NCBI GenBank assembly: GCA_022711715.1
Contig: JAKLEC010000013.1
Span: 1 to 36,428 of the forward strand
Direction: 5' to 3'
Source: Acidobacteriota bacterium
GTDB taxonomy: Bacteria > Acidobacteriota > Aminicenantia > UBA2199
DNA: 36,428 nt
Shown: piece by piece, positions 1 through 36,428 of the stretch
Layout: each line of letters begins with the position of its first letter
Position numbering within the stretch: position 1 is the stretch's first letter
Position numbers and translations under genes: made by a program
The notes under the pieces: model-generated
What the model was told of the DNA's origin: nothing
Database searches by the model: none
What the model saw: only the letters and a program-made list of their open reading frames with translations

Positions 1-1472
1 ACCTTGTCCAGCAGCGCCCGGGCGTTGCCCAGCCCGTGGGCCACGGCCACCTTGACGGTCAGGTCGCCCAGCCCCTTGGCCGGGATGCCGAGCGACGCCT
101 CCTTGATCCCCTCCAGGCCGCGCACGGCCCTGACGTCGAGGTTGTCCAGGTTCTTGCCGGCCAGCAGGAAGTAGGCCGAGCGGATCGCCGCCTCCATGAC
201 GCCGCCGGTGGCGCCGAAGATCGTCGCGGCGCCGGTGTAGGCGGCCATCAGGTCGTCGGCCTTCTCCTCGGGGAGGTTCCGGAAGTCGATCTTGGCCTCC
301 TTGATCATGCGCACGAACTCGCGGGTGGTCAGCACGTGGTCGACGTCCTGGTAACCCGAGTCGCGCATCTCGGGCCGGCGCGCCTCGAACTTCTTGGCCG
401 TGCAGGGCATGATCGACACCGAGACGATCTTGCCCGGGTCGAGCCCCTTCTCCCTGGCGAAGTAGGTCTTGACCATGGTGCCGAACATCTGCTGCGGCGA
501 CTTGCAGGTGGAGATGTGGCCGGCGAAGCCGGGGAAGTAGGTCTCCATGAACTTGATCCAGCCCGGCGAGCAGGAGGTGATCAGCGGCAAGGCGCCGCCG
601 CTCTTGACGCGCTCGATCAGTTCGGTCCCCTCCTCCATGATGGTCAGGTCGGCGGTGAAGTTGGTGTCGAAGACGTAGTCGAAGCCGATCTTTTTGAGCG
701 CCGCGTACATCTTGCCCACGGTCACCATGCCCATCTCCATGCCGAACTCCTCGGCCAGGGTGACGCGGATGGCGGGCGCCTCCTGCACCACCACGATCTT
801 GTTGGGGTCGAGGATGGCGTCCCAGACGGCGTCGGTCTCGCTGCGCTCGCGCAGGGCGCCGGTGGGGCAGAACACCGTGCACTGGCCGCAGTTGACGCAG
901 GCGCTGCGGCCCAGTCCCTCCTTGAAAAAGGTGTTGACGTTGACGTCGAAACCGCGGTTGACCATGTCGATGGCCCACACCGACTGGATGTCGCTGCAGA
1001 CGGTGACGCAGCGGCCGCAGGCGATGCACTTCCTGGGGTCGCGGTGCACCGAGGGGCTGGACTCGTCGATGGGCTTGTCCTCCACGATGAGCGTAAAGCG
1101 GTTGAAGTCCACGCCCATGGCGTTGGCCAGGTCCTGCAGCTCGCATTTGCCGTTGGCCGCGCAGGTCGGGCACTCGGTGGCGTGGTTGGAGAGGATCAGC
1201 TCGACGAGCGTCTTGCGCAGCGAGCGCAACGCCTTGGAGTTGGTCGTGACCTTCATCCCCTGCTCGGCCGGAGTGCAGCAGGCGCGCTTTGGCCCGGGCA
1301 TGCCGGCGATCTCGACGACGCAGACGCCGCAGGAGGCGGTCGGCCTCAGGTTGGGATGGTGGCACAGGCTGGGGATCTGGATGCCTGCCTGGCGCGCCGC
1401 CTCAAGTATGGTCATGCCTTCGGCGACAGTGGTTTCCCTGTCATCCACGGTCAGTTGGATCGTTGCGTTCAT
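1..1472 (-). CDS. hydA: [FeFe]-hydrogenase catalytic subunit, C-terminus beyond the window
   Basis: This subunit catalyses reversible H2 oxidation/proton reduction at an H-cluster in the cytoplasm. About 490 residues are visible, starting MNATIQLTVDD. An N-terminal plant-type [2Fe-2S] domain carries C37, C48, C51 and C65/C66. A His-ligated [4Fe-4S] motif follows (H97-x3-C-x2-C-x5-C110), then two [4Fe-4S] ferredoxin motifs (CIACGRCVTVC and CVNCGQCTVFC). H-cluster motif 1 (TSCSPGWIKF, near residue 300) and motif 2 (MPCTAKKFE, near 355) are present; the third motif and the end lie outside. The layout is that of HndD/HydA of NAD(P)-linked, multimeric (often electron-bifurcating) hydrogenases of about 580 residues. 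The start follows an AGGGTGAG ribosome site. It has its own promoter region, diverges from the LysR gene, and is separated by that gene from the diaphorase and formate dehydrogenase operon that should supply its partners. Confidence 0.95.
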   Translation of the reverse strand, partial: MNATIQLTVDDRETTVAEGMTILEAARQAGIQIPSLCHHPNLRPTASCGVCVVEIAGMPGPKRACCTPAEQGMKVTTNSKALRSLRKTLVELILSNHATECPTCAANGKCELQDLANAMGVDFNRFTLIVEDKPIDESSPSVHRDPRKCIACGRCVTVCSDIQSVWAIDMVNRGFDVNVNTFFKEGLGRSACVNCGQCTVFCPTGALRERSETDAVWDAILDPNKIVVVQEAPAIRVTLAEEFGMEMGMVTVGKMYAALKKIGFDYVFDTNFTADLTIMEEGTELIERVKSGGALPLITSCSPGWIKFMETYFPGFAGHISTCKSPQQMFGTMVKTYFAREKGLDPGKIVSVSIMPCTAKKFEARRPEMRDSGYQDVDHVLTTREFVRMIKEAKIDFRNLPEEKADDLMAAYTGAATIFGATGGVMEAAIRSAYFLLAGKNLDNLDVRAVRGLEGIKEASLGIPAKGLGDLTVKVAVAHGLGNARALLDK

Positions 1473-1521
1473 TGTACTCACCCTAGAATCAGGCAGCCAG
1501 CGAGGGCGGCCCGCACCTGAC

Positions 1522-1550
1522 TTGACATGAATGCCCTCCCAATATACCAT
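1522..1550 (+). promoter_or_regulatory. sigma70-type promoter of the LysR gene
   Basis: TTGACA and TACCAT are separated by exactly 17 nt. The start point would fall near 1557, leaving a leader of about 58 nt. The inverted repeat at 1571-1596 would lie just downstream of the start point, as expected for autorepression by a LysR-type protein. Confidence 0.7.
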
Positions 1551-1570
1551 GAAACCGACCAGGCAAATAA
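1541..1570 (-). promoter_or_regulatory. probable hydA promoter with a poor -35 region
   Basis: On the minus strand a TATATT hexamer (1541-1546) can serve as -10. No good -35 hexamer stands 16-18 nt upstream. The inverted repeat at 1571-1596 is centred near -48 relative to the expected start, the usual position for activation by a LysR-type regulator. This promoter overlaps the opposing lysR promoter. Confidence 0.4.
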
Positions 1571-1596
1571 TTCATTCTGTTCATATGCAGCATGAA
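1571..1596. promoter_or_regulatory. 26-bp inverted repeat, probable LysR operator
   Basis: Two 9-bp arms, TTCATTCTG and CAGCATGAA, are separated by 8 nt and match with one mismatch (TTCATgCTG in the second arm read in reverse). The site contains the T-N11-A type symmetry typical of LysR-type binding sites. It sits between divergent lysR and hydA promoters, so the neighbouring regulator is the natural ligand. Confidence 0.6.
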
Positions 1597-1614
1597 AATA
1601 AATAATAATAAAAA

Positions 1615-2511
1615 ATGGCGCTCGACCTTCATCAACTGAAGACGTTTTGGGCATTTGCCCGGCTGCGCAGCGTCACCCAGACCGCCGAGCGTATGTTCGT
1701 CACCCAATCCGCGGTCAGCCACGCCCTGAAAAAACTGGAGCGCTCCGCCGGGACCCGGCTGTCTATCCGGCGCGGCAGGGAGTACGAGCTGACCGAGGCG
1801 GGGGAAGAGCTGTTCCGGGCTTGCGACCGCATCTTCGGCGAGATCGAGCGCTGCGAGGGCATCCTGCACGGAAGCGGCGGACCGCTGCGGCACAAGCTGA
1901 TGCTGGGCGCCCCGGTGGAATTCGGCACCACCCTGCTCCTGCGCGAGCTCGCCCGCTTCATCCCGCTCCATCCCGAGATCCGCCTGCACTGCACATTTTC
2001 CCACCACCTGCACGCGCCGCTGCTGCGCGACGAGCTGGACCTGATCATCGACTGCAAGCCCTGCCACCACCGGGACGTCGAACGCGTCTTCCTGTTCCGC
2101 GAGCGCTACGCCGTCGTCGCCTCCCCCGCCTTCGTCCACAGGAACCGCCTGCGCGATCCCGACGACCTGGCCCGGGTGACGATGCTGTCCCTGGACGAGA
2201 AGGGAGAGTGGTGGAACAACTTCGTCATGGCGCTGCCCCAGAAAAACCCGGCGCTGCCGGCCCACATCATGCAGATCAACCACGTGCGCGGGCTGATCAA
2301 CGGGGCGCTGGCCGGCATCGGCGTGGCCTTCGTGCCGCGCTACACGGTGGAGGGCGAACTGCGCCGGGGCCAGCTGCTGGACCTATTTCCCGGCCGAGGA
2401 TGGATGGACGACCAGTTCTGCGTCTATGTCAAGCGCGTTCGCCGCGATCTCCCGGGCACCAAGGCCCTGGCCGAATTCCTTCTCGCCCGCTTCGCTGATT
2501 TCAAGGCCTGA
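1615..2511 (+). CDS. LysR-type transcriptional regulator
   Basis: This is a 298-residue LysR-family protein, a normal length for the family. The N-terminal winged helix-turn-helix is clear (LHQLKTFWAFARLRSVTQTA, then FVTQSAVSHALKKLE, residues about 5-45). A linker helix and a periplasmic-binding-protein-like effector domain follow (about 90-295). The family normally activates a divergent target in response to a small-molecule coinducer, here most plausibly hydA. The inducer cannot be read from sequence. The start is chosen because the HTH begins at the expected distance; the upstream AT-rich stretch has no good Shine-Dalgarno. The gene stands between fdhA and hydA, pointing against both, and ends convergently with fdhA. 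Confidence 0.92.
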   Translation: MALDLHQLKTFWAFARLRSVTQTAERMFVTQSAVSHALKKLERSAGTRLSIRRGREYELTEAGEELFRACDRIFGEIERCEGILHGSGGPLRHKLMLGAPVEFGTTLLLRELARFIPLHPEIRLHCTFSHHLHAPLLRDELDLIIDCKPCHHRDVERVFLFRERYAVVASPAFVHRNRLRDPDDLARVTMLSLDEKGEWWNNFVMALPQKNPALPAHIMQINHVRGLINGALAGIGVAFVPRYTVEGELRRGQLLDLFPGRGWMDDQFCVYVKRVRRDLPGTKALAEFLLARFADFKA

Positions 2512-2517
2512 ACGCGA

Positions 2518-2555
2518 GCGGCGGCCAGCCGCCGCGCGGGCTAGGGCTCCCGCGC
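2518..2555. terminator. two GC-rich hairpins between convergent lysR and fdhA
   Basis: Two adjacent perfect inverted repeats fill the 55-nt convergent gap. The first has arms GCGGCGGC/GCCGCCGC around CA. The second has arms GCGCGGG/CCCGCGC around 8 nt. Neither has a clean T tract, so they are plausible bidirectional terminators or 3'-end stabilisers rather than textbook intrinsic terminators. Confidence 0.45.
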
Positions 2556-2566
2556 CGGATCCGGCT

Positions 2567-5290
2567 TCAAGCTCCCAGGGCCTCGATGCGGCAGGCGGCC
2601 ACCTTGAACTCGGGGATCTTGGCGATCGGGTCGATGGCGTCGTTCGTCAGCACGTTGGCCGCCGCCTCGGCGAAGTGGAAGGTGATGAACACCGATCCCT
2701 CGTCCACGCGCGGGCTCTGGCGCGCCTCGATCTCGATGGAGCCGCGTCGGGTCGTGACCTTCGCCTTCTTTCCTTCGTCGAGGCCGAGCCGCTTCATGTC
2801 GGCGACATGCATCTCCATGAAGGGGCCGGGGACGTACTGCGGCAGGGCGCCGGTGCGCCGGCTCATGCTGCCCGTATGGTAATGGTAGAGCAGCCGCCCG
2901 GTGGAGAGCAGGAAGGGGTACTTGTCGTCGGGCCACTCGGCCGGCGGGATGTAGTCGATGGCGAAGAACTTGCCCAGGCCGCGGGTGAACTTGTCGCGGT
3001 GCAGGAACCTCGTTCCCGGGTGCTGGGGATTGGGGCAGGGCCACTGCAGCCTCTCGCCCTTCATGAGCCGCTCATGGGTGATGCCGGCGTACTGCGGCAC
3101 CATGCGGTTGACCTCGTCGATGATGTCCTGGATGGACCCGTACTCCATCTTGTAGCCCATGCGCGTGGAGACGTCGCGGATGACCTCCCAGTCGATGCGC
3201 GCCTCGCCCGGCGCCGGCACCGCCTTCTCCACCCACAGCGAGCGGCGCTCGGTGTTGGTGAACGTGCCCTGCTTCTCGGCGAACGACGCCACCGGCAGCA
3301 CCACGTCGGCCAGCTGGGCCGTCTCGGTGAGGAAGATGTCCTGCACGACCAGGAAGTCGAGCTTCTCCAGGGCCTTCTTCACGTGGCCGAGGTCGGGATC
3401 GGAAACCATGGGGTTCTCGCCCATGATGTAGAGGCCCTTGACCTTGCCAGCGGCGGCCTGGTGCATGATCTCGGTGACGGTCAGGCCGACCTTGTCGTCG
3501 AGCTTGACGTTCCAGGCCTTTTCGAACTTCTCGCGCAGCGCGGCGTCGGTCACCGCCTGGTAGCCGGGGAAGACGTTGGGCAGGGCGCCCATGTCGCAGG
3601 AGCCCTGGACGTTGTTCTGGCCGCGCAGCGGGTTGACACCGCACGACTCCTTGCCCAGGTTGCCGGTGAGCATGGCCAGGTTGGCCATGGACATGACGTT
3701 GTCGGTGCCGGTGATGTGCTGGGTGATGCCCATGGAGTAGACGATGGCGGCATGCTGGGCCCCGGCGTACAGGCGCGCCGCCTGGCGCAGCGCCCCGGCC
3801 GGGATGCCGGTGACCTTCTCCATCTTCTCGGGGGGATAGCCGTCGATGACTTTCTTGAAGGCCTCGAAATCCTCGGTGCGCGTCTTGACGAACTCCTCCG
3901 CCAGGAGCTTCTCCCCGATGATGACGTTCATCATGCAGTTGGCCCAGGCCACGTCGCTGCCGTTCTTCTGCCGCAGCCACATGCCGCCGTACTTCTCGGC
4001 GTAGGGGACCAGGTCGATGCGCCGCGGGTCGACGACGATCAGCCTGGCGCCGTGGAAGAGGACGGCCTTCTTGATGCGCGTGGCGATGACCGGATGGGTC
4101 TCGGTGGTGTTGGAGCCGGTGACCAGGATCACCTCGGCGTGCTCGAGCTCCTCGATGGAGTTGGTCATGGCGCCCGAGCCGAAGGAGCGGGCCAGGCCGG
4201 CGACGGTCGAGGCGTGGCACAACCGCGCGCAGTGGTCGACGTTGTTCGAGCCGAACGCGGCGCGCACGAACTTCTGGAACACATAGTTTTCCTCGTTGGT
4301 GCATTTGGCCGAGGAGAGGCCGGCCAGGGCGGCGGGGCCGTGCTCCTTTTTGATGCCACCGAGCCGGGCGGCCACCAGGTCGAGGGCCTCGTCCCAACTG
4401 CTCTCGACCAGCTGGCCATCCTGGCGGATGAGCGGCCGGGTCAGGCGGTCTCCGCGGTGGACGAAGTCCAGGCCGAAACGGCCCTTGACGCAGCAGGCGC
4501 CGAAATTGGGCACGGCGTCGGCCCCCTTGACCTTGACGATGCGGTCGTTGCGGATCCAGAGCTCAAGCTGGCAGCCGACGCCGCAGTAGGGGCAGGTGGT
4601 GACCACCTTGCGCTCGACGTCCTTTTTCTTGACGCGCGTCCCGTAGTTGGGCTTCTCCATCAGGGCGCCCACCGGGCAGGCCTGGACGCACTCGCCGCAG
4701 CCGTCGCACTCCGAGAGCGTCCACTGGCCGGTGCCGGCCACCACGTGGCTGTGGATGCCGCGCTGGGCCATGCTCAGCACGCCCTTGCCCTGGATCTCCC
4801 AGCAGGCCTTGACGCAGCGCTCGCACTTGATGCACTTGGAGGAGTCGTAGGCCAGGACCGGCGCCGTCGCATCGGGCGCCTGCGGCACTTCGCGCCACAC
4901 GGGGGCGAAGGTGCGCTTGGGGGTATCCAGGCCGTAGCGGAAGGCCAGGTCCTGGATCATGCAGTCGCCGTCGCGGTCGCAGGTGATGCAGTCGTCGTTG
5001 TGCTCGGAGAGCAGCACGTCGGCCAGCATCTTGCGCGTCGACTCCAGCTGCTCGTCGAAGGCCGTCACCTTCATCCCCGCCTCGACCTTGACCAGGCAGG
5101 AGGGGACCATGCCGGGGCGGCCCTCGATCTTGACCATGCACAGGCGGCAGTCGCCCGTCGGGGTTACCTTTTCATAGAAACAGAGCCCGGGGATGTCGAA
5201 GCCGCTGGCGCGGGCAACCTGCAGCAAATTGGCGCCCTTCGCGGCCTGGATTTCCTTTCCGTCGATGACGATGGTGACCATTTCCGACAT
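2567..5290 (-). CDS. fdhA: formate dehydrogenase alpha subunit, cysteine type, with N-terminal Fe-S domains
   Basis: This is a 907-residue molybdopterin oxidoreductase that interconverts formate and CO2, passing electrons to the neighbouring NuoF/NuoE diaphorase. In order it has: a [2Fe-2S] domain (cysteines near 34-65); a His-ligated [4Fe-4S] cluster (HNDDCITCDRDGDC, near 100); two ferredoxin-type clusters (CIKCERCVKAC near 150, CDGCGECVQAC near 196); the MopB cluster (CPYCGVGC near 235); and the molybdopterin domains. The Mo/W ligand position reads RLCHAS with Cys358 encoded by TGC, so it is not a selenoenzyme. The formate dehydrogenase signature RGQNNVQGSCDMG with the active-site Arg separates it from NuoG and other MopB families. 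The start follows AAGGAGGA 6 nt upstream, 10 nt after nuoF ends. Cys-type enzymes of this layout are NAD(P)- or ferredoxin-linked soluble enzymes. Confidence 0.93.
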   Translation of the reverse strand: MSEMVTIVIDGKEIQAAKGANLLQVARASGFDIPGLCFYEKVTPTGDCRLCMVKIEGRPGMVPSCLVKVEAGMKVTAFDEQLESTRKMLADVLLSEHNDDCITCDRDGDCMIQDLAFRYGLDTPKRTFAPVWREVPQAPDATAPVLAYDSSKCIKCERCVKACWEIQGKGVLSMAQRGIHSHVVAGTGQWTLSECDGCGECVQACPVGALMEKPNYGTRVKKKDVERKVVTTCPYCGVGCQLELWIRNDRIVKVKGADAVPNFGACCVKGRFGLDFVHRGDRLTRPLIRQDGQLVESSWDEALDLVAARLGGIKKEHGPAALAGLSSAKCTNEENYVFQKFVRAAFGSNNVDHCARLCHASTVAGLARSFGSGAMTNSIEELEHAEVILVTGSNTTETHPVIATRIKKAVLFHGARLIVVDPRRIDLVPYAEKYGGMWLRQKNGSDVAWANCMMNVIIGEKLLAEEFVKTRTEDFEAFKKVIDGYPPEKMEKVTGIPAGALRQAARLYAGAQHAAIVYSMGITQHITGTDNVMSMANLAMLTGNLGKESCGVNPLRGQNNVQGSCDMGALPNVFPGYQAVTDAALREKFEKAWNVKLDDKVGLTVTEIMHQAAAGKVKGLYIMGENPMVSDPDLGHVKKALEKLDFLVVQDIFLTETAQLADVVLPVASFAEKQGTFTNTERRSLWVEKAVPAPGEARIDWEVIRDVSTRMGYKMEYGSIQDIIDEVNRMVPQYAGITHERLMKGERLQWPCPNPQHPGTRFLHRDKFTRGLGKFFAIDYIPPAEWPDDKYPFLLSTGRLLYHYHTGSMSRRTGALPQYVPGPFMEMHVADMKRLGLDEGKKAKVTTRRGSIEIEARQSPRVDEGSVFITFHFAEAAANVLTNDAIDPIAKIPEFKVAACRIEALGA

Positions 5291-5300
5291 GGATTCCTCC

Positions 5301-6899
5301 TTATGCTTTCCCGGCCTGGCCGGCGGCCAGGGCGAATTCTTCGGCGAAATTCTCCAGCGCGCTCCGCACCGGCATGACCAGCGACTGTCCCAGCGGGCAG
5401 AGCGAGGTTTTGAACATCGTCTCGGCCAGCTGCAGCATCGTCTCGGCGTCGCCGGCGCGGCCATGTCCCTGGCGGATGCGCCAGGCGATGTCCAGGATCT
5501 GCCGCGTGCCGACGCGGCAGGGGACGCACTGGCCGCACGACTCGTGGGCGAAGAACTTGGCGATGGAGAAGAGCATCTCGACGACCGACGCCGTCTCGTC
5601 CATCACCAGCACCGCCCCCGATCCCAGGACGGCCTTGTTCTCCTTCAGGCTCTCGAAGTCCATCTTCACGTCCAGCAGCTTCTCGGGGACGAAGACGCCG
5701 GCCGCGCCGCCCAGCAGCGCCGCCTTGAACTTCCGCCCGCCCTTGACGCCGCCGCCGAAGCCGAAGATGATCTCCCGCAGCGGCGTGCCCATGTCGGTCT
5801 CGACGAGGCCCGGGTACTCGACGTGGCCCAGCACGGTGAAGACCTTGGTGCCCGGGCACTTGTCGGTGCCGATGCGGCGGAACCAGTCGGCGCCGTTGGC
5901 CATGATCCCCGGCACGTTGGCCAGGGTCTCGACGTTGTTCACCGCCGTCGGCTTCTGCCACAAGCCGTGGGTCACCGGATAGGGCGGCTTGACGCGCGGG
6001 TTGCCGCGCTTGCCCTCCAGCGATTCGATCAGCGCCGTCTCCTCGCCGCAGACGTAGGCGCCGGCGCCCTTGCGGATCTCCAGCTCGAAGGAGAAGCCGC
6101 TCTCCAGGATGTTGTTCCCCAGCAGCCCGTATTGGCGGGCCTGGGCGATGGCCTTCTGCAGGCGGTCGATGGAGAGCCGGTACTCGCCGCGGATGTAGAC
6201 GAAGCCGCGGCCGGCGCCGATGGCGTAGCCGGCGACGGCCATGGCCTCGATCAGGCGGTGCGGGTCGCCCTCGAGGATCAGCCGGTCCTTGAAGGTGCCC
6301 GGCTCGCCCTCGTCGGCGTTGCAGACGATGTACTTCTCGCCGCCGGCCGCCTTGCGCGTGAACTCCCACTTCATGCCGGTGGGAAAGCCGGCGCCGCCGC
6401 GGCCGCGCAGCCCCGACTTCTTGATCTCCTCGATCACCGCCTCGGGGGGGAGCGCCTCGCGGAGGATCCTCTCCAGCCCGCGGTAGCCGCCGGCGGCGAT
6501 GATCTCGTCGATGTTCTCGGGGTCGACCGTCCAGGCCTTGTCCAGGACGATGCGCCGCTGGGCGCGGGTCAGGCCCACCTTGGGTCCGGGGACGGACGGG
6601 GAGACGGCGATGGCGGCATGGTCCAGCCCGGCGACCACCCGCCCCTTGAGCAGGTGCTCGTCGACGATGCGCGGCACGTCCGCCTCGCGGACGTTGAAAT
6701 AGTACATGCGGTCGGGATAGACGGCCAGGATGACGCCCTTGCCCACGATGCCCACGGTGCCGCTCTCCAGCACCTTGACCTCGTCGAGCATCTGGCGGAC
6801 GCTCAGCTCCTTTTCCAGCCGGCGCTTGACCTCGAACACCCCGGCCTGGGCCGTTCCCACGTCGACCGGCAGCAGCACGTGCGTGCGAAAGACGCTCAT
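5301..6899 (-). CDS. nuoF: NuoF-like NADH-binding diaphorase subunit of the formate dehydrogenase
   Basis: This is a 532-residue FMN/NAD(H)-binding 51-kDa-type subunit. The first ~100 residues form a thioredoxin-like domain that has lost its cluster cysteines. The FMN/NADH core contains GLRGRGGAGFPTGMKW and a CGEETALIESLEG stretch. The N3 [4Fe-4S] cluster is ligated by SCGQCVPCR and SLCPLGQS near the end. It lacks the C-terminal 2x[4Fe-4S] ferredoxin domain found in HydB/HndC of bifurcating hydrogenases, so it looks like a simple NAD(P)-linked diaphorase. The start overlaps the upstream nuoE stop (ATGA), which implies translational coupling and equimolar production. Being followed directly by fdhA, it most likely links formate oxidation to NAD(P) reduction. 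Confidence 0.9.
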   Translation of the reverse strand: MSVFRTHVLLPVDVGTAQAGVFEVKRRLEKELSVRQMLDEVKVLESGTVGIVGKGVILAVYPDRMYYFNVREADVPRIVDEHLLKGRVVAGLDHAAIAVSPSVPGPKVGLTRAQRRIVLDKAWTVDPENIDEIIAAGGYRGLERILREALPPEAVIEEIKKSGLRGRGGAGFPTGMKWEFTRKAAGGEKYIVCNADEGEPGTFKDRLILEGDPHRLIEAMAVAGYAIGAGRGFVYIRGEYRLSIDRLQKAIAQARQYGLLGNNILESGFSFELEIRKGAGAYVCGEETALIESLEGKRGNPRVKPPYPVTHGLWQKPTAVNNVETLANVPGIMANGADWFRRIGTDKCPGTKVFTVLGHVEYPGLVETDMGTPLREIIFGFGGGVKGGRKFKAALLGGAAGVFVPEKLLDVKMDFESLKENKAVLGSGAVLVMDETASVVEMLFSIAKFFAHESCGQCVPCRVGTRQILDIAWRIRQGHGRAGDAETMLQLAETMFKTSLCPLGQSLVMPVRSALENFAEEFALAAGQAGKA

Positions 6900-7354
6900 T
6901 GGGCCCTCCTCAGGTCGTCGATGATGCCCGCGATGCGCTCGGCGGTCAGGTTGCCGTAGACGCGGTCGTTGACCATCATCGCCGGCGCCACGCCGCACAC
7001 GCCGAGGCAGGAGGTCATTTCCAGGGTGAACAGCCGGTCGGCGGTGGTCTCGCCGAAGCCGACGCCCAGGACCTTGATCAGCTCTCGCGAGATGGTCGAC
7101 GAGCCGAGCAGGTGGCAGGGCGGCGACTGGCAGACGCGGATGAGGTTCCTGCCGCGCGGCTTCAGGCTGTACATTGTGTAGAAGCTGGCCACGCCGTGGA
7201 CGAAGCTGTAGGGAAGCCGCAGGTAGTCGGCGGCGGAGCGCAGGTCGGCGTCGCTTAGGTAGTGCTCGGGGCTGGCGTCCTGGATGTCATGCAGGATGGC
7301 GAGCAGGTTGTCGCCCGAGCGCCCGTATCGCTTCAGGATCTTTTCGGGTTTCAT
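6896..7354 (-). CDS. nuoE: NuoE-like [2Fe-2S] subunit, second copy
   Basis: This is a 152-residue 24-kDa-type subunit with a thioredoxin-like [2Fe-2S] fold. The cluster ligands are visible as CQSPPC and CLGVC in the C-terminal half; the N-terminal helical part (YLSDADLRSAADYLRLP) is typical. It pairs with the NuoF encoded immediately downstream and passes electrons between its FMN and other clusters. I chose the ATG that follows GAGGTG; a GTG two codons earlier (7360) is possible. The gene starts 7 nt after the NuoF-GltD fusion ends and overlaps the next gene by 4 nt, so it opens a nuoE-nuoF-fdhA submodule. Confidence 0.88.
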   Translation of the reverse strand: MKPEKILKRYGRSGDNLLAILHDIQDASPEHYLSDADLRSAADYLRLPYSFVHGVASFYTMYSLKPRGRNLIRVCQSPPCHLLGSSTISRELIKVLGVGFGETTADRLFTLEMTSCLGVCGVAPAMMVNDRVYGNLTAERIAGIIDDLRRAQ

Positions 7355-7361
7355 CCTCACC

Positions 7362-10300
7362 TCACAGCATGGCCTCGATGGCCACGGTCTCGGCCGCGAC
7401 GCTCTCCTTCTGCGGCGGCTGCACGCGGTCGCAGTGCAGGCAGCGCCGCGCCTCCTCGACCGCCTCGTCCAGGGTCAGGCCGCGGCTGGCCTCCAGGCCC
7501 GGGTAAGCGAGGCGCCGCTCCGGGGACTCCATGTGCGGCTCCTTGCGGGCGATGGTCTTCAGGTAGGCCTCCTCGTCGTACTGCACCGCCACCACCTGGC
7601 GCGGCTTGTCGAACAGGGCGCCGGCGCGGCCGAGGAAGCGGTCGATGGCGACGGCCGCCTTGCGCCCCTGGGCCACGCTCTCGATGACGGTCGATGGATT
7701 GACGGCGTCGCCGCCGGCGAACACCCCCTGCATGCTGGTGGCCATGGTCTGCGGGTCGACGGCGATGTGGCCGCGCCGGTCCAGGCTGAGCTTGCCGCCG
7801 GTCAGGCCCAGGCTCAGCTTCTGGCCCAGGCAGTAGATGACGGCGCTGGCGCGGATGGTGTACTCGCTCCCCGGCACCGGCACCGGGCGCCGCCGCCCCG
7901 AGTCGTCGAAGTCGGCCAGTCTGGTCTTGATGCAGTGCAGGCCGGCGGCCCTGCCGCCCCTGCCGACCACCCGCAGGGGGTTGGCCAGGAAGTCCATCTC
8001 GACCCCCTCCTCCTCGGCGCCCACCACCTCCTCGAGCTGGGCGGGCATCTCGGCGCGGGTGCGGCGGTAGACCAGGCGCACGTTGTGGGCGCCCAGCCGC
8101 CGCGCCATGCGCGCGGCGTCCATGGCCGTCGAGCCGCCGCCGATGACGACCACGTCGTCGCCGATGCTGACCTTCTTGCCCAGGTTGACGTCGCGCAGGA
8201 AGTCGATGCCGGAGAAGACGCCCTTCAGGTCGCTGCCCTCGATGGGGAGCGCCTGGGCCTGGTGGGCGCCGCTGCCGATGAAGACGGCGGCGAAGCCCTT
8301 CTTCTGCAGGTCGTCGACCGACGCCACCGTGGAGTTGAACTTGATCTCCACGCCGGCGCGGGCGATGACGTCGATCTCGGCCTGCAGCTTGTCCTTGGGC
8401 AGGCGGAAATCGGGAATGCCCACCTTCATCATGCCGCCGGCCACCTTCAGCGCCTCGAAGACCACCGGCAGGTAACCCAGCCGCGTCAGGTAGAAGGCGC
8501 AGGCCAGGCCGGCCGGGCCGGCGCCGATGATCGCCACCTTCTCCTTGTGCGGCCGGGCGGGCGGCGCGAAGCCGAAGCCCTCCTCGATGGCGTACTCGGC
8601 GAACAGCCGCTTGACCTCGCGGATGGCCAGCGGCTGGTCGTACTTGCCGCGCGAGCATTTCGTCTCGCAGAACGCCGGGCAGACGCGGCCGCAGACGATG
8701 GGGAAGGGATTGTTCTGCATGTGCTGGAAATAGGCCTCGCGGCGGCGGCCGTCGCCCATGTACGAGACGTAGGAGGCGGCGTCGACGCCCGCCGGGCAGG
8801 CGTTGACGCAGGGCGCCACGAACAGGGCGGCGCAGACGCCGGCCGAGCAGCGCTTGTCGCGGATGTGCTCGACGTACTCGTGCTTGAAGTACTTGATGGT
8901 CGAGATGACGGGATTGGGCGCCGCCTGCCCCAGGCCGCACAGCGACGTGGCGCGCACGGTGTAGGCCAGGCTCTCCAGCTTGTCCAGGTCCTCCATGGTG
9001 CCCGTGCCGGTGGTGATCTTCTCCAGCAGGGCGTGCATCTGCTTCAGGCCCACGCGGCAGGGGACGCACTGGCCGCACGACTCCTCGAGCGAGAACTCGA
9101 GGAAGTACTTGGCCATGTTGACCATGCAGCTGTCCTCGTCGAGGACGATCAGGCCGCCCGAGCCCATGATCGAGCCCAGCGCCTTCAGCGACTCGTAGTC
9201 CAGCGCCGTGTTCAGGTACTTGGCCGGGATGCAGCCGCCCGAGGGGCCCCCGGTCTGGGCGGCCTTGAAGGCCTTGTTGCCGGGAATGCCGCCGCCGATG
9301 TCGTAGACCAGCTCGCCCAGGGTGATGCCCATGGGCACCTCGACCAGGCCGGTGTTGGTCACCTTGCCCGACAGGGCGAAGACCTTCGTGCCCTTGCTCT
9401 TCTCGGTGCCGATGGCGGCGAACCACTCCCAGCCGTTGAGGATGATGTGGCGCACGGTGGCCAGCGTCTCGACGTTGTTGATGATCGAGGGTTTGCCCCA
9501 CAGCCCCTTGACCGCCGGGAAGGGCGGCTTGGGGCGCGGCTGCCCGCGCAAGCCTTCGACCGAGGCCATCAGCGCCGTTTCCTCGCCGCAGACGAAGGCG
9601 CCGGCGCCCATGCGCAGCTCGACGTCGAAGCGGAAGCCGGTCTCCAGGATGTTCTCGCCCAGCAGGCCCGCCTGCCGCGCCTGGGCGATGGCCGCGTTCA
9701 GCCGCTGGATGGCCAGCGGATACTCGGCGCGCACATAGACGTAGCCCTTGTCGGCGCCGATGGCGTAGCCGGCGATGGCCATGCCCTCGAGCACCGAGTG
9801 CGGGTCGCCCTCGAGCACGGCGCGGTCCATGAAAGCGCCGGGGTCGCCCTCGTCGGCGTTGCACAGGACGTACTTCTGTTCGTTCTGGCTGTCGTAGGCG
9901 AACTTCCACTTCATGCCGGTGGAGAAGCCGGCGCCGCCGCGGCCGCGCAGGCCCGAGCGGGTCATGACGTCGATCACCCCCTCGCGGGTCATCTGCGTCA
10001 GCGCCGTGCCCAGGGCCTCGTAGCCGCGGGTGGCGATGTACTCGTCCAGGTTTTCCGGGTCGATCCGGCCGCAGTTGGAAAGGACGATCTTGAGCTGCTT
10101 CTCGAAGAATGGCGCCTGCTTCTTCTCCTCGACGATGCGCCGCGCCTCGGGGGCCTGCCACAAAAGCTCCTGCACCGGACGCCCCTTGAGGAAGTGCTCC
10201 TGGACGATGCGCTCGGCGTGCTCCTCCTTCAGCTTGCAGTAGAAGGAGCCGTCGGGATAGACGACCATCACCGGGCCCTGCTCGCAGGGGCCCATGCAGC

Positions 10301-10436
10301 CCGTCTCGACCAGGTTGAGCTCGCCGCCCAGCCCGGCCTTCTCGATCTCCTCTTTCAGTTTTTCCTTGAATTCATGGCTGTGGGAGGAGATGCAGGCGCC
10401 TCCCCCGCAGACCAGCACGTCCAGCCGTTTCTTCAT
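7362..10436 (-). CDS. NuoF/HndC-like diaphorase fused to a GltD/NfnB-like NADPH oxidoreductase
   Basis: This 1024-residue flavoprotein combines two normally separate subunits. Residues 1-95 are a thioredoxin-like [2Fe-2S] domain (C10, C15, C46, C50). Residues ~115-515 are the NuoF FMN/NADH core (GRGGAGFSTG near 162) with the N3 cluster (ESCGQCVPCR near 452, SLCGLGQ). A HydB-like stub HIRDKRCSAGVC (near 524) runs straight into a GltD-type two-[4Fe-4S] domain (CVNACPAG, then CGRVCPAFCETKC). An FAD fold (IIGAGPAGLA near 635), a second dinucleotide fold (VVIGGGSTAMDA near 762) and the FAD-closing VFAGGDAVNP (near 905) follow. NuoF binds NAD(H); GltD/NfnB-type folds bind NADPH. A single chain carrying both suggests a Stn-like or Nfn-like transhydrogenase step built into a hydrogenase diaphorase. 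It sits directly after hndA-hndB homologues. Confidence 0.9.
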   Translation of the reverse strand: MKKRLDVLVCGGGACISSHSHEFKEKLKEEIEKAGLGGELNLVETGCMGPCEQGPVMVVYPDGSFYCKLKEEHAERIVQEHFLKGRPVQELLWQAPEARRIVEEKKQAPFFEKQLKIVLSNCGRIDPENLDEYIATRGYEALGTALTQMTREGVIDVMTRSGLRGRGGAGFSTGMKWKFAYDSQNEQKYVLCNADEGDPGAFMDRAVLEGDPHSVLEGMAIAGYAIGADKGYVYVRAEYPLAIQRLNAAIAQARQAGLLGENILETGFRFDVELRMGAGAFVCGEETALMASVEGLRGQPRPKPPFPAVKGLWGKPSIINNVETLATVRHIILNGWEWFAAIGTEKSKGTKVFALSGKVTNTGLVEVPMGITLGELVYDIGGGIPGNKAFKAAQTGGPSGGCIPAKYLNTALDYESLKALGSIMGSGGLIVLDEDSCMVNMAKYFLEFSLEESCGQCVPCRVGLKQMHALLEKITTGTGTMEDLDKLESLAYTVRATSLCGLGQAAPNPVISTIKYFKHEYVEHIRDKRCSAGVCAALFVAPCVNACPAGVDAASYVSYMGDGRRREAYFQHMQNNPFPIVCGRVCPAFCETKCSRGKYDQPLAIREVKRLFAEYAIEEGFGFAPPARPHKEKVAIIGAGPAGLACAFYLTRLGYLPVVFEALKVAGGMMKVGIPDFRLPKDKLQAEIDVIARAGVEIKFNSTVASVDDLQKKGFAAVFIGSGAHQAQALPIEGSDLKGVFSGIDFLRDVNLGKKVSIGDDVVVIGGGSTAMDAARMARRLGAHNVRLVYRRTRAEMPAQLEEVVGAEEEGVEMDFLANPLRVVGRGGRAAGLHCIKTRLADFDDSGRRRPVPVPGSEYTIRASAVIYCLGQKLSLGLTGGKLSLDRRGHIAVDPQTMATSMQGVFAGGDAVNPSTVIESVAQGRKAAVAIDRFLGRAGALFDKPRQVVAVQYDEEAYLKTIARKEPHMESPERRLAYPGLEASRGLTLDEAVEEARRCLHCDRVQPPQKESVAAETVAIEAML

Positions 10437-10451
10437 GCCGTCCTCGCTTGC

Positions 10452-10814
10452 CTATTCCCTGACTTCGATGATGGCGGCGGAGACCGGGTTGCCGTTGACC
10501 AGGTGCTCGGCCACGATGCGCCGTGCCAGCTCGCCGTCGACGTGGCCGTAGACCACCGAGGGCTTGCCCTCCTCGATGACGGTGACGATCGGCTCGTGGG
10601 AGCTGAGGCCGCGCTCGCCGGCCTGGGTGACGACGACGTCGCGCAAATCGCGCTTCTCGATCTCGTCCAGGAAGGCCTTCAGCGTCTCGCGGGCGCCGGC
10701 GGCGATGCCGCTCGTGCCCATGCCCACCACCACCTTCAGCCTTGTGGAGGCGGCGCGCAGCAGCATATCCTTCTCGGCTTTTTCGCGGATCTTCCTGAGG
10801 TCTTCGAGCTTCAT
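10452..10814 (-). CDS. hndB: HndB-like protein lacking all four [2Fe-2S] cysteines
   Basis: This is a 120-residue thioredoxin-like ferredoxin homologue, usually the small subunit of NADP-reducing hydrogenase. The family pattern is clear (KVVVGMGTSGIAAGA, then QAGERGLSSHEPIV, then VYGHVDGELARRIVAEH), but the cluster cysteines are replaced. The GT-C-GIAAGA position is Ser, and the TGC-x-G-x-C positions are Glu and Ser. The protein contains no cysteine at all, so it cannot hold a cluster and is presumably structural. It starts by ATGA overlap with the upstream nuoE-like gene and is 15 nt from the fusion gene. Function is inferred from position and family. Confidence 0.8.
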   Translation of the reverse strand: MKLEDLRKIREKAEKDMLLRAASTRLKVVVGMGTSGIAAGARETLKAFLDEIEKRDLRDVVVTQAGERGLSSHEPIVTVIEEGKPSVVYGHVDGELARRIVAEHLVNGNPVSAAIIEVRE

Positions 10815-11341
10815 TTTTCCTCCTTCGTTTCGGCGGCGGCCGCTTCCGCGGCCCGCGCCTTCATCTCGCGAAGTATCTGGATGGCCTTCTGCGGGTTGAG
10901 CCGGCCGTGCACTTCCTCGTCGAGCATCAGCACCGGCGCCAGGCCGCAGGCGCCGAAGCAGCGCGCCGTGGACAGGGTGTAGAAGCGGTCGGCGGTGGTG
11001 CCGCCCACCTTGACGCCCAGTTCCTTTTCCAGGGCCTTGATGATCTCCGAGGCGCCCTTGACGTGGCAGGCCGTCCCCAGGCACATGTTGACGATGTGGT
11101 CGCCGATGGGGTCGAGGCGGAAGAAATTGTAGAAGGTGACCACGCCGAACACCTTGGCCAGCGGGACGTCCAGCTCGCGGGCGACGAAGTGCTGGACCTC
11201 CAGCGGCAGGTAGCCGAAGATCTTCTGCGCCCGGTGCAGGACCTGGATCAGCGGGCCGGGGACGCCGCGGCTGGCGTCGATGAACCGCTTCAGCTCCCGG
11301 TACTGCTCGTTATCCGGGACGTGGACCGCTTGAGCTTCCAT
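10811..11341 (-). CDS. hndA: NuoE/HndA-like [2Fe-2S] subunit
   Basis: This 176-residue 24-kDa-type subunit carries ligands CLGTAC (with HVKGA) and CFGAC (with GLAPV) for a [2Fe-2S] cluster. The N-terminal half (PLIQVLHRAQKIFGYLP, VFGVVTFYNFF) is the standard NuoE helical bundle. An Ala/Glu-rich tail (AAEAAAAETKEEK) extends the C-terminus. It should pair with the NuoF part of the fusion protein two genes downstream. Its last base pairs overlap the hndB-like start (ATGA). Confidence 0.9.
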   Translation of the reverse strand: MEAQAVHVPDNEQYRELKRFIDASRGVPGPLIQVLHRAQKIFGYLPLEVQHFVARELDVPLAKVFGVVTFYNFFRLDPIGDHIVNMCLGTACHVKGASEIIKALEKELGVKVGGTTADRFYTLSTARCFGACGLAPVLMLDEEVHGRLNPQKAIQILREMKARAAEAAAAETKEEK

Positions 11342-11404
11342 GGCAAGCCTCCTGTGTATGATGAAGACGACGGGTTTGCTGGCGACACGCGGCGCGCGGG
11401 CACG

Positions 11405-11740
11405 TCACCCACCGGGGCGGACCAGGCCGTAGAGGCGGCCGGCGACGGTGAAGGTGTCCTCGGGACTGGCCAGGACGAAGAGCCCCTCCTGGGCCGCCCG
11501 CTGCAGCACGGGGGCGTCCGGCTCGCCGCCGCGGCTGATGACGATGCCGGCCAGCTTCTTCAGCTGGGCGACGGCGACGATGTTGAGGTGGCGCTGCACC
11601 GTGATCCACAGGCAGCCTTCCTCGGCGTTGGCGATCACGTCGGAGAGCAGGTCGGAGGCATAGCCGCCCGTGACCTCCTGCTCCCGGCCCTCGGCCAGGA
11701 CCCTGAACCCCAGCTTCGCGGCGACATCCTTGACCTGCAT
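11405..11740 (-). CDS. DRTGG-domain protein, first gene of the hydrogenase/formate dehydrogenase operon
   Basis: This 111-residue protein resembles stand-alone DRTGG domains (GGYASDLLSDVIANAEEGCLWIT, then LKKLAGIVISRG). The domain is often encoded inside [FeFe]-hydrogenase operons, with unproven, probably ligand- or partner-sensing, function. It is a distant paralogue of the protein encoded at 12,719: both share an A/G-x-D-L/M-L/I-S-D core and similar length. The start follows AGGAG with 8-nt spacing, about 100 nt after the expected transcription start. The NuoE-like gene begins 63 nt downstream. Confidence 0.75.
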   Translation of the reverse strand: MQVKDVAAKLGFRVLAEGREQEVTGGYASDLLSDVIANAEEGCLWITVQRHLNIVAVAQLKKLAGIVISRGGEPDAPVLQRAAQEGLFVLASPEDTFTVAGRLYGLVRPGG

Positions 11741-11810
11741 CGCGGATCTCCTGCAGCGGGAGGGTTTTCCGGCCGCGGGGACCGCTCCTCCTGCCTATGA
11801 AAGTCGACCT

Positions 11811-11827
11811 GGGGCGTGCGCCGCCCC
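11811..11827 (-). promoter_or_regulatory. GC-rich hairpin in the operon leader
   Basis: In the roughly 100-nt leader of the minus-strand operon, arms GGGGCG and CGCCCC enclose 5 nt. It begins about 13 nt from the expected mRNA 5' end and has no U tract, so a role in 5'-end stability is more likely than attenuation. Confidence 0.35.
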
Positions 11828-11846
11828 GGGACCATTTCCGGATCGT

Positions 11847-11875
11847 ATACTAGTAAAAAAGCAGCCGATTGTCAA
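11847..11875 (-). promoter_or_regulatory. strong sigma70-type promoter of the hydrogenase/formate dehydrogenase operon
   Basis: On the minus strand TTGACA (11870-11875) and TAGTAT (11847-11852) are separated by exactly 17 nt, in an AT-rich patch. The start point would be near 11840. This is the only good promoter seen upstream of the seven closely packed genes from 11,740 to 2,567. Confidence 0.75.
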
Positions 11876-11932
11876 GAAATAGTTAGCGGCAAAACTTTAT
11901 TCTAAGAAAGAGGAACCTCCTACGCTTCAAGG

Positions 11933-11960
11933 TTCGACGTTCGAGGTTCGGCGTCCGACG
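11933..11960. repeat. heptamer quartet, TTCGACG family
   Basis: Four consecutive 7-nt units fit the pattern TTCGACG with single changes (TTCGAGG, TTCGGCG, TCCGACG). No reverse-complement partner is seen nearby. It lies between the divergent hydrogenase operon and rubrerythrin promoters. Confidence 0.7.
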
Positions 11961-12043
11961 TCAGCAAGCAACGGATGCTCGGATGCTTGAAGAGCTCTAA
12001 GCAGTCGCTCGTGCTCTTTTTGAGTTCGTTCATTGCGGTTGCT

Positions 12044-12067
12044 AACACGAACGCAATCACTATCACT
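12044..12067. repeat. hexamer quartet, AACACG/ATCACT family
   Basis: Four 6-nt units (AACACG, AACGCA, ATCACT, ATCACT) are preceded by about 30 nt (CTTTTTGAGTTCG ... GCGGTTGCT). That preceding stretch closely matches the sequence before another hexamer quartet at 26,357, so flank and array form one dispersed repeat. Confidence 0.6.
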
Positions 12068-12081
12068 TGCTCTAATGTTCC

Positions 12082-12110
12082 TTGCAGAACCGATGCTTCT
12101 TTGCTACAAT
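12082..12110 (+). promoter_or_regulatory. sigma70-type promoter for the rubrerythrin-like operon
   Basis: TTGCAG and TACAAT are separated by 17 nt. Transcription would begin near 12117, giving a leader of about 20 nt that contains the GGAGGTG ribosome site. Confidence 0.65.
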
Positions 12111-12136
12111 GCTGCCGCAAATTCCCGGAGGTGGAC

Positions 12137-12691
12137 ATGAGCGAATTCTACAAATGCGCGATATGCGGCAAGATCGTCAAAGTGATCGCCGAGGGCAAGG
12201 GACAGCTGGTCTGCTGCGGCCAGCCCATGGACGTGATCGCCAATTTCCAGTCGGTCAACGAGATCCTCGACTTCGCCATCGAGAAGGAGGAGGAGGCCCG
12301 GCAGTTCTACCTGGAGTGGGCGCAGAAGCTCGAGAACAGGGCCCTGAGCGAGCAGTTCGTCCTCTTCGCCGGCGAGGAGCTCAAGCACAAGGAGAAGCTG
12401 CAGCGGGTCAAGGGCGGCAGCTCCTTCAAGCCCGCGGCCAAGCAGGTCACCGACCTGAAGATCGTCGACTACCTGGTCGACATCGTGCCCACCCCGGAGA
12501 TGGACTACCAGGAGGCGCTGATCGTGGCCATGCGCCGCGAAAAGGCCTCGTTCAAGCTCTACAGCGACCTGGCCGCCATCGCCCAGGACGAGGGGTTGCG
12601 CGACACCTTCCTGGCCCTGGCCCAGGAGGAGGCCAAGCACAAGCTGCGCCTGGAGACCGTGTACGAGAAGGAGATCTACAGCGAGAACTGA
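12137..12691 (+). CDS. desulforedoxin-domain plus ferritin-like (rubrerythrin-type) protein
   Basis: This is a 184-residue cytoplasmic protein. Residues 1-37 form a desulforedoxin-like Fe(Cys)4 site (CAICG, then VCCG). The rest is a four-helix ferritin-like domain with two E-x2-H diiron motifs (EELKH and EEAKH) plus further helix glutamates. Such proteins are associated with peroxide and oxidative-stress defence in anaerobes. The order differs from classic rubrerythrin, which carries its rubredoxin at the C-terminus. The start follows GGAGGTG. It leads a three-gene operon with the DRTGG protein (27 nt downstream) and the CBS/ATPase protein. Protecting the oxygen-sensitive hydrogenase would fit, but that is inference. 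Confidence 0.85.
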   Translation: MSEFYKCAICGKIVKVIAEGKGQLVCCGQPMDVIANFQSVNEILDFAIEKEEEARQFYLEWAQKLENRALSEQFVLFAGEELKHKEKLQRVKGGSSFKPAAKQVTDLKIVDYLVDIVPTPEMDYQEALIVAMRREKASFKLYSDLAAIAQDEGLRDTFLALAQEEAKHKLRLETVYEKEIYSEN

Positions 12692-12718
12692 CCGCCGGGG
12701 CCGCCAGGGGAGGAACGC

Positions 12719-13078
12719 ATGGTGAAAGTCCGTGACATCGTGGCGCTGCTCGACGCCGAAGTGCTCTCCGGGGAGAGCAAGCTGGACGAGGAGGTGCGCT
12801 CGGCCGGCGCCAGCGACATGATCAGCGACATCCTGGCGCTGACCCAACCGGGCATGATGGTGCTCACCGGCTACACCTACCCCCAGGTCATCCGCTCGGC
12901 CCTGGTCACCGACCTGCTGGGGCTGATCGTGGTGCGCGGCAAGAATGTCGCCCCCGAGACCATCGCCTACGCCCGCGAGAACAACTTCCTGCTGCTGCGC
13001 ACGCGGGGCTACCTGTTCTCCTCCTGCGGCAAGCTCTTCGCCATGGGGCTGCGGGGCAGCGATGCCGGAAAAGAATAA
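12719..13078 (+). CDS. DRTGG-domain protein, second copy
   Basis: This is a 119-residue protein with the DRTGG-like core (VRSAGASDMISDILALTQPGM, then DLLGLIVVRGKNV). It is related in length and pattern to the protein encoded at 11,405-11,740 on the other side of the intergenic region. GGGGAGGA precedes the start. Its 3' end overlaps the next gene by 17 nt, so it is probably coupled to the CBS/ATPase protein. The family is common beside hydrogenase genes; the ligand is unknown. Confidence 0.75.
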   Translation: MVKVRDIVALLDAEVLSGESKLDEEVRSAGASDMISDILALTQPGMMVLTGYTYPQVIRSALVTDLLGLIVVRGKNVAPETIAYARENNFLLLRTRGYLFSSCGKLFAMGLRGSDAGKE

Positions 13079-14012
13079 CCAGCTCTCGCGCTACGCCGCC
13101 ATCTTCGAGGACATCCGCGCCGGCGACATCATGAGCACCAACGTGGTGGAGATCTCCGCCGAGAAGAAGATCGCCCACGCCAAGGAACTGATGAAGATCA
13201 AGAAGATCTCCGGCATGCCGGTGGTCGACGAGAACCGGCGCCTGGTCGGCATCATCAGCATCGAGGACATCATCCATGCCCTGGAGTTCAACAAGCTCAA
13301 CGATCCCATCCGCCGCCTGATGTCGCCCAACGTGGTGACCCTCCGCCGCGACGACCCGCTGCCGGCGGTGGTGAAGCGCTTCGAGAGCTACAAGTTCGGG
13401 CGCTTCCCGGTGGTCGACGACGACGGCCGCGTCTGCGGCATCATCACCAAGGACGACATCCTGCACGGCATCGTGGAAAAGTTCAACCTCATCTATATCC
13501 ACGACCAGCAGCGCACCCGCACCCTGAACGCCGAGTACTCGGCCATCACCGGCGAGCGGCTGAAGGCCGACGAGGCCAGCTTCCACTACCAGATCGACAC
13601 CGCCGACATCGACGCCGCCGGCAGCGGCGCCGCCATGCTGAAGCGCTACCTGGCGGGCAAAAACTTCCACAACGACATCGTGCGCCGCGTCGGCGTCGCC
13701 ACCTACGAGGCCGAGACCAACGTGGTCATCCACAGCAAGGGCCAGGGCGACATCTACTTCTTCCAGGACGAGGACCGCTTCATCGTGCGCGTGGTGGACA
13801 ACGGCGTGGGCATCGAGGACCTGGACAAGGCGATGAAGGAGGGCTACTCCACCGCCCCCGACCATGTCCGCGAACGCGGCTTCGGCGCCGGCATGGGCAT
13901 CGCCAACATGAAGCGCTTCGCCGACAAGCTGGTGATCATCTCCGAGAAGGGCGCCGGCACCCAGGTGGAGATGATCTTCTACCTTCCCACCCAAACCTGG
14001 CCTTTGATCTAG
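13062..14012 (+). CDS. CBS-pair protein with a GHKL (anti-sigma/histidine kinase-type) ATPase domain
   Basis: This 316-residue protein has two CBS domains (about 20-75 and 85-140; DIMSTNVVEISA, then RLMSPNVVTLRRDD). A linker and a GHKL ATPase domain follow (about 165-310) with N-box-like EAETNVVIHS, G1 VVDNGVGIED and G2 GFGAGMGIANM. There is no phospho-accepting His domain, so it resembles RsbW/SpoIIAB-type regulators rather than a sensor kinase. CBS pairs usually sense adenine nucleotides, which suits an energy-linked switch next to DRTGG proteins and a hydrogenase. The last ~8 residues (PTQTWPLI) lie within a 105-bp repeat present again 211 bp downstream, so the natural C-terminus may have been replaced. 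Confidence 0.82.
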   Translation: MPEKNNQLSRYAAIFEDIRAGDIMSTNVVEISAEKKIAHAKELMKIKKISGMPVVDENRRLVGIISIEDIIHALEFNKLNDPIRRLMSPNVVTLRRDDPLPAVVKRFESYKFGRFPVVDDDGRVCGIITKDDILHGIVEKFNLIYIHDQQRTRTLNAEYSAITGERLKADEASFHYQIDTADIDAAGSGAAMLKRYLAGKNFHNDIVRRVGVATYEAETNVVIHSKGQGDIYFFQDEDRFIVRVVDNGVGIEDLDKAMKEGYSTAPDHVRERGFGAGMGIANMKRFADKLVIISEKGAGTQVEMIFYLPTQTWPLI

Positions 14013-14090
14013 AAGCCAGAGGTTCCACGTACCACGTGCCACGTTCCAGGTTGAAAACGAGCATTCGGCATACGGTGTACGGCATACGGC
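13986..14090. repeat. 105-bp direct repeat, copy 1, overlapping a gene end
   Basis: It matches copy 2 (14197-14301) at about 102 of 105 positions. It spans the last codons and stop of the CBS/ATPase gene, a quartet of nnCCACG heptamers (14023-14050) and most of a five-unit CATACGG heptamer array (14062-14096). Confidence 0.9.
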
Positions 14091-14134
14091 ATAGGGTAGA
14101 AGCCCAATCACGATCTAGTTCTCAGAAGGTTTTA

Positions 14135-14164
14135 CCGTCCGCCGTGCGCCGTCGGCCGTCCGCC
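14135..14164. repeat. heptamer quartet CCGTCCG, inverted partner of the CATACGG arrays
   Basis: Four 7-nt units follow CCGTnCG. Read in reverse complement (CGGACGG) they resemble the CATACGG units on either side, so the array can fold back on the copies at 14062-14096 or 14273-14307. It lies between the two 105-bp repeats. Confidence 0.65.
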
Positions 14165-14196
14165 AATCACCATGAAGTGAAGATGACTCCTGCCTG

Positions 14197-14301
14197 CCCA
14201 CCCAGACCTGGCCGTTGATCTAGAAGCCAGAGGTTCCACGTACCACGTGCCACGTTCCAGGTTGAAAACGAGCATTCGGCATACGGTGTACGGTATACGG
14301 C
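14197..14301. repeat. 105-bp direct repeat, copy 2
   Basis: This second copy of the 3' end of the CBS/ATPase gene plus heptamer arrays is no longer attached to an open reading frame. Differences from copy 1 include single changes in the former coding part and one CATACGG unit altered to TATACGG. Confidence 0.9.
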
Positions 14302-14320
14302 ATACGGCTTCAGAAGCTTC

Positions 14321-14444
14321 AGGGAAGAGAGAGGGAAGCCAGAGAGAAAGGCAAAGGGAAGGCAGAGTGAGAAAGAAATTTTGATCGGGTTTTTTCCACT
14401 CTCTCTTCCCTCTTTCTTCCCTCGCTCTTCCTTTTATCTTCCCT
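14321..14444. repeat. purine/pyrimidine inverted repeat, AGGGAAG family, copy 1
   Basis: A purine strand of about 57 nt rich in AGGGAAG is followed by a short loop with a TTTTTTCCACTC stretch and a matching pyrimidine arm of CTTCCCT units. The arms can pair over ~50 nt. Unit spacing in the right arm is about 11 nt. With the repeats just upstream it fills the 560-nt gap before the M1 peptidase; no gene is seen there. Confidence 0.8.
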
Positions 14445-14572
14445 GAGCTCAATAAAGCTGTTGAAGTCGGCCGCCCTCTGCGCGTTCTCCGCCGTTCGCC
14501 TCGTTCAATAAACCGAAACTATTGTCCGGCGTTTCTCGTTTATTTAGCGATGAAATCCCCGGAGGTTCTCCC

Positions 14573-16711
14573 ATGAAGAAATCCCTGATCGCCACCCTCC
14601 TTCTTCTTCCGCTACTGGCCTTGGCTCAGGTCCCCGAGCCGGCCCGGGCTGCGGCAACAGGGGTAAACGCCGCTCCGGCGGCGGCTTCCGGGGGGATGCC
14701 GCTGCACTATGAGATCTGGGTCACGCTCGACCCGGAGCAGAAGATGCTGCACGGCCGCGAGGCCGTGCGCTGGACCAACACCAGCCGGGACACCGTCCCC
14801 GACATCTGGTTCCACCTTTACTGGAACGCCTTCAAGAACGAGGAGAGCGCCTTCATGCGCGAGGCGCGCCAGGAGGACTTCGGCGCCGACATGCACGGCG
14901 ACACCGACGTCAAGGACGGCGACTGGGGCTGGATCGACATCGACGCCATCCGCCTGAACGGCGGCGCCGACCTGAAGCCGACGATGGAGTTCATGCTCCC
15001 CGACCGGCCGCTCCACCCGCGCGACCAGACGGTCATGCGCGTCAGGCTGCCCAAACCGCTGGCTCCCGGAGAATCAGCCGACCTGCAGATCGCCTTCCGC
15101 GCCCGGATCCCCAGGACGGTCCGCCGCTCGGGCTACTACCACGACGGGTATTTCATCGGCCAGTGGTTCCCCAAGCCCGGCGTGTACCAGGAGGGCCGGG
15201 GCTGGAACTGCCACCAGTACCACCTGAACAGCGAATTCTTCGCCGACTTCGCCGACTTCAAGGTCCACATCACCGTGCCCGAACCATTCGTGGTCGGCGC
15301 CGCGGGGCGCGAGATCGCGACGCGCCGCGACGGCAAGGCCGGCACCGCCACCCACACGTTCGCCCAGGAGCGCATCCACGACTTCGCCTGGACCGCCGAT
15401 CCCGACTATGTCCGCCTCGAGCGCGACTTCGTCGCCGCCCGCGAGGTGAGCGAGGCCGAGTACCGCGAGGTCGCCGGCGCCCTGCGCCTGCCGGTCGACC
15501 AGGTCCGGCTTCCCGACGTCAGGATGGTCCTGCTGATCAACCCCGAGCACCGCGCCCAGGCGGAGCGGCACTTCAAGGCGCTGCGCGCGGCCCTGAAGTA
15601 CTACGGCCTGTGGTACGGCCCTTATCCCTACGCCCAGGTGACCATGGTCGACCCGCCCTTCCGCAGCGGCGCCGGCGGCATGGAGTACCAGACGCTGTTC
15701 ACCGCCGGCACCCGCGTGCTGGCCACGCCGCAGGCCAATGACCCGGAGATGGTGATCATCCACGAGTTCGGCCACGGCTACTGGTACGGCCTCGCGGCGA
15801 GCAACGAGTTCGAGGAAGCGTGGCTGGACGAGGGGATCAACACCTACTCCACCGGCAAGGTCCTGGCCAAGGCCTACGGCGCCGGCTCGGTGCCGCTGAA
15901 CGTCGCCGGCATCCCCCTCACCCGCTACACCGGCCCCTTCAAGTACTCCGACCTGGAGATGGACCGCATGGCCGCCGTATTCGCCGCCCGCCTCGACCCG
16001 GTGCAGACCGCCTCCTGGCGCTTTTCCTCGTCCATGAGCTACGCCATGAACGTCTATATGCGCGCGGCGACCAACCTGCGCACCCTGGAGAACCTAATCG
16101 GCAAGGAGGCCATGCTGCGGGTCATGCGCACGTTCCACACCCGCTTCCGCTTCCGCCATCCGACCACCCGCGACTTCATCGCCGTGGCCAACGAGGTCAG
16201 CGGCCGGGACCTGACCTGGCTCTTCGACGAGCTGTTCCTCTCCGCCCGGGAGTGGGACTACGGCGTGACCCGGGCCGGTTCCGCCGAGATCCGCGCGCCG
16301 CGCGGCGTCTTCGAGCGCCAGGGCAAAAGGAGCGAGGTCACGGGCAAGGCCGCCCGCGAACAGGACCGGAAAACCAAGGCGAAGCGGTACGCCACGCGCG
16401 TGCGCGTCGAGCGCCTCGGCGAGGCGCGCCCGGGCCCCGGCGTGAGGCTGAAAGTCCTGGTCGTCTTCGCCAACGGCGCGCGCAAGGTCGAGGAATGGGA
16501 CGGCCAGGGACGCTGGATCGACTTCGTCTACGAGGGCCCCAGCCGCATCCGCTATGCGCAGGTCGATCCCGACGCCGTGTTCCTCGTCGACCGCGACCTG
16601 AGCAACAACAGCTGCACGGCCGAGGCGCGCTCCGCCGGGCCCTTGCGCTGGTCGGCCCGGCTGCTCTTCTGGGTGCAGAACCTCCTGCAGTTCGCCGGCT
16701 CGCTGATCTAG
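14573..16711 (+). CDS. exported M1-family-like zinc metallopeptidase
   Basis: This 712-residue protein has a cleavable signal peptide (MKKSLIATLLLLPLLALAQ). It has an M1-type N-terminal beta domain (HYEIWVTLDPEQKMLHGRE). The exopeptidase-loop motif GGMEYQ lies near 368, and the zinc site is HEFGH (H397, E398, H401) with the third ligand E420 in NEFEEAWLDEG, giving exact HExxH-x18-E spacing. The C-terminal third is basic and less conserved and ends in a short hydrophobic segment (LLFWVQNLLQFAGSLI). It probably acts outside the cytoplasmic membrane in peptide scavenging. GGAGG stands 7 nt before the start. A membrane protein gene follows after 9 nt, so the two form an operon. Confidence 0.9.
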   Translation: MKKSLIATLLLLPLLALAQVPEPARAAATGVNAAPAAASGGMPLHYEIWVTLDPEQKMLHGREAVRWTNTSRDTVPDIWFHLYWNAFKNEESAFMREARQEDFGADMHGDTDVKDGDWGWIDIDAIRLNGGADLKPTMEFMLPDRPLHPRDQTVMRVRLPKPLAPGESADLQIAFRARIPRTVRRSGYYHDGYFIGQWFPKPGVYQEGRGWNCHQYHLNSEFFADFADFKVHITVPEPFVVGAAGREIATRRDGKAGTATHTFAQERIHDFAWTADPDYVRLERDFVAAREVSEAEYREVAGALRLPVDQVRLPDVRMVLLINPEHRAQAERHFKALRAALKYYGLWYGPYPYAQVTMVDPPFRSGAGGMEYQTLFTAGTRVLATPQANDPEMVIIHEFGHGYWYGLAASNEFEEAWLDEGINTYSTGKVLAKAYGAGSVPLNVAGIPLTRYTGPFKYSDLEMDRMAAVFAARLDPVQTASWRFSSSMSYAMNVYMRAATNLRTLENLIGKEAMLRVMRTFHTRFRFRHPTTRDFIAVANEVSGRDLTWLFDELFLSAREWDYGVTRAGSAEIRAPRGVFERQGKRSEVTGKAAREQDRKTKAKRYATRVRVERLGEARPGPGVRLKVLVVFANGARKVEEWDGQGRWIDFVYEGPSRIRYAQVDPDAVFLVDRDLSNNSCTAEARSAGPLRWSARLLFWVQNLLQFAGSLI

Positions 16712-16720
16712 GAGAACACC

Positions 16721-17605
16721 ATGTCGAACCTCAAGCTGTTCTCGAAGGCTCTCGGGACCACCGCCAGGCAGGGCCGGCTGGCCCTGCGCCTGTGGGCGAT
16801 CAACCTCCTGTTCTCGCTGCTGGTCGCCGCCCCGTTCGCCGTCGCCATCCAGGGCCAGGCCTCGCATTCGCTCGCGGCCGATTCTTTGCTGTCCCGGATG
16901 GACGTCGACTGGATGACCGACCTGGGCACCCGCTTCCAGGGGGCCGCGCCCCTGGTCATGGGCCTGCTGCTGGCGGCCCTGCTCCTGTACCTGCTGCTGG
17001 CCGTCTTCCTCAACGGCGGCGTCATCGGCGGCCTGCTCCGCCCCGGCGCGCGCCCGACCCTGGCCGAGTTCTTCCACGACTGCGGCTTGCATTTCTGGCG
17101 CTTCCTGCGGCTGTTCCTCCTCTCCATCCCCGTCTATCTCCTGTTCGTCGGCCTCCTGCACGGGCTGGTCGCGCGGCTGCTCCGGGCCCTCACGCGCCAG
17201 GCGGCGACCGAGTGGCCGGTGGTCGCCGCCAGCGTCCTGCGCCTGCTGGCGCTGCTCCTGCTGCTGGGGATCATCTCCATGTTCCTCGACTACATCAAGA
17301 TCGGGCTGGCCGCCGGCAAGCGGCGGGGCGTGCTCAAGGAGACCGGGCGGATGCTGAAGCTCGTCGGCCGGCGCTTCCTCAAGGCCTGGGGCCTCCACCT
17401 GCTGGCCGGGCTGGCGTTCGTGGCGCTGACGCTGCTCTATCTCGAGGTCGCCCGCGTCCTCCCCAAGGGGACGCCGCCGTTGCTCCTCGCCGTCTTCCTG
17501 TGGCAGCAGTTCTACGTCCTCGGCCGCCAGTTCAGTAAAATGCTGTTCTTCGCCAGCGAGATCGAGCTGTACAAGGAGCTCCAAGAACCGGCTCAGACCA
17601 CGTAA
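16721..17605 (+). CDS. polytopic membrane protein, function unknown
   Basis: This is a 294-residue protein with about five or six hydrophobic segments (for example INLLFSLLVAAPFAVAI, PLVMGLLLAALLLYLLLAV, FLLSIPVYLLFVGLLHG, LRLLALLLLLGIISMFL and LLAGLAFVALTLLYL). No family motif is recognised. It is co-transcribed with the M1-like peptidase upstream. Its TAA stop lies inside the first unit (GTAACGC) of the heptamer array that follows, so the array supplies the stop codon. Confidence 0.8.
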   Translation: MSNLKLFSKALGTTARQGRLALRLWAINLLFSLLVAAPFAVAIQGQASHSLAADSLLSRMDVDWMTDLGTRFQGAAPLVMGLLLAALLLYLLLAVFLNGGVIGGLLRPGARPTLAEFFHDCGLHFWRFLRLFLLSIPVYLLFVGLLHGLVARLLRALTRQAATEWPVVAASVLRLLALLLLLGIISMFLDYIKIGLAAGKRRGVLKETGRMLKLVGRRFLKAWGLHLLAGLAFVALTLLYLEVARVLPKGTPPLLLAVFLWQQFYVLGRQFSKMLFFASEIELYKELQEPAQTT

Positions 17606-17849
17606 CGCGTAACGCGTGACGCGTGACGCGAAAAAGCACGAATCGAAATCCTTGAACGCGAACTGCCTAACCCAGTGCCCGGCGAATTCCTTGCTTCGAT
17701 GAGTTTCACTATCGATTCAAAAGGAGAGAACGGCGACACCGACCAACTGGTTCTCTATATATGAAGTCCCATCACCAAGGGCGATAGAAGGAGACGAGTT
17801 CCTTCGTTACAGGGCTGTTTCTCGTCACGCGTCACGCGTTACGCGTCAC
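17602..17849. repeat. GTGACGC heptamer inverted pair with a 192-nt spacer
   Basis: The left arm (17602-17629) has four units: GTAACGC twice, then GTGACGC twice. The right arm (17822-17849) has four units of NCGTCAC, the third being GCGTTAC, followed by GATAG. Each left unit carries TAA or TGA, and each right unit carries them on the other strand. The spacer is less GC-rich than the genes and has no convincing ORF. A CAGGGCTGTTTCTCG stretch next to the right arm recurs, inverted, next to the left arm at 19955. Confidence 0.85.
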
Positions 17850-17867
17850 GATAGACCGTCGTTCTTC

Positions 17868-17896
17868 TTGACCTGCTGCACCTGTCGTGCTACAGT
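17868..17896 (+). promoter_or_regulatory. sigma70-type promoter for the M3-like peptidase
   Basis: TTGACC and TACAGT are separated by 17 nt. The start point would be near 17903, leaving only about 13 nt of leader, which is almost entirely the ribosome site. Confidence 0.6.
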
Positions 17897-17915
17897 TGAG
17901 CCCTTGGAGGCCCCG

Positions 17916-19949
17916 GTGAAACCCATCCGCATACTGACCGTCGTGGCGGCCGCATTTTTCCTTTCGGCCGCGCTGGGAGGCGAGGACATGTTCATCGACA
18001 AGGAGACCCAGGACGGGGTGCGCGAGTACCTGCTGGGCCGGTACGGCGAGGAGCAGAAGGCGCGCATCGACCACGGCGTGCGCCAGGCGGCCGCCTTCTG
18101 GCGGCCCGAGGACGGGAGCGCCGAGGAGTTCGTCAAGTTCTGCAAGACTTCTTTCCGCGCCGGGTCGGAGGCGCTGGACTCGCTGTTTCAGCGCCTGGAC
18201 GCCAATCTCGAGACGCTGTACGGCCACCTGAACCGCGTCAGCCTCGAGTTCAAGAGGCCGCTGCAGGAGGAGCGCGGCGAGATCCAGCCCATCGATGAGC
18301 GCTTCGGCCAGATCGACCCCGCCGCCCATGTCAGCGACGATCTGTTCGCGAGCCAGATCGCCTTCGAGGTGCTGCTCAATTTTCCGTCCTACTCCCTGGC
18401 CGAGAAGACCGACCTGGGGCCCGGCTGGAGCCGGCGCGAGTGGGCGGCCGCCCGCTGCGGCGACCTGTTCCTCTCGCGCCTGCCGGCGCGGGTCAGCCAA
18501 AACGCCGCCGCCGCCCTGAGCGAAGCCGAAACCTACATCTCGCGCTACAACATACACGCCGGCTGCCTGGTCGACGGCGAGGGCCGGGCGCTCTTCCCCG
18601 CCGCGCTGAAGCTGATCAGCCACTGGGGATTGCGCGACCACATCAAGGCGCTCTATGCCGAGAAGGACGGCCTGGCCCGCCAGGACATGCTGCACGAGGT
18701 GCTCAAGCGCATCATCCAGCAGGACATCCCCAAGTCGGTGATCGACCGCGACGAGTTGGCCTGGAATCCTTACAAGAACAAGGTGTTCAAGGACGGCCGC
18801 GAAGTGGCCTGGACCCCCGAGCCCAACTCGCGCTACATGCACCTGCTGGACGTCTTCAAGGCCATGCGCGACATGGACGAGCACTTCCCTTCGCTGCCCA
18901 GCCACCCGCGGCGCAAGTTCGAGCTGGAGCGCGAGCTGCTGGAGACGGACGTCTCCAGGCTGCTGGAGCAGGTGCTGACGTCGCCCGAGGTCCGCGACAC
19001 CGCCGCCCTGATCGCCTCGCGCCTGGGGCGCGAGCTGCGGCCGTTCGACATCTGGTACAACGGCTTCAAGCCCAGGGCGCGGATCACCGAAGCCGAGCTC
19101 GACCGCCGCGTGCGCCAGAGATACCCCAGCCTGGCCCGCTTCGAGAAAGGGGTGAGCCCCATCCTGCAGCAGCTGGGATTCACGCCCGCCAGCGCCGCCT
19201 TCATCGCCGAGCGCATCGCCGTCGACCCGGCCCGCGGCGCCGGCCACGCCTGGGGGGCGCAGATGCGCTCCGAGAAATCGCACCTGCGCACGAGGGCCGA
19301 TGCCGGCGGCATGAACTACCAGGGCTTCAACGTCGCCATGCACGAACTGGGCCATTGCGTCGAGCAGGTGCTGTCGCTGCAGAAGGCCGACTCCTGGCTG
19401 ATGGCCGGCGTGCCCAACACCGCCATCACCGAAGGCTTCGCCTTCGTCTTCCAGAACCGCGATCTGGAAGCGCTGGGCTATCCCGCCGCCGGCGGCCGCG
19501 CCCGCCAGCTGCAGGCGCTGGACACGCTGTGGATGACCTATGAGATCTCCGGCGTGGCCATGGTGGACATGAAGGTCTGGGAGTGGCTGTACAAGAATCC
19601 CGGCGCCAGCGCCGATTCCCTGCGCCGGGCCGTCATCGCCAGCGCCCGCGAGGTCTGGAACAAGTATTACGCCCCCGTCTTCGGGGTCCGCGACCAGGCG
19701 CTCCTTGCCGCATACTCGCACATGATCGACGCCGCCCTCTACCTGCCCGACTACCCGCTGGGACACCTGATCGCCTTCCAGCTGGAGAGCCATCTGCGCG
19801 GCCGCAGCCTGGGCCGGGAGATGGAGCGCATGTGCCGCGCCGGCCGCCTCGTGCCGCAGCTGTGGATGCAGAACGCCGTGGGCGGGGAGATCTCGGCCGA
19901 GCCACTGCTCGCCGCGGCCAGGGAAGCGCTCAGCGCGATCAAGAAGTAA
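17916..19949 (+). CDS. exported M3-like (HExxH) metallopeptidase
   Basis: This is a 677-residue protein. The GTG start is chosen because TTGGAGG precedes it and a signal peptide follows directly (VKPIRILTVVAAAFFLSAALG). The zinc motif HELGH begins at His476 and a candidate third ligand, Glu506, follows in NTAITEGFAF. This HExxH plus about 25 residues plus Glu spacing resembles M3 oligopeptidases, and the mostly helical remainder agrees, but identity to a named family is not certain. It is probably secreted or periplasmic. It is preceded by the right arm of one heptamer element; its TAA stop stands 5 nt before the left arm of the next. Confidence 0.82.
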   Translation: MKPIRILTVVAAAFFLSAALGGEDMFIDKETQDGVREYLLGRYGEEQKARIDHGVRQAAAFWRPEDGSAEEFVKFCKTSFRAGSEALDSLFQRLDANLETLYGHLNRVSLEFKRPLQEERGEIQPIDERFGQIDPAAHVSDDLFASQIAFEVLLNFPSYSLAEKTDLGPGWSRREWAAARCGDLFLSRLPARVSQNAAAALSEAETYISRYNIHAGCLVDGEGRALFPAALKLISHWGLRDHIKALYAEKDGLARQDMLHEVLKRIIQQDIPKSVIDRDELAWNPYKNKVFKDGREVAWTPEPNSRYMHLLDVFKAMRDMDEHFPSLPSHPRRKFELERELLETDVSRLLEQVLTSPEVRDTAALIASRLGRELRPFDIWYNGFKPRARITEAELDRRVRQRYPSLARFEKGVSPILQQLGFTPASAAFIAERIAVDPARGAGHAWGAQMRSEKSHLRTRADAGGMNYQGFNVAMHELGHCVEQVLSLQKADSWLMAGVPNTAITEGFAFVFQNRDLEALGYPAAGGRARQLQALDTLWMTYEISGVAMVDMKVWEWLYKNPGASADSLRRAVIASAREVWNKYYAPVFGVRDQALLAAYSHMIDAALYLPDYPLGHLIAFQLESHLRGRSLGREMERMCRAGRLVPQLWMQNAVGGEISAEPLLAAAREALSAIKK

Positions 19950-19954
19950 ATTCC

Positions 19955-20176
19955 GTGACGCGTAACGCGTGACGCGTGACGCGGAACAGCCCTGATTTGC
20001 CGATGTATTCTTCATGATCCATGCTCGTTTCTTTCTCCTTCACTCCAAGAAACCAGTTCCCGATGTTCTAATTTGGAAAAGCGAAAGAGACTCGCAGGAT
20101 TTCCTTTTCGATCGATTTCTTGGATAGGGTTCGTTCGTTTGCCGTTACTCGTCACGCGTTACGCGTCACGCGTCAC
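19955..20176. repeat. GTGACGC heptamer inverted pair with a 159-nt spacer
   Basis: The left arm (19955-19982) has units GTGACGC, GTAACGC, GTGACGC, GTGACGC. The right arm (20142-20176) has five NCGTYAC units followed by GATAG. It joins the 3' ends of two convergent genes: the peptidase stop is 5 nt before the left arm, and the amidotransferase stop lies inside the right arm. The spacer has no evident ORF. Confidence 0.85.
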
Positions 20177-20789
20177 GATAGTTCGCAGCCTCATGCTGAG
20201 CGATTCTCAGGAAATTAACGAGCAACCGCACTCCCAGCTCCCCCGACCGCTCCGGATGGAACTGGACGCCATACAGAGGGCGCCGGCGATGGACGATGGC
20301 CTCGACGAGGCCGGCGCCGCTCACGGCCAGCACGTGAAACTCGCGCTCCAGCGCGGCGTCGCGCACGACGATCTCCTCATGGCTCTCGTGCATGGGAAAG
20401 GCGGGGGGGAAGCCGGCAAAGAGCCCTGCCGCGGCGCCGGCGCGGACCTCCCCTGCGCCCAAATGCTTCGTGTCGTCGCGGCGCACCGTCGCGCCGAAGG
20501 CTCTCGCCAGCGCCTGGTGCCCGAAGCAGATGCCGAGCAGCGGCCGGCGCCAGCCGGCGAGGAATTCCAGCAGGGCCGTTCCCGCCTCGTTGTCGCCGAC
20601 CATCTTCTGCGATCCCGACACGATGGCGGCGGTGCCCATGTCCGGTTCAATCCGGTCGTCCCCGATTTCCATGGGCTCGATCACGATGCCGGCCGCTTCC
20701 GCGCCGGCGCGCAGCCAGTCGCGGTAACCCGCGATCTTGTCGCCCGACTGTTCCCGGTAGCAGTTGATCAAAAGCAGCTTCATGTTCAT
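20166..20789 (-). CDS. class I glutamine amidotransferase-like protein
   Basis: This 207-residue protein has the GATase1 fold. The nucleophile elbow is GICFGHQALARAFG with Cys88, and the His/Glu of the triad lie in YGVQFHPE near 175-182. The domain probably releases ammonia from glutamine, but no synthetase partner is encoded beside it, so the acceptor substrate is unknown (GuaA-like or gamma-glutamyl-hydrolase-like). The start chosen is the first of two near ATGs (MNMK). Its last codons (Tyr-Arg-Asp-Ala-stop) are read from the heptamer array at its 3' end. Upstream lie a good promoter and the three palindromes shared with the divergent AraC-type gene. Confidence 0.85.
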   Translation of the reverse strand: MNMKLLLINCYREQSGDKIAGYRDWLRAGAEAAGIVIEPMEIGDDRIEPDMGTAAIVSGSQKMVGDNEAGTALLEFLAGWRRPLLGICFGHQALARAFGATVRRDDTKHLGAGEVRAGAAAGLFAGFPPAFPMHESHEEIVVRDAALEREFHVLAVSGAGLVEAIVHRRRPLYGVQFHPERSGELGVRLLVNFLRIAQHEAANYRDA

Positions 20790-20808
20790 GGCACCCCGAG
20801 GAGACGCC

Positions 20809-20836
20809 ATTATAGCGGAATCGCCCGGGGATGCAA
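20809..20836 (-). promoter_or_regulatory. sigma70-type promoter of the glutamine amidotransferase gene
   Basis: On the minus strand TTGCAT (20831-20836) and TATAAT (20809-20814) are separated by 16 nt. The start point would be near 20802, about 13 nt before the ATG. The first of the three palindromes is centred about 60 bp upstream. Confidence 0.6.
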
Positions 20837-20854
20837 CCGCGCCCCGCGCCGCGC

Positions 20855-20871
20855 TGTCCCAGAATGGGACA
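20855..20871. promoter_or_regulatory. 17-bp palindromic operator, site 1
   Basis: A perfect palindrome TGTCCCA-GAA-TGGGACA. It shares flanks (GCGCCGCGC before, TGCG after) with site 2. The shape, TGTC...GACA with 17-bp dyad symmetry, is typical of binding sites for sigma54-dependent activators of the NtrC family. Confidence 0.75.
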
Positions 20872-20929
20872 TGCGTCAGAGCGGGAAATCCCGGCGGGAT
20901 GCTGCCCTTCCGGGCGGCCGGCGCCGCGC

Positions 20930-20946
20930 TGTCCCAAAATGGGACA
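20930..20946. promoter_or_regulatory. 17-bp palindromic operator, site 2
   Basis: A perfect palindrome TGTCCCA-AAA-TGGGACA, 75 bp from site 1, about seven helical turns, so both sites face the same side of the DNA. Confidence 0.75.
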
Positions 20947-21006
20947 TGCGCCATGTCCGCCTGAGCCCTTGATTCCGTTCGCTTTCCTGAGCCCTCCCAA
21001 CGGCAC

Positions 21007-21023
21007 TGTCCTATTATGGGACA
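21007..21023. promoter_or_regulatory. 17-bp palindromic operator, site 3
   Basis: TGTCCTA-TTA-TGGGACA, one arm position away from perfect symmetry, 77 bp from site 2. Its centre is about 120 bp upstream of the predicted sigma54 start, a usual enhancer distance. Confidence 0.7.
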
Positions 21024-21107
21024 GCCACGAGCGGACGGGCGGTTCGCCGTGGGGAGACCCATTGCCCAAAATCCTTGCTTATCGGTGATCCGCACTCACA
21101 TTGATAT

Positions 21108-21124
21108 TTGGCACCATTCATGCA
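21108..21124 (+). promoter_or_regulatory. sigma54 (-24/-12) promoter of the AraC-type gene
   Basis: TTGGCAC-N5-ATGCA matches the RpoN consensus TTGGCAC-N5-TTGCA at all positions but one, with correct GG-to-GC spacing. The expected start is near 21135, about 11 nt before the ATG. Upstream are three palindromes suited to an NtrC-family activator. Confidence 0.75.
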
Positions 21125-21145
21125 AATACCGCGGCGAGGACAAGC

Positions 21146-21496
21146 ATGGAAAAAGGAATGAAGTGCAAGGACATCACCAATAACGTGCTCGGCTATATCA
21201 TGCGCTTGCCCGACGAGGAATTCCGCGGCCTGACCATCAAGACGCTCGCCGCGCATTTCGCGGTCAGTCGCTGCCACCTTTCGCGGGTCTTTCACGCCGT
21301 CCGCGGCATGACGCTCAACACTTTCATCAAGCGCCAGCGGCTGCTGCGCGCCGAGCACATGCTGAACGACGACGGCTTCCTGACCGTCAAGGATCTCGCT
21401 TCGCGCCTGGGCTATTCCGACTACCAGTACTTCATTTCCAGCTTCAAGGAGCACTGGGGGGAGTCGCCCGGCCGCTACCGCAAGCTGATGAGGTGA
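21146..21496 (+). CDS. stand-alone AraC-type DNA-binding protein
   Basis: This 116-residue protein consists almost only of the AraC/XylS double helix-turn-helix. HTH1 reads LTIKTLAAHFAVSRCHLSRVFHAVRG, and HTH2 reads LTVKDLASRLGYSDYQYFISSFKEHWGESPGRYRK. There is no effector-binding domain, so control is probably through its amount, which fits the sigma54 promoter in front. The start follows GAGGA. The target genes cannot be read from the sequence. It is divergent from the glutamine amidotransferase gene, and the two share the palindrome region. Confidence 0.88.
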   Translation: MEKGMKCKDITNNVLGYIMRLPDEEFRGLTIKTLAAHFAVSRCHLSRVFHAVRGMTLNTFIKRQRLLRAEHMLNDDGFLTVKDLASRLGYSDYQYFISSFKEHWGESPGRYRKLMR

Positions 21497-21533
21497 GGCG
21501 GCAGGAAGCGATTGCGAAGCCGGCAGAAGCTCA

Positions 21534-21656
21534 AGGGAAGAGCAAGGGAAAACAAAGGGAAAGGCAGAGGGAAGGCAGAGTGGGAAGAGTCGCGGACAGG
21601 GTTTTTTCCACTCTCTCTTCCCTTTCTCTTCCCTCATTCTTCCCGCCGTCTTCCCT
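21534..21656. repeat. purine/pyrimidine inverted repeat, AGGGAAG family, copy 2
   Basis: The left arm (21534-21588) has AGGGAAG-type units about 11 nt apart. The right arm (21605-21656) has CTTCCCT-type units 11 nt apart. The middle reads GGGTTTTTTCCACTC, as in copy 1. It lies between the AraC-type gene and the cyclophilin promoter. Confidence 0.8.
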
Positions 21657-21668
21657 GTCCCCCTGCCC

Positions 21669-21698
21669 TTGACACGGGGTGGCACGCTCCCCTACCAT
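21669..21698 (+). promoter_or_regulatory. sigma70-type promoter of the cyclophilin gene, apparently leaderless
   Basis: TTGACA and TACCAT are separated by 18 nt. Only 7 nt lie between the -10 box and the ATG at 21706, so transcription should begin at or next to the start codon. Confidence 0.6.
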
Positions 21699-21705
21699 TG
21701 GATCC

Positions 21706-22323
21706 ATGCCCAAGCGGAAAAAAACCCTGCTGACCTTCCTGTGCCTGGCGTTGGTGGCGGTGCGGCCTTTCGCAGCCCGCTCCCGCGCGTTGCCCGAGGC
21801 CGGCGGCGTGACCTGCCGCATCACGACCGATGAAGGCGAGATCCAAGTCCGCGTCTGCCCGAAGAAGGCGCCGGTCACCGCCGGCAACTTCCTGAGCTAC
21901 GTCGAAGCCGGGCTCTACGACGGCACAACCTTTTTCCGCGTCGTGACCCCGCAGAACCAGCCGAAAGACCGGGTGCGGATCGAGGTCATCCAGGGCGGCG
22001 ACGTCGACGAAAAGAAATGCTTCCCGCCCATCGTCCACGAAACCACGCAAATGACCGGCCTGAAGCACGTGGACGGGGCGATCTCCATGGCGCGCGATGC
22101 CCCGGGCACGGCCCGCAGCAGCTTCTTCATCTGCGTCAACGACCAGCCCGAGCTCGACTTCGGCGGCCGGCGCAACCCCGACGGCCAAGGCTTCGCCGTT
22201 TTCGGCCTCGTGGTCAAGGGCATGGAGGTCGTCCGCCGCATTCAGCGCCTGGAGGCGGACGGACAGACGCTCAATCGGCCCGTGAAGATCCTCTCCATCT
22301 CGCGAGTGAAAAGTGAATCGTGA
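21706..22323 (+). CDS. exported cyclophilin-type peptidyl-prolyl isomerase
   Basis: This is a 205-residue protein. A signal peptide (MPKRKKTLLTFLCLALVAVRPFAARS) precedes a cyclophilin domain: ITTDEGEIQVRVCPKKAPVTAGNFLSYVEAGLYDGTTFFRVV, then QGGD, then SMARDAPGTARSSFFICVND, then FAVFGLVVKGMEVV. It catalyses cis-trans isomerisation of prolyl bonds, here probably outside the cytoplasm. No ribosome site precedes the ATG, in line with a leaderless message. The last residues VKSES and the TGA stop are encoded by AGTGAAA heptamers. Confidence 0.92.
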   Translation: MPKRKKTLLTFLCLALVAVRPFAARSRALPEAGGVTCRITTDEGEIQVRVCPKKAPVTAGNFLSYVEAGLYDGTTFFRVVTPQNQPKDRVRIEVIQGGDVDEKKCFPPIVHETTQMTGLKHVDGAISMARDAPGTARSSFFICVNDQPELDFGGRRNPDGQGFAVFGLVVKGMEVVRRIQRLEADGQTLNRPVKILSISRVKSES

Positions 22324-22371
22324 GAAGTGAAAGAGTCTGCCATGAGTGCGGAAAGACCAGGCTCTTTCACT
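22305..22371. repeat. AGTGAAA element A with 46-nt core
   Basis: Four heptamers in register (AGTGAAA, AGTGAAT, CGTGAGA, AGTGAAA) lead into a 46-nt core at 22326-22371. The core begins AGTGAAAGAG, ends CTCTTTCACT and contains GAGTCT, CCATGAG and AGACCAG. The cyclophilin stop is in unit 3. Confidence 0.85.
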
Positions 22372-22462
22372 AGTAAACAGTGAAAAATGAAAAGTGAAAG
22401 AGTCTCACATGAGCCCTGAAAGACCAGGCTCTTTCACTTCTTCGCCTCTTTCACTTTTCACT
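22372..22462. repeat. AGTGAAA element B with 46-nt core
   Basis: The four left heptamers are AGTAAAC, AGTGAAA, AATGAAA and AGTGAAA. The core is at 22393-22438, with right-hand TTTCACT units to 22462. It directly follows element A and contains the ATG and first ~18 codons of the next membrane protein. Confidence 0.85.
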
Positions 22463-22996
22463 TGGCCGCAGCTGCTGCTGGGCGCGGCCGCGCTGTCGTT
22501 CTACGCCGTCCACGCCGTCACCTGGCTGCGGCGGGGCGTGCCGGGCGCCCTGCTCTGGGCCTGCCACCTTGGCTGCCTGCTGGTCGGCATCGCCGTCCTG
22601 GCGAGGCGGCCGGCGCTGAACGGCGTCGGCGTCCTCTGGCTGGTCCTGGGCAACCTGTTGTGGGCCGTCGACCTGGCCGCGGGCGGGGAATTCATCTTCA
22701 CATCGCCGCTCACCCATGTCGGCGGGCTGTCCATCGGCGTGTGCCATGCGCGGCGGGCCGGCTTCCCCAGGCGCAGCTGGCTGGCGGCGCTGGCCGGCAT
22801 CGCCGCCCTGCACCTGCTCTCCGGCTGGGTCACGCCTCCAGCGGAGAACATCAACGTCGCCTTCCGCGTCCATCCCAGCCTGCAGGGGATCGTGCCCGGC
22901 TTCCTGGCGTTCCGCATCCTGATGCTGGCCGCTTCGGCGGCCCTTTTCTATGCCGCCGAGCTGCTGATACGAAGAATAGTGAAAAGTGAAAAGTGA
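22409..22996 (+). CDS. small polytopic membrane protein with repeat-encoded ends
   Basis: This is about 195 residues with about five hydrophobic segments (LLLGAAALSFYAVHAVTWL, LLWACHLGCLLVGIAVLA, GVGVLWLVLGNLLWAVDLAA, WLAALAGIAALHLLSGWV and FLAFRILMLAASAALFYAAEL). No family is recognised with confidence. The first ~18 residues (MSPERPGSFTSSPLSLFT) are read from repeat element B and the last five (VKSEK) from element C. The true start may instead be a TTG near 22460 (Leu/Trp before PQLLLG); no good ribosome site supports either choice. The coding core is real, judged by hydrophobic periodicity and absence of stops. Confidence 0.6.
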   Translation: MSPERPGSFTSSPLSLFTWPQLLLGAAALSFYAVHAVTWLRRGVPGALLWACHLGCLLVGIAVLARRPALNGVGVLWLVLGNLLWAVDLAAGGEFIFTSPLTHVGGLSIGVCHARRAGFPRRSWLAALAGIAALHLLSGWVTPPAENINVAFRVHPSLQGIVPGFLAFRILMLAASAALFYAAELLIRRIVKSEK

Positions 22997-23061
22997 AAAG
23001 TGAAAGAGTCTCCCATGAGCCCTGGAAGACCAGGCTCTTTCACTTCTTTGCCTCATTCACT
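22978..23061. repeat. AGTGAAA element C with 46-nt core
   Basis: Four perfect AGTGAAA units (22978-23005) overlap the core 22999-23044 (GAGTCTCCCATGAGC, then CTGGAAGACCAG). A right-hand ATTCACT follows. The TGA in unit 3 ends the upstream membrane protein. Confidence 0.85.
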
Positions 23062-23068
23062 TGTAATT

Positions 23069-23152
23069 AGTGAAAAGTGAAGGGTGAAAAGTGAAAGAGC
23101 CTGCCACGAGTTCTGGAAGACCAGGCTCTTTCACTTTCTTGGCTCTTTCACT
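23069..23152. repeat. AGTGAAA element D with 46-nt core
   Basis: The left units are AGTGAAA, AGTGAAG, GGTGAAA and AGTGAAA. The core is at 23090-23135, with TTTCACT at 23129 and 23146 on the right. The minus-strand acetyltransferase stop (TCA on the plus strand, 23131-23133) lies in the right part. Confidence 0.85.
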
Positions 23153-23928
23153 TTTTTCATTCTGCGGGCGATCTTCTTCTTGATCTTCTCGTACTTGGGC
23201 GGCGGGCCGTTGCGCACTTCCCGGCCGTCGATGAACAGGGCGTCGCTCATCCCCCACTCCAGGAAGACGGGGCGGTCGTCGGTGCGGATCTCGTGGAATT
23301 CCACCGGCGGCCCAAGCTCGGAGGCGGCGCGCCGGGCCCGTTCGTGCACCAGGCTCATGGCCGGGCACCAGCCGTTGAGCAGGCCGGTGACCTTCACCTT
23401 GCCCGCTTCGCCCTGGGGTTTTTTTCTTGGCCGGATCCATTTTGGCGCCATGGCATCGGCGGCGAAGGGCTTCCACATCAGCGCCGTCATGCCCATGGCG
23501 TCCGCCTTGCGGTAGCCGTGCCTGCGGAACCAGGAGGCGCGCATCCAGAAGGGCAGCGTCACTCCCCAGGCAGCCATGCCCCTGGCGCCCAGCGCCCGGG
23601 CGTCGGCCTCGGCCTCTGCCAGCAGAGCCGTGCCCATCCCGCGCTTGCGGAAGTCGCCCCGTCCCTGCGGGTGGCCGTGCACCCAGATGCAGAGAATGAA
23701 ATAGAGCCCGCTGCCCTCGGCCGGCGACTGCTCGATGGGCAGGTACTGGATCATGCCGCCGGCCGTGCCCCTGTCGTCCACGGCCAGCTTGACCCGCAGT
23801 CCGCTGTCCTTGTGGCGCTCGTACCACTCGCGCTTGTGGCTGCCCGCTTCGCGGATCTCGTCCGACCACTCCTCGAGGCACAGGCAATACTCTTCCGCGT
23901 GTTCCGGCGTCAGGTCGATGATCCTCAT
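23131..23928 (-). CDS. GNAT-family N-acetyltransferase with C-terminal extension
   Basis: This is a 265-residue protein. The N-terminal half is a GNAT fold (MRIIDLTPEHAEEYCLCLEEW; acetyl-CoA loop RKRGMGTALLAEAEADARALG, near 95-115). The C-terminal half resembles YoaP-type extensions (GLLNGWCPAMSLVHERARRAASELG, FHEIRTDDR, WGMSDALFIDG), with a Cys in a thioredoxin-like context. The substrate is unknown. The start follows GAGGC. The C-terminal VKEPRK and stop are encoded by repeat element D: the first heptamer is read through in another frame and the next one stops translation. Confidence 0.8.
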   Translation of the reverse strand: MRIIDLTPEHAEEYCLCLEEWSDEIREAGSHKREWYERHKDSGLRVKLAVDDRGTAGGMIQYLPIEQSPAEGSGLYFILCIWVHGHPQGRGDFRKRGMGTALLAEAEADARALGARGMAAWGVTLPFWMRASWFRRHGYRKADAMGMTALMWKPFAADAMAPKWIRPRKKPQGEAGKVKVTGLLNGWCPAMSLVHERARRAASELGPPVEFHEIRTDDRPVFLEWGMSDALFIDGREVRNGPPPKYEKIKKKIARRMKKVKEPRK

Positions 23929-23944
23929 GCAAGCCTCAGAAAAA

Positions 23945-24059
23945 AGTGAAAAGTGAAAAGTAAAGAGCGAAAGGGTCTTCCATGAGTCCTGGAAGCGTAG
24001 TCTCTTTCACTTCTTTGTCTCTTTCACTATTCACCTCTTGGGCTCCTTCACTTTTCACT
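23945..24059. repeat. AGTGAAA element E with 46-nt core
   Basis: The left units are AGTGAAA, AGTGAAA, AGTAAAG and AGCGAAA. The core is at 23966-24011 (GGGTCTTCCATGAGTCCTGG, then TCTCTTTCACT), more diverged than A-D. Several TTTCACT-like units follow on the right to 24059. The minus-strand oligopeptidase stop is within the right arm. Confidence 0.8.
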
Positions 24060-26177
24060 GCTCTGGCCGCCGGCCAGTTGCAGCAGGAACGCGTACTCGA
24101 AGGCGACCTCCTCCAGGCGGCGGAAGCGGCCCGAGGCGCCGCCGTGGCCCGCCTCCATGTTGGTGCGCAGCAGCAGCAGGCGGTCATCGGTCTTGGCCGA
24201 GCGCAAACGCGCCACCCACTTGGCCGGCTCGAAGTACTGCACCTGCGAATCGTGCAGGCCGGTGGTCACCAGCATGGCCGGGTAGTCCTTGGCGCGCACG
24301 TTGTCGTAGGGCGAATAGGACAGCATGTATTCGTAGCACTCGGGCCGGTTGGGATCGCCCCACTCATCGTACTCGCTGGTGGTGAGCGGGATGGAGGTGT
24401 CGAGCATGGTGGTCACCACGTCGACGAAGGGGACGGCGGCGACGATGCCGCGGAACAGGTCGGGCCGCAGGTTGGCCACGGCGCCCATCAGCAGGCCGCC
24501 GGCGCTGCCGCCCGTGGCGAAGAGCCGCGGCGGCGAGGTGTAGCCGTGGCGCACCAGGTACTCGGCGCAGGAGATGAAGTCGGTGAAGGTGTTCATCTTC
24601 TTGAACAGCTTGCCGTTGTCGTACCAGGAGCGGCCCAGCTCCTGGCCGCCGCGCACGTGGGCGATGGCGAAGATGAAGCCGCGGTCGAGCAGGCTGAGGC
24701 GCGCGGAGTTGAACTCCGGGTCGGTGGAGTAGCCGTAGGAGCCGTAGCCGTACAGCAGCAGCGGCGTCCCCGCCCCGCGCGCCGTGTCCTTGCGGTAGAC
24801 GAGGGAGATCGGCACCAGCGTGCCGTCGTAGGCCGGGGCCATGAGCCGCTCGCCGGCGTACAGCTCGGGCCGGTAGCCCCCCAGCACCTCCTGGCGCTTC
24901 AGCAGCCGGCGCTGGCGCGTCTTCATGTCGAACTCGTAGGTCGAGGGCGGGACGGTGAGCGAGGTGTAGGTGAAGCGCATGAGGTCGGTATCGGGCTCGG
25001 CGGTGAACGAAGTCCCGACCGTGTAGGCCGGCTCGGGGAACTCGATTGCATAGCCCTCGCGCTCGCCCCAGGGCAGGACGCGGAGCTGCGTCAGGCCGGC
25101 GCGGCGCTCGCTGAGTACCAGATAGCGCGCGAAGAGATCGAAGTCCTCCAGCAGGACGTCGGGGCGGTGGGCGACGAGCTCGGTCCAGGAGTCGCGGCCG
25201 GTCCGGCCCTCGGCGGCGGTCATGAGCTTGAAGTTCTCGGCGCCGTCGTTGGTCAGGACGAAGAAGCGGCCGTCGAGGTGGTCGATGCTGTATTCCAGCC
25301 CGCGCCGCCGCGGCTGGAACACCGTGAACGCGCCCTCGGGCCGGGCCGCGTCAAGGAAGCGGTACTCGTCGCTCAGCGTGCTGCGGCTGGAGAGGAGCAG
25401 GAAGCGCCGCGAACGGCTCAGGCCGACGCCCACGTCGAACGTCTCGTCCTTCTCCTCGTAGACCGCGGCGTCGGAGGCGGCGGCGCTCCCCAGCCGGTGG
25501 CGGCAGACCTTGTAGGCGCGGAGCGTCTCGGGGTCGATCACCGGGTAGAACAGGGTGCGGCTGTCGGCGGCCCAGGCCATGCGGCCGGCCGTCATGCGGA
25601 TCTCCTCGGCCAGGTCGCGGCCGCTGCGCAGGTCGCGGAAGCGGATGCGGTACTGGCGGCGCGACACGGTGTCGACGCTGTAGGCCAGCACGGCGTTGTC
25701 GGGGCTGACGGCGATCGAGCCGATCTGGAAGTACTTCTCGCCGGCGGCCATGCGGTTGCCGTCGAGCAGCACCTTCTCCGCAGCCTTGAGCGATCCCTTG
25801 CGGCGGGTATAGACGGGATAGTCCCTCCCCTTCTCGTAGCGCACGGCGTACCAGTAGCCGTTCTCGAAGTAGGGCACCGAGGAGTCGTCCGGCTTGAGGC
25901 GGCCGACCATCTCCCGGTACAGGGTCCCGCGCAGTCCCTGGGCGGGCTTCATCACGGCGTCGGTGTAGGCGTTCTCCGCCCGCAGGTACTCGATGACCTC
26001 GGGGTTCTCCCTCTGGTTCAGCCAGTAATAATCATCCTGGCGCGCATGGCCGTGGATGACCAGCTCCTTGGGGACCTTTTTGGCCAGCGGCGGCGACGGC
26101 AGCGGCTCGTCGGCGGCCGGCAGCGCCGGGAGAGACAAGGCCAGGACGAAGACGACGGCGATGATGTTCTTTTTCAT
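24048..26177 (-). CDS. exported S9-family oligopeptidase (oligopeptidase B-like)
   Basis: This is a 709-residue serine peptidase. It has a signal peptide (MKKNIIAVVFVLALSLPALPAA), a beta-propeller region (about 80-430) and a C-terminal alpha/beta-hydrolase domain. The nucleophile motif GGSAGG lies near 559, the Asp in GLHDSQV near 642 and the His in EAGHGG near 677. The IAHVRGGQELGRSWYDNGK stretch is characteristic of the oligopeptidase B/prolyl oligopeptidase family. It cleaves short peptides, here probably in the periplasm. I chose the ATG that begins the signal peptide; another ATG lies 4 codons earlier. The last residues (SSEK-stop) come from repeat element E. A TATAAT at 26202-26207 may be its -10 box. 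Confidence 0.9.
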   Translation of the reverse strand: MKKNIIAVVFVLALSLPALPAADEPLPSPPLAKKVPKELVIHGHARQDDYYWLNQRENPEVIEYLRAENAYTDAVMKPAQGLRGTLYREMVGRLKPDDSSVPYFENGYWYAVRYEKGRDYPVYTRRKGSLKAAEKVLLDGNRMAAGEKYFQIGSIAVSPDNAVLAYSVDTVSRRQYRIRFRDLRSGRDLAEEIRMTAGRMAWAADSRTLFYPVIDPETLRAYKVCRHRLGSAAASDAAVYEEKDETFDVGVGLSRSRRFLLLSSRSTLSDEYRFLDAARPEGAFTVFQPRRRGLEYSIDHLDGRFFVLTNDGAENFKLMTAAEGRTGRDSWTELVAHRPDVLLEDFDLFARYLVLSERRAGLTQLRVLPWGEREGYAIEFPEPAYTVGTSFTAEPDTDLMRFTYTSLTVPPSTYEFDMKTRQRRLLKRQEVLGGYRPELYAGERLMAPAYDGTLVPISLVYRKDTARGAGTPLLLYGYGSYGYSTDPEFNSARLSLLDRGFIFAIAHVRGGQELGRSWYDNGKLFKKMNTFTDFISCAEYLVRHGYTSPPRLFATGGSAGGLLMGAVANLRPDLFRGIVAAVPFVDVVTTMLDTSIPLTTSEYDEWGDPNRPECYEYMLSYSPYDNVRAKDYPAMLVTTGLHDSQVQYFEPAKWVARLRSAKTDDRLLLLRTNMEAGHGGASGRFRRLEEVAFEYAFLLQLAGGQSSEK

Positions 26178-26240
26178 GATGCTCCTCATGGCTCGGCTCC
26201 GATTATAGCCAATTCGTGAAGTCAACTCCAGAACGAGCAC

Positions 26241-26444
26241 AGGGAAGAGAAACGGAAAAGCAGAGGAAAGTCAAAGAGAAAGATGGAGTGGGAAAGAAAT
26301 CCTGACAGGGCTTTCGCCATTTTCTCTTTTTGAAGCTTCGTTCCATTGCTGTTGCTAACACAAACACAAACACTAACACTTGAAAGGACTTTTCCCACTC
26401 TCTCTTCCCTCCTTCTTCCCTCATTCTTCCCTCTCTCTTCCCTG
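26241..26444. repeat. purine/pyrimidine inverted repeat, AGGGAAG family, copy 3
   Basis: The left purine arm (26241-26298) and right pyrimidine arm (26391-26444, with CTTCCCT units exactly 11 nt apart) flank about 90 nt that includes a nested hexamer quartet. It occupies most of the gap between the divergent oligopeptidase and acetyltransferase genes, and no gene is seen in it. Confidence 0.8.
26357..26380. repeat. hexamer quartet AACACA/AACACT
   Basis: Four 6-nt units (AACACA twice, AACACT twice). The preceding ~35 nt (TCTTTTTGAAG ... TGCTGTTGCT) matches the flank of the quartet at 12044, so a longer unit is dispersed. Confidence 0.7.
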
Positions 26445-26486
26445 GAGCCCTTTTCCCTCCTGCCGTACGTCGAGTTCGTTTCTTCC

Positions 26487-26514
26487 TCGTCACTCGTCAC
26501 TTGTTACTCGTCAC
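26487..26514. repeat. heptamer quartet TCGTCAC
   Basis: Four units, the third being TTGTTAC, the same 'third unit TTAC' pattern as the right arms of the GTGACGC elements. No left arm is present nearby. Confidence 0.75.
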
Positions 26515-26561
26515 GGCTGATCCTTTCACAGCGGTTGTCGTGTGCCGAGCCCTGCCGGCCC

Positions 26562-26591
26562 TTGACTTTTCGCATCCGCCCCCTGTACAAC
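26562..26591 (+). promoter_or_regulatory. sigma70-type promoter of the small acetyltransferase, apparently leaderless
   Basis: TTGACT and TACAAC are separated by 18 nt. Only 6 nt lie between the -10 box and the ATG at 26598, and no ribosome site precedes that ATG. Confidence 0.6.
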
Positions 26592-26597
26592 TAGGCG

Positions 26598-27047
26598 ATG
26601 AAAAACGGCGAAGGGTTCTTCGTCCGCGACTACTGGGCCGCCGACTTCCCTCACGTGGCCGAGATCTGGGAGAGATCGGGGATCAGCACTCCGGGGCGGG
26701 GGGACAGCGCCGAGGTGATCGAGAACACGCTGCGCCGCAACGGCCGGCTGCTGGTGCTGGTCGACCGCGACCGCGACACCGTGGTCGGCACTTCCTGGCT
26801 GACCAACGACGGCCGGCGCCTCTACCTGCACCATTTCGCCATCGCCCCCGAGTGCCAGGGTCTGGGGCTGGCCAAGCCCCTGCTGCGCGAGTCGCTGAAG
26901 ATCGCCAAGACCGTCGGCCTGCAGGTGAAGATCGAGGTGCACCGCGACAACCACAAGGCCCTGGACCTGTACCGCAAGGCGGGATTCAAGCGCCTCGGCG
27001 ACTACGACGTCATGATCATCCGCGACCTGAGCGACATCAAAGAATAG
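26598..27047 (+). CDS. GNAT-family N-acetyltransferase
   Basis: This 149-residue protein spans a complete GNAT domain. Beta strands with YLHHFAIAPECQGLGLAKPLLRESL form the acetyl-CoA-binding region (near 88-112). IEVHRDNHKALDLYRKAGFKRLGDYDVMI is the C-terminal signature. The shape is that of RimI-like or small-molecule acetyltransferases; the substrate is unknown. It has its own, apparently leaderless promoter and is followed 7 nt after its stop by a CGTACGG heptamer array. Confidence 0.88.
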   Translation: MKNGEGFFVRDYWAADFPHVAEIWERSGISTPGRGDSAEVIENTLRRNGRLLVLVDRDRDTVVGTSWLTNDGRRLYLHHFAIAPECQGLGLAKPLLRESLKIAKTVGLQVKIEVHRDNHKALDLYRKAGFKRLGDYDVMIIRDLSDIKE

Positions 27048-27054
27048 GGCATGG

Positions 27055-27075
27055 CGTACGGCGTACGGCGGAAGG
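27055..27075. repeat. heptamer array CGTACGG
   Basis: Three units (CGTACGG twice, then CGGAAGG), related to the arrays at 14062 and 34496. The following 27076-27193 is unique sequence without a convincing gene. Confidence 0.6.
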
Positions 27076-27193
27076 AAGAAAAACCGAACAGTCCGTCGAG
27101 GCTCCACGCTGACGGCCCTGCCAGGGGCGGCGTCCCCAAGGGTTGCCCCAATTGGGCTACACGACATCTGAATAACCTAACAGTCCGCCGAGG

Positions 27194-27214
27194 TTCCACA
27201 TTCCACGTTCCATG
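27194..27214. repeat. heptamer array TTCCACG
   Basis: Three units (TTCCACA, TTCCACG, TTCCATG), the same family as the nnCCACG quartet at 14023. The AACAGTCCGCCGAGG stretch before it recurs with small changes near 27087. Confidence 0.6.
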
Positions 27215-27308
27215 TTTTGTAGTAAAGCCAATTCAAGGCGCGGAGAAAACATTGGATTGTTTTACCGTGATTCGTGATCCGCAACAGCGAGAGATTCCGG
27301 CTGTTGCG

Positions 27309-27326
27309 AACACGAATACGAACATG
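27309..27326. repeat. hexamer array AACACG
   Basis: Three units (AACACG, AATACG, AACATG) preceded by GCTGTTGCG, as before the quartets at 12044 and 26357. Confidence 0.5.
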
Positions 27327-27352
27327 TAGATCCCGTGGAATTCCTTTTTGCT

Positions 27353-27376
27353 GGCACTGACACTGTCACTGACACC
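27353..27376. repeat. hexamer quartet GACACT
   Basis: Units GGCACT, GACACT, GTCACT, GACACC. The third unit is the variant, as in the neighbouring quartets. Confidence 0.55.
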
Positions 27377-27392
27377 AGGATTTGCTTCTTCC

Positions 27393-27420
27393 TCGTCACT
27401 CGTCACATGTCACTCGTCAC
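27393..27420. repeat. heptamer quartet TCGTCAC
   Basis: Four units with the third altered to ATGTCAC; nearly identical to the quartet at 26487. Confidence 0.75.
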
Positions 27421-27442
27421 TATAGCTCATTGAGTTTCCTGC

Positions 27443-27466
27443 TACCACTACCACTATCACTACCAC
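27443..27466. repeat. hexamer quartet TACCAC
   Basis: Four units, the third being TATCAC. With the arrays before it, this completes a 450-nt gene-free stretch built largely of short phased arrays. Confidence 0.65.
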
Positions 27467-27483
27467 TTATTCGGTCCTTCGGC

Positions 27484-27489
27484 TATAAT
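27484..27489 (+). promoter_or_regulatory. -10 box of the thioesterase gene
   Basis: A perfect TATAAT stands 10 nt before the ATG. No good -35 hexamer is seen; the position is occupied by the TACCAC array. The leader would be only a few nucleotides. Confidence 0.45.
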
Positions 27490-27499
27490 TCCATCCACG

Positions 27500-28303
27500 A
27501 TGAAACTCGAGCCCCATCACCATTCGTTCACCGTGCCGGAGCGGGAGGGAGAATCGCCGCTCATGCGCCTGCTGGCCGTGCTCGAGGAGATGATGGAGAC
27601 GGCCGGCCGCCACGCCGAAGCGCTGGGGGTGGGGGTGCGCGACCTGCACGCCAAGGGGCTGACCTGGGTGCTGGCCCGCCTGCACGCCCGCGTCGCCTCC
27701 ATTCCCGTTCCCGGCGCCGCCGTGGATATCGCCACCTGGCCCTGCGGCCGCCACCGCCTGTTCGCCGTGCGCGAGTTCCAGCTGCGCGACGCCGCGGGCG
27801 CCGAGATGCTGCGCGCCACCAGCGCCTGGGCGCTGATGAACCTGGAGAGCCGGCGCCCGGCACGCCTCGACCCGCACCTTCCCGATTACGGCCCCTGCCC
27901 GGAGCGCATGGTCGCGGACGATTTCGTTCCGCTGCCCCCGCCCCATCCCGGCTCGCCGCAGCGCTTGTTCCATGCCCAGGCGGACGACATCGACCTCAAC
28001 GACCACGTCAACAACACGGTCTACCTGGGCTGGGGGCTGCGCTCGGCGCCGGAGGCCGTGAATTCCTGGCCGATCGCCTCGCTGGAGGCGGCCTTCCTGG
28101 GCGAGGCACGGTTGGGCGACGGGGTCGCCTGCCTGACCGAGATCGGCCGGGCCGCCGCCCCGGCCGCCGGGCCCGTCCCCGGGAGCGCCGTGCTGCTGCA
28201 GAGCCTGCGTCTGACCGCCGGCGACCGCGAGCTGACCCGGCTGCGGACCCTGTGGCGCACCCAAGGCGCAGGGAAAACAGAGGGAAGAATAAGGGAAGAG
28301 TGA
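27500..28303 (+). CDS. acyl-ACP thioesterase (FatA/FatB-like)
   Basis: This 267-residue double-hotdog protein is like bacterial acyl-ACP thioesterases. It hydrolyses acyl-ACP to free fatty acid in the cytoplasm. The second hotdog carries the signature DIDLNDHVNNTVYLGWGL (near 158-175), with the Asn and His of the family's catalytic site. The N-terminal hotdog has WVLARLHARV and VDIATWP. The C-terminus GKTEGRIREE and its stop are read from 11-nt AGGGAAG units, so the native end has probably been replaced or extended. Confidence 0.85.
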   Translation: MKLEPHHHSFTVPEREGESPLMRLLAVLEEMMETAGRHAEALGVGVRDLHAKGLTWVLARLHARVASIPVPGAAVDIATWPCGRHRLFAVREFQLRDAAGAEMLRATSAWALMNLESRRPARLDPHLPDYGPCPERMVADDFVPLPPPHPGSPQRLFHAQADDIDLNDHVNNTVYLGWGLRSAPEAVNSWPIASLEAAFLGEARLGDGVACLTEIGRAAAPAAGPVPGSAVLLQSLRLTAGDRELTRLRTLWRTQGAGKTEGRIREE

Positions 28304-28394
28304 GGGAAGAGAAAGTGAAAAAAGCATTTTCAGAACCTCTTTTCCACTCTGTCCTCCCTCTGCCTTTTCCTCTGCCTTCCCTCTCTCTTCCCTT
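28270..28394. repeat. purine/pyrimidine inverted repeat, AGGGAAG family, copy 4
   Basis: The left arm begins with four exact 11-nt units (AGGGAAAACAG, AGGGAAGAATA, AGGGAAGAGTG, AGGGAAGAGAA). The right arm (28340-28394) is the pyrimidine counterpart. The thioesterase stop (28301-28303) spans the third and fourth units. Confidence 0.85.
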
Positions 28395-28420
28395 GATTTC
28401 TGATCGGCCCGGCTCATAAA
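28393..28420 (+). promoter_or_regulatory. possible mscL promoter
   Basis: TTGATT and CATAAA are separated by 16 nt (or ATAAAT by 17 nt), immediately after the pyrimidine arm. The expected start is close to the AGGAGG ribosome site. Confidence 0.4.
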
Positions 28421-28438
28421 TAAAAAAAGGAGGGAACC

Positions 28439-28828
28439 ATGGGATTCATCAAGGAATTCAAGGCCTTCGCCATGCGCGGCAACGTCATGGACATGGCGGT
28501 GGGCATCGTCATCGGCACCGCCTTCGGCAAGATCGTGACCTCGCTGGTCAACGACGTCATCATGCCGCCCATCGGCTTGCTGCTGGGCGGCGTCGACTTC
28601 TCCAGCCTGGGCGTCACGCTGAAGGCCGCCGGGGAGAACTCCCCGGCCGTGGTCCTGAAGTACGGCGTCTTCATCAACACCCTCATCGACTTCCTCATCG
28701 TGGCCTTCGCCATCTTCCTGGTGGTCAAGGGGATGAACTCGCTGAAGAAGAAGCAGGAAGCGGCGCCGGCGGCGCCGCCGGTGCAGGAGACGCTGCTGCG
28801 CGAGATCCGGGACCTGCTCAAGAAATAA
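28439..28828 (+). CDS. mscL: large-conductance mechanosensitive channel
   Basis: This 129-residue inner-membrane protein opens on membrane tension to release solutes during hypo-osmotic shock. The N-terminal helix ([46 protein letters not shown]) matches the family almost exactly. TM2 is [22 protein letters not shown]. The C-terminal helix ([12 protein letters not shown]) is present. Length is typical. A strong AGGAGG stands before the ATG, and the stop lies 7 nt before a heptamer inverted pair. Confidence 0.97.
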
Positions 28829-28835
28829 ACGAGCT

Positions 28836-28930
28836 TCGTAATTCGTAAGGCGTAATTCGTAATTCGTAACCGCAATAGCCCGGCCGATTGCTGTTCCTCT
28901 TGCGAATTACGAATTACGAATCACGATTCA
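28836..28930. repeat. TCGTAAT heptamer inverted pair with a 32-nt loop
   Basis: The left arm (28836-28870) has five units of TCGTAAN. The right arm (28903-28930) has four units of CGAATTA type. They pair as a hairpin between convergent mscL and the 502-residue protein gene. TAA/TGA occurs in every unit on the strand leaving the adjoining gene. The minus-strand stop (28914-28916) is in the right arm. Confidence 0.85.
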
Positions 28931-30422
28931 CGAAGCGGATGGCCACGGCGACGTCGGAATCCCGCCACATTTCGAGCCGCTCGCGGCCGCCGTCATCCCT
29001 GGCGTCGGCGCCCAGGCTGTACAGGGTCGCGGTGCCCCAGCCGTAGCGGAACGGCCGGCCGCTGAAGGGATCGGGCGCGGCGGCATCCAGCAGCCGCTTC
29101 AGCTCCGTCACGCCCAGCCCGCCGCCCCGCTCCCAGGCCAGGCGCGCCATGGCCAGCAGGCGCGTCAGTTCATAGCGCGCCCGCGTCTCGTGGCCGCGCA
29201 GGGCATAATGGCGGACCACCGGCCAGGTATAGGGAACGGAGGAGCGCGCCATCATCTTGCCCAGGGGATTGCGTAGCCACCACAGGGGCGCATGCCTCCC
29301 GCTCCCCGGCACGCCGCGCAGCTGCGGCCGGTCGGCCGCCCCCGCCTGCCAGGGCGGGATCGCCTCCAGGCGGCCGACGTCGTCCCAGAAGCCGCGCATC
29401 AACGCAGTGGTCTCGTTCTCCTGCAGGAGGAAGGCGGCCAGGGCATGGACGGCGCTGAAGACCCCCGCGCCGGAGATGGCCACGAACCGCTCCAGGGCGA
29501 AAAAGGAGGCCGGCTGGCGGAAGAAGTCCTTGAGCAGCATGGGATCGACGATGCGCTCGCGCTTGCTGCGGCCGACCGCCGCCTGGAAACTCCGCAGCTG
29601 GAAGTCCCGCGCCGCGGCCGTGCCGAAGGCGGCGACCGGGCGCTCGGGCAGCCGCGCGAAGACCCGCCGCGCCAGTCCCGGCGGGCACTCACTCCGGTTC
29701 AGCAGGGCGGCCAGCGAGCGCAGCGCCAGCTCGACCATGGCCCGGCCCAGGGCATTGGTGCGGATGGCGCGCGCCCCGGACAGCAGGCGCAGCCCGGCAT
29801 CGAGCTCGTCCAGCAGGGCGTCCGCCGCTTCCGGCCAGCGGCCGTCCAGGGCCGCCAGCACGGCGGAAGCGGAGTGCTGCTTGGCGGCGAAGGTAGCCAG
29901 CTGCAGGCTGCGGGGCGGGCAGTCCCAGTTCAGGGGGGTGAAGTCGCTCAGGGCGCCGGCGCCAAGGAGGCGGCGGAAACGCGACAGCAGCGGCGCGAAG
30001 CGCAGCCCGAGTTCGCCGATGCGCTCGCGCTGCGCGGCGAATTGCCCCCCGAGCTCCGCCGCCGATTCCTGCGGAAACAGGAAATTGGCCCCCTGCCAGT
30101 GACGGGCGGCGGCGGCGCTCAGCTGGGCCAGCCATTGGCCGTAGGGGGAACGGACGAGGCGTGGGGATGGCCGGGCGCGGATGGCGAACAGCTCGACCAC
30201 GCGCTGACGGTACTCCGGCGACAACGGGTCGGTCTCGGGCGGCTCGGCGAATCCCCAGACCAGGAAGAACAGGTTCCCCGGCTCCAGGTTCGCTTCCAGC
30301 GCCGGGGCTTCGTCCCCCCCGGGAGCGGCCGGCGCCGGCTTGGCGTCGAAGAGGTTGAGGCCCAGGAAGAAAAGGACGAACAGCAGCGCCGCGGCGACCG
30401 AGGCAAGAAAGAAGCGCCTCAT
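28914..30422 (-). CDS. membrane-anchored or exported protein, function unknown
   Basis: This is a 502-residue protein with an N-terminal hydrophobic segment (FLASVAAALLFVLFFLGLNLF) after two arginines. A Pro/Ala-rich linker and a mainly helical, Ala/Leu/Arg-rich exported part follow. No cysteine lipobox and no family motif are recognised. It begins 13 nt after the DUF72 gene, so it is probably the last gene of a histidine kinase-DUF72-orf operon. Its last residues (VNRDS) are read from the heptamer hairpin at its 3' end, where the third unit stops translation. Confidence 0.75.
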   Translation of the reverse strand: MRRFFLASVAAALLFVLFFLGLNLFDAKPAPAAPGGDEAPALEANLEPGNLFFLVWGFAEPPETDPLSPEYRQRVVELFAIRARPSPRLVRSPYGQWLAQLSAAAARHWQGANFLFPQESAAELGGQFAAQRERIGELGLRFAPLLSRFRRLLGAGALSDFTPLNWDCPPRSLQLATFAAKQHSASAVLAALDGRWPEAADALLDELDAGLRLLSGARAIRTNALGRAMVELALRSLAALLNRSECPPGLARRVFARLPERPVAAFGTAAARDFQLRSFQAAVGRSKRERIVDPMLLKDFFRQPASFFALERFVAISGAGVFSAVHALAAFLLQENETTALMRGFWDDVGRLEAIPPWQAGAADRPQLRGVPGSGRHAPLWWLRNPLGKMMARSSVPYTWPVVRHYALRGHETRARYELTRLLAMARLAWERGGGLGVTELKRLLDAAAPDPFSGRPFRYGWGTATLYSLGADARDDGGRERLEMWRDSDVAVAIRFVNRDS

Positions 30423-30435
30423 GACCGCGGCCGGG

Positions 30436-31257
30436 CTAGTGGGCCTGCCCCATGGGGCGGCGGCGGAGCAGGATCTCCTTGAGCTGCAGCAGGTTCTTCA
30501 CCGCCGCTCCCTTGTAATGGTTGTTCCCCGACACGAACACCTTCCGTGCCTGTTCGCGCAGGCGGGCCACCACCTCGCCCAGCCGGCTCAGCTCGGCGGC
30601 GGAATAGGAATAATCGTAGCGCGCGTCGCGCCCCTGGCCGGAAAACCAGTCGCGGGCGTTGCGGCCGTGCAGCCTCAGGTAGGCGGTCTCCGGGCTGGTG
30701 GCCAGGGCGGTCAGGCCGAGCGAGCGCGAGACCTGCGGCTGGTCGATGTTGGCCCAGATCCAGCCGTTGCCGCGGAAGCGGTCGACTACCTCCTCCTCGA
30801 GCCAGTCCTGGTGGCGGAACTCCACGGCCAGCGGCCAGGGGCGGAAAAGCGCAGCCAGCTCGCCGACATAGGCCAGGTGGTCGGGCTGGAGGTGGAAGGA
30901 ATAGGGGAACTGGGCCAGCAGGCCGGCCAGCTTGCCGGCCTCCTCCAGGGGGCGCAGGCCGTCGCGGAAGGACTCGGCCACGGCCCGGTCCAGGCGCAGC
31001 TCGTGGGTGAACGACTGGTGGATCTTCACCCAGAAGCGGAATCCGGGAAAGGCCGCCGTCTTCACGGCCCAGCCGTGGGCCATCTTCGCCGTGGGGACGC
31101 GGTAGAAGCTGGAATTGACCTCGATGAACTCGAAGCGCTCGGCCAGGAACGCCAGCGGCTCGAAGCCCCGCGGCACCGGCTCGGGATAGACCGTCCCGCG
31201 CCAGTCGGCGTAGCTCCAGCCGGCGGTGCCGAAATGGACGCCCTCAGGGCTTTCCAT
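30436..31257 (-). CDS. DUF72 (YecE-like) family protein
   Basis: This is a 273-residue TIM-barrel-like DUF72 protein with typical motifs: FGTAGWSYADWRGTVYP at the start, FEFIEVNSSFYRVP near 45-58, FRFWVKIHQSFTHE near 75, LAVEFRHQDWL near 145, and YLRLHGRN near 190. The biochemical function of the family is not established. The start follows GAGG with 8-nt spacing and lies inside the last 14 bp of the histidine kinase gene, so the two are translationally coupled. Confidence 0.9.
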   Translation of the reverse strand: MESPEGVHFGTAGWSYADWRGTVYPEPVPRGFEPLAFLAERFEFIEVNSSFYRVPTAKMAHGWAVKTAAFPGFRFWVKIHQSFTHELRLDRAVAESFRDGLRPLEEAGKLAGLLAQFPYSFHLQPDHLAYVGELAALFRPWPLAVEFRHQDWLEEEVVDRFRGNGWIWANIDQPQVSRSLGLTALATSPETAYLRLHGRNARDWFSGQGRDARYDYSYSAAELSRLGEVVARLREQARKVFVSGNNHYKGAAVKNLLQLKEILLRRRPMGQAH

Positions 31258-33469
31258 CCAGGACCTCGCGCACCTTGGTTAGCAGGTCCCGCACCTGGTA
31301 GGGCTTCTGGATGAAGCCGCGCACCCCCAGGGCCATGATCTCGTTCACCTTTTCGTTCTGGCTGTAGCCCGTGGAGAACAGGACGCGCACCTGGGGGTCG
31401 ATCTCCTGGAGCTGCAGGAACGTTTCGCGGCCGCCCTGCCGGGGCATGACCATGTCCAGCAGCACCATCTGGGTGCGCCTGCGGTTCTTGCGGAACAGGG
31501 CCACCCCCTCGGCGCCGTCGGCGGCCAGGGAAACGCGGTAGCCGTAGCTGCCCAGGATATCGGCGGCCACCTGGCGGATGGCCTCCTCGTCGTCGATGAC
31601 CAGGATCTCCTCGTCGCCGCCGGCCAGCTCCCGCTCGGGGGCGCTCTCGACGGCCTCGGGCTTGCCGCTCAGGGGCAGGTAGATCTTGAAGGTCGATCCC
31701 TGGCCCGGCTCGCTGTAGACGTTGACGAAGCCGCCATGGTTCTTGACCACCCCGTAGACCATGGAGAGCCCCAGGCCGGTGCCCTTGCCCTTTTCCTTGG
31801 TGGTGAAGAAGGGCTCGAAGATCCGGCCCTTGACGGCGGGTTCCATGCCCACGCCGGTGTCGCTTACCGCCAGCACGGCGAACCATCCCGGCTTGGCGTC
31901 GGGCTGGTGGCGGGCGTCGCTCTCGCTCAGGCGGGCCACCGACGACTGGATGATCAGGCGGCCGCCGCCGGGCATGGCGTCGCGGGCGTTGACGCACAGG
32001 TTCATGAGCACCTGCTGGATCTGGCTGGCGTCGATCTCGACCGTGGGCAGGCTGCCGTCGAGATCGGTCTCGATGACGATCGACTTGTCGAAGGTGCCGG
32101 AGAGGATGCGCAGCGTCTCGCCGACGACGCCGTTCAGGCTGCAGGGGCGGAGGTCGTACTTGCCGCCGCGGGCGAAGGCCAGCAGTTGGGCGGTGAGCTC
32201 GGCGGCGCGGCGGGCGCTCTTCTCGATGGTGTCGACGGGACGGAAGAAGGGATGGTCGCCCTGGATGTTGGTCTTGAGCCACGAGGCATAGCCCAGGATG
32301 CCGCCCAGGATGTTGTTGAAGTCATGGGCGATGCCGCCGGCCAGCAGGCCGATGGACTCCATCTTCTGGGCCTGGATGAAGCGCTCCTCCAGCAGCTTGC
32401 GCTCGGAGATGTCGCGCACGTACTCGATCACCATGGTCGTCTCGCCGTCGGCGTCGGCGAGGGGGAAGGAATGCAGTTCCAGCCAGCCGCTCTGGCCGCC
32501 GCCGCCCACCAGCGGCACGACGTCCACCTGCGGGCTGCGCTCGCGCAGGGCGCGCAGCGTGGGGCAGACGCGGCAGGGCTCGCTGCGCCCATGGTAGGCC
32601 TGGAAGCACTTCTTGCCGGCCAGCGGCAGCTGGTGGGCATACAGGCGGTTCATGGCCTGGTTGACCTGCAGGATGTTCAGGTCGCCGTCCAGGACGCTGA
32701 TGCCGTCCTGGATGCCGTTGAACACCGCCTCCAGGAAGCGCTGGCTGTCGCGCAGCTCGCGCTCGGCCTGCTTGCGCCACAGGGCGTCGGCGATGTGCTG
32801 CGACACGAAGATCAGGAGCTCGCGGTCGCGCTCGGAGTAATGGAAGTCCTCCTGGTAGCTCTGGATGACCAGCACGCCGAAGGTGCGCTCGCCGCGCTTC
32901 AGGGGCACGCCCAGCCACTCGCAGGACGGCGAGCCGATCAGGTCGACCAGCCCCTCGGCGGCCATCTGCTCGACCTGCTGGTCCGAGACCAGCAGCGGCT
33001 GGCCGCTGCGCAGGACATACTCGGTCAGGCCGCGGCCCAGCTTCTGCGGCCCCGGCGGCGCGTCGAACTCGTCGATGAAGTAGGGGAAGCGGAGCACGTC
33101 CCCCTCCGGGTCGAGCAGGGCGATGTAGAAATTGCGCGCGTACAGCAGGGTGGAGACGATGCGGTGCACGGACGCGTAGAGCGAACCCAGGTCCTCGGCC
33201 TGGCTGGCCTTCCCGGCGATCTGGAAGAGGGCCGACTGCAGGAGCTCCGACTGGCGGCGCTCGTCGATCTCCTCCTCCAGCTGGCGGTTGGCCAGCTCCA
33301 GGGCCAGCGTGCGCTCGCTGACCAATTCTTCCAGCTGGTCGCGGTACAGGTTCAGCTCCGACTCGACCTTGTGCCGCTCGCCGCTCCGCGCCTGGCGCTC
33401 CGTTTTCGCGCCGGCGCCGGCCTGTTTCTGGGGCGTGCCGCCGTGCTTCTGGGATGCCGGTTTCTTCAT
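31244..33469 (-). CDS. GAF-PAS hybrid histidine kinase with C-terminal receiver
   Basis: This is a 741-residue soluble sensor kinase with no membrane segments. A basic N-terminus and coiled coil (about 30-85) precede a GAF domain (about 95-235). A PAS domain (about 245-375) contains a GRSEPCRVCPT cysteine pair. HisKA carries phospho-acceptor His382 in GGIAHDFNNILGG. A HATPase_c domain follows (NARDAMPGGG, DTGVGMEP, FEPFFTTKEKGKGTGLGLSMVYG), then a receiver with Asp672 in LLDMVMP. The ATG with GAGGTGG upstream is preferred to a TTG six codons earlier. With no transmembrane region it should sense a cytoplasmic signal. No output regulator is adjacent; the downstream partners are a DUF72 and an unknown exported protein. 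Confidence 0.93.
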   Translation of the reverse strand: MKKPASQKHGGTPQKQAGAGAKTERQARSGERHKVESELNLYRDQLEELVSERTLALELANRQLEEEIDERRQSELLQSALFQIAGKASQAEDLGSLYASVHRIVSTLLYARNFYIALLDPEGDVLRFPYFIDEFDAPPGPQKLGRGLTEYVLRSGQPLLVSDQQVEQMAAEGLVDLIGSPSCEWLGVPLKRGERTFGVLVIQSYQEDFHYSERDRELLIFVSQHIADALWRKQAERELRDSQRFLEAVFNGIQDGISVLDGDLNILQVNQAMNRLYAHQLPLAGKKCFQAYHGRSEPCRVCPTLRALRERSPQVDVVPLVGGGGQSGWLELHSFPLADADGETTMVIEYVRDISERKLLEERFIQAQKMESIGLLAGGIAHDFNNILGGILGYASWLKTNIQGDHPFFRPVDTIEKSARRAAELTAQLLAFARGGKYDLRPCSLNGVVGETLRILSGTFDKSIVIETDLDGSLPTVEIDASQIQQVLMNLCVNARDAMPGGGRLIIQSSVARLSESDARHQPDAKPGWFAVLAVSDTGVGMEPAVKGRIFEPFFTTKEKGKGTGLGLSMVYGVVKNHGGFVNVYSEPGQGSTFKIYLPLSGKPEAVESAPERELAGGDEEILVIDDEEAIRQVAADILGSYGYRVSLAADGAEGVALFRKNRRRTQMVLLDMVMPRQGGRETFLQLQEIDPQVRVLFSTGYSQNEKVNEIMALGVRGFIQKPYQVRDLLTKVREVLDGKP

Positions 33470-33492
33470 GCCACCTCGCAGGGTCAAGAGCG

Positions 33493-33521
33493 ATTATAAG
33501 AAAAACGAACGACAAATGCAA
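33493..33521 (-). promoter_or_regulatory. sigma70-type promoter of the histidine kinase operon
   Basis: On the minus strand TTGCAT (33516-33521) and TATAAT (33493-33498) are separated by 17 nt. The start point would be near 33486, 17 nt before the ATG. Confidence 0.7.
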
Positions 33522-33540
33522 AACAACAGGACGAATGCTC

Positions 33541-33756
33541 GTGACGCGTAACGCGTGACGCGTGACGAGAAACAACACTGACCGAACCTGGTTTGGGAGG
33601 ACATTCGCTGAAAAGCATTGATGATCGGAATTTTAATCAACCAGCTGCCTGGTATGCTGCGACGGCTCGCATGATTCGTCCAGGCTCTCCTTGAATCCTG
33701 ATCGAGCCGATCACTTCATTGCAGCTACTTGTCACGCGTCACGCGTTACGCGTCAC
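33541..33756. repeat. GTGACGC heptamer inverted pair with a 160-nt spacer
   Basis: The left arm (33541-33568) has GTGACGC, GTAACGC, GTGACGC, GTGACGA. The right arm (33729-33756) has four NYGTYAC units, the third GCGTTAC, followed by GATCG. Unlike the other copies it lies between two divergent gene starts. The spacer (33569-33728) is less GC-rich than the flanking genes and has no evident ORF. Confidence 0.85.
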
Positions 33757-33830
33757 GATCGTCCCACGCCAATCCTTTACTGTCTTGATACAATATGATA
33801 GAAAATGCACTTGCGCAAGGAGGATCTGCC

Positions 33831-34169
33831 ATGGTCGTGAAGCACTACGCCGACATAACGGCCGAGCCCGTGGCCACGCCAGGCGCCGAGAAGGTGTCCA
33901 TCCGCTGGCTGCTGGGCAAGGACTCGCCGGCCCCGCATTTCTGGCTGCGCCTCTTCGAGGTCCGACCCGGGGGCCATTCGCCCTACCACACCCATCCCTC
34001 CGAGCACGAGATCTTCGTGCTCGAGGGCAGCGGCCGCATCAACGCCAAGGGAGGCGGCCGTCCCCTCCAGCCCGGCTGCTTCGCCCTGGTGGAGCCGGGC
34101 GAGGAGCACCAGTTCGAGAACACCGGCGCCGTGCCGCTGAAGTTCCTCTGCCTGGTGCCGAAGGAGTAG
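33831..34169 (+). CDS. small cupin-domain protein
   Basis: This is a 112-residue single-domain cupin. Motif 1 reads GGHSPYHTHPSEHEIFVLEGSG, with metal-ligand His residues and Glu. Motif 2 reads PGCFALVEPGEEHQFEN, with the last His. It probably binds a divalent metal; the catalytic or sensing role cannot be specified. The ATG after AAGGAGGATC is the clear start. The gene ends exactly where the convergent DUF4342 gene ends, with no base between the two stop codons. Confidence 0.88.
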   Translation: MVVKHYADITAEPVATPGAEKVSIRWLLGKDSPAPHFWLRLFEVRPGGHSPYHTHPSEHEIFVLEGSGRINAKGGGRPLQPGCFALVEPGEEHQFENTGAVPLKFLCLVPKE

Positions 34170-34427
34170 TTATTCCATCTTCTCCACGACGATGGTCATG
34201 GAGGCCGCCAGGGCGGCGATGGCGCCGACCGCGGCCAGAACGGGCAGCAGCGCCGCCCCCACCACGCCCAGGGTCAGGGGGATCTCGATGAGGGTCTTGC
34301 CCTCCTCGTTCTTGAGGATGATGCGCCGGATGTTGCCCTCGCGGATCAGTTCCTTGACCTTCTCGACGACCTTGCCGCCGTCCAGCTTGAACTCCTCGCG
34401 CCGGCCGGAATCCCGTTGCTCGCTCAT
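34170..34427 (-). CDS. DUF4342 family protein
   Basis: This 85-residue protein has the family pattern GGKVVEKVKELIREGNIRRIILKNEEGKTLIEIPLTLGVVG, followed by a hydrophobic Ala/Val-rich segment (ALLPVLAAVGAIAALAASMTIVV) that may be membrane-associated. Function is unknown for the family. The ATG follows GGGAGGTG; a GTG two codons earlier is less likely. Its stop abuts the cupin stop. Confidence 0.85.
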   Translation of the reverse strand: MSEQRDSGRREEFKLDGGKVVEKVKELIREGNIRRIILKNEEGKTLIEIPLTLGVVGAALLPVLAAVGAIAALAASMTIVVEKME

Positions 34428-34495
34428 GGGCACCTCCCACAGGCCTTAAACGGAGGAACGGCAAAAAAGGTTCTTGCCGGAACGGATGAGCTCGG

Positions 34496-34663
34496 CGTAC
34501 GGCATACGGCGTACGGCATACGGTAACCGTACTGAAGCGTTTCTGTGAAGAAAGAAAGTATAGGCCGACTGTTGCTGCTGCTGAAAACCAGCCGGAAGGT
34601 TACATGCAGAGATCGGTTCAATGCCTTTGCCGTACGCCGTCGGCCTTGCGCCGTCCGCCGATC
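34496..34663. repeat. CGTACGG/GCCGTAC heptamer inverted pair
   Basis: The left arm (34496-34523) has four units alternating CGTACGG and CATACGG. The right arm (34629-34663) has five GCCGTAC-type units. The 105-nt spacer contains no gene and no T-box-like structure, although ileS follows. This family carries no stop codons, unlike the GTGACGC and AGTGAAA families. Confidence 0.8.
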
Positions 34664-34681
34664 TCATCTCCGCCGATCTCA

Positions 34682-34710
34682 TTGACTTATAGCCCGAAAT
34701 AGGCGACAAT
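34682..34710 (+). promoter_or_regulatory. sigma70-type promoter of ileS
   Basis: TTGACT and GACAAT are separated by 17 nt. The start point would be near 34717, leaving a leader of about 25 nt. Confidence 0.65.
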
Positions 34711-34741
34711 ATCCGCACACGCCAATCCCGGAGCCCGAACC

Positions 34742-36428
34742 ATGTCGGATAAGAAATTGGAATGGAAGGACACGCTCAACCTGCCACGCACCGACTTCGC
34801 CATGAAGGCCCAGCTCAGCCAAAAAGAGCCGGAGACGCTGAAGAAATGGGCCGCGGCCGGCATCTACGAGCGCATCCTGGAGAGCCGCGCCGGCTGCGCG
34901 CCCTATATCCTGCACGACGGGCCGCCTTACGCCAACGGCAACATCCACCTGGGCACGGCCATGAACAAGATCCTCAAGGACTTCGTGGTCAAGAGCCGCA
35001 CCATGGCCGGCCATTTCAGCCCCTACGTCCCCGGCTGGGACTGCCACGGGCTGCCCATCGAGCACAAGGTCGACCAGCAGCTGGGGGAGCGGAAAAAGGG
35101 CATGAGCCAGCTCGAGGTGCGCGAGGAGTGCCGGCGCTACGCCGAGCGCTTCCTCGACCTGCAGCGCGAGGACTTCAAGCGCCTGGGGGTCTTCGGCGAC
35201 TGGGAGCGGCCCTACACCACCCTGGACCACGAGTACGAGGCCACTGTCATCCGCTTCTTCAACTCCTTCGTGCGCAGCGGCAGCGTCTACCGCAAGAAGC
35301 GCCCGGTCTACTGGTGCCTCCACTGCCGCACCGCCCTGGCCGAGGCCGAGGTCGAGTACCACGACCATGCCTCGCCGTCGATCACGGTGAAGTTCCCCCT
35401 GCGCGAACTGCCGCCCATCCTGGCCGATCATTCCGGCCGCCCGGTGTCGGTGCTGATCTGGACCACCACTCCCTGGACCATCCCGGCCAACCTGGCCATC
35501 GCCGTCCACCCCGAGTTCGACTACTCCCTCTTCGAAATGGAGGGCGAGCGCTACATCGCCGCCACGGCGTTGCTGCCGGCCGTCGCCGCCCTCAACGGCA
35601 GCACCGTCAAAAAGCTGAAGGAGTTCAAGGGCCGCGAGCTGGACGGCCTGAAGGCGCGCCACCCGCTTTATGACCGCGACTCGCTGCTGATCACCACCGA
35701 CTATGTCCTGCTCGACCAGGGCACCGGCTGCGTGCACACGGCTCCGGGCCACGGCGAGGACGACTACCACGCCGGCATCGCCCGCGGCCTCGACATCTAT
35801 TCGCCGGTCGGTCCCGACGGCCGCTTCGACGAGACCGTCGGCGCCTACGCCGGGATGCCGGTCTTCCAGGCCAACGCCCGCATCGTCGCCGATCTCAAGG
35901 CCAACGGCAGCCTGCTGCACGCCGGGACCATCTCCCATTCCTATCCCCATTGCTGGCGCTGCAAAAACCCGGTCATCTACCGCGCCACCGCCCAATGGTT
36001 CATCGCCATGGACCGCGCCGAGCTGCGCGAGCGGGCCCTGAAGGCCATCCGCGGCGCCTCCTGGCTGCCGGCCTGGGGCCAGGAACGCATCGCCAGCATG
36101 ATCGCGGGCCGCCCCGACTGGTGCATCTCGCGCCAGCGCGACTGGGGCGTGCCGCTGCCCGCCTTCTTCTGTAAACAGTGCGGCGAGCCGCTGCTGGACG
36201 AGGCCGCGATCGCCAACGTGGAGAAGGCCTTCGCCGCCGAGGGCTCCAACTCCTGGTACCGCCGCGAGGCGTCCGAGTTCGTCCCCGCCGGCGCCGCCTG
36301 CCCCGCCTGCGGCGGGAGCGAGTTCGAGAAGGGGCGCGACATCCTCGACGTCTGGTTCGAGTCGGGCTCGTCGCACGGCATCCTGCAGCAGCGCCCGGGC
36401 CACCGCTGGCCCGCCGACATGTACCTCG
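34742..36428 (+). CDS. ileS: isoleucyl-tRNA synthetase, N-terminal part
   Basis: This cytoplasmic class I synthetase charges tRNA-Ile. The first 562 residues are visible. The start MSDKKLEWKDTLNLPRTDFAMKAQL is typical of bacterial IleRS. The HIGH-type motif is in HDGPPYANGNIHLG (near 57-70). The editing (CP1) domain includes WTTTPWTIPANLA and the GTGCVHTAPGHGEDD loop. ISRQRDWGVPLPAFFC and DVWFESGSSH follow. A zinc-binding-like CKQCGEP/CPACGG insertion sits in between. The KMSKS loop lies beyond the window. Confidence 0.97.
   Translation, partial: MSDKKLEWKDTLNLPRTDFAMKAQLSQKEPETLKKWAAAGIYERILESRAGCAPYILHDGPPYANGNIHLGTAMNKILKDFVVKSRTMAGHFSPYVPGWDCHGLPIEHKVDQQLGERKKGMSQLEVREECRRYAERFLDLQREDFKRLGVFGDWERPYTTLDHEYEATVIRFFNSFVRSGSVYRKKRPVYWCLHCRTALAEAEVEYHDHASPSITVKFPLRELPPILADHSGRPVSVLIWTTTPWTIPANLAIAVHPEFDYSLFEMEGERYIAATALLPAVAALNGSTVKKLKEFKGRELDGLKARHPLYDRDSLLITTDYVLLDQGTGCVHTAPGHGEDDYHAGIARGLDIYSPVGPDGRFDETVGAYAGMPVFQANARIVADLKANGSLLHAGTISHSYPHCWRCKNPVIYRATAQWFIAMDRAELRERALKAIRGASWLPAWGQERIASMIAGRPDWCISRQRDWGVPLPAFFCKQCGEPLLDEAAIANVEKAFAAEGSNSWYRREASEFVPAGAACPACGGSEFEKGRDILDVWFESGSSHGILQQRPGHRWPADMYL

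Follow-up and report, generated by a model that had tools for sequence, protein, structure and literature searches.

A three-operator layout ahead of predicted sigma54 promoters recurs before at least four gene sets in a genus of Candidatus Aminicenantota and is probably worked by one NtrC-type two-component regulator

Introduction

NtrC-type activators bind their operators as phosphorylated dimers, assemble into a hexamer, reach the sigma54 polymerase by DNA looping and open the promoter by ATP hydrolysis. The NtrC (NRI)/glnAp2-type system resembles the one described here in two respects: the activator combines a receiver, an AAA+ domain with a GAFTGA motif and a Fis-type helix-turn-helix (HTH), and 17-bp palindromes lie upstream of a -24/-12 promoter. 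NtrC operators read TGCACCA-N3-TGGTGCA, and the half-site frame TGnnCCA is common to these and to the palindrome of the genus studied here. In contrast to NtrC, the present system has the operator TGTCCCA-N3-TGGGACA, carries three sites at nearly every promoter and lies ahead of other target genes.

A second comparison is with Nla28 of Myxococcus xanthus, a two-component sigma54 activator that heads a cascade of sigma54 activators and also acts on natural-product genes (PMC7910581, PMC9765219). Its sites are tandem imperfect 8-bp repeats, CT(C/G)CG(C/G)AG, which lie mostly inside genes (PMC7910581, PMC9765219). The system proposed here would share with Nla28 the position of a two-component sigma54 activator atop a cascade of other activators and an action on natural-product genes, but its sites are 17-bp palindromes that stand between genes, three together and at a fixed distance. 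The PrsK/PrsR PEP-CTERM regulon (PMC9850573) likewise joins an NtrC-type response regulator with RpoN, and its model TIGR02915 is the third-best NCBIfam match of our candidate activator; unlike that regulon, the targets examined here include no PEP-CTERM or exopolysaccharide genes. Finally, the sigma54 regulons of Desulfovibrio (PMC4641369) were likewise inferred from jointly conserved activator, operator and sigma54 promoter, albeit in a different phylum and with different operators and targets, and a text search of that paper did not find the strict three-operator layout. In our literature searches, Aminicenantes did not come up together with RpoN or with RiPP gene clusters in any paper, and for the operator motif the searches gave chance matches only, with no paper describing a TGTCCCA-N3-TGGGACA operator. 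The unusual points of the present system are the strict triplet of operators and the change of operator between genera.

Results

The DNA under study is a stretch of 36,428 nucleotides (the window), which is contig 35 of a 2.09 Mb assembly that is 82% complete (genome G000). Its genus, which is uncultured, is represented here by 16 metagenome-assembled genomes of Candidatus Aminicenantota. The gene of interest encodes a stand-alone AraC-type DNA-binding protein of 116 aa (21146-21496, plus strand; HTH_18, Pfam PF12833, E=7.9e-21), with its ATG at 21146. Upstream lie a distal palindrome, TGTCCCA-GAA-TGGGACA (20855-20871, TGTCCCAGAATGGGACA), and a middle one, TGTCCCA-AAA-TGGGACA (20930-20946, TGTCCCAAAATGGGACA), both kept in orthologous promoters, followed by a proximal palindrome with one mismatch, TGTCCTA-TTA-TGGGACA (21007-21023, TGTCCTATTATGGGACA). 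A predicted sigma54 (RpoN) promoter of the form TTGGCAC-N5-ATGCA occupies 21108-21124 on the plus strand (TTGGCACCATTCATGCA). Set against TGGCAC-N5-TTGCA, its -24/-12 element (TGGCACCATTCATGCA, 21109-21124) has one mismatch and retains the GG at -24 and the GC at -12, and the T of its -24 TGG lies 94 bp downstream of the centre of the proximal palindrome. From this element, transcription of the AraC gene is predicted to start near 21135. The palindromes, the sigma54 element and the stand-alone AraC-type gene had all been described in an earlier note on this DNA, and we find them in the sequence where it put them.

Enhancers of the NtrC family have at least two palindromic operators about 80-250 bp upstream of the promoter, and here there are three. 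We searched both strands of the window for sets of three like palindromes at intervals of 64-86 bp with a sigma54 element after them. This array was the only one to come up, and 40 dinucleotide-preserving shuffles gave no such set; the array is not a product of chance. The palindromes are spaced by 75 and 77 bp, as the earlier note had it, and with 10.5 bp to the turn this corresponds to 7.1 and 7.3 turns. It had concluded that all three sites share one face of the DNA. This does not hold, since the outer sites, 152 bp apart, are separated by 14.5 turns; a shared face is, however, no general requirement for enhancers of this kind.

The palindrome is not scattered through the genome away from sigma54 promoters, an outcome that the earlier note had named as one that would count against its model. 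The pattern TGTCCNA-N3-TNGGACA has seven matches in G000, all within three clusters (reversed control: none), and each cluster forms a triplet, when degenerate sites are counted, followed by a sigma54-like element. The genes behind these arrays are the AraC gene of the window, a gene for a carboxypeptidase-regulatory-like (CPR) protein on contig C55 and a small zinc-ribbon gene on contig C1. Across the genus, the exact palindrome occurs in 14 of the 16 genomes in 51 copies, every one of them inside an array (control: none), and the two remaining genomes have degenerate arrays ahead of the CPR operon. There is no exact copy in 84 other genomes of the family and class, and in a survey of 396 genomes of the phylum the copies outside the genus came to five, all of them single, where the control had two. 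By these counts, the palindrome is restricted to the genus.

Scanning the genus genomes with a weight matrix gave 39 arrays, a number in which orthologous promoters are counted separately, so that these are not 39 independent events. With degenerate sites counted, 35 have three sites and four have two. A sigma54-like element lies 82-97 bp downstream of the proximal site in 38 of the 39; the search required GG at -24 and GC at -12, whose invariance is therefore by construction, and the element is poor in two arrays (L043, L045). The distance from the proximal site to -24 falls into two groups one helical turn apart, 82-86 bp (16 arrays) and 92-97 bp (22 arrays), with none at 87-91 bp. Over the 39 arrays the proximal site is phased with respect to the promoter (R=0.73), and the spacings between sites, which run from 66 to 82 bp, are unphased (R=0.03), which again speaks against a common face for all three operators. 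Orthologues of the AraC gene stand behind like arrays in six other genomes of the genus, and a comparison of eight AraC arrays from seven genomes reveals a footprint in which identity is 88% in the palindromes, 77% in the promoter, 42% in the spacers and 32% in the upstream flank.

Palindromes are typical of repressor operators and one array does lie upstream of an AraC-type gene, which raises the idea that the sites belong to a repressor or to the AraC-type protein itself and that the sigma54 element is coincidental. We regard this as highly improbable: like arrays precede three other, unrelated gene sets, in 38 of 39 cases a sigma54-like element lies within one or other of two narrow ranges of distance, and the operators, at 80-260 bp upstream of the promoter and not overlapping it, sit in the zone where sigma54 activators act. 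The comparative evidence instead gives strong support to the earlier proposal, in which an enhancer array of the NtrC family drives RpoN-dependent transcription of the AraC gene.

On its other side, the array in the window faces a divergent class-I glutamine amidotransferase gene (20166-20789, minus strand; Pfam PF00117), and the earlier note had suggested that one regulator might control both genes, with a sigma70 promoter serving the amidotransferase. In the window and in G013 (L113) the array does lie between the two genes. At most other AraC loci, however, another gene separates the array from the amidotransferase, which is found near the AraC gene in other genomes and is directly divergent across the array only in these two. 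A consensus scan found no sigma70-like promoter for the amidotransferase, and no sigma54 element points towards it within 500 bp. Joint control therefore seems unlikely, and the amidotransferase is probably a neighbour that does not belong to the regulon. Downstream of the AraC gene, the window encodes a cyclophilin-type peptidyl-prolyl isomerase (21706-22323, plus strand), just upstream of which is the sole nearby match to a sigma70-like consensus, TTGACA-N18-TACCAT (21669-21698, plus strand). At L028 and L041 a cyclophilin-type isomerase gene lies upstream of the AraC gene instead.

Four kinds of target recur behind the arrays of the genus, and the same three-operator sigma54 switch would thus be repeated ahead of at least four gene sets. 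We assigned operon contents by homology between loci, the simple gene caller being prone to pick antisense frames in GC-rich stretches. The first target is the 116-aa AraC-type regulator. The second is the CPR operon, which encodes the CPR protein, a CheY-like receiver, membrane proteins of 210 and 446 aa and an ABC-like protein of 229 aa. The third pairs the zinc-ribbon gene with a downstream gene of some 215 codons, and the fourth, in G015, G013 and G007, is a second sigma54 activator (Sigma54_activat, E=3e-57). Downstream of the latter in G015 are genes for a small double-glycine-type precursor, a radical SAM protein and a C39-peptidase ABC exporter, which together make up a RiPP cluster.

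Several details of these loci may be recorded. The 229-aa protein matches ABC ATPases by profile search with E about 1e-9 (L101:4091-4777, plus strand; also L103, L144 and L164), and in four species, which belong to two genera, a Walker A motif could not be recognised in it; it is perhaps a non-hydrolysing ABC subunit. Its predicted structure has a pLDDT of 37.5, and the relation to ABC ATPases comes from the profile search. At seven zinc-ribbon promoters (L029:5267-5294; L026, L031, L032, L035, L040 and L044) the start codon (ATG) comes 27 nt on when counted from the T of the -24 TGG, which places it roughly at +1/+2 of the transcript to be expected, and the sigma54 messages from these seven promoters are apparently leaderless. 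Two family-5 solute-binding proteins and a HAMP-PAS histidine kinase are encoded in a row (L108:8433-13665, plus strand) near the zinc-ribbon target in several genomes. The order of array-driven sigma54 activator, double-glycine-type precursor with a Cys-containing core, radical SAM protein and C39-peptidase ABC exporter can be followed at L025:872-4659 and at L109:4716-6905.

The activator is not encoded in the window, as the earlier note had correctly stated, and a strong candidate lies on another contig of the same genome. G000 encodes RpoN (RpoN DNA-binding domain, E=1.9e-49) and nine clear sigma54 activators. The candidate (G000:C122:1093-2442, minus strand) is an NtrC-type response regulator with receiver, AAA+ domain and Fis-type HTH, whose motifs include LLDLTLPDG at the phosphorylation site, GETGTGKE (Walker A), GAFTGA, LLDEI (Walker B) and GISRSSLYRK in the HTH, and it aligns over its full length with NtrC4 (structure 4l4u). 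It scores 351.7 bits against the model for NtrC proper (TIGR01818) and 346.2 bits against that for PrsR (TIGR02915), below the respective equivalog cut-offs of 558.6 and 502.6. Its partner is a histidine kinase with HisKA and HATPase_c domains and an N-terminal part with no Pfam match. In several genomes the kinase and regulator genes lie downstream of the CPR operon and convergent to it, and no operator array was found at the other sigma54-activator loci of G000. Counting its own genome and one partial copy, a C122-type regulator is present in 14 of the 16 genus genomes, with 64-77% identity in 12 others and 67% over the partial copy, and 39-49% outside the genus; it was absent from the search results in the array-bearing G004 and G009, whose assemblies are in more than 400 pieces each. 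In a phylogenetic tree, the genus regulators group with their orthologues from two genomes of other genera, G018 and G029, and apart from the other eight activators of G000 (support 98/98), and a paralogue clade sits inside this group. Taken together, linkage to a target operon, distribution and phylogeny suggest that this one two-component regulator probably works the arrays of the genus.

A different master could be sought in the second sigma54 activator, a protein of 473 aa (L025:3238-4659) that would then regulate its own gene, given that an array precedes genes of this type in G015, G013 and G007 and lies beside a relative in G018. The pattern of presence makes this less likely than the C122-type regulator. 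The N-terminal domain of the L025-type activator has no match in six array-bearing genomes (G000, G001, G004, G009, G012 and G014), four of which do have a C122-type regulator, and it is therefore better seen as a target, a role that also accounts more simply for its multiple, diverse copies. We consider its being the master quite improbable.

The proposed role of the C122-type regulator can be examined beyond the genus. In G018 the regulator orthologue is convergent to an AraC-type gene with an array of its own, comprising TGTAAAATAATTTTACA, TGTAAAATAAATTTACA and TGTAAATAAATTTTACA at 70 and 83 bp, with TGGCATGCAAATTGCT 94 bp further on. In G029, TGTAAAG sites in the same layout precede an ABC-like operon that adjoins the kinase and regulator genes. 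Both genomes thus have three TGTAAA-N5-TTTACA-type sites and a sigma54 element beside the regulator orthologues. Paired TGTAAA sites number 17 in G018, four in G029 and one each in G023 and G032, whereas the remaining 30 genomes of the family and the control have none, and the arrays are confined to two genera (g4 and g9). Most of them again consist of three sites and a sigma54 element. Among the genes behind them are an NRPS gene, genes for phosphoesterases and for a protein homologous to the 210-aa membrane protein, and a RiPP precursor gene accompanied by one for a radical SAM protein. The NRPS gene, from g4 (L195:3-1787, minus strand), encodes condensation and AMP-binding domains and has its TGTAAA array and sigma54 element about 300 bp ahead. 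In two further genera we found no array, either ahead of the corresponding operon (g6) or near the regulators (g7), and relaxed settings also gave nothing convincing. Between the genus of the window and the two genera with TGTAAA arrays, the operator sequence changed but the architecture did not. The recognition helix of the regulator reads GISR[S/T]SLYRK in the genus of the window (g1), GISRPSIYKK in g9 and GLTRPTLYKK in g4, and we infer that this difference is tied to the change of operator.

Discussion

It is very likely, in our judgement, that the window contains an RpoN promoter whose enhancer consists of three operators, each for a dimer, run by the C122 regulator and its kinase, and that this switch drives a small regulon. 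In this mechanism the soluble histidine kinase and the NtrC-type response regulator would form the controlling pair. Once phosphorylated, the regulator would bind the three 17-bp palindromes as dimers and assemble into a hexamer, which, through DNA looping and ATP hydrolysis, would open the sigma54-RNA polymerase complex at 21108-21124 and thereby lead to production of the AraC-type regulator. Also under this switch would be the CPR operon, the zinc-ribbon gene and its 215-aa partner and, in some species, the second sigma54 activator that heads the RiPP cluster. Operators, layout, sigma54 elements and their conservation are read directly from the genomes, as are the linkage of the regulator to a target operon and the altered operators beside its orthologues; from them we would predict that the C122 regulator is what binds, that it is phosphorylated, that the DNA loops and that transcription depends on sigma54, and likewise what the regulon does.

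Over the whole family, we lean modestly towards a broader reading. A two-component sigma54 master regulon may have exchanged its operator at many promoters (TGTAAAR in g4 and g9, TGTCCCA in g1) but retained the three-operator layout, the promoter distances and several targets, and may govern peptide natural products (RiPP and NRPS) through a cascade by way of a second activator.

What can now be tested in vitro from synthetic DNA is a named operator, a regulator and kinase that are candidates for its control, and a short set of targets. The strict number of three operators constrains models of hexamer loading by NtrC-type proteins. With the layout kept, the paired shift in operator and HTH offers a clean case for joint change of an activator and its many sites and, if the family-wide reading is true, would amount to a natural record of a transcription factor being rewired wholesale along with its sites.
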